Below, piece after piece: positions 1 to 40,766 of a DNA stretch of 40,766 nucleotides. The position numbers and the translations under genes were made by a program. Within the stretch, counting starts at the first letter, position 1. Each line of letters begins with the position of its first letter. Under the pieces are notes generated by a model. That model was given only the letters and a program-made list of their open reading frames with translations, had not been told where the DNA came from and did not search any database. Origin of the DNA: an uncultured Pirellula sp. (lineage in GTDB: Bacteria; Planctomycetota; Planctomycetia; Pirellulales; Pirellulaceae); assembly GCA_903920425.1 (NCBI GenBank), contig CAIXME010000762.1:1-40766 (forward strand). The letters run 5' to 3'.

Positions 1-3000
1 GGACGCAACGCGGGATCGGCAGAGTCCGAAGCGCTAAAGGCCCATCCATCCGTTCCGTTGACGAATGCATTGAGTAGCCATCCATAATTGACCGCCCCCG
101 AGTTCCATGCGCGAACGTCGGCAGTCACGGCAACAGACATATAACCGGTCCCAGTAGCACCGGAAACGTCAAACGTATTCCAGAAAGAATCAAACGTGGA
201 ACGAGCTTGCACATCGTCGGTCTGAATTCCACCTCCGACACTGTTCCAGGTCGCGGTGGAAGCATCCCAGTCTGTGAGCATTCGGTGGAATGCGGCTCCG
301 TCACCTGTGTTATTGCTTTGAACAAACAACGAAGCTGAGGTGATGATCGCACCAGCCGGAATCTGTCCAAGTGCGTTTCCAAACAGACTGTCGAAACGCA
401 TCAACACCTGGGAGGTATTCGTAGCTGTGTCTGGGTAGTCCACCAACAATCCACTAGCGTCTCCTCCCGTAGGAAAAACGGTATTCGGACTGTTTTGTGC
501 CAACTGGACATCTTTGGCTCCAACATAGGTCCCGAATCCACGGTCGACACCTTCTTGAATCTCGTACACTCGCTTCAAGCCGATGCTGACAACCTTGTCT
601 GCAGTTGGGCTAACTTGCCCATCGCCGTCAACCAAGGCAAAACGAATCGTTCGTGTTCCCGAACCCACGACGGTTTCATCGCGGTAGGTTACCGCTCTGG
701 CAACCGATTGTGCGGAGAGTCGCGTAGCAGCCGAGTTGAAGGTGATCACAAGAGGTGTTCCGACACCGCCTGCGAAACTACCAATCACAACTCCGCCGTA
801 AGTCACATCACTGCCGCTGACTCCCACTTGGTTCGCACCAGTACCTTCGTTTCGAATCTCAATTCGATCGTTTGCGTTGGCATTCGCCACCGCGGATACG
901 GTCAGCGTGCCGTTGGTTAGAAATGCGTTGGTGCCCGGAAATGCAATTCGACCATCAATCCCGATTCCTGCAGTACCGCTACCGTAATAAGTGACACCCG
1001 AGGAGGAACTCACCCCGACATCATAATTTGCGTTGACTGCGGAAACGTTGGCAGGATTGATACCGGAGTAATTTGGATCGGAACTAACCGAGACCGCAGT
1101 GACGATGGTGTACGCGACATCAGCATCGACCAATGCATCGTCCACGCCAGTGACGATAACGACTTGGGGTACATTCCAATTCGCGGATGTGAACGTCAGC
1201 GTCGAAACCGAAACAGTGCCTTCCGCGGTGTTGCTTGAGGAAACATCGATCGAGACATCCGCAGATGGCTGGCTAGTAAGCACCATCGAAAATGCATCCG
1301 TGCCGCCTCTTTCGGTTGTCAAGAGTCCGGAAGTCAGCGACACGGTAACGCCGGCGACGTCATTATCGCTGTTCTCTACCGTCACATCTATGATGGATAC
1401 GTTATTGAAGTTTGCGTCAGTACTTGTTGCCGTCGTTTGAATCGTATAGGCGATATTCCCATCCACAACAGAATCATCGACTCCATTGATGGAGACTACT
1501 TGTGGAACATTCCAATTCGCTGTAGTAAAGGTCACGGAAGCAACCCCAGGCACACCTTCGGTTGTGTCACTGCTCACCAACGAGACAGTAACATCAGCAG
1601 TTGGTGGCACAGCCAATGATATGGAGAAGGAGGCAGATCCGCCCGCTTCGGTAGTCACCAAGCCAGAGAATGGCGTCACGACGACCCGATCACCTGTCAC
1701 GGTGACGGAAACCGTTGTCGTCGAGGTTTGTGCATTCGCATCGGTAATGGTGTACGTAAACGTGTCTTGAATCGATTCACCTGGATTCAAGGCAGAGATC
1801 GCGCCACCTGCAGAAGTCGGATCATAATTGACGGTACCATCGACGTTGATAGAAACGGCCGCTCCCAAGGTGCTTGTTGGGGAAACCGAAGTCACGCTGA
1901 ATGGGTTGGGAGCAAGGCGTTCCATAGCGTTTGCGAAAGGCAAGAAGATAAACTGAACATCTCCGATCGCTTGTGCGAACGTACTACCCGATCGCAGCAT
2001 GATTGAAAAATCATTGCCGGTCGCAAAATACGATACCGCGAGGTTTGCTGGCAAGCTGATGACGTTACCAGCCACGGTTGCTGCGGTCGCCCCGCTTCCG
2101 ATCGCGATCAATGTACCGGAAGTATGAGTTTGCCCTGGAATGGACACGATGACAGCCCCTGCTGCATCCGTTGTCGCGGTTACACCACCATACGCCTGGA
2201 CCAACGAACCAACTGAAGTGTCTGGATCGATCTTCCATCTACCACCCATCAAATTCGACGCCGTAGCAGGAATATAAACGAAGCTGAATCCGTCATCTTC
2301 GAGGTTGGCGACGCCCGCATTATCTGGTGTACTATCGTTATCCGTATTGCGAATTAGCCATTTGTTCGTACCTGCAATCGGGCTAACTGACGTGATGTTA
2401 TCGTCGTTTGATGAGGTCATTGCGAACAGCATACCGCTGGTTTGCGAGTCGACCGCTTCTGGGATAGTCACTTCGAAAAGCCCCGCTGCAATTCGAGTGA
2501 CATTCGCTTGAGAAACTCCAAACCCAGATCGTAGGTTACCTACGTTGTCCACATGACCTGATGTCCAACCGTCCGCATATGGGAAGAACGCTGTACCCAT
2601 TGGAGTGTTTCGTTCTCCACCTGTTCCCGTGCCCGTGTCGGTTGCTAGCCAGTAACCGCTTGTGGCGTTGACGATGTTTCCGTAGGTATTAGCTGTTCCA
2701 TACGGAGTTGTGTCGTCCGCAACTGTTGCCAGGAGAACACCCGTCGATTGCTGAATCGCAACCCCGTTTTGAGATAGCTGGACATCTCCTAAGTTTTGTG
2801 GGGATGCAATGGCGATGTTATTTGGAGCGGTTGACGTTCCAGAAACGGCCCAAGCCGACGTGGCATCGTTGGTAGCGGTGATATTACCGAATACGTTCGC
2901 AGCCCCGACGGAGACCGCTGCGTTTTCCGGATCGAAGTCATTGATCAACACGTTGATGTTGATTGAGGAATCCTTAGTCGTCGTAGCAGAATCAGCGACT

Positions 3001-4838
3001 GTTTTCGCCCCATCGGCTACCGAACTGATACTGCCGACTGCCAATGCACTCGTAACGCTGGCACCATTGTTATCGGTTGCTGTGATTGTGTAAGAAAACG
3101 CACCGGAGCGGTCTGATTTGGGAGTGAATGTCACATCGGATCCAACGATGACAGCGTCGACTGGGGCGTCGGCATTCAATGTAACGGCGTAACTAAGCGT
3201 GTCAGTCGAATCAAAATCAGCGAAGAAGGGGGCCAAGCTGAACGTTTGGGCTGCACCGTCCTCGACAAAACTAATCGCTGGGATTGCAGAGACATTAAAC
3301 GGAGCCTCGTTGGAGCCTCGCAACGTGACGGTGACTGTTGCGGTTCCGATGTTCACACCGTCCGTGGCCGTGTAAACAAAGGTATCTGTCACAACTTGAC
3401 CAAATGCCAATGCCTTGAGAGATTCGGCCGGATACGCATAGCTCACAGTTTTATCTGCGTTCAGCGTGATCGCTATACCATTGGCACTCAAACCGCTATT
3501 GGGCGACGTCGCTGTACCCAACTCAGAAATCGTGAGTGGGGATGACGTAGCCAATTGGTTTTCGAAGGGAATAAAAAAGACGTTGAAGTCATCGTTGAGC
3601 GCGTTGGCAGCGGTAGCGCTCTCAAACTGCAATTGCCGGATCGCAAAATCAGTTCCGTTTGCTGCGGCTTCATACGAGAAATAGGAGTTCGTCGCACGCG
3701 TCCTATCTTGATCAGCTGTCTCGATAATCAACACGCCGCTTGTTGGCGAGTGACCAGGAATCGACATGTTCCAATTGCCATTGCTGGTTCGCTGGATCGT
3801 GAAGTCGCCAAACGACTGAATGACGGGATTTGCAATCGCGGAGTCACCTCGAACCGTGCCCCCGATCAAACCTTGTGCGCCCCGTGGAATGTACATCACA
3901 CTGAATGCAGCATTTTCGCCAGAAGCCAAATTCCCTGCGTTGTCCCGGGTGTTGACCAACCAAGAATTTCCTCCGATGGGCAATGCTCGAGCATAGTTGT
4001 CGCTATTGCCCGATGCCATTACAAACAAGAAGCCCTCTGCTCGCGAATCAACGACACCAGTGATAGATACTTGATACTGACCTGCAGAAGCAGTCGTCGC
4101 AACCGAAACGTCAGGGTGAGCGACGACAGCAACTCCAGCGTTATTGTAAGAAGCACCAACCCAGCCCGCAGCGTATGGGAACCTGGCAACCGCAGGGCGT
4201 ACAATGTTTTCCGCGTTATTGCCAGGGGCAGATTCCGACGACAGCTGAACGTTAGCTCCCTCAATGTTGTAGTTCAAAACCGACAAGTTTGTCGCTGTGT
4301 TTCCTGCACCAACGGGAACGATGTTCTCGCGTACTGTCGCCAACACAACACCCTCGATTCGCCCCATCAACGACAGACTACCATTGCCGTTATCGAGATT
4401 GTCGGAATCTTTTGACAACGCAATATCGGCATAGTTGGTAACGTTTCCAATAGCGATGCCATCGACAATCAAACTGCGCTGCGGTGTCGTGGTGCCTGGT
4501 CGAACAGGAATCGAGTAGACCGCACTGTTGCCGGCTTTGTTAGCGTTGGTATAGTCGATATTGGCCGCCGAAACTTGTTGCGATACCGCGCCGTCGTTAT
4601 CGTTCGATAGAACATTCAATGCGATCGCTGGCGAGTAAACCAAACTACCGTTGGTCAAGTTGAACTGATCGTTCAAAACGTTGGCTGCCATCAACTCTCG
4701 GCGTTCCAGCGACTCCACTTGAAGATTCCGCACAAGGCTGCGAATCGCGTTTTGACTTCGCTTCTTAGAAATCTTTTCAACGGTGCGAACGCGTTTTGCA
4801 GAAGTGAATCGACCTAAGAGCTTTTTGGAAATAGACAT
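1..4838 (-). CDS. Giant secreted/surface protein (C-terminus off window): LEPR-XLL-like N-terminus, duplicated module, cadherin/VCBS-like region, two Calx-beta-like repeats, DNRLRE-like region
   Basis: Reverse-strand reading from ATG at 4838: MSISKKLLGRFTSAKRVRTVEKISKKRSQNAIRSLVRNLQVESLERRELMAANVLNDQFNL... I stepped through codons from position 3 to about 2010 and saw no in-frame stop; translations further upstream also read as coherent protein. Internal motifs include TFTTANWNVPQVVSINGVDD and TFTSANWNVPQVVIVTGVDD. The end near position 1 reads VLMRFDSLFG...WDASTATWNSVGGG..DVTADVRAWNSG (DNRLRE-like). The plus-strand ORFs listed here are antisense shadows. Confidence 0.9.
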   Translation of the reverse strand, partial: MSISKKLLGRFTSAKRVRTVEKISKKRSQNAIRSLVRNLQVESLERRELMAANVLNDQFNLTNGSLVYSPAIALNVLSNDNDGAVSQQVSAANIDYTNANKAGNSAVYSIPVRPGTTTPQRSLIVDGIAIGNVTNYADIALSKDSDNLDNGNGSLSLMGRIEGVVLATVRENIVPVGAGNTATNLSVLNYNIEGANVQLSSESAPGNNAENIVRPAVARFPYAAGWVGASYNNAGVAVVAHPDVSVATTASAGQYQVSITGVVDSRAEGFLFVMASGNSDNYARALPIGGNSWLVNTRDNAGNLASGENAAFSVMYIPRGAQGLIGGTVRGDSAIANPVIQSFGDFTIQRTSNGNWNMSIPGHSPTSGVLIIETADQDRTRATNSYFSYEAAANGTDFAIRQLQFESATAANALNDDFNVFFIPFENQLATSSPLTISELGTATSPNSGLSANGIAITLNADKTVSYAYPAESLKALAFGQVVTDTFVYTATDGVNIGTATVTVTLRGSNEAPFNVSAIPAISFVEDGAAQTFSLAPFFADFDSTDTLSYAVTLNADAPVDAVIVGSDVTFTPKSDRSGAFSYTITATDNNGASVTSALAVGSISSVADGAKTVADSATTTKDSSININVLINDFDPENAAVSVGAANVFGNITATNDATSAWAVSGTSTAPNNIAIASPQNLGDVQLSQNGVAIQQSTGVLLATVADDTTPYGTANTYGNIVNATSGYWLATDTGTGTGGERNTPMGTAFFPYADGWTSGHVDNVGNLRSGFGVSQANVTRIAAGLFEVTIPEAVDSQTSGMLFAMTSSNDDNITSVSPIAGTNKWLIRNTDNDSTPDNAGVANLEDDGFSFVYIPATASNLMGGRWKIDPDTSVGSLVQAYGGVTATTDAAGAVIVSIPGQTHTSGTLIAIGSGATAATVAGNVISLPANLAVSYFATGNDFSIMLRSGSTFAQAIGDVQFIFLPFANAMERLAPNPFSVTSVSPTSTLGAAVSINVDGTVNYDPTSAGGAISALNPGESIQDTFTYTITDANAQTSTTTVSVTVTGDRVVVTPFSGLVTTEAGGSASFSISLAVPPTADVTVSLVSSDTTEGVPGVASVTFTTANWNVPQVVSINGVDDSVVDGNIAYTIQTTATSTDANFNNVSIIDVTVENSDNDVAGVTVSLTSGLLTTERGGTDAFSMVLTSQPSADVSIDVSSSNTAEGTVSVSTLTFTSANWNVPQVVIVTGVDDALVDADVAYTIVTAVSVSSDPNYSGINPANVSAVNANYDVGVSSSSGVTYYGSGTAGIGIDGRIAFPGTNAFLTNGTLTVSAVANANANDRIEIRNEGTGANQVGVSGSDVTYGGVVIGSFAGGVGTPLVITFNSAATRLSAQSVARAVTYRDETVVGSGTRTIRFALVDGDGQVSPTADKVVSIGLKRVYEIQEGVDRGFGTYVGAKDVQLAQNSPNTVFPTGGDASGLLVDYPDTATNTSQVLMRFDSLFGNALGQIPAGAIITSASLFVQSNNTGDGAAFHRMLTDWDASTATWNSVGGGIQTDDVQARSTFDSFWNTFDVSGATGTGYMSVAVTADVRAWNSGAVNYGWLLNAFVNGTDGWAFSASDSADPALR

Positions 4839-5232
4839 CGGTGGGTACTCGCTGGGTGGTAGTGAACGGCTTGCTTTGTACATGTCGCTCGAAAACAAAA
4901 TGGAGCGTACGCACAAACCAGATCCTCGGGATGAATCACAAAAAATGAGAATCGAGGATGACGCGATCGAATTAGAAACCAGCTGTATTAATTTCCCGTG
5001 AGAGCATTGGGAAGATGTAGCGAAATTGCTGGCTTTGCTGGTTGCACCGCTCATCTGCGATTGCAACGTGTGCGAGAATAGAAAAGACCTGAGCCGCAGG
5101 AACTAGCGACCTAACCATTGCAGAAGCGAGGAAAGCTTTGATCACAGAGGATAACCCCTGCGACTCAGGATACTAGGTAGCGATTTTACGCTGATGTTTT
5201 TCGCATCGACACGACGCGAATCTCGTCTTTTT

Positions 5233-5712
5233 TCAATTTCTGCTTGTTGTGCTGCAGTCCGTTTTCAAATTGAAGTCGAAGCTCGTTTCAGCCCCTTTCA
5301 CCTCCACTTCGATGGCGCTTGCACGACCATAGCACGCTGGAATCTTGACGTTCTCGACCATCTCTTCGGGATCCTCTCCCTCTTCACGATCTCTCTTGGT
5401 CGACTCCGATTCAGACTTGCGCTTTTCCAGGACCATCACCCGTTTCTTGCCGGGAATGATGCCCGATTTCCGCGAGTCAAACATCAGCTTGTAACGCCCG
5501 TTCTCGTCCGTATGGCCATACGAGTATATTCCGTCTGCAACTGTCTCGAATCGTATCTCAGCGTTGCTCAAAGGCTTGTTGTCCAGGGAAACCACTCCCG
5601 AAACCTCTACAAGTCCAAGCGGGCCGTAATCTGGCTGCGAAGTAGTCTCGCAACCTGAAATCCAGGTTATCGCACAGAGCAAAAACGGGACGAAACACTT
5701 GGAGTTGCTCAT
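5233..5712 (-). CDS. Carboxypeptidase-regulatory-like lipoprotein
   Basis: Lipobox signal MSNSKCFVPFLLCAITWISGC, then VSGVVSLDNKPLSNAEIRFETVADGIYSYGHTDENGRYKLMF...IPGKKRVMV. Preferred start is the internal Met at 5712; the track ORF starts at 5802. Lies directly downstream of a DUF1559 gene. Confidence 0.8.
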   Translation of the reverse strand: MSNSKCFVPFLLCAITWISGCETTSQPDYGPLGLVEVSGVVSLDNKPLSNAEIRFETVADGIYSYGHTDENGRYKLMFDSRKSGIIPGKKRVMVLEKRKSESESTKRDREEGEDPEEMVENVKIPACYGRASAIEVEVKGAETSFDFNLKTDCSTTSRN

Positions 5713-5773
5713 TGAAGGTCCAGAGGGCAATGAAAGAGGCAAATACGAACGCGACCTATCCATTTGAATGGAA

Positions 5774-6748
5774 CTAGTCTTCGAAATCGACAATCTCGCC
5801 ACCGTCGCGAGAACCGACTGCTCTCGTTACTGCAACATCGGTGTTGTTGGAAATGAACGTCACGGAACCGTCAGCCTTGCCAAACATGACGCCGCCAACG
5901 TGCCAGCTACCAAATGCTACCTCTATCAAGTATCCATTCGAAGCTGGTTTCGTAACCGCAAGATTCACCTGAGGATACAAACTACCGGCCGCTTCGGAAA
6001 ACTCGGTCCCGCCGGTTCCTCCCTTGCAATTGCAAGGATCAACTTGAGGACCACCCATGGCCCAAAAATCCATCCCTTGCCCGTCTTTTGAGAAGTCTGG
6101 ATCGGTTCGAGACTCACCCACCATGATCGTTCGTGAGAGGCCGTCCACAATATCTTTGAGTTTGGTTTTGCTGCAACCGTGCATGACGCCATCTAGGTTG
6201 GTATCTTCGAACGATTGAGTATTGACGACCGTTCTTGTCGACGCATCGTCAGAAGTAACTTTGGAGCCCCCGTTGGCTCGGTAGCTAACCGGGACGCGAC
6301 GCTGAATGCCGTTGTAGTCAGAGGGTTCCGAAAAAGGCAAGCTCGGGCAACGGAACGAAGAAACCGTAGTCTGGCACGCCTTGTAATTGGGGCTCAACGG
6401 ATTATCCCAGTTCCCTAGCCCAGATTCCGCAAAGATCAAAGTCTGATAGATGTTGTTTTGCTCAATTTGGGGCAAAATAGCGGCCGTCCAAAACGCACCA
6501 TGATCAGTCCATCCCGATGGCAGTCGCTTGTACGCGCTCTCATAGTTATGGAGGGCAAGCGTTATTTGACGCATGTTGCTGCTGCAACTCATTCGTCGAG
6601 CAGCTTCTCGAGCAGCCTGGACTGCGGGCAATAGCAAGCCCACCAAAATCCCGATGATGGCGATCACAACCAAAAGCTCGACGAGCGTAAACGCTTTGTT
6701 AAGCTTTGAAGACTTGCAGCCTGAATGAACGTTTGAAGTATTTCTCAC
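5774..6748 (-). CDS. DUF1559 domain-containing prepilin-like protein
   Basis: Type IV pilin-like N-terminus [39 protein letters not shown]-terminal GSWHVGGVMFGKADGSVTFISNNTD typical of planctomycete DUF1559 proteins. Confidence 0.95.
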   Translation of the reverse strand: MRNTSNVHSGCKSSKLNKAFTLVELLVVIAIIGILVGLLLPAVQAAREAARRMSCSSNMRQITLALHNYESAYKRLPSGWTDHGAFWTAAILPQIEQNNIYQTLIFAESGLGNWDNPLSPNYKACQTTVSSFRCPSLPFSEPSDYNGIQRRVPVSYRANGGSKVTSDDASTRTVVNTQSFEDTNLDGVMHGCSKTKLKDIVDGLSRTIMVGESRTDPDFSKDGQGMDFWAMGGPQVDPCNCKGGTGGTEFSEAAGSLYPQVNLAVTKPASNGYLIEVAFGSWHVGGVMFGKADGSVTFISNNTDVAVTRAVGSRDGGEIVDFED

Positions 6749-6995
6749 AAGGAAATTCGATTGCGTTAACGGATAGGTGGGGGATTATTGGGGGCGGAAG
6801 CTCAATCTACCAGTACTTCGATCGCGTTTGTGAATTTACCATTTGCAAATTATGAATCTTAGGTGAATTTCGATGAGGCTGCGGAACTCGGATAACAACG
6901 CGTGTTTCACCAGATCTTAACTCTCATGAACGGTCAACATTTATGCAGTTGGCTATATTCGGCATCAACCTAGCTGTTACCTCTTTGCCGATCCA

Positions 6996-9668
6996 ATGAA
7001 TTCATCTATGCAATCCATCCAATCTCTCTGTTGGTTTATTGTTCTTTGGACCATCGCGTTGCAAAGTGTTGCACAAGAGCCGACTTTCCGGTCGCCGACG
7101 GGGACCGATTTTGCAAAGGTCATTCCTGGCGGTGTAACGATCTTGCCAAGCGGAAAATGGCTAACGCCTGTCGGCAAGCGACTTTACTCGGGAGAAGACT
7201 TGTGGAACGTGATCGCAAGCCCCGATGGCAAATTGATTGTCGCCCTATGCGATCAAGGGATCGACGTGTATCCAACCGACTCAACAGATCCGCGGCCGCT
7301 TTCTTTTCGGATCCCTTGGAAGAACGCCGCGTTTTGTGCCGCGTTCACAACAGATGGTAGCCGACTGATCGTTTCGAGCGGAGACGCTGGTCACGGTATT
7401 CAAGTATTTGAAACAACAGATTGGAACACGAAAGCTGTCTCGCGTCTCGAGGTACGAAATCAGAAGCCCATCCAAACGATCACGGCAGATGCAGAAGCCT
7501 ACATCAACGATATCGCATTAGCACCGGACGGACGGCATGTCTTTGGGGCAGACGTTGCCCGGCAGCGTATCGTAGTTTTTGATCTTGTCGATGAGAAAGT
7601 AGTAGCGGATATCCCAGCCGGCCGCGAGCCATTCTCGCTAGCCCTTTCCAAGGACGGAACTCGACTCTTCGTTGCCAATATCGGTGTTTTTGATTATTCC
7701 GTGATACCGCAGGGGAACGGGAATCCTCGCGGACTAGCGGTCCCTGCATTCGGATTTCCCTCCCAAGAAGCAACTGACGGTGTTGAGCGTGAGGGTCGCC
7801 AAGTACCAGGACTAGGAGATCCGTTAGTCACGGATGCAAATTCAGTTTGGATGCTCGACGTGGCCAATCCAGCAACGCCACAGGTTCTTGAGAAGATCAA
7901 AACTGGAATCCTTATTCATGCGGCAACAGAAACAGGCAAAGCAGTCGGTGGAAGCGCCCCCAATGATCTACTCATCTCAGGTGACAAGCTATTTGTTTCC
8001 AATGCCAACAACGACACGGTTCAGTATTTGGACGTCAAATCGCTCCAAATTCTCAAGACTGTAAAACTATCGCCACAACCTTTGCTTTCGAGCCTTCGAG
8101 GAGTCATCCCGTCAGGCATGGCAGCAACCAAGGACGGCAAGACCCTCTATGTTTGCGCGTCAGGTCTGAACGCAGTGGCCGTGATCTCTATAGAAACGGG
8201 AACCGTGGAGAATTGGATTCCAACGGGTTGGTTTCCAACGGCCTGCACTCTCTCCCCCGATGAACGAACTCTATACATCGCAACACAGAAAGGGTTGGGA
8301 CTTGGCCCTCGCGGCCCAAAGCACAAACGCACCGAATCCGACGAACGATTTGGATACACAGACATGCCGGGCATGGTGTGCGCTGTTACCTTGGACGGTT
8401 TAGCGGACGGAACAAAGACGGTTCTGAATAACAATGGAATGCTACCTTCGGCCAAACCAACGCCAACTCTACCAGAAGAAATCGAATACGTGGTATTCAT
8501 CACCAAAGAGAACCACACGTTTGATGGAATCTTTGGCGGCCTTCAAGGCTCGACCAGCGAACCCGACTACGCTGAGTTTGGAATGAATGGTTGGATCAAG
8601 GAAAACGGAAAACAAGAACGTCTGCCCATCATGCCGAACCATGTTCGCTTGGCAGAACAATTTTCTATCTCCGACAATTTCTACATGGAGCCTCAAGCCT
8701 CTGGAGACGGACATCGTTGGTTGGTCGGTGTCTATCCAAGCCTTTGGACCACGCGCGTTTTCTATTCTGGATGGGGTTTCAAAAAGAGCGATACGGCCAA
8801 AGGGCGAGCTGTTTCCTTTGGTTCCAATGGGTCGCAAATCCCAGAGGATTATTTGGAGAACGGTTCCATTTGGGAACATCTATCGAGGGGCGAGATTTCG
8901 TTCCGCAACTACGGCGAAGGGTTCGAGTTGCCGGATAACGACGAAGGTCCGATGACCAATCGCAGCGGCGCGTACACCCAACTGAACTACCCCATGCCAA
9001 AAGTTTTGTACGACAACACGGATTTCAACTACCCAGCTTACAACAACAACATTCCAGACATCGCGAGAGTAGACTGGTTCATCGAAGACATCGAAAAGTA
9101 TCGCGCTCAACATGATGGCGTTATTCCTCGATTCCTCAACGTCACGCTTTGCAACGACCATGGGGCTGGAGCAAACGCAAAGAATGGCTACCCCTATGTT
9201 GCCAGCTACATGGCGGACAATGACCTCGCCTTGGGGCGAATCGTAGCCTATCTATCTTCCCAACCTGAATGGAAGAAGATGGCGATCTTCGTAACTCAAG
9301 ATGACTCTGGCGGCGACAACGACTCCATTGACCGCCATCGATCGTATGTCCTCTGCATCAGCCCTTGGGCAAAGCGAGGGTACGTTTCGCACGAACATAG
9401 TTCCATCATCAGCATCATCAAGACCATTTACGGCCTGTTCGATCTTGGCTCGAACAATCTTTTCGATGCAACCGCAACGGATCTTTCGGACATGTTTTCT
9501 TCGGAACCAAATTACGCACCCTACAAATTTGTGCCCGTCGATCCTAGGGTTTTCAAGCCCGAAGACACCATTGACCCGACCGATCCGAAATTTGAACGAA
9601 GACGAAAAGAAGGCCCACCGGCAAAAATGGATGATCCAGACTTTGTAGAATGGCTTCGGAATCGATAG
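6996..9668 (+). CDS. YncE-like beta-propeller fused to phosphoesterase/alkaline phosphatase-family domain
   Basis: Signal peptide, then repeated propeller motifs ([54 protein letters not shown]), then a phosphoesterase domain ([94 protein letters not shown]). Confidence 0.9.
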
Positions 9669-9675
9669 TGTTCGG

Positions 9676-11058
9676 TTGAATGTACCCGGCGCCCTAAGGT
9701 CTCTCACGGAGGAAATCTTGCTCGTACCTAATCCAACAACTGTACCCAAATTATTTGTAATCGATACGAACGTTATCCTTCACGATGCGAGCTGCATCCG
9801 GAATTTCGAAGAGAATGATGTAGCCATTCCGATTGTCGTTCTCGAAGAACTAGATCAATTCAAAAAGGGAAACGATGACGTCAATTTTCAAGCACGTGCG
9901 TTTCTCCGAACCATCGATGCATTGACCAGCGATGCTTTTGCCTCGGAAGGAACAAGCATCGGAAGCGGACTTGGAACCTTGCGATTGATTCTCGGTTCCG
10001 AACCTCAAACTCAGCTGAATGACGCGTTTTTGGACGACTGTGCAGATCACCGCATTCTGAATACCGCCCTAAGACTGCAAGAACAAGAAGCGCCCCGCGC
10101 TGTGGTGCTGGTCACGAAAGACACCAATCTCCGAATGAAGGCCAAGGCTTTCGGATTAACCGCCCAAGACTACATTACGGACAAGGTCGCTAGTTTTGAG
10201 AAGCTCTATACTGGCAAACGTCTCGTGGATGATCTACCACCCGCTTCGTTAGAGCCTTTTTATAAAAACGGTGGGCATCTCGCGGCAGAGGAGCTATCCG
10301 AAATTGAATCACCTATTGCGAACGAAAATTATATTCTGCGCAGTGGCTCGAAATCAGTTCTAGCCACCTACAACGCAAACCAAAAATGCTTTAATCGCAT
10401 CGATCGCGTAGGGGCCTCTGGCATCCAACCCCGCAACGCAGAACAATCCTTTGCGCTGCGGGCCTTGATGGATGACAACATCAAATTGGTTACGCTATCG
10501 GGGCAGGCTGGCTCGGGGAAAACACTGTTGGCTCTCGCAGCTGCCATGGAATGCCGAGGACGATATCGCCAAACGCTTTTAGCGAGACCGATTGTACCGT
10601 TGAGCAACAAAGACCTTGGTTTTTTGCCAGGTGACATCGACGCGAAACTCGATCCGTACATGCAACCGCTGTATGACAACCTGGCCGTTATTCAGCCTCA
10701 ACGTGGAGATGGCTCTGCGTCCCTGCGAGGCCAAGAAATGTTGGAAGCCAATCGAATTGAAATTGCTCCGCTAGCCTACATCCGTGGACGAAGCTTGCAC
10801 AGGGTCTTCTTTATTGTGGACGAAGCACAAAACCTGACGCCACACGAAATCAAGACCATCATCACACGAGCTGGTGAAGGAACCAAGATTGTGTTCACGG
10901 GCGACATCAACCAAATCGATCATCCCTATCTAGACTCGCTCTCGAATGGACTGAGCTACGTGATCGACCGGATGGTAGGGCAATCCATCTATGGACACGT
11001 ATCGCTCGAAAAGGGGGAACGCTCGGAACTCTCGGAACTCGCCAGCAAATTGCTGTAA
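9676..11058 (+). CDS. PhoH family protein with N-terminal PIN domain
   Basis: PIN start [41 protein letters not shown]; PhoH Walker [19 protein letters not shown]; Walker [45 protein letters not shown]. Confidence 0.95.
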
Positions 11059-11136
11059 TTGACAAAATAGAAGAGCGACAATCCACAAAACGCCAGAACT
11101 GCGTTAGCAACTGTTCTACAATGGGAGTCTTTAGCT

Positions 11137-12531
11137 GTGGCGGGCCATGGCTTGTATTTCCCCAGCGAGCAAACGTTGAATAGCCAATCTCATCCGTCTT
11201 CCGCAGAACGAGAGTCTCAGCTAAGCCCTCCGCTTGCGAAATCGCCGAATCAGGATGCGTTGAAGTTGACAACTGGACTGCAACGCTGGACCGCAATCTG
11301 TAGCCTAGCCTTGCTGGCATCGACATGGCGATTGTGGACGCCGCAAAACATTTACCCACAAATCCCTGCATTTGCGGCATTGTGTTCTGCACCGACGTGG
11401 CTGGACTGGACAGCACTATCGACGTTGATTTTCGGACTGGGATTGTTAGTAGCTAACCGCTCACCACGATACCGCAGTGGCGGTTGCGGTTGCGTATTGC
11501 TTTCGCTTGCGATGTTGATTTGCCTCGATCAACACCGGCTGCAAGCATGGGCCTATCAACTACTTCTGTTCGTGACCTTCTGGCTACTGTGCGAAAGCCC
11601 GACTTCGCTCAAATGGATCACACGGCTGATTATCAGTGTCTACTGCTACTCCGCGATAGGAAAACTGGACTACGAATTCTTGCACACGGTAGGACAGCAA
11701 ATGACACAAGCAGGGAGCAAATGGTTCTTTCGCGACCCAGCGACGAGCCCTACGTCTTTTAGCCCATGGATTGTCGCATTGATTCCGATTGCCGAGTTGG
11801 CGATCGCAGCCGGACTGGCATGGCCAAGAAGTCGTCGCGTCGCAGGAGTTTTTGCGATCTTCATGCATCTTGTTCTCTTGATGATTTTGGGCCCTTTAGG
11901 ACTGAACCATCAAGCTGGCGTCTTGATCTGGAATATTCAGTTCCTAGGTCAGGCAGTGTTCTTGTTCCAATGGATCCCAGCAGCAAAACTTGCAACAGTA
12001 GTTTCTCATGGGAACGAGAATGCTTGGTACCGTACCGTTGGCAATTGCTCCGTCGCAAGTATCGCGATTCTTGTCATGGTATTGCCCTGTACCGAGCGAT
12101 TCGGATTGTGGGACCACTGGCCTAGCTGGGCTTTGTATGCTCCCCATAGCAGCCGCGTTCGAGTCGAAATCGCCAGCACGCGCGTCGAACAATTGCCTAA
12201 GGAGTTTGCTTCGCTCATCAGCCCTTTAGACAACACGGAAGCATCCATTGCTCAATGGGTGGCCGTTCCGCTCGATTCATGGTCGCTGCATACTCTCAAA
12301 ACGCCCATCTATCCTCAGTCTCGCTTTCAACTCGGTGTAGCGAGACACTTGGCCCAATGGGTGGACGCCGAGCTTGAAATGCGAATCATAGTACTAGGAC
12401 CGGCGAACCGGTTTACAGGTCAGAGGTCAACCGTCGTCCTAGAAGGTAATTCCGACATAGATAAAGCGGGGCGGGCATATTGGTTCAATACCGTGCCGCG
12501 TCGCACCAACGATGACACGCAGCGGCTATGA
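11137..12531 (+). CDS. Multi-pass membrane protein, possibly MauE/DoxX/HTTM-like
   Basis: 464-aa ORF with multiple hydrophobic segments and ISVYCYSAIGKLDYEFLHTVGQQMTQAG; family assignment tentative. Confidence 0.65.
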   Translation: MAGHGLYFPSEQTLNSQSHPSSAERESQLSPPLAKSPNQDALKLTTGLQRWTAICSLALLASTWRLWTPQNIYPQIPAFAALCSAPTWLDWTALSTLIFGLGLLVANRSPRYRSGGCGCVLLSLAMLICLDQHRLQAWAYQLLLFVTFWLLCESPTSLKWITRLIISVYCYSAIGKLDYEFLHTVGQQMTQAGSKWFFRDPATSPTSFSPWIVALIPIAELAIAAGLAWPRSRRVAGVFAIFMHLVLLMILGPLGLNHQAGVLIWNIQFLGQAVFLFQWIPAAKLATVVSHGNENAWYRTVGNCSVASIAILVMVLPCTERFGLWDHWPSWALYAPHSSRVRVEIASTRVEQLPKEFASLISPLDNTEASIAQWVAVPLDSWSLHTLKTPIYPQSRFQLGVARHLAQWVDAELEMRIIVLGPANRFTGQRSTVVLEGNSDIDKAGRAYWFNTVPRRTNDDTQRL

Positions 12532-13254
12532 ACCGGCGATCCAAGCTGTTTGTGCTTTTTGAATCCGCGATATCATCAACAAAGCAACAATGCACAAAAG
12601 GATGCTAAGCGATTCCTCTATTACCGAGACCCATGTAGCACCGATGATCATGGGGATCGTGTCGGCAGCAAGCTGCAATCGCATCGAAATCTGGCCCAGG
12701 AAACCACAAACCAACCATAACGTCCACCAAAGTGGTAACACGCCAACGGGCTGTGAGTTCCATCGTTCAGGAGAATGGCTCGCGCGGTATAGCTCGCTCA
12801 TAGCGATATAGGGCCGAAACAAATTAAAGATCGGGATAAAGAAATATCCAAATGACCAACCTGGTGTGATCGTCATTCCGCGAGCACCAAAGCCGCGCAC
12901 ATTATGGTGCGCTCGAATAATAAAGAATGCAAACACGATCGCCGTTAAGATGTATTCTGCAAGCGAGACAATGGCGATCATCTGCTCACGAAGGTCGTTG
13001 CTCTCTGCCGCTTCGCTGCTGATCGTCGGCTGGGACAGCAAATCAATCTGCATGAGACTCGAGACAACGCTGGCGACTGCCAAGACTGCACCTAGGACAA
13101 AGAGAATGCAAAGCAATGTGCACAACGTGCGGTTGTCGTACTTCGCCTTGCGTTCATACCAAAAGGTGGATGCGTTCTCACCCGTGACATCCAACGTGGA
13201 TGTATCTAACGCCGACGGAGAGCTATATGGATTGAGGGGAGAGGATTCGGACAT
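12526..13254 (-). CDS. DUF4328-like membrane protein
   Basis: Four or more hydrophobic segments; MTITPGWSFGYFFIPIFNLFRPYIAMSELYRAS resembles the DUF4328 core. Convergent with the preceding gene; stop codons abut. Confidence 0.75.
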   Translation of the reverse strand: MSESSPLNPYSSPSALDTSTLDVTGENASTFWYERKAKYDNRTLCTLLCILFVLGAVLAVASVVSSLMQIDLLSQPTISSEAAESNDLREQMIAIVSLAEYILTAIVFAFFIIRAHHNVRGFGARGMTITPGWSFGYFFIPIFNLFRPYIAMSELYRASHSPERWNSQPVGVLPLWWTLWLVCGFLGQISMRLQLAADTIPMIIGATWVSVIEESLSILLCIVALLMISRIQKAQTAWIAGS

Positions 13255-13475
13255 GGCGTGACAGCTCCAGAGATAAATTAACGTAGAAGAATGCGAGGTC
13301 GAAAATATATCAAATCTCTTGCGACGGGTGTGTCTTGGGACGGAGACAAAATATCATGAAAAACCTAATTCAAACGGAACAGGACATGGCAACCTCATTG
13401 TTGGTTAGAGTATGTTGTTGAAATGAATGATTCGGTGACGTTGACCATTCCCTCCTCAAAGCCCCCCTCCCCAAA

Positions 13476-14759
13476 ATGCAACGACGCAATTTTCTTACAG
13501 GTACTTCCGTTAGCTTAGCCATGTCCACGATGGTTGCAGCGAGATCTCGTTTGTCTGCCGCGCCGAGCAATGCACCGCGAGTGGTGGTGGGCATGATGGG
13601 CCTCAGTCGCGGAAAGGATCTCGCAGCCGACCTATTGAAGATTCCTGGCGTCGAAATCAAATACGCATGCGATACCGATACATCGAGAGCAGCTGCGGGA
13701 ACCAAGTTCATCAACGAGGCTGGAGGCAAAGCGATTGCTGTTCAAGACTTTCGAACCATCCTTGACGACAAGGAAGTGGATGCGCTCTTTTGCGCAGCCC
13801 CTAATCACTGGCACGGGCCGGCAACCATCTTAGGATGCAAAGCCGGCAAGCATGTTTATGTTGAGAAGCCAGCATGCCACAACCCCCAAGAAGGCGAGTG
13901 GATGGTGCGAGCCGCAGAACAAGCCCAGCGCTGTGTCCAAGTTGGCAATCAACGACGCAGCAGTATCGGTTTTCAATCTGCCATTGCAAAGCTCCATGCA
14001 GGTTCGATCGGCAAACCTTATCTGGCCCGTGCTTTCTTTAACCGTATGCGAGGCTCGATTGGCACCAAGATGGACTCGGTCCCACCGTCGACTCTCGATT
14101 ATGAACTATGGCAAGGTCCTGCACCTCGTCGAGCCTTTCGCGACAATGTAGTGCACTACAACTGGCATTGGTTTTGGAATTGGGGCAATGGAGAGCTGGG
14201 CAACAATGGCGTGCACGGACTAGACATATGCCGTTGGGGGTTGCAAGTCGATTACCCCAATCGCACCGTCTCCAGCGGTGGTCGTTATTGCCATCGCGAT
14301 GATCAAGAGACACCCGACACGCAAACTGTTTCCTGGCAATTCGAGGGAGGCAAAGAGATCTGTTACCAGGGCCTCTCGTGTACGCAGCGAGCGCCGGGCC
14401 CCTTTGTATCCTTTTATGGAACGGAGGGAGCCATGGAGATCGACGCTGACGGTGGCTACAAAATTTTTGACGCAGCCAACAAAGAAGTCTTCAGCGCGGA
14501 AAAGACGGGCTGGGGACAGATGGAGCACATCCAGAACTTCATCGACTCCATCCGCGCCAACGATCCGTCCAAGCTCAATCAACCGATATTGAGCGGTCAC
14601 AAAAGTACGTTGCTTTGCCATCTTGGAAATGCAGCACATCGCACCGACCGAATCCTGCACTCCGACGTAAAAGATGGACGATGGACCGATGCGGACATTC
14701 CCAAAAATCTATGGCGTCGCGATTACGACCCATCGTGGGAAAAACAGATCTCGGAATAG
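13476..14759 (+). CDS. Gfo/Idh/MocA family oxidoreductase with Tat-like signal
   Basis: MQRRNFLTGTSVSLAMS Tat-like leader; VVVGMMGLSRGKDLAADLLKIPGVEIKYACDTD Rossmann start; DALFCAAPNHWHGPATILGCKAGKHVYVEKPACHNPQEGEWMVRAA. Confidence 0.93.
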   Translation: MQRRNFLTGTSVSLAMSTMVAARSRLSAAPSNAPRVVVGMMGLSRGKDLAADLLKIPGVEIKYACDTDTSRAAAGTKFINEAGGKAIAVQDFRTILDDKEVDALFCAAPNHWHGPATILGCKAGKHVYVEKPACHNPQEGEWMVRAAEQAQRCVQVGNQRRSSIGFQSAIAKLHAGSIGKPYLARAFFNRMRGSIGTKMDSVPPSTLDYELWQGPAPRRAFRDNVVHYNWHWFWNWGNGELGNNGVHGLDICRWGLQVDYPNRTVSSGGRYCHRDDQETPDTQTVSWQFEGGKEICYQGLSCTQRAPGPFVSFYGTEGAMEIDADGGYKIFDAANKEVFSAEKTGWGQMEHIQNFIDSIRANDPSKLNQPILSGHKSTLLCHLGNAAHRTDRILHSDVKDGRWTDADIPKNLWRRDYDPSWEKQISE

Positions 14760-15034
14760 CACCTGCAATCGGCCAATGCAAAAATGGCGTTCTAGTCTCG
14801 ATCTAAAGCCTAAAGCAATTTGAGATAGCGGCTGCATGTACCGTCCGGTGATTCAGGTTCCACGCTAGAACCAATTCCACCTGTAGAGAGTTGATTTAGG
14901 GTTGCATGTGCGGCAAGCCGTTACAACTAGAATAACCCTACGCAGAGGCGGGTCAGCGATGGCAATGGACTTCTAGCCGCGAGTTTTGATTAATACAACA
15001 GCCCCGTCTGCACCGTCACGCCATCAAAGTGTGT

Positions 15035-15054
15035 CGGATTTTTTGAAAAATCCG
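15035..15054. other. Perfect 9-bp inverted repeat upstream of a DUF1559 gene
   Basis: CGGATTTTT-TG-AAAAATCCG at 15035-15054. No T-tract follows on the + strand; function unknown. Confidence 0.5.
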
Positions 15055-15155
15055 GTTAAACAGCACTTAAATTGCAGGTACAATTTCGAAATAAACAACC
15101 GAAGCCTCACTCTTTGACAACTCAACACCCCAAATCTTCCGCGGAACCCGCAATC

Positions 15156-16181
15156 ATGCGTTCAAAGAATCGTCGAGCCCACAGAAAGAGTGCATTTACG
15201 CTAGTTGAGCTTCTAGTCGTCATCGCAATCATCGGTATTTTGGTTGGGCTGCTTTTGCCGGCCGTCCAGGCGGCACGCGAAGCCGCTCGAGCCATGCAAT
15301 GCAAAAACAATCTGCATCAAATTGCGTTGGCCGTCGATAACTTTCACGCCGCCCAGAAATGCTTTCCACCGGCTCGCTACCAGCCTCGACCGGGAGACCC
15401 TGCTTCGTTGGCATGCGGAGGCAAAGAGACAACTTGGCTCGTGCGAATTATGCCATACATGGAGGCCCGAGTCGTCGAACAAGGTTGGGATTACTCCATG
15501 CCTTATAGCGACCACCCTGAAGAAGTACGGATAAAGACGTTACCAACCTATTGCTGCCCGGCGCGTCGCTCTGCAGGCGAAGCCAAAGGGAACGGTCAAG
15601 TTGTCGGTTCCGGAACGGTATGGATCACACTGCCGTGCGGATGCCGCATCCCTGTACCAGGCTCTGGTGGTGGATCTGCTACCGGTGCTGTTGGGGATTA
15701 TGGGGCTAACCACGGAGACCTATCTCCTGGCTCCTCAGGGCTTGCAACAGATTTCAGCTTTGGCGGTAACGGCACAGGTCCCATCATCTCCAGTCGCGCC
15801 ACGTGCAACGATGGGATCCCTCGCAACTGGCAAGACAGAATAGCGCACCGCCACGTTACCGACGGCTTGAGCAACACGTTCCTCGTAGGAGAGATGCACG
15901 TTCCCATGGGAAAATTGGGGCAGTCGCCACAAGACGCGTTCATCTTCAACGGCGACAACGTTTTTAACTTCGCTCGACTTGGTGGCCCAACAATGCCCAT
16001 CGCCACGGACTTGAGAGGCGAAGGAAACAATTTGGTGCGATGGGGAAGCTGGCACGTGGGGTACTGTCAGTTTGCAGCTGCAGACGGCAGCATTCGTGCC
16101 ATCAGCAATCAAATCGATACCGATACGCTTGGGCGCCTTTGCAACCGAGCTGATGGCGAACCGGTCAATTTCGAAGAATAG
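15156..16181 (+). CDS. DUF1559 domain-containing prepilin-like protein
   Basis: [49 protein letters not shown]...[26 protein letters not shown]. Internal Met at 15156 preferred; the track ORF starts at 15072. Confidence 0.95.
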
Positions 16182-16184
16182 CAA

Positions 16185-16673
16185 ATGCCGACCAAATTCC
16201 TTTCGATACTATTCTTTATCGCTATTGCCTGCCCAACCTTGATGGGCTGCCGCGATAGCAAACTCAAGACATTCCCAACTCGCGGCAAAGTTGTCTTTGC
16301 AGATGGCACACCGGTCAAAGTTGGAACGATCGAATGCAAATCGCTACAACATGGCGTTCAAGCGTCCGGCACGATCGAGCTCGACGGAACGTTTTCTTTG
16401 ACGACCTATGTGCAAGGCGATGGTGCCGTTGCCGGGTCGCATCAATGTGTGATTGTGCAATTTATTCAAACAGAGAACATTCCGAATTACAAACCATCCA
16501 CACTGGGAGTGGTAAACAGGAAACACGCATCGTACTCGACGTCTGGATTGCATTTCGATGTCTCGCCTACCGGCCCCAATGAAATCGTGATCGAGGTGCA
16601 AGGGGTAGAATCCGCTAGCGCCAGCAGCCAAGAATCGCACGGGCACGATTCGGATCACGCGCCCAAGCCTTAA
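16185..16673 (+). CDS. Small lipoprotein, carboxypeptidase-regulatory-like
   Basis: Lipobox MPTKFLSILFFIAIACPTLMGC, then TRGKVVFADGTPVKVGTIECKSLQHGVQASGTIELDGTFSLTTY. Starts 4 bp after the DUF1559 stop. Confidence 0.85.
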   Translation: MPTKFLSILFFIAIACPTLMGCRDSKLKTFPTRGKVVFADGTPVKVGTIECKSLQHGVQASGTIELDGTFSLTTYVQGDGAVAGSHQCVIVQFIQTENIPNYKPSTLGVVNRKHASYSTSGLHFDVSPTGPNEIVIEVQGVESASASSQESHGHDSDHAPKP

Positions 16674-16977
16674 CGAAGAGCTAACCCATTCAATCTGAAC
16701 TCTTCTCTGCCTCTGCGGCTCTGTGTGAGGCAGCAAACCTGGACACAAACATCGGAACGCGACCTCACATAAAACCAGGTCGTTAGGCCCTTCTTTATTC
16801 AGGCCCTCTGTTCCCGCCATTTTTTGAGGGGAGTCTCTCCGGCCGGTGACTATCCGTTTCGCGGATCGCAATCAAATCGCTCCCATTGGGTGGCTGGCAA
16901 GGTTCTTCAGAATAACGGCCGCGGTTTGGTACGAAATTTGTTAGTGAGCCAATGAGCCCGTTTTGCCGTAGGTCGTT

Positions 16978-18555
16978 TTGGCAAATGGTGCGAAGAAATC
17001 CCCGTACGTAATGCGAGCAAATCAAATGAACCGATCACTTGGAAACTGGAAACTGTTGATCTTGACGATCGTTTTTGGTGTGCCGGTAGGTTACTGGCTG
17101 TATTCTCATCCTGCGACACCTCCGTCCGCGGTTTATGCACAGCAAGTTGTCGAAGCTCAGCAAGCGCGAGGCGGACTCGATATTCCGGCCAGCGTCGCGG
17201 GTGCGGATCAGCTTTCGAGAGTCTTTCGCGATGTCTCGAAATCGCTCAAACCCTCGGTGGTGAGCATTAAAAACGTCGTGGAACGCTCTATTCGTACGGG
17301 CAGCCGTTCGCGAGGCCGAGCCTCAGGTTTACCGCCGGAAATCGAGCAACTGCTCCGTGGTCAACTCGATGGTTTTGGTGGAGATGCAGGCGACGAAAGC
17401 GATTTACCAAAGGGTCGTTTTGAGAATGGACTCGGGTCCGGAGTCATCGTACGCGAAGATGGATACATCTTGACCAACAATCACGTTGTTGAAGGCGCGA
17501 GCGTGCTGGAAGTGGTACTCTCTGACGACCGTAAACTTGATGCAAAAGTGGTCGGGACCGATCCTCGTACCGATTTGGCCGTTCTCAAAATCGAAGCGTC
17601 AGGTCTAGTCGCTGCTCGCCTGGGCAATTCCGGGAACATGGAAGTGGGCGATTGGGTGATTGCCATCGGAAGCCCATTTGGATTAGCCCAGACTGTCACC
17701 GCCGGGATTGTGAGCGCTACGAACCGAACCGATCAAGGAATCACGCCATACGATAGCTTCATTCAAACCGACGCTGCAATCAATCCAGGCAATAGTGGTG
17801 GCCCCCTTTTAAATCTGCGGGGCGAGGTCATCGGAATAAACACGGCGATCGCATCCCGCAGTGGAGGGTACAACGGGATCTGCTTTGCGGTACCAAGTAA
17901 CACAGCCCAACGCGTTCTCGACGACTTGATCAACAAGGGGCGAGTGACGCGTGGCGTGATCGGTATCACACCTGCAACCTTGACACCTCAGTTGGCCGAC
18001 AAATTATCGCTGCCGCAGGACATGAAAGGGGCTGTGGTCGCATCCGTAACGAAGGGCTTGCCTGCGGCCAAAGCAGGGATCAAAGAGGGGGATGTTATCA
18101 CGGCCATCAATGGTACCGCGATCACCTCGGATGCTGGAATGCGACGCACGATCGGCGAAACCAAGCCAGGTTCGCAAGTTCGTGTAAGTTACGTACGCGA
18201 CGGCAGACCAGCCGAAGTTGTTGTGCTAGTCGAAGAGTTGAATGAGAAACAGCTCGCTATGTCCATGGGTGAAGGCGCGGAAGCGTTGGGAATCAATGTC
18301 GGCACCGTTTCGGAAGAGGCCATGGAAGAGTATGGACTCAAGCCAGGCCAAGGGGTCGAAGTCAAAGGTGTCAACCGAAAGAGCCCACTCGGCTCTTTGA
18401 TTCCGCCAGGGGTAGTGATCCTTTCCGTGAATGGAACTAACATCACTTCGCCTGACGAATTCGTCGCAGCGGTCGACGCCGCGAGAAAAAAGGGAATGAT
18501 TAAACTCACCGTCCGTGATTCCGAAGCCGACAAAATGGTCCAAATTCGGCTATAA
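16978..18555 (+). CDS. HtrA/Deg family trypsin-like serine protease with PDZ domains
   Basis: GLGSGVIVREDGYILTNNHVVEGA (His), DPRTDLAVLKIEA (Asp), QTDAAINPGNSGGPLLNLRGEVIGINTAIASRSGGYNGICFAVPSN (Ser), followed by PDZ segments (GLPAAKAGIKEGDVITAINGTAI; GVVILSVNGTNITSPDEFVAAV). Start could be 17011 or 17026. Confidence 0.95.
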   Translation: MANGAKKSPYVMRANQMNRSLGNWKLLILTIVFGVPVGYWLYSHPATPPSAVYAQQVVEAQQARGGLDIPASVAGADQLSRVFRDVSKSLKPSVVSIKNVVERSIRTGSRSRGRASGLPPEIEQLLRGQLDGFGGDAGDESDLPKGRFENGLGSGVIVREDGYILTNNHVVEGASVLEVVLSDDRKLDAKVVGTDPRTDLAVLKIEASGLVAARLGNSGNMEVGDWVIAIGSPFGLAQTVTAGIVSATNRTDQGITPYDSFIQTDAAINPGNSGGPLLNLRGEVIGINTAIASRSGGYNGICFAVPSNTAQRVLDDLINKGRVTRGVIGITPATLTPQLADKLSLPQDMKGAVVASVTKGLPAAKAGIKEGDVITAINGTAITSDAGMRRTIGETKPGSQVRVSYVRDGRPAEVVVLVEELNEKQLAMSMGEGAEALGINVGTVSEEAMEEYGLKPGQGVEVKGVNRKSPLGSLIPPGVVILSVNGTNITSPDEFVAAVDAARKKGMIKLTVRDSEADKMVQIRL

Positions 18556-18590
18556 AGCGGCCGTTAAGTAACAACCATTTGCCAAACGCA

Positions 18591-18627
18591 GGCACTCATC
18601 TTTCAGAGAAAGGTGGGTGCCTTTTTT
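18591..18627 (+). terminator. Rho-independent terminator of the htrA-like gene
   Basis: GGCACTCATCTTTC-AGA-GAAAGGTGGGTGCC (14-bp stem with two G-U wobbles, 3-nt loop) followed by TTTTTT. Confidence 0.9.
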
Positions 18628-18718
18628 ATGCGCCATCTCCCATCTCTTCAAGTTGATGCAATCTGATATTCTTTATCTGAGCGACTGGCTTTTGGCGTCG
18701 CAACGATCGAAACAATGA

Positions 18719-20569
18719 ATGGAGGATGCATCCGTGACAAACAACTCAACTACCCAGGACCACTATTCTGAGCCCTTGCTCCATGCCGTGCATCCGACTT
18801 TGGCAGCGTGGGTCGCGGAAACAGCTGCCTTATGCGAGGCAGAATCGATCGAATGGTGTGATGGCTCCCAAGGCGAGTGGGACCGGCTGACCAACAAATT
18901 GGTTGAGTCGGGTACTTTTATACGACTCAACCCCGAGTTGCATCCGAACTCGTTTCTAGCCCGAAGCAACCCATCCGACACAGCCCGCGTCGAGGATCGC
19001 ACCTTTATTTGTTCACTGCGTGAGGTGGACGCGGGTCCTACCAATAATTGGCAACCTCCCGAGGTGATGCGGAAAAAACTGACCGATCGCTTTCGTGGCT
19101 GCATGCGAGGCCGCACGTTGTATGTGGTACCGTTTTGCATGGGCCCACTCGACAGCCCGTTGGCTTTGATCGGTGTTCAACTGACCGACTCGCCTTATGT
19201 AGTCGTCAACATGCGCATCATGTGCCATATGGGCGCAGAAGTTCGCGAACGCCTCGGGACCGACGGGGCCTTCATCCCGTGCCTACACAGCGTAGGCGCG
19301 CCGCTCGGTCCAGATGAGCAAGACGTACCATGGCCATGCAACGATGAGAAGTACATCGTTCACTTTCCCGAATCGCGAGAAGTTTGGTCGTATGGAAGCG
19401 GCTACGGCGGGAACGCTTTGCTCGGTAAAAAATGCGTTGCGCTGCGAATCGCTAGCGCTATCGCTCGCGATGCAGGATGGATGGCTGAACACATGCTCAT
19501 CATGGGACTGGAATCCCCCGACGGAGCAAAGACTTACTTGACCGCGGCCTTTCCGAGCGCATGCGGGAAAACCAACTTGGCCATGATCGTGCCTCCGGAC
19601 AGCTACAGCGAACTGGGATGGAAGACGACGCTCGTGGGTGACGATATCGCTTGGCTTTGGCCCGGCAAATCGGGCAAACTGCATGCAATCAATCCCGAGA
19701 CAGGCTTCTTCGGTGTCGCCCCAGGCACGTCCTGGCAATCGAATGTCGCGGCCATGCATGCGATGTCCAAGAACACCATCTTTACCAACGTCGCGCTGAC
19801 GGACGAGGGTGGAGTATGGTGGGAAGGCCACTCTGAGCCACCTGCCCATCTCGTTGATTGGACAGGACAAGATTGGGCACCCGGTTGCGGGCGTTTAGCA
19901 GCTCATCCCAATTCCCGTTTTACAGCCCCCGCTGGCCAGTGCCCCAACATCGACCCCATGTGGCAAGACCCAGAAGGCGTTCCGATCGATGCGATTGTTT
20001 TTGGCGGCAGACGGCCCACCACGATGCCCTTGGTCTTTCAATCGTTCGATTGGACTCACGGCGTGTTTCTGGGCGCGACCCAAGGCTCTGAAACCACAGC
20101 CGCAGCGACCGGCAACGTGGGCACCGTGCGACGCGATCCGATGGCCATGCTCCCTTTCTGTGGATACAACATGGGGGATTATCTAGGCCACTGGCTGAAC
20201 ATGCGAAAGAACATCAAGCGTCTACCTCGTATTTTCCACGTGAACTGGTTCCGTAAGAACGCCAACGGCAAGTTCTTATGGCCAGGCTTTCGCGAAAACC
20301 TACGAGTACTTGAGTGGATCGTGAAGCGATGCCAGGGAAGAATTGCTGGCCACGAAACCCCCATTGGCTGGACTCCTGACTGGAAAGGGTTCTCCACCGA
20401 AGGCCTTGAGGGCTTTACGAAAGAGCAATTCGACAGCGCCATGGAATTTCGTCGCGAAGAATGGCTAGCCGAGATCACCAACCAAAATGAGTTTTTCCTG
20501 CGGCTATACCACTCCATGCCAAAAGAGCTCATGTGCCAGCGAGAATTGCTGATGGCTCGAATGGCTTAG
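18719..20569 (+). CDS. pckG: Phosphoenolpyruvate carboxykinase (GTP)
   Basis: 616 aa; [20 protein letters not shown]-loop, [53 protein letters not shown], characteristic of GTP-PEPCK. Confidence 0.97.
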
Positions 20570-20589
20570 GTGCAACGAGTTGCTCGCCT

Positions 20590-21456
20590 CTAGCCTCGCA
20601 TCTGACGATCCCACACGATCAATACGATACCGGCAATGATGCGGTAGATGGCAAAGGGAGTGAACCCATGCTTTCGCACCCAATGCATGAACCATGCGAT
20701 GACAATCAGGGCGACGAGAAAACTCGTCGCGAAACCGCAACTCAACGCGATCCATTGTTCGCTTGTAGGAAAAACTTCTTTGCGAAGATGCTGCAACAGC
20801 TTGAAGGTTGCAGCGGCAAACATCACCGGAATCGAGAGGAAGAAACTGAACTCCAACGCGGCACTCCGAGAAAGTCCCATGACCTGTCCCCCCGCAATCG
20901 TTGCCATCGAACGGCTGGTTCCGGGAAAGGCTGCTGCGAGGATTTGAGCCAAACCGATCGCGACTGCTTGTCGCAGGGTGACTTGGTCCAACGTCTCAGT
21001 ATGGGAGCGATTGCCGTACCAACGATCCACCGCGTACATGGCGATGCCTCCAATCAAGAGCGCCAGTCCAATCATGGTAAAGCTTCCCTCCAGAAAGTCT
21101 CCGACCAATTTGTCCATCAAGAACGCGGGGATGGCAGTAACCACAAAGCTAATCAGCACCAGCGGGAGCGGATGCGAAAGCCATATCGATTGGCGTTTGG
21201 CATTCGGCTCGTGGGGTGCACGCAATGCACTCGCAAACGAACCGACAAAGCCTAAGATTCGAGACCAAAAATAGGCGACCACCGCCAGGATAGCGCCTAG
21301 CTGAATGAACACTGCGAACATTTTCCAGAAGCTATCGGAACGGTCGAGCCCCAGCAGTTCCTGCGCAATCAGGATATGAGCGGTCGAACTGACCGGCAAG
21401 AACTCGGTTAGCCCCTCGACTACCCCTTGAATGATCGCTGCGATCCAATCGCTCAT
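20590..21456 (-). CDS. uppP: Undecaprenyl-diphosphate phosphatase
   Basis: AAIIQGVVEGLTEFLPVSSTAHILIAQELLG and IGLAQILAAAFPGTSRSMATIAGGQVMGLSRSAALEFSFFLSIPVM, the BacA/UppP signatures. Confidence 0.97.
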   Translation of the reverse strand: MSDWIAAIIQGVVEGLTEFLPVSSTAHILIAQELLGLDRSDSFWKMFAVFIQLGAILAVVAYFWSRILGFVGSFASALRAPHEPNAKRQSIWLSHPLPLVLISFVVTAIPAFLMDKLVGDFLEGSFTMIGLALLIGGIAMYAVDRWYGNRSHTETLDQVTLRQAVAIGLAQILAAAFPGTSRSMATIAGGQVMGLSRSAALEFSFFLSIPVMFAAATFKLLQHLRKEVFPTSEQWIALSCGFATSFLVALIVIAWFMHWVRKHGFTPFAIYRIIAGIVLIVWDRQMRG

Positions 21457-21634
21457 AGGTCCGTATTTTCAATAGGTTTGTGAATAAAAGCTGATCGGGC
21501 TGCCCAGGTCGATGGCGGTTGCGTCATTACGCTTTTGTTGTTAGCTCGCGGGACACTCGCCCAAAACTGCACCGAGCTTCGCGGATTCGCCCGAGCTATC
21601 TCGTTAGGTGGTTTAGCATGGCGGCGTTTAGGGC

Positions 21635-21668
21635 GAGCCAACGGACGGCTTGCGCCGTTCCGCTAACA
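21635..21668. repeat. Dispersed planctomycete-type palindromic repeat (CGGACGGCTTGCGCCGTTCCGCTAAC type)
   Basis: gcgagccaacggacggcttgcgccgttccgctaac, with a GGACGGC..GCCGTTCC inverted core. Related versions lie at 35403-35421 and 35460-35485. Confidence 0.6.
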
Positions 21669-21962
21669 ACCTGAGTGCCTGCTTGGGTATCAGGTCCAAA
21701 GCTTATCTCACATTCGCTCGGATAACAGCATTTCACATTCTGTTTTTCACACAGGTTATCGCAATCGCGGCGACTTTGACGATTGTTCGGATAGAATCGG
21801 CACCCCGGTGCTGGCTTTCGGAGAGCATCGCACACCCAACGAATCCATGGCTGGAATGTACGCGATGGCGGTCTTCTTAGTCTCCCCCCGGCGAGCAGCG
21901 TGCAAACTTCATGCAAGAGACGACCCTTCACCCTTTGCCCTGCAGTGAATACACTGCTGCAT

Positions 21963-23009
21963 ATGAGGCCACTGCTGAGACTATGGGGAAAGAAAAAAGG
22001 CGGACGAATGTCCGGCTGGTGGTTCGTAGGCTCGCTCGGTGAAGCCCTGTTTTTCGCCTCGTTTTTCTTGGTGGGCGTTCTCTGTTTTACAACGATAGTC
22101 GCTTGGCAATTCCTATCTCCCAACACTCAAGTTGTCCGGATAGGCTACGGGTTCTGGTTGTTGACGACGGTGTCCGCTGCGTTCATCGTGATGGGTGCTG
22201 TTGGTTTTTGGTACCGCGTCCTGAAAGTCGCCACTAGCGATGAACATCGCGAAGTGATTGCAAAGCACGGGATCGTCCCCCGTCCTAAACAGCAACTAAG
22301 CAAAATCGCATTCCCTCCGAGCGTGCCGCTTCTTCACCCGTTTACAGATAGTCCGGGCGCAAAACTCGCATATCGATTACCTTGCGAGTGGGCTGGTACT
22401 GGTTCGCTTATCGCCATTGGACTCTTCGCAATGTCCTGGAATGCCATGATTGCTGTCTTTCTGGTGTTGGCCATCAGCGGTTTCCTCCAGGGCAACATTC
22501 AATACCGTTTGCTCCTCCTGATCATTCCCGGAATCTATATCGGTTTGCGATCTGGCCAAATGTTTTTTAAGGCCTACGTCCAGGCGATAGGAATCGGCTC
22601 TACGACCGTTGAGATCGAGGACTTACCACTCGTACCAGGCAAAACATACCAATTGCTTTTGGTGCAGTATGGACGTTTGGTCATCAAGAAACTTTCGATT
22701 CGACTAGTATGCGAAGAGGAAAGCACTTATCATTTTGGAACGGATATTCGAACCGAACGACAGGTTGTTCTTCGTCAAGAGATTCTAGAGCAAGGGCGTT
22801 CGCGAATCGATTGGGGACGACCGTTAGAGTTGGAATGCCAAGTCTCCATTCCGTTAGACGCAATGCATTCGTTTCAAAGTCTACATAATGCGATTCACTG
22901 GAAGATTATTGTCGAAGGAGAGGCGAACCGATGGCCATCGTACTGCCGAAGTTTCCCCGTAGTGGTTTACCCACTCGCTCGCAGCAATCCCGTCAGTCTT
23001 CCGTCATGA
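21963..23009 (+). CDS. Membrane protein with C-terminal arrestin/Ig-like beta-sandwich region
   Basis: Hydrophobic segments (FFASFFLVGVLCFTTIVAWQFL; LLTTVSAAFIVMGAVGFWYRV; AVFLVLAISGFLQ), then a beta-rich soluble part (DLPLVPGKTYQLLLVQYGRLVIKKLSIRLVCEEESTYHFGTDIRTERQVVLRQEIL...WKIIVEGEANRWPSYCRSFPVVVYP). Start uncertain: 21900, 21963 or 22008. Confidence 0.7.
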   Translation: MRPLLRLWGKKKGGRMSGWWFVGSLGEALFFASFFLVGVLCFTTIVAWQFLSPNTQVVRIGYGFWLLTTVSAAFIVMGAVGFWYRVLKVATSDEHREVIAKHGIVPRPKQQLSKIAFPPSVPLLHPFTDSPGAKLAYRLPCEWAGTGSLIAIGLFAMSWNAMIAVFLVLAISGFLQGNIQYRLLLLIIPGIYIGLRSGQMFFKAYVQAIGIGSTTVEIEDLPLVPGKTYQLLLVQYGRLVIKKLSIRLVCEEESTYHFGTDIRTERQVVLRQEILEQGRSRIDWGRPLELECQVSIPLDAMHSFQSLHNAIHWKIIVEGEANRWPSYCRSFPVVVYPLARSNPVSLPS

Positions 23010-23377
23010 TCCGATTGCTTGGCTTACAACCAACATACATGCCTCACGATATTCTCGAGTTTGAATATCGGGTTTCGAACATTGCCCAAAACGGAATTTC
23101 CGCTGTCGAAGTCTCCGTGGTGTGGCTGACCGAAGGAAAGGGAACCGAAGACCTCGGCGTTCATTTTTTCCAACGATTGACCGGTAACTCGCTCGCTGCT
23201 TCAGACTGGTCTATCCCACAATTGGTACACGTCCCACTTCCAACTTCCCCGCTCTCATACGAGGGAAAGCTTCTCAAAATCTCGTGGTGCGTTCGCGTGC
23301 GTTTCTACTTGAATGATGGGACCGAACTGGTTGCCCAGCAACCCTTCTACCTCGGCACAATCACTCGCGAAGTCTAA
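22931..23377 (+). CDS. Arrestin/Ig-like beta-sandwich protein coupled to the upstream membrane protein
   Basis: VMIRLLGLQPTYMPHDILEFEYRVSNIAQNGISAVEVSVVWLTEGKGTEDLGVHFFQRLTG...GKLLKISWCVRVRFYLNDGTELVAQQPFYLG. An alternative start at 23006 would give an ATGA stop/start overlap with the upstream gene. Confidence 0.65.
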   Translation: MAIVLPKFPRSGLPTRSQQSRQSSVMIRLLGLQPTYMPHDILEFEYRVSNIAQNGISAVEVSVVWLTEGKGTEDLGVHFFQRLTGNSLAASDWSIPQLVHVPLPTSPLSYEGKLLKISWCVRVRFYLNDGTELVAQQPFYLGTITREV

Positions 23378-23423
23378 CACCGGTATCACACCCGCAGCGT
23401 CGAAGCCTTGTTCGTCGCGTGAG

Positions 23424-24377
23424 CTACGCAACCGTACCACGACGGGAATAGATCTGGCAGTCCTGCAGTTCCGTTATCAGCTTGGACACGGCGGTACGCA
23501 CCCAAGAGAACGTGCTCACTTGGGGTGTCGCGTAACTCAACACCGAGCCGTAGGATTCACGGCTAGGCGCCGGGTCGACCGGTTTTAGATTGGCCAGATA
23601 AGCATCCATCGACACAGCCGACACGCCCTTTTCCAACCATTCAAACATGGCACTGCCCGAATGCAGATCAGCCGAAAGTAGCAACTTCGCAGGCGACCCT
23701 GCATCGCTAATCGCCTTGCACGCTTTTTCTACCGAGAACTCCAAGGGGGCCAAATCCCGACCGCCTGCCGAGTTGAATTCGGATCGCACGTGGCAAAGCA
23801 ATGTGAGGAAATCAAAACCACAGTCCAACAGAAACCTCACATCTTCGTAAACAGCACCTGGACAAACAGCTGCTCCGATGACGCACTTCCCAGCGGAAAG
23901 AACTTTGAGGCACTCCACTTTTTTACCAAGCTGCTCGTAGTCCGAAATTTCCACTGGAACATTCGGAGTCCAACGAGCCAACCGCGATCCTGGTACGGAA
24001 TGAAACGGCAGCCCGTACATTTGGAACTCGACAGCTGCAGCATGCTCTACCAAATCCACATCGATTGGCTCGTCGATTTGCAGCGGGACAATTCGTTGTG
24101 ATCTGATCTTGGGAGTAGATCCCGCGATCTGCTGCAATTGACGTTCATCGGTCTTACGCCCACTGACCCACGCGGTTCCCAGCATATGCAATTCTGGTAT
24201 CAATTTCTCCTGAACGCTGGGAGTTAATGCGCTATCCAAAGTCAACCGTGTAAAGAGTGGCGAGTCCAATCGTAGCCCTGGTCCAGACAAAGCAGGGATG
24301 CTGCAACACAAAGGACTGAGATCCATTGATGAGCGTGTAAGCGGATCAAGGCGAGACATGATTGGGGTGCTTTGCAT
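23424..24377 (-). CDS. Degenerate glutamate-synthase FMN-domain-like (TIM-barrel-like) protein
   Basis: VIGAAVCPGAVYEDVRFLLDCGFDFLTLLCHVRSEFNSAGGRDLAPLEFSVEKACKAISDAGSPAKLLLSADLHSGSAMFEWLEKGVSAVSMDAYLANL resembles the second half of GltB-type FMN barrels but lacks an evident GGTGAAP or 3Fe-4S cysteine motif. Lies downstream of a GXGXG gene. Confidence 0.55.
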   Translation of the reverse strand: MQSTPIMSRLDPLTRSSMDLSPLCCSIPALSGPGLRLDSPLFTRLTLDSALTPSVQEKLIPELHMLGTAWVSGRKTDERQLQQIAGSTPKIRSQRIVPLQIDEPIDVDLVEHAAAVEFQMYGLPFHSVPGSRLARWTPNVPVEISDYEQLGKKVECLKVLSAGKCVIGAAVCPGAVYEDVRFLLDCGFDFLTLLCHVRSEFNSAGGRDLAPLEFSVEKACKAISDAGSPAKLLLSADLHSGSAMFEWLEKGVSAVSMDAYLANLKPVDPAPSRESYGSVLSYATPQVSTFSWVRTAVSKLITELQDCQIYSRRGTVA

Positions 24378-24442
24378 GATTCTAACAATGGTCCAACTGC
24401 GTCGTGGGAAGCGATTAATGGTCTCGAGTGGTACGTCGTCGA

Positions 24443-25141
24443 TTAACTATCTGCGTGTACAGGTCTGTAGGCACGAAACTCTTTACCTGTCGATTTGATT
24501 CCGGATTTGAGCATGAGCAAACCAATCTTCAATCGATCAGGTTCTCGCAGACGCTGCTCCTCAATATCGGGACTAATGGACTCCGCTTCACCGCGGATAT
24601 AAATTGTCCCCCCCTTCATCCCTTTACCGAGTCCGGCACCCGCTGCGCCACCGATAATCAATGTACCGCTTTGCATCCCGAGTCCCGCATTGGCATCGAC
24701 CGACCCGCGAATAACCACATCGGCACCCTGCAACCCCAGAGCAACACGAGCACCAGCATTTCCGTAGATGGTAATCAGTCCGCCTGCCCCTAATGCCCCG
24801 ACGCAGGCCTTGGCATGCCCCCGCACGACCAATACGCCAGATTGAATGGAGTGCCCAAAAAAACAACCGACGTTGCCATCGACATTGCACTCTCCATCAC
24901 CAAAGGAACAAAGACCGAAATCGCCGATCTCTCCCTGAATGGTAACTTTGCTGACGTGCCTGATTCCAGCTCCGATATGATCTTGTCCCGAGGCTCCCTG
25001 AATGGTCACTTCGAGCGATTCGCTATCGCCCTGATCCGAAACCATCGCGGTCCGGTTACGAATCTCGGCGAGGATCGCCGTTGGAGTCAAGGAACCGAGA
25101 TGAAAAACTAACGACGGATCCGAGGTATTCACGATCGACAC
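24443..25141 (-). CDS. Stand-alone GXGXG-domain protein (GltB domain 3 / GlxC / MgsB-like)
   Basis: Repeated right-handed beta-helix motifs: IQGEIGDFGLCSFGDGECNVDGNVGCFFGHSIQSGVLVVRGHAKACVGALGAGGLITIYGNAGARVALGLQGADVVIRGSVDANAGLGMQSGTLIIGGAAGAGLGKGMKGGTIYIRGEAESISPDIEEQRL. Confidence 0.85.
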   Translation of the reverse strand: MSIVNTSDPSLVFHLGSLTPTAILAEIRNRTAMVSDQGDSESLEVTIQGASGQDHIGAGIRHVSKVTIQGEIGDFGLCSFGDGECNVDGNVGCFFGHSIQSGVLVVRGHAKACVGALGAGGLITIYGNAGARVALGLQGADVVIRGSVDANAGLGMQSGTLIIGGAAGAGLGKGMKGGTIYIRGEAESISPDIEEQRLREPDRLKIGLLMLKSGIKSTGKEFRAYRPVHADS

Positions 25142-25206
25142 GAATCACCGAATGGAGGGCGAGGAAAACGGGAGAAGATTACTTGGCTTTACCAAGCGTT
25201 CTTAGT

Positions 25207-26151
25207 TTAACTCACTTCGGCAGATTTCACGAAGCCATTCTGCATTCCCAGCCAAACTAGTAAACCTTTTTGCAAATGCATTCGGTTGGCGGCTTGCGGA
25301 AAAACAATACTCTGATCGGAATCGATCACGTCATCGGTAATTTCAAGCCCCCTTCGTGCTGGCAAGCAATGCAAAACCTTGCAGTGCTCCGGAGCCCGTT
25401 TTAGCATGGCGGAATTGATCTGGTAGGGCCCAAACGATGCTGCTCGCTCTTTCGCTTCCGCCTCCTGCCCCATACTGGTCCAGACATCGGTGTACAGGAA
25501 GTCCGCATCGCCAACCATGGATCCAATGTCAGTCCCTTGCTGGAAGTCCAATTCGCCGTAGTGCTTTCGAACACGCTCGACAAGCGACAAATCGATGTGG
25601 TATTTCGGCGGCCCCACCAATCGGAATTTCATGCCGCAGATCGCAGCGCTTTTGAGCAGCGACCGAGCGACGTTGTTTCCATCTCCAACAAAGGTAACCT
25701 GACGCCCTTTGAGATCGCCACCACACATTTCGCGCATGGTCATCACATCCGCCATGGCCTGGCAGGGATGGGACTGATCGGTCAGACCATTGATCACGGG
25801 CAATACGTTGTGCGAGGCCAATTCGTCTACGGTCGATTGCGAGATGGCGCGGCAGACTACGAAATCGCAATACTCGCCTAACACTCGCACGAAATCAGCG
25901 ATGGTTTCACGTTCCCGCCAACCAACATCATTGGTCAAATAGATGGCTGCTCCGCCCATCTGGATCATGCCCGCCTCAAAGCTGACCCGGGTGCGCAAAC
26001 TGGCCTTTTCGAATAGCAGCGCCAAACTGCGGTTTTTGAGTAAGTCCGGACGGTGGCCAGCCGATAAATTTCGCTTCAACGAATCGGCTAAATTCAAGAC
26101 ATCGTGAAACTCATCAATGCTCAAATCAAAAAGGGAACGCAAGTGCTTCAT
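25207..26151 (-). CDS. argF: Ornithine carbamoyltransferase
   Basis: MKHLRSLFDLSIDEFHDVLNLADSLK, FEKASLRTRVSFEAGMIQMGG, DQSHPCQAMADVMTMRE, FVGDGNNVARSL, LHCLPARRGLEITDDVID. Internal Met at 26151 preferred because argB ends at 26153. Confidence 0.95.
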   Translation of the reverse strand: MKHLRSLFDLSIDEFHDVLNLADSLKRNLSAGHRPDLLKNRSLALLFEKASLRTRVSFEAGMIQMGGAAIYLTNDVGWRERETIADFVRVLGEYCDFVVCRAISQSTVDELASHNVLPVINGLTDQSHPCQAMADVMTMREMCGGDLKGRQVTFVGDGNNVARSLLKSAAICGMKFRLVGPPKYHIDLSLVERVRKHYGELDFQQGTDIGSMVGDADFLYTDVWTSMGQEAEAKERAASFGPYQINSAMLKRAPEHCKVLHCLPARRGLEITDDVIDSDQSIVFPQAANRMHLQKGLLVWLGMQNGFVKSAEVS

Positions 26152-26152
26152 G

Positions 26153-27118
26153 TTATGTTGGACTGATGCGCGTAGCGGCAGACTGTCGGCTTTGCACGAT
26201 CTCTGTCCCAACTCCGGCGGTAGTGTAGATTTCTAGTAATAAGGAGTGACGTAGCTGGCCGTCAATGATGTGTACTTTGCCAACGCCGCGATTGAGAGTA
26301 GATAGGCACGCTTCTACTTTGGGGATCATTCCTCCCGCAATCACACCCTCTTCGATTAGCTGTCGGGCCTCTGCGGCTGTAAGAGAATGAATCACGCTGG
26401 CTGGATCGTTCTTGTCGCGTCGAACCCCGTTGACATCGCTGATGAAAATGAGCTTCTCAGCTCCCAAGGCTTCGGCGACTGCCATCGCTGCTGTATCCGC
26501 GTTGACGTTGTATTTCTGCCCATTCTCATCGATACACATCGACGGGATGATGGGGATCTGCTCCGTGTAAGTCAAATTGTCGATCGGTTGTCGATCCACA
26601 CGCGTAACTTGCCCGACAAAACCGAGATCCAAAGGCTCACCCCCTGGCTCATCTAAAAGCAACTTCTCACCGAAGAGGACATTGGTGGTGCGGAAGTTTA
26701 GATTCATGGCGCGCCCGCCAAGTCGCTCAATCTCATTCGTCAAATGCTCATTGAGCTCATACGCGAGTACTTCTTCGACGATTCCAAGCGTTTTGGCATC
26801 GGTCATGCGACGCCCCTTGATCCAGACTGGCTCGATCGCAGCAGCTTCCATCGCTTTGTTAATCGATGGGCCGCCTCCATGCACCACCACGGGTCGCATC
26901 CCAACCGATTCCATAAAAATGATATCGAGCAACGTATGTCGCATCGCATCGGGATTCCCCATCAGAGAACCACCGAGCTTGATCACTGTCGTCTTTCCGC
27001 GGAATCGTCGAATCCATCCCATCGCCTCGATGAGCGTGTCCGCTTTTGCGATCGCTTCCTTTTGCTCGTTCACTTTGCAATCCTGGGTCAATAAATTAAC
27101 AACGCCGACACAAATCAC
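26153..27118 (-). CDS. argB: Acetylglutamate kinase
   Basis: [146 protein letters not shown]. Confidence 0.96.
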
Positions 27119-27219
27119 TTCGAGCCGGCGATAGACATTTTCGGGTACCGCTCCCCTATACGTTCAAGCCTGAAGCTCTCATCACAACCCGAGGGGTGGC
27201 GGGCTGATGATTTAACCAT

Positions 27220-27270
27220 AACCCGATGCGTGAACGAGGGAGTCGGTGCCCCTCGCTCACGCTTCGGGTT
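27220..27270. repeat. Planctomycete 'TRSVSEG' type palindromic dispersed repeat
   Basis: Left arm AACCCGATGCGTGAACGAGGG (27220-27240), spacer AGTCGGTGC, right arm CCCTCGCTCACGCTTCGGGTT (27250-27270); the 21-nt arms differ at 2 positions. The minus-strand reading gives the peptide IRTRSVSEG. Confidence 0.75.
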
Positions 27271-27411
27271 CTGATAATGACTTTACCTTGCGGCAAGCTT
27301 ATGAAAGCCACAAGCCGGTTCGTCTGGGGGAAGGGAAAACCCAAGAGTGTACTTGGTGTCAAGCACCTATGTCAACAATTAGTACTAGAACAATACCGTA
27401 GATCAATCGGC

Positions 27412-27630
27412 CTAATTCACCGCGTGCCGCTTTTCCTGCTTCAGCTCCACAATTTGCGGGCCAACAGCTTGCTTACGGCACCCCATGGCGCAGCCAGCAC
27501 AACCAGACCCAGTGGAAGTGGGACTGGTTCGATTTCGGATCAATTCGATCCAAAACGAGATCCAGGATCGCATAACTAACACAATGCAAACCAAGACGAT
27601 CAAGATTGCAAGCAGAGTCTGAGTGTTCAT
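27412..27630 (-). CDS. FeoB-associated Cys-rich membrane protein
   Basis: MNTQTLLAILIVLVCIVLVMRSWISFWIELIRNRTSPTSTGSGCAGCAMGCRKQAV: single TM plus CxxCxxxC; 10 bp downstream of feoB. Confidence 0.85.
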   Translation of the reverse strand: MNTQTLLAILIVLVCIVLVMRSWISFWIELIRNRTSPTSTGSGCAGCAMGCRKQAVGPQIVELKQEKRHAVN

Positions 27631-27640
27631 CGATATCGTC

Positions 27641-29926
27641 CTAGCCCCACAACGCAAACACTTGGTAAGTCAGCCATGCGCCAACGTAAGCCAAAGTGGT
27701 CATGTAGGCAAAAGAAAAAAGAGGCCAGCGCCAAGAATTGGTCTCTCGCCGGATCGTCATCAATGTAGCGGAACATTGAGCACAAAGAGCGAAAAAGACC
27801 ATAATGGAAAGAGAAGTCGCCAACGTAAATACGGGCCTTCCGTCAGGCCACTTTGCTTGCTGCATCTGAGACTGCAAACTGAGGCTCTCTTCATTCTCAT
27901 CGCTTCCTAGTGAATAGATCGTTCCTAGCGTAGCGATGATGACTTCTCGCGCAGGAAACGACGCGATGGTTGCGACCCCAATTTTCCAATCCCATCCAAG
28001 CGGACGAACCAAAGGCTCGATCCGATGCCCAAACATGCCCAGGAAACTCGACTCGATCATGTCGCTCCGCAATGCATTGACACTCGCTAACGCTTGATCT
28101 ACTTCGACCTGCAATTCCTGCACCTTGGCTTGAACTGCAGATTCGTCCTCAGCACCTTTGGCTTGTTCTGATTTTGCGACCAGTTCGCTTTGCTGGGACT
28201 GGAGCTTTTCCAAATTTCCGACGGCTGTGTCGAGTTTGCTATGGTCCGCAGGAAAGTAGCCTGCCGCCCAAACAAGAATCGTCGTGCAAAAGATCAAGGT
28301 GCCCGCACGCCCCACAAACGAAATGACTCGCTCCCATACGCGTTGATAAACCACCCACATCGACGGCCATTTATAACTATGCAATTCCATCAAGAAGGTT
28401 GCTTGCTCACCCGGAAAAAAGAACTTCTTTAGCAACCATGCAACTGGGATGGCAACGATCGCACCCAGCGACTGCATCATCATCAACACCATCCCTTGCA
28501 AGGTTACCCAACCACCCAGGTATCGCGTTGCAGGCACAAAGGCGGAAACCATCAAGATATAAACGGGCATTCGGGCCGAACAACTCATCAAAGGAGCGAT
28601 CAGCAACGTCACCATGCGATCCTTTCGGTTCTCGATCGTCCGCGTTGCCATGATGCCTGGTACCGCGCACGCGAACGAAGACATCAGCGGCAAAAAGGAC
28701 TTGCCACTCAAGCCTACCGACGACATGAGTTTGTCCATGACGAATGCGGCCCGTGCCATGTAACCGCAATCCTCAAGCACGGCGATAAAGAAAAACAGGA
28801 TTGCAATTTGCGGAATGAAAACGACGACAGCGCCGACACCTGAAATCACCCCATCGACCAGCAAACTCCTCAAAGCCCCCGAAGGAACCACCGCTTCAAC
28901 AGCCGAGCTTGCGATCCCCTGCAATTCCTCAATCCGTTTCATTGGCCACTCAGCAACCAACGTGATCGACTGAAAAACCAGAAACATGATCAGCACAAAA
29001 ACTAGCATGCCCACCCAACGATGAGTCAACCAACGATCGATGCGGTCGCTAGGCGATGCTGAACGGGATTCCTTTCTCGTGACGGCACCATCGATCAACT
29101 GCCGAATCCAACCATATCGCACTTTGGTCTCGAACATGGGCACACGACAACCACTCGCGGCCAATCGCTCTCGCGACTCTTCGATGTGTTTAGATATTTC
29201 ACTCACGCCCGACTGGCAAAGCATTTTTTGAAAGTGACCGTCGCTATCGATTATCAAACGATCAACGCGGTAGCTCGGCAGTCGATGTCCCTGCGTTTCA
29301 AGCCATGCAGCCAACCGCTTTGACTCTTCGAGAAATGCCTCCGGATACAAGGCTCTCGATGAACGGGACGCTTCGACAGGTAACTGCTTTCCGTTCAACG
29401 CTGACTCAATGGCTACACGAAGCTCATTCACCCCTCGCCGACGGTTTGCCGATGTGCAGATAACAGGCACTCCGAGGCGTTTGGCAATCAAATCGGCATC
29501 AACATGCAACCCCTCTGATTCAACCCGGTCCCACATGTTCAGCACCAGTATCAGCGGAAGACCCAACTCATACATTTGACTAAACAAGTAGAGATTGCGC
29601 TCGACGTTCGTCGCATCCAGGATCACGATCGCCACTTCCGGTGCGGCTTGGTTGGCCAACTCTCCCGAGAGTACGTTTACCGTCACCGCCTCGTCCGCTG
29701 AACGCGCTGCGAGGGAGTAGGTGCCTGGCAGATCAACCACATCGACATTCATCGACGATCCGACGAGGCGCCCAACCTTTTGCTCAACCGTTACGCCAGG
29801 ATAGTTGCCCACGCGTGCGTTCATGCCGCAAAGGGCGTTGAACAAACTGCTTTTGCCTGTGTTTGGGTTTCCGATCAACGCGACTGTTCGCGTCGCTTTG
29901 CTAGCATCGATACTGGGTGCCATCAA
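27641..29926 (-). CDS. feoB: Ferrous iron transport protein B
   Basis: G-domain VALIGNPNTGKSSLFNALCG, VVDLPGTYSL, LNMWD; TM core AILFFFIAVLEDCGYMARAAFVMDKLMSSVGLSGKSFLPLMSSFACAVPGIMATRTIENRKDRMVTLLIAPLMSCSARMPVY. Confidence 0.98.
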   Translation of the reverse strand: MMAPSIDASKATRTVALIGNPNTGKSSLFNALCGMNARVGNYPGVTVEQKVGRLVGSSMNVDVVDLPGTYSLAARSADEAVTVNVLSGELANQAAPEVAIVILDATNVERNLYLFSQMYELGLPLILVLNMWDRVESEGLHVDADLIAKRLGVPVICTSANRRRGVNELRVAIESALNGKQLPVEASRSSRALYPEAFLEESKRLAAWLETQGHRLPSYRVDRLIIDSDGHFQKMLCQSGVSEISKHIEESRERLAASGCRVPMFETKVRYGWIRQLIDGAVTRKESRSASPSDRIDRWLTHRWVGMLVFVLIMFLVFQSITLVAEWPMKRIEELQGIASSAVEAVVPSGALRSLLVDGVISGVGAVVVFIPQIAILFFFIAVLEDCGYMARAAFVMDKLMSSVGLSGKSFLPLMSSFACAVPGIMATRTIENRKDRMVTLLIAPLMSCSARMPVYILMVSAFVPATRYLGGWVTLQGMVLMMMQSLGAIVAIPVAWLLKKFFFPGEQATFLMELHSYKWPSMWVVYQRVWERVISFVGRAGTLIFCTTILVWAAGYFPADHSKLDTAVGNLEKLQSQQSELVAKSEQAKGAEDESAVQAKVQELQVEVDQALASVNALRSDMIESSFLGMFGHRIEPLVRPLGWDWKIGVATIASFPAREVIIATLGTIYSLGSDENEESLSLQSQMQQAKWPDGRPVFTLATSLSIMVFFALCAQCSATLMTIRRETNSWRWPLFSFAYMTTLAYVGAWLTYQVFALWG

Positions 29927-30165
29927 TTTTGCCGACTCACCATCACGCGCGACGCCTCTGTTTTTCGCAAGCTGATTCGATAACCTCGCACCGAATACTC
30001 GATGGGATCGCCCATCGGTGCCTTGCCTATGACCGTGATGGGCTCTTCTTCTATTAGTCCCATCTCCATTAAGCGGCTAGCGATCAAATCATTCCCGACG
30101 ATTTCGACAATCGTACCGCTATCTCCTACGGAGAGTTCGTCCAAGCGAATGATTGGGGAAGACAT
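29923..30165 (-). CDS. feoA: FeoA family protein (SH3-like)
   Basis: IRLDELSVGDSGTIVEIVGNDLIASRLMEMGLIEEEPITVIGKAPMGDPIEYSVRGYRISLRKTEASRVMV; overlaps the feoB start. Confidence 0.95.
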   Translation of the reverse strand: MSSPIIRLDELSVGDSGTIVEIVGNDLIASRLMEMGLIEEEPITVIGKAPMGDPIEYSVRGYRISLRKTEASRVMVSRQN

Positions 30166-30455
30166 TATCCAGCAGACGGTACAACAAAGATCTCAGCTGA
30201 TTCACCCAGCCGAAGACTAATCCGACGACCTTCAATACAGATCAAACAAGGCTCGCCACGGCAGATCATGCGAACTTTGCACCCCTGACGTATCCCTAGC
30301 TCCTCAAGCCGCTGCACTTGGCAAGGACGACCGCACATCTCAACGATGGTACCTTGAGACTCGCAGGGAAGAAATTCGATTGGGAGGGGGACCGAGTCGG
30401 TGATCATACAACCACTACTTGGGGGGAGTTTCGAAACCTGAAACCAATTCGTCAT
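30165..30455 (-). CDS. Second FeoA-domain protein
   Basis: LPCESQGTIVEMCGRPCQVQRLEELGIRQGCKVRMICRGEPCLICIEGRRISLRLGESAEIFV; 1-nt TAATG overlap with the downstream feoA. Confidence 0.9.
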   Translation of the reverse strand: MTNWFQVSKLPPSSGCMITDSVPLPIEFLPCESQGTIVEMCGRPCQVQRLEELGIRQGCKVRMICRGEPCLICIEGRRISLRLGESAEIFVVPSAG

Positions 30456-30533
30456 GGAGACAACTAAAAGTGAGGTGCACTCCTAATGAGTGGAATCCCC
30501 CGCAAAGCTATCGTCCGTTGCCGCTGTCTTAGT

Positions 30534-30548
30534 TGAGACTCAATTTCA
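30534..30548 (-). promoter_or_regulatory. Possible Fur-box-like site upstream of the feo operon
   Basis: Minus-strand reading TGAAATT-G-AGTCTCA, compared with the 7-1-7 Fur core TGATAAT-N-ATTATCA; 10 of 14 core bases match by eye. About 80 bp upstream of the first feoA start. Confidence 0.35.
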
Positions 30549-30954
30549 ACAACAGCATCTACGTGAACTATAGCCGGTCTACGCGATCGTGGAAAGCTTG
30601 GTAAAGCGCTTTTTTGACCAAATTGCAGATATTTCACAACCCAGGGTGCGAAAACTATTTTTGGACTGTTCCGCTCAAGTTTCTTGTTTTTGAACTCGAA
30701 TTTCTCGTAGGTACTGCCCGAATCAGTCGATGAGGACAGAGGAAACGAGTTTGTTCGAGATGGAATTCGGACAGGCATTTTGCGGAGGGAGCCGCGGTAG
30801 CAAAGTTTGCGCGAGGCACCTATTCCAAACTGTCTGCCTTATATTCTTTGGGCATACGCGATTTTCAAACTGTCGAAATTGGGTGAGTTTTAGTAAACTC
30901 CAACGACTTAGATGGTCGCGATGGCAGTCGAGGCGGGGTTTATTCGTCCGCCGA

Positions 30955-33903
30955 ATGAAGTCGAAAGGCGATAGCGTGCAACAACAGCCGGGTAGTGGAA
31001 AAACATTTTACGACCGATGGGGATGGCTAATCCTCATCGCCAGCTTGTCGTTTGTGCCCTTCGCCTTTTACGGTGCTGGACTGGCCGTCCAAAGCAATGT
31101 GAACAAGGTTGAGGACTGGTTGCCCAAGTCTTTCGCTGAGACTGGTGAGCTCTCGTGGTTCCGCAAGAATTTTCCATCGGACCAGTTCATTTTGGTGAGC
31201 TGGGAAGGCTGCAAACTCGGCGAAGACCCATCTGCAGGGATCGAACAAGATGACCCCCGAATTGCCAGACTCGCATCCTTGGTTGCGGCCGAGAACGGCG
31301 ATGCAAATGATGTCGATGCGTTAGAAGCCAAGAAGTATTTCAAAGGTGTATCGACAGGTCGACAACTTTTAGACAAATTGACAACGGGTTCACATCCGTT
31401 GACACACGCGGAAGCAGTCGAGCGTCTGAAAGGATCCATCTTAGGTCCCGACGGCAGGCAAACCTGCGTCGTCGTTTCGTTGGATCCAGCAACGACCGCG
31501 AAGCTCAAGCCTATCTTGGGTCATGGCCAGCGACGTATTTTTCGAGACAATATTCCTCAAGGGGTGTTGCGCCGACTCATTGCCAAGGCTGGCATAGCAG
31601 AAGACCAATTACACCTTGGCGGTCCTCCCGTTGATAACATTTCTATCGATGAGGAAGGGGAAAAGACACTAGTCCGCCTAGCCGGCTTTTCTGGCCTTCT
31701 TGGACTCGGGCTTGCTTGGTGGTCACTTCGCAGCGTCGTTTTGACAATGATTGTGTTCGCATGCTCCGTCACCAGCGCTGCAGCATCGCTTGCAATGATC
31801 TGGGCCACCGGTGAAACCGTGGATGCGATTGTGCTTTCCATGCCTTCGTTGGTTTACGTTTTGTCGATTTCCGGCGCAGTGCACTTCATTAACTATTACA
31901 AAGACGCAGTCCAAGAGGGTGGGCTTCATGGTGCGACCGAACGCGCCGTGATCCACGCTCTCAAGCCAGCTATTCTTTGCTCGACGACAACTGCGCTGGG
32001 TCTTCTCTCGCTATGTGCTTCCGAACTCACACCGATCCGAAAGTTCGGTTTGTACTCTGCGCTCGGTATGGTGATCTTGGTTGTGATCCTATACCTGCTG
32101 TTGCCCGCGGCGTTGCACATTTTGCGCTACGCAAAGAAGTGGGTCATTGAGCCGAGCCTCAATGAAAAGAAATCCGAAAAGGCAGTTTCGCACCACGATC
32201 ACGAAACACCTGGAGAACGGCTCTGGGCGATTGTTGCATCGTTCATTGTTCGAAACCACTACGGCGTGGCAGCCGCATGCGTCCTGGTCGTTGGCGTTAT
32301 TGGTTTCGGGTTAGCAAAGACGCGAACTAGCATCGACTTGCTTGAACTGTTCGACTCACGAGCCAAAATCCTCCAAGACTATCGATGGCTAGAAAAACAC
32401 CTTGGTATGCTCGTGCCATTGGAGATCGTGATCGAATTCGATCCGCAAAGCATTGCCCGTTCCGACGAAGAAAAGAGCCAGAACCCAGGCGAGGGCGCCG
32501 CTGACGATGCAACCCGTCTGACGTTTCTAGAGCGGATGGAAACAACCGTCCAGATTCAAGAAGTAATCAAAAAGAATTTCGGCGAAACCGGTTCTGGAAT
32601 CGTAGGTAGAAGCCTCTCCGCAGCTACGTTTGCGGCAAGCCTTCCAACGACGGGCTTGAGCACGCAAAAGTACTTTGAACGCGTTGCGTACAACAGCGCG
32701 TTGGAACGCAATCGCGACGAGTTTATGAAATCTGGCTTTCTTCGCGTCGACCCAGACACGGGCGCAGAGTTATGGCGAATCAGCTTGCGAGTGGCTGCCT
32801 TCCAAGGAGTCGACTACGGGCAATTCGTTAACGAACTTCGAGACAAGGTTTCTCCAATCATCGAAGCTCACAGCGATCGAGTTCGAATCCTCAAGCAACT
32901 ATCCGCCTGGGGAGGAGAACCGAAGTTTGCTGGTAAAGGGGTCATGATATGGGATCCTTCTGAAAAAACAGACGCCGCCGGCATGTCCTCGGCTTCCAGA
33001 GTACGCTCCGACGAGATCACCTCATTGCTGAGCAAAGCTCGCGTCAAAGTAAAGCGAGTTTCCAACGATCCAGGCTCCATGCCTTTGGTTGATCTGCAGA
33101 AGCTTAGCGATTTCGACGCGATCGTTCTTACTGGTGCGTTTTCAGACGCCGAAATCGGCACTCTGGGCGTAACGCTAGGCAAAGTCATCGACCTCCAAGC
33201 CAACGACCCAAGCTCTCCCAAAAAGTGGGTCTCCTCGACGTATACAGGTGTTGTGCCGATCGTCTACAAAGCTCAACGCGCACTTCTTCAAAGCTTGGTC
33301 GAAAGCACCATTTGGTCCTTCATGACCATCACTCCTTTGATGATGTTTGTATCGAGAAGCTTCCGGGCAGGTCTCGTCGCAATGATACCGAACGTACTTC
33401 CTGTGATCGTTATCTTTGGTGCAATGGGCTGGCTAAACATCCCTATCGACATCGGGTCGATGATGACCGCAAGTATCGCATTGGGCGTTGCCGTGGACGA
33501 TACGATTCACTTCCTATCGTGGTACCGTGTTCAGCTAAAAGAAATCAAAGTGCGGGATGAAGCGATCATATCGACGTACAAACGTTGTGCGACGCCCACT
33601 CTACAAGCAGCTTGCATTAGCGGTATCGGCCTCTCGGTATTTGCCTTCAGCACCTTCACACCGACTCAGCGTTTCGGCTGGTTGATGTTGACGATCTTGG
33701 TGGCTGGCGTGGTTGCGGAACTGATTTTGTTGCCAGCAATTTTGGCAGGGCCTCTCGGAAAAGCGTTCGAACCCTCCCAGTCGCGGCACAATGTGGTTTC
33801 GCGATTCATGCTGATCATTCGCTACGAACTGCGACGCCGATTTGATCGCAAATCGCGTTTGGCGCCCGTTTCGTCCGATGCCGATCTACAAAGCGCTGCC
33901 TGA
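30955..33903 (+). CDS. MMPL/RND superfamily permease
   Basis: Two TM bundles with RND-type motifs (LSMPSLVYVLSISGAVHFINYYKDAVQEGG; ALGVAVDDTIHFLSWYRVQL). Likely start 30955 (MKSKGDSVQQQPGSG); the track ORF starts at 30730. Confidence 0.92.
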   Translation: MKSKGDSVQQQPGSGKTFYDRWGWLILIASLSFVPFAFYGAGLAVQSNVNKVEDWLPKSFAETGELSWFRKNFPSDQFILVSWEGCKLGEDPSAGIEQDDPRIARLASLVAAENGDANDVDALEAKKYFKGVSTGRQLLDKLTTGSHPLTHAEAVERLKGSILGPDGRQTCVVVSLDPATTAKLKPILGHGQRRIFRDNIPQGVLRRLIAKAGIAEDQLHLGGPPVDNISIDEEGEKTLVRLAGFSGLLGLGLAWWSLRSVVLTMIVFACSVTSAAASLAMIWATGETVDAIVLSMPSLVYVLSISGAVHFINYYKDAVQEGGLHGATERAVIHALKPAILCSTTTALGLLSLCASELTPIRKFGLYSALGMVILVVILYLLLPAALHILRYAKKWVIEPSLNEKKSEKAVSHHDHETPGERLWAIVASFIVRNHYGVAAACVLVVGVIGFGLAKTRTSIDLLELFDSRAKILQDYRWLEKHLGMLVPLEIVIEFDPQSIARSDEEKSQNPGEGAADDATRLTFLERMETTVQIQEVIKKNFGETGSGIVGRSLSAATFAASLPTTGLSTQKYFERVAYNSALERNRDEFMKSGFLRVDPDTGAELWRISLRVAAFQGVDYGQFVNELRDKVSPIIEAHSDRVRILKQLSAWGGEPKFAGKGVMIWDPSEKTDAAGMSSASRVRSDEITSLLSKARVKVKRVSNDPGSMPLVDLQKLSDFDAIVLTGAFSDAEIGTLGVTLGKVIDLQANDPSSPKKWVSSTYTGVVPIVYKAQRALLQSLVESTIWSFMTITPLMMFVSRSFRAGLVAMIPNVLPVIVIFGAMGWLNIPIDIGSMMTASIALGVAVDDTIHFLSWYRVQLKEIKVRDEAIISTYKRCATPTLQAACISGIGLSVFAFSTFTPTQRFGWLMLTILVAGVVAELILLPAILAGPLGKAFEPSQSRHNVVSRFMLIIRYELRRRFDRKSRLAPVSSDADLQSAA

Positions 33904-34181
33904 ACTAAATAATCGGTGGCAAAGTCGCAGTTCTCGTTGGCCCTTGGAACTACCGAGAAGAACAGGATCGAATCCTCGGGTGAGCCCCTGGGACCGTTTT
34001 TGCAAGTTTGGGTGCGATGAAATCGGGCGAATCGCACCAACAGGACGTCGAGGCCGCTGTGCCCCAGTCAGCACTTGCAATCGACAAAATGCACGATGGG
34101 ATTAAGATTGGGGGCTCTACCACCAATCTGGGCAGGCTAAGTGCTCGCCCATGCCACTTTCGCTCCTCCTCGATCCCTCCC

Positions 34182-34526
34182 ATGCCTGACGACGACATTT
34201 TTGACCGGCTGATGTCCGAACTACACCGGCGGGCGACGGAATTGCCAGAGGGCTCGTACACCACGAAACTGATCCGTGGTGGAATCCCCAAGATGGCGAG
34301 CAAGATACTCGAGGAAGCCCACGAAGTCATCGAAGCGGCCGGCGAACCTGACCAGGCAGGAAAAGAACACACAGTCCGTGAAGCGTGTGATGTTATCTAC
34401 CATCTGTGGGTATTGTTAGCCAGTCGAGGCATTGACGTAAATGCCTTGAGAAGAGAGTTGGAACGTCGCGAGGGCGTTTCCGGTATTGAGGAAAAACGCC
34501 GTCGAGGCCAGGAGAACGTTTCGTGA
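34182..34526 (+). CDS. hisE: Phosphoribosyl-ATP pyrophosphatase
   Basis: MPDDDIFDRLMSELHRRATELPEGSYTTKLIRGGIPKMASKILEEAHEVIEAAGE...REACDVIYHLWVLLASRGIDVNALRRELERR. The longer track ORF begins at 34008. Confidence 0.93.
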   Translation: MPDDDIFDRLMSELHRRATELPEGSYTTKLIRGGIPKMASKILEEAHEVIEAAGEPDQAGKEHTVREACDVIYHLWVLLASRGIDVNALRRELERREGVSGIEEKRRRGQENVS

Positions 34527-35386
34527 GTTTCGCAGTCAATCATCTCCGCATCGGCATCCCCAGCAAAGGTCGATTAAGTGAACTGGCAACGGAATTGCTA
34601 ATTCAAGCCGGCCTCAACTTTCGTCGACAAGACCGTTCGTTGTTCGCTCGTGTCAGTAGCATTCCAGCAGACATCACGTTCTTGCGCACCGATGACATTC
34701 CGACGCTTTGCGCTGAGGGAGCGATCGACCTTGGAATCACAGGCAGCGATTTGGTCGAAGAAGCTCAAGCAGACGTTGTTGTACGCATGAAGCTCGGTGT
34801 AGGCAGATGCCGGCTCGCCATTTGTGTGCCTACATCATCCGACATCCAAACTCCCGCAGCACTCAAAGGGAAACGCGTAGCAACCAGCTTCCCAAGCACG
34901 ACCGAACGCTATCTGAAACAACACGATGCGCCGGTGCATCTGGTAAAACTCAATGGTTCCGTTGAAGTGATGATTTCCTTGGGAGTTGCTGACGCGATCG
35001 TCGATTTGGTCGAGACTGGCAGCACACTCGCCGCGAACCAACTTCGGATCTTGACCGAAATCGGACAATACGAAACCGTACTGGTGCAAAGTCCGACTTG
35101 CCGGGACACAGTTACGGCAGACCGTATTGTCCGCCGACTTGAGGGAGTGGTCATCGCTCGCGATTACTCGCTCCTCGAATACAACGTCCCACGAGCGAAG
35201 TTGGCTGCCGCAGAAGCCATCACGCCCGGTTTCACTTCGCCGACCGTTACGAGCCTCGAAGATGCCTCGTGGTGCGCGGTGCGGGCGATGGTCAAACGAA
35301 GTGATATCATTCCGATTATGGAAAAGCTGGAATCACTCGGAGCACTAGCCATTCTGGAAACGTCCATCAACAACTGCAGACTCTAA
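34523..35386 (+). CDS. hisG: ATP phosphoribosyltransferase (long form)
   Basis: RIGIPSKGRLSELATELLIQAGLNF, DIPTLCAEGAIDLGITGSDLVEE, GVADAIVDLVETGSTLAANQLRI, plus a C-terminal regulatory-like region. GTG start overlaps the hisE stop (GTGA). Confidence 0.96.
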   Translation: MSFAVNHLRIGIPSKGRLSELATELLIQAGLNFRRQDRSLFARVSSIPADITFLRTDDIPTLCAEGAIDLGITGSDLVEEAQADVVVRMKLGVGRCRLAICVPTSSDIQTPAALKGKRVATSFPSTTERYLKQHDAPVHLVKLNGSVEVMISLGVADAIVDLVETGSTLAANQLRILTEIGQYETVLVQSPTCRDTVTADRIVRRLEGVVIARDYSLLEYNVPRAKLAAAEAITPGFTSPTVTSLEDASWCAVRAMVKRSDIIPIMEKLESLGALAILETSINNCRL

Positions 35387-35402
35387 GCACTCTGTTATCG
35401 GT

Positions 35403-35485
35403 ACGGCGCGAGCCGTCCGATTTTGGGCCAGCAACGTCTCCGTGGTCTGACACTACACACCGGGCAGCTTGTGCTGCTCCGCTAG
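35403..35485. repeat. Two related palindromic repeat units in opposite orientation
   Basis: acggcgcgagccgtccga (35403-35420) and cgggcagcttgtgctgctccgctagga (35461-35487), resembling the unit at 21635-21668, in the hisG-ppiC intergenic region. Confidence 0.5.
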
Positions 35486-35730
35486 GATAAAGACGCGGCT
35501 GCACGCAAGAACCCAATCCATGGCCCCTTCTGCTCAACCTCCTCCGAGGCCACAGAACATGCAGACGGACTGTTAGCCAGCAAAAATTTGCTCTATTGCA
35601 GCGTTTTTGGTCTCTGCCGTATACTCCGCGCGCCTCCGTAATTCCGTGGACACGACTGCATTAGGGAGGAACCGGACTCGCCACAGGCTACTCCTTAGTT
35701 GCCTTGGAATACCCATCATGGATGATCGCG

Positions 35731-36993
35731 ATGAAAACAACCCTTATTGGCTTTGGACTGACTTCGGTTTTTCTTGCGTCCACACTTTGCGCACAGCAGG
35801 GTTTGCCCAGCGGCTACCAGCCGTACACGCCGCCAGTCGTTGGTGGACTTCCCCCCAACTCTCGCGGCCTTGAGCAACCTGTGTTTGTGGCCGATCGGCT
35901 AGGGGAGTTGCCGGAGCAGGCCATGCAAGGCCCGAATCGCTACGATCAATCCAAAGGATCACCTGCAGGCCCTGTGCCGCCACAGCCGACCATCCCAACA
36001 CTCAATCAAATGAATCAATTCGCACCCGGCGATTTGATAGCTACCGTCGGGGAGGAGCGCATCCTCGTAGGCGATCTCGTACCGCCCGATAAAGTCACCA
36101 AAGAACTCGCATCCAGTGCCCAATTCGAATTGATGCTTCGCCAAGCATTGGTTGACCGCGTCACCCGCATGGCTTTGGCGCAGAGATTTGTTAACGACAA
36201 GGTCGCAGGCAAACCAATCAAAGAGAGAGACTCGGCTCGGCAGCAAATCGTCAAGCAGACGAACAAGATCTTCTTTGAAAAAGTGGTTCCAATGCAAAAG
36301 GAGAAGATGAAATGCACCTCCGATGCAGACTTCGATACCAAACTGGCCGAAATGGGCAAATCGCTGACCTCGCTTAAAGAGGAGTTCGCCGAATCGACTT
36401 GGGCCCAAGAGCATCTTAGGGAAAGCGTCCCCGAGAAGCCGCAGATCGAACTGAGTGAGATGAATGATTACTACCAAGACAATATCGACCAGTTCCGTCG
36501 ACCAGCCAAAGTACGTTTTCAAATACTAACAGCCTCCTTCTCTCGATATGCAGACAAACAAGCGGCCTACCAGGCAATCGTGGATATGGGCAATCAAGTG
36601 CGATTGGGAGGAGCCCGATTTGACGGTGTAGCGAAGCGTAGCTCGACCGGACTTCGTGCATCCGAAGGTGGCCAAATGGATTGGACCACTCAAGGCGCTT
36701 TGAAAAGCAAGGTGATCGATCAAGCCATCTTTGAAAATCCTGTTGGCGGCCTCAGCCAGATTTTGGAAGACGCAGACGGTTATCACATTGTTGAGGTGCT
36801 GGAGCGTACCAACGCTGACATCCAGTCCTTTGCAGAAGCCCAAAACGAGATCCGCAAAACGCTTATCAAGCAAAAAACCGCGAAGATGCGCAGCGACTTC
36901 ATCAAGAAAGTTCGCAGTGAAACGCAGGTCTATACCAAATGGCCCAGCGACATCCCTAATTCGCTCGGCCTAGATCAATTGCTAAACAACTAA
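35731..36993 (+). CDS. Secreted PpiC/SurA-type peptidylprolyl isomerase
   Basis: Signal MKTTLIGFGLTSVFLASTLCAQ; parvulin core KVRFQILTASFSRYADKQAAYQAIVDMGNQVRLGGARFDGVAKRSSTGLRASEGGQMDWTTQGALKSKVIDQAIFENPVGGLSQILEDADGYHIVEVLER. The track ORF starts at 35704. Confidence 0.9.
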   Translation: MKTTLIGFGLTSVFLASTLCAQQGLPSGYQPYTPPVVGGLPPNSRGLEQPVFVADRLGELPEQAMQGPNRYDQSKGSPAGPVPPQPTIPTLNQMNQFAPGDLIATVGEERILVGDLVPPDKVTKELASSAQFELMLRQALVDRVTRMALAQRFVNDKVAGKPIKERDSARQQIVKQTNKIFFEKVVPMQKEKMKCTSDADFDTKLAEMGKSLTSLKEEFAESTWAQEHLRESVPEKPQIELSEMNDYYQDNIDQFRRPAKVRFQILTASFSRYADKQAAYQAIVDMGNQVRLGGARFDGVAKRSSTGLRASEGGQMDWTTQGALKSKVIDQAIFENPVGGLSQILEDADGYHIVEVLERTNADIQSFAEAQNEIRKTLIKQKTAKMRSDFIKKVRSETQVYTKWPSDIPNSLGLDQLLNN

Positions 36994-37002
36994 ACTATCG
37001 AT

Positions 37003-40000
37003 ATGCATTCGCCAAACGAGATGCCGAGCCAATATCTAAATCCAATTGCATTGCGTTGTTGCATCCGATGGTTTCTGAGAGCTTTCGTCTGCATCGCTGC
37101 CGTAAACCTGCTCACATCTCATCTGCTTGCCACAGAAGCGATTCCAAAAGTTGCCGATGGCGAGCTTCGATCGTGCCAAGCGGTGACTGTCGATCACGGT
37201 TGGACTGTTGGCGATCGCGGGTTGATACTTGCAACGAATGATGCGGGCAAAACCTGGAACGTTCAGCAACAACGAACCAGCGCTAACCTGTATTCGGTCT
37301 GCTTTGCGAATGAAGAAAGCGGTTGGGCCTTGGGCGGTACCATCGAACCGTTCACACATCGCAGTGTCGGCGTTGTGTTGTCGACTCAAGATGGGGGCAA
37401 GAATTGGCAGAACATGCCGTGCGAATTGCCACGCATCACAGGCACTCAACTTATCGGCCCTAACCACCTGCTCGCATGGGGAGATTGGTCTAACCTGTTT
37501 CAATCTGCTCTATTCGAAAGCACTGACGGCGGACAAAACTGGTTGTCCCGCCCAACCCCTGTTAGCCATATCCAATGCGCCGCATCCAGTGCAAATGGAA
37601 CCCTAGTGCTCGTAGACCGTGCGGGCAATGTTCATAGAACCACCGACGGTCTTGATTACCAACCAGTTAACCTACCTCGCGCTCCATTCGATCCCATACG
37701 ATTTTGCAAATGCACCAACGGGATATGGTGGCTCGGCGGGGATACAGGCCAGCTATATCGCAGCGCCGATGCGATCCAATGGGAACGACTCTATCTCCCC
37801 GGGAATGCATCCGACCACGCTCTGTTCTCCTTGAACGATCTCGCGTCGTTCGAAAACAAAGTTTGGATTGTTGGGCAACCAGGCAATGTCGCCTGGACCT
37901 CCGAGGACTACGGCAATACCTGGAGCGTTCGGGAACTTCCCAACCAATCACTCAACCACTCGATCTCAGCCTTGAACGCGGATGTGCTTCTGACCTGTGG
38001 GCCTCAGGCAAGCATTCGTGCCAGCCGTAACGGTGGCAAAGCATGGTGGACACAACACCAGTCGGGAGGCCGAAATGCGGTTCTTGAGATCGCAGCCACA
38101 TCTTCCGAAATCGGCTGGGATCTGCTCGCGCATGTCACACAAGAATCAAAACGCAATGCAGCACTACTGGTTGTCCACGATCAAGACTTCGAAGGGAAAA
38201 CGAGTCATCTCCCAGAGCTTGCCTCGCGAATCGAGATTGCGGGCAAAAGTATTGGTTTGACTCAATCGAGACTCTTGCCCAATCTTCCGGTCGGCCGCTT
38301 GGTTTCTGGCGAACGCGTGACCGACCTCGGCTATTACCAATCAAGTATGGGTGTCGACGTCGCCAGCGACAGTGTTGCCCTGCTGCGTCGCTTGGTGTTG
38401 GAGATCCGAACCAGCCGACCAGATGTTGTGGTGTCACCTTGCCCAGTTACCTGCAGCAATCTAGAGTCCAAAACGGCTCAAGCTATCGAACAAGCGATGC
38501 GAAGTGCAGGGCAACGCGACTTTCGTGTCTTTTCAAGCGGGGCCGGCATTCCCGAGGATGTATGGCAAACGCAACGTATCATTTTGCGAGGCATGAAGCC
38601 TGGCCTCCAATTTTCACCTGCGATGATCCTCAAATCATCGAGCCTCGTTCTGGGAAACGTGCTCGCTCCCATCCGACCGCTCATCGACCAAAATGTGACA
38701 ACATGGATCGAACCGGAGAAACGCTATTCCTATTCGATCCTAGGGGCTAAATCCGGTACACTTCGAGAACCGCTCGAGGGCGTATTGCTAGATCCCTCAA
38801 CCCAATCCATTGATCGCAACAAAAGCAAAGCGAGACTGGATTCCCTGATGGCAACGAGCCAGTGGTTGGACTGGCGTCAATCGTTGATCTCCGACATTGG
38901 AAATCCGTTGACCCCCGATCGAGTCTGGGAATCGAAGTTGAGGGCGTTGGCCAAGTCCGCATCGCCGGAATCGGTGCCCCCCATCCTGCTCGAGATCGCC
39001 ATCCATTGCCGTCAAAATGGAGAATGGAATCGTTGGAATGCAGCAATTGAATACCTTCTAGAGGTCGACTCGCAATCTTCGGTTGCCGAAGCCGCTTTTT
39101 GGGAAGCAATGCGTCACACCGGAAGTCCAGAAACTCAACAGGTAATCGCACAGCAATTGAACTTGGTCGAACTCCGTATCAATAGCGCGAACCCCTCCAC
39201 GGCGTCCTCAATCCAACAGACCTCTCCTTTTGCCAAAAACCCGAACGATAAGTCACCGGTTCAAAGAGTCGCCTTTACTAACAGTGTTCGGCGCATTCCC
39301 ATCGCGACCAACCGCGACCTCGAGGAGTTCGCGAGATTTCTATCCAAATGGCCGGAGTCATTTCAATCGCGGCGAACGGAACAATCGTGGGGCTGGCTCA
39401 TCGCGGCTCGCTACCGAAGTATGCAATCCAGAGCAGAACCAGGATCGACTATCAATTTAAGCCGGGATCCCTCCGTCTTTTGGCCGCCGCAAACGCAATA
39501 CCTAACCTCTTGGCGCCATGTCGGCGCCGCCGAGCGATCGATTCCAGGTCGAACGGGTTCGACTTCAGAAAGTTCTGCATCCCCCAATATCGCATCATGC
39601 CCCACAATTCAACAGCGTCCATACTTGGACGGTAAAGGTGACGAACCATTTTGGAATGAGGCAGCGCAACTGGAATTGAGGGACCCTTGGGCCGACGATC
39701 CAACGATGAGAACAACCATTCGTTTAGCGCGAGACGCCGAGTTTCTTTACGTGTTGAGTCGTTCAGTAAATCCAACAGAAACATCCACCGTACCGATTTC
39801 CACCAAGCCTCCGATGTTCAGTCCAAAGCAGGATACCCCACTTTCGCTCTCGAACCGAGGCAAAGCAAATGCATCGATCAAAGACAGTCGGCGTGACAGC
39901 CTCTCCCATTCCAACGACCATATCAAAATGCGCATTGATATCGACCGGGACTACGCTAGCTGGTTCGAATTCGGTTGGTCCGCATCCGGTGAAATAAGCG

Positions 40001-40269
40001 ACGCATGCAATGACATGGCGTATTGGAATCCTACTTGGCATATCGCGACGTTGAAAGAGAGCTCGGGATGGAGCGCGGAGATCGCGATTCCCTTGGTAGA
40101 ACTGATCGGTTCCGAGCCATCGGGTGCACAATGGCTCGACAAGGTTTGGGCTTTTAACGCCACCAGACACAATCCGTCCTTCTGTACCGAGTCACTCGCT
40201 CCATCACTTTCCGACAGGATGACGCCAGACTCTTGGCTTTTGATCGATCTCAGCAACAACAGTCGCTGA
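37003..40269 (+). CDS. Secreted YCF48/BNR-like beta-propeller protein with C-terminal CBM9-like domain
   Basis: Propeller repeats (HGWTVGDRGLILATNDAGKTWNVQQQRTSANLYSVCFANEESGWALGG; FESTDGGQNWLSRPTP; NVAWTSEDYGNTWSV). C-terminal YLDGKGDEPFWNEAAQLELRDPW...TTIRLARDAEFLYVLSRS...MRIDIDRDYASWFEFGWSASGEISDACNDMAYWNPTWHIATLKESSGWSAEIAIPLVEL. Confidence 0.85.
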   Translation: MHSPNEMPSQYLNPIALRCCIRWFLRAFVCIAAVNLLTSHLLATEAIPKVADGELRSCQAVTVDHGWTVGDRGLILATNDAGKTWNVQQQRTSANLYSVCFANEESGWALGGTIEPFTHRSVGVVLSTQDGGKNWQNMPCELPRITGTQLIGPNHLLAWGDWSNLFQSALFESTDGGQNWLSRPTPVSHIQCAASSANGTLVLVDRAGNVHRTTDGLDYQPVNLPRAPFDPIRFCKCTNGIWWLGGDTGQLYRSADAIQWERLYLPGNASDHALFSLNDLASFENKVWIVGQPGNVAWTSEDYGNTWSVRELPNQSLNHSISALNADVLLTCGPQASIRASRNGGKAWWTQHQSGGRNAVLEIAATSSEIGWDLLAHVTQESKRNAALLVVHDQDFEGKTSHLPELASRIEIAGKSIGLTQSRLLPNLPVGRLVSGERVTDLGYYQSSMGVDVASDSVALLRRLVLEIRTSRPDVVVSPCPVTCSNLESKTAQAIEQAMRSAGQRDFRVFSSGAGIPEDVWQTQRIILRGMKPGLQFSPAMILKSSSLVLGNVLAPIRPLIDQNVTTWIEPEKRYSYSILGAKSGTLREPLEGVLLDPSTQSIDRNKSKARLDSLMATSQWLDWRQSLISDIGNPLTPDRVWESKLRALAKSASPESVPPILLEIAIHCRQNGEWNRWNAAIEYLLEVDSQSSVAEAAFWEAMRHTGSPETQQVIAQQLNLVELRINSANPSTASSIQQTSPFAKNPNDKSPVQRVAFTNSVRRIPIATNRDLEEFARFLSKWPESFQSRRTEQSWGWLIAARYRSMQSRAEPGSTINLSRDPSVFWPPQTQYLTSWRHVGAAERSIPGRTGSTSESSASPNIASCPTIQQRPYLDGKGDEPFWNEAAQLELRDPWADDPTMRTTIRLARDAEFLYVLSRSVNPTETSTVPISTKPPMFSPKQDTPLSLSNRGKANASIKDSRRDSLSHSNDHIKMRIDIDRDYASWFEFGWSASGEISDACNDMAYWNPTWHIATLKESSGWSAEIAIPLVELIGSEPSGAQWLDKVWAFNATRHNPSFCTESLAPSLSDRMTPDSWLLIDLSNNSR

Positions 40270-40518
40270 TTAAGTGCAAAACAGAGCGTTCTCCTGGACC
40301 GTCTTACTCATCGCATGACCGTTCGACAGCCCAGTATCCTGTCATTCGTGGATAGTTAAGACTGCATATCTATAAAGCAATCATCTGAAGGGGCTGGAGA
40401 TCTAATCTCTACCCACCTGGATAAGAACGGGCGGGAGCCTCCCTCCTTCTATTGGTGATATCGCGTTAACAAGCATCGGCCATCTACGTCAGCCAGAAAC
40501 GGTAACCATGCGGCGTCG

Positions 40519-40766
40519 TCACTTCGCGCCCTTTAGAAAAAGCCCGACAAGCGATTGAGCCAAGAGCGGTGTCAAGTATCGCCTGGGCTGAGTCTTTCTG
40601 GTGAAGAGGTTTATCGGTTGGTCGATAAGGCAGCAGAAACAGAGTGCCAAGAATTCGGGATCCGCTGGCGAGATCTCCTCATTGCGAATCCCTTTCTTCA
40701 TGACGCGCGTAACCAATCGAAATCGACAGTCGGTTAGCTGATCCAACACGCCATCGATTTCAGGAA
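40519..40766 (-). CDS. C-terminal fragment of a possible TetR-family regulator (N-terminus off window)
   Basis: Frame is open to the window edge: EIDGVLDQLTDCRFRLVTRVMKKGIRNEEISPADPEFLALCFCCLIDQPINLFTRKTQPRRYLTPLLAQSLVGLFLKGAK. This resembles TetR ligand-domain C-termini (…LxxQLVxLFLxGL). Confidence 0.5.
   Translation of the reverse strand, partial: PEIDGVLDQLTDCRFRLVTRVMKKGIRNEEISPADPEFLALCFCCLIDQPINLFTRKTQPRRYLTPLLAQSLVGLFLKGAK

Follow-up and report, generated by a model that had tools for sequence, protein, structure and literature searches.

What do the two small genes that follow argB and argF in an uncultured freshwater Pirellula encode, and does their placement behind arginine genes tell what they do? 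The window, i.e. the whole stretch of 40,766 nt that was analysed, is a contig (C762) of a 6.6-Mb draft genome that is 94.6% complete. An earlier note on this DNA had placed genes for a GXGXG beta-helix protein and an FMN-barrel-like protein directly downstream of argB-argF, and the open reading frames were indeed found there on the minus strand (Table 1). Among named relatives, the nearest ones with a barrel gene are metagenome-assembled genomes, which bear the labels Pirellula, Planctomycetaceae or Planctomycetota and in many cases come from lakes; it is from these labels that the genome family is taken to be Pirellulaceae. Two overlapping plus-strand ORFs without Pfam match (21900-23009, apparently encoding a membrane protein, and 22931-23377) are convergent with the barrel gene, and a 1057-aa transporter of the MMPL/RND family (PF03176) is encoded at 30730-33903 on the plus strand.

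Table 1. Coordinates of the gene pair and of the arginine genes in the window.
Feature	Position	Strand	Details and evidence
Predicted degenerate FMN-type TIM-barrel protein, GlxD/MgsC-like by descent	23424..24377	-	317 aa, ATG start; ORF, AlphaFold2 model, Foldseek against PDB, hhalign, family-wide orthologues
GXGXG beta-helix protein, GlxC/MgsB-like	24443..25141	-	232 aa, GTG start; PF01493 (6.8e-10), hhalign to MgsB, AlphaFold2 pLDDT 90, orthologues
argF, ornithine carbamoyltransferase	25207..26211	-	TIGR00658 (3e-99) and PRK00779 (4e-107), above cut-off
argB, acetylglutamate kinase	26153..27118	-	TIGR00761 (3.6e-66), above cut-off; overlaps the argF start as called

The GXGXG protein passes the gathering cut-off of PF01493 (39.2 versus 32.5 bits) and aligns end-to-end with MgsB (hhalign, E 8.2e-35, 219 columns), the comparison set being the GXGXG subunits of complete amidotransferase-GXGXG-barrel-glutamine-synthetase operons (MgsABC-GmaS-like; L140 and others). 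Its AlphaFold2 model matches FwdC/FhcC and GltS structures in Foldseek. FwdC/FhcC, subunit C of formylmethanofuran dehydrogenase / formyltransferase-hydrolase, is likewise a GXGXG beta-helix and provides the best PDB matches by sequence and by fold; the corresponding family TIGR03122 gives 72.4 bits, below its cut-off of 130.65. An assignment to FwdC/FhcC was nevertheless rejected: the FhcC-like protein of the same genome, encoded apart from the pair on contig C570, aligns over 107 columns of the repeat region only, whereas the match to MgsB is stronger and full-length. Likewise, the GXGXG proteins of the pair score 66-107 bits with an MgsB seed in phmmer and at most 49 bits with an FhcC seed. 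In a tree they group with the MgsB type, apart from GltB; because of the long FhcC branch the finer order is unsure, and the tree does not establish a single origin. An in-frame stop in the GXGXG gene of G006 proved to be apparent only, as it sits upstream of the real ORF. Judged by sequence, the protein is a GXGXG subunit of the MgsB/GlxC type, as had been proposed.

The 317-aa protein matched no Pfam or NCBIfam family in searches up to E 1. This includes PF01645 (Glu_synthase), whose gathering cut-off it does not reach and whose list of matches in its own genome does not contain it. A search for relatives with the single sequence returned none and an alignment used as query retrieved them; phmmer against the PDB returned designed repeat proteins and, weakly, PdxJ, all of which were dismissed as noise. 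The AlphaFold2 model, computed from an alignment of 19 relatives (mean pLDDT 77, pTM 0.79), shows alternating strands and helices, and in Foldseek it was matched to the FMN alpha-hydroxyacid oxidases (glycolate, mandelate and lactate oxidase) and to IMPDH, the best E being 1e-8 (glycolate oxidase: E 1e-8, probability 1.00, TM about 0.5). A 28-row barrel profile also retrieves IMPDH and hydroxyacid oxidases from the PDB by sequence. On this model, the protein is a member of the FMN/IMPDH-like TIM-barrel fold class.

To place the barrel within this class, its profile was compared by hhalign with PF01645 proteins drawn from related genomes. It matched stand-alone FMN glutamate-synthase-like proteins (99.1%, 1.6e-18, 304 columns) and the MgsC/GlxD set (98.4%, 5e-15, 342 columns), and the match to the GltB barrel was not significant (1.7%); an IMPDH-like protein reached 8.5%, and none of 12 unrelated neighbour families exceeded 0.6%. 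These E-values come from single pairwise comparisons, and the contrast between sets weighs more than the values. In other genera the barrel still carries a C-terminal tail resembling that of the canonical proteins. The barrel belongs to the glycolate-oxidase/IMPDH/GltS class and is closest to MgsC/GlxD and to the stand-alone FMN glutamate-synthase-like proteins. The resemblance to GltB, GlxD and MgsC proposed earlier is thus borne out for MgsC/GlxD and not for GltB, and a derivation from the GltB domain was rejected on the profile score.

The barrel has lost both FMN motifs (the N-terminal one and the one for the FMN phosphate) as well as the substrate loop and the Fe-S Cys cluster. Counts in 51 distinct degenerate barrels and 20 canonical ones agree with the missing GGTGAAP-type motif and Cys cluster reported before: the GG(T)(G/A/S)(A/G) flavin motif is present in 0/51 versus 20/20, MSFG(A/S)xS in 0/51 versus 18/20, a specific Cys-Pro-Gly cluster pattern in 0/51 versus 14/20 and a looser Cys pattern in 3/51 versus 19/20, and none of the 51 relatives has the canonical substrate-loop motif. 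Asp occupies position 258, at the end of beta8, in 49 of the 51 (96%); the MgsC-type profile shows the Gly of 'SIG' there. Since the flavin and Cys motifs are lost and Asp replaces Gly at 258, canonical binding of the FMN phosphate is unlikely; FMN may conceivably be bound in some other mode. The strongly kept residues are D189, G251, R158, D258, W136 (94%) and P141. They could form a new active site, and D189, G251 and R158 align with residues that canonical proteins have too.

A search for a class II glutamine amidotransferase of the GlxB/MgsA type found none, whether close to the pair, elsewhere in the genome (94.6% complete) or in the genus, in line with the earlier remark that no such partner is visible. 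The search returned only weak partial matches to long glutamine-dependent proteins in the genus, and strong relatives occur only in G026 and G034, which belong to other families of the sample. The genome retains GltB, truncated by the end of its contig, and a stand-alone FMN glutamate-synthase-like protein of 530 aa. The latter (L134:1389-4199, contig C90) lies next to an ORF resembling asparagine synthase, of which the synthase domain alone was detected.

The stand-alone FMN glutamate synthase family (PF01645) provides the best profile match of the pair's barrel, including the C-terminal tail seen in other genera. Its members are single proteins of about 450-690 aa and, unlike the pair, retain a GGTGAAP-type motif and the Cys cluster; some are fused to Rieske, CDGSH-like or rubredoxin domains. 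Such a protein in G182 (L139:1088-2917) has an N-terminal Rieske domain and one in G115 (L133:673-2451) has CDGSH-like motifs recognised by eye, which suggests alternative electron inputs in Pirellulaceae. A 687-aa ORF of G042 (L141:1735-3798) combines rubredoxin, a canonical glutamate-synthase FMN barrel, rubrerythrin and a rubredoxin-like domain; it may be a genuine fusion or result from a join in the assembly. In the MgsABC-GmaS-like operon of G092 (L140:234-4692), the barrel keeps GGTAAT and lacks the Cys cluster ('DDWHQGADPAGITTQ'); it is possibly an intermediate in the same kind of decay.

The distribution of the two genes was analysed in 241 Pirellulaceae genomes, the barrel being scored as present at E 1e-20 or better. 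It was found in 110 genomes (about half) from 15 genera, and GXGXG proteins of the pair's own type were found in 109 of these 110 and in none of the genomes without barrel; the single exception is an 83%-complete assembly. Coordinates show the two genes linked in 86 genomes and unlinked in 23. Both are missing from three members of the genus, and the barrel is absent from many genera. In an order-wide sample of 297 genomes, only weak barrel matches, on proteins of canonical length, were obtained outside the family. Ten barrel-less genomes have full-length GXGXG matches of 168-188 bits, which were read as the MgsB/GlxC type, with neighbours verified in G092, G120 and G214. No pair-bearing genome among the 241 also has an MgsB-type match. 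This exclusion fits a replacement of one by the other, a reading that is given little weight because few genera carry the MgsB type.

Pair genes that are adjacent frequently share a short overlap or are separated by just 1-2 bases, an arrangement that would suit translational coupling. Comparisons of close species give a dN/dS of 0.11-0.33 for the barrel and 0.07-0.22 for the GXGXG gene, against 0.04-0.09 for argF; these ratios indicate that both pair genes are functional and under purifying selection, and that they evolve faster than argF. Chance does not explain this conservation: dozens of species have both proteins, and their dN/dS is far below 1. Since about half of the sampled Pirellulaceae genomes keep the pair, whether the genes are adjacent or apart, it is a real module inherited together rather than an arginine enzyme, and nothing argues more strongly for a joint action of the two proteins than their retention in genomes where the genes are unlinked.

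The arginine genes do not share this pattern. The order argB-argF-GXGXG-barrel, with short gaps or overlaps, is kept in nine genomes, each a different species of one genus (the window and L029-L036). None of the terminator-like sites in the interval from argF to the pair is both on the genes' own strand and better than chance, and in this subclade argF and the pair are likely one transcript. In other members of the genus topA precedes the pair; in four loci the barrel gene directly follows gnd (6-phosphogluconate dehydrogenase) and the GXGXG gene is elsewhere, and in three loci the GXGXG gene of such split pairs lies beside MoxR and DUF58 genes. Neighbours in other genera include genes for MurJ with a glycosyltransferase, for purine nucleoside phosphorylases, for SHMT with a response regulator, or for a phosphoesterase; in the loci examined from these lineages argB-argF do not adjoin the pair and the neighbours have no arginine theme. 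The conservation of gene order thus extends beyond the strain to nine genomes but not to the rest of the genus or to the other genera examined. The earlier use of the arginine operon as a functional clue does not hold, with argB-argF beside the pair in these nine genomes only and the pair split in 23, and as a general explanation it was rejected, the placement being that of one lineage. A role in nitrogen metabolism, which had been read from the operon, gets no support from context; because neighbours outside the nine genomes carry no arginine theme, it is only a possibility that comes from ancestry. Neighbours did not indicate a regulatory target in any lineage examined.

Among known systems, MgsABC (subunit roles in PMC6237917, Table 3) and GlxBCD also have separate genes for the GXGXG subunit (MgsB/GlxC) and the barrel (MgsC/GlxD), in the same order as in the pair. 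The GXGXG protein is homologous to theirs over its full length and the barrel by profile. They differ from the pair in that the latter has neither a class II amidotransferase gene (MgsA/GlxB) nor gmaS, and its barrel is about 100 aa shorter than MgsC/GlxD and lacks the FMN, substrate-loop and Cys motifs. In architecture the pair varies a known theme: it comprises two of the three modules of a split glutamate synthase, without the barrel's recognisable catalytic signatures, and is kept in 15 genera of a single family. Searches of the open-access literature yielded no description of it.

Domains 2 and 3 of GltB have the barrel and GXGXG folds, respectively, and judging from GltS, GlxBCD and MgsABC the GXGXG helix of the pair is expected to pack against the barrel. 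GltB shares these two folds with the pair, although its barrel is not a significant profile match and the genome has a separate GltB. We infer from the co-inheritance and the GltS architecture that the two proteins may interact physically, packing together as GltB domains 3 and 2 do. The genes would encode two subunits of a GXGXG-barrel complex descended from GlxC-GlxD / MgsB-MgsC, in which the better conserved GXGXG protein with its C-terminal 'EE-R-REPDRLK...KEFR' tail would be the core and the fast-evolving barrel its partner. The barrel would have lost flavin redox chemistry, and the complex would serve a non-redox purpose, most likely as a scaffold or as a regulator that binds a ligand. 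The repurposed glutamate-synthase-like unit proposed at the outset thus stands in its combination of a GlxC/MgsB-like GXGXG protein with a degenerate GlxD/MgsC-like barrel, but not in its arginine context. We are confident that the pair is a co-inherited, cofactor-less, GltS-derived one. The whole reading, a complex derived from the GlxC-GlxD/MgsB-MgsC part of a split enzyme and acting as a non-redox regulator or scaffold, is probable to a lesser degree, and that the pair works as a regulator or scaffold is, taken by itself, a nearly balanced matter. Somewhat more tentatively, the pair could be a pseudo-glutamate-synthase heteromer, specific to Pirellulaceae, that is now a metabolite-sensing regulator or a new non-redox enzyme; the two remaining GltS-type subunits would then have stayed together while at least 15 genera radiated, the flavin, the Fe-S cluster and the amidotransferase having been lost before.

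The main rival, because Asp258 and Trp136 are so strongly kept, is a new non-redox enzyme in which the FMN-less barrel uses D258, and perhaps W136 or R158, with the GXGXG protein as a structural or channelling subunit; a lyase, isomerase or hydrolase acting on an amino acid or amide would be examples. The Asp in place of the canonical Gly, the barrel-class fold of the model and the purifying selection on the barrel are in its favour. Yet beyond D258, W136, R158 and structural Gly, Pro, Ala and Asp residues hardly anything is conserved (mean column identity of 25% in the family alignment, A4), D189, G251 and R158 are also present in canonical proteins, and so fast a divergence within one family is rare for enzymes; an enzyme of this kind is rather unlikely. 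It is less probable still that the pair joins the glutamate synthase of the cell itself, be it GltB or the GltS-like FMN protein of 530 aa, as accessory or regulatory subunits that form a decoy replacing its GXGXG and FMN domains. The genome retains both candidate partners, and hetero-oligomers of GltS are known, one of them with glutamate dehydrogenase (PDB 7mfm), but the nearest homology is to MgsC/GlxD-type and stand-alone proteins rather than GltB, and a link to gltBD is absent from the loci examined.

A module specific to arginine or nitrogen and working with ArgB/ArgF would account for the tight gene order of the nine species and for the lack of a convincing terminator behind argF; given the neighbours found in other lineages, we regard it as highly improbable. 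That the pair is a functionless decaying remnant could be read from the fast divergence, the lost catalytic motifs and its absence from many genera and from three members of its own genus. This reading is largely refuted by the frames that stay open in about 110 genomes, by the dN/dS of 0.07-0.33 and by the co-retention in 109 of 110 genomes even when unlinked, and it can hardly be right.

Members of the pair are probably annotated as hypothetical, as the barrel proteins belong to no Pfam or NCBIfam family, and the module has been overlooked. Cultivable carriers probably exist, since complete genomes, such as that of the relative G006, are among those that carry the pair. If the GXGXG and barrel proteins do form a non-redox complex derived from a split glutamate synthase, a multi-subunit redox enzyme would have been turned into a cofactor-less complex and kept in about half of the sampled genomes of a bacterial family that is large and abundant in the environment.
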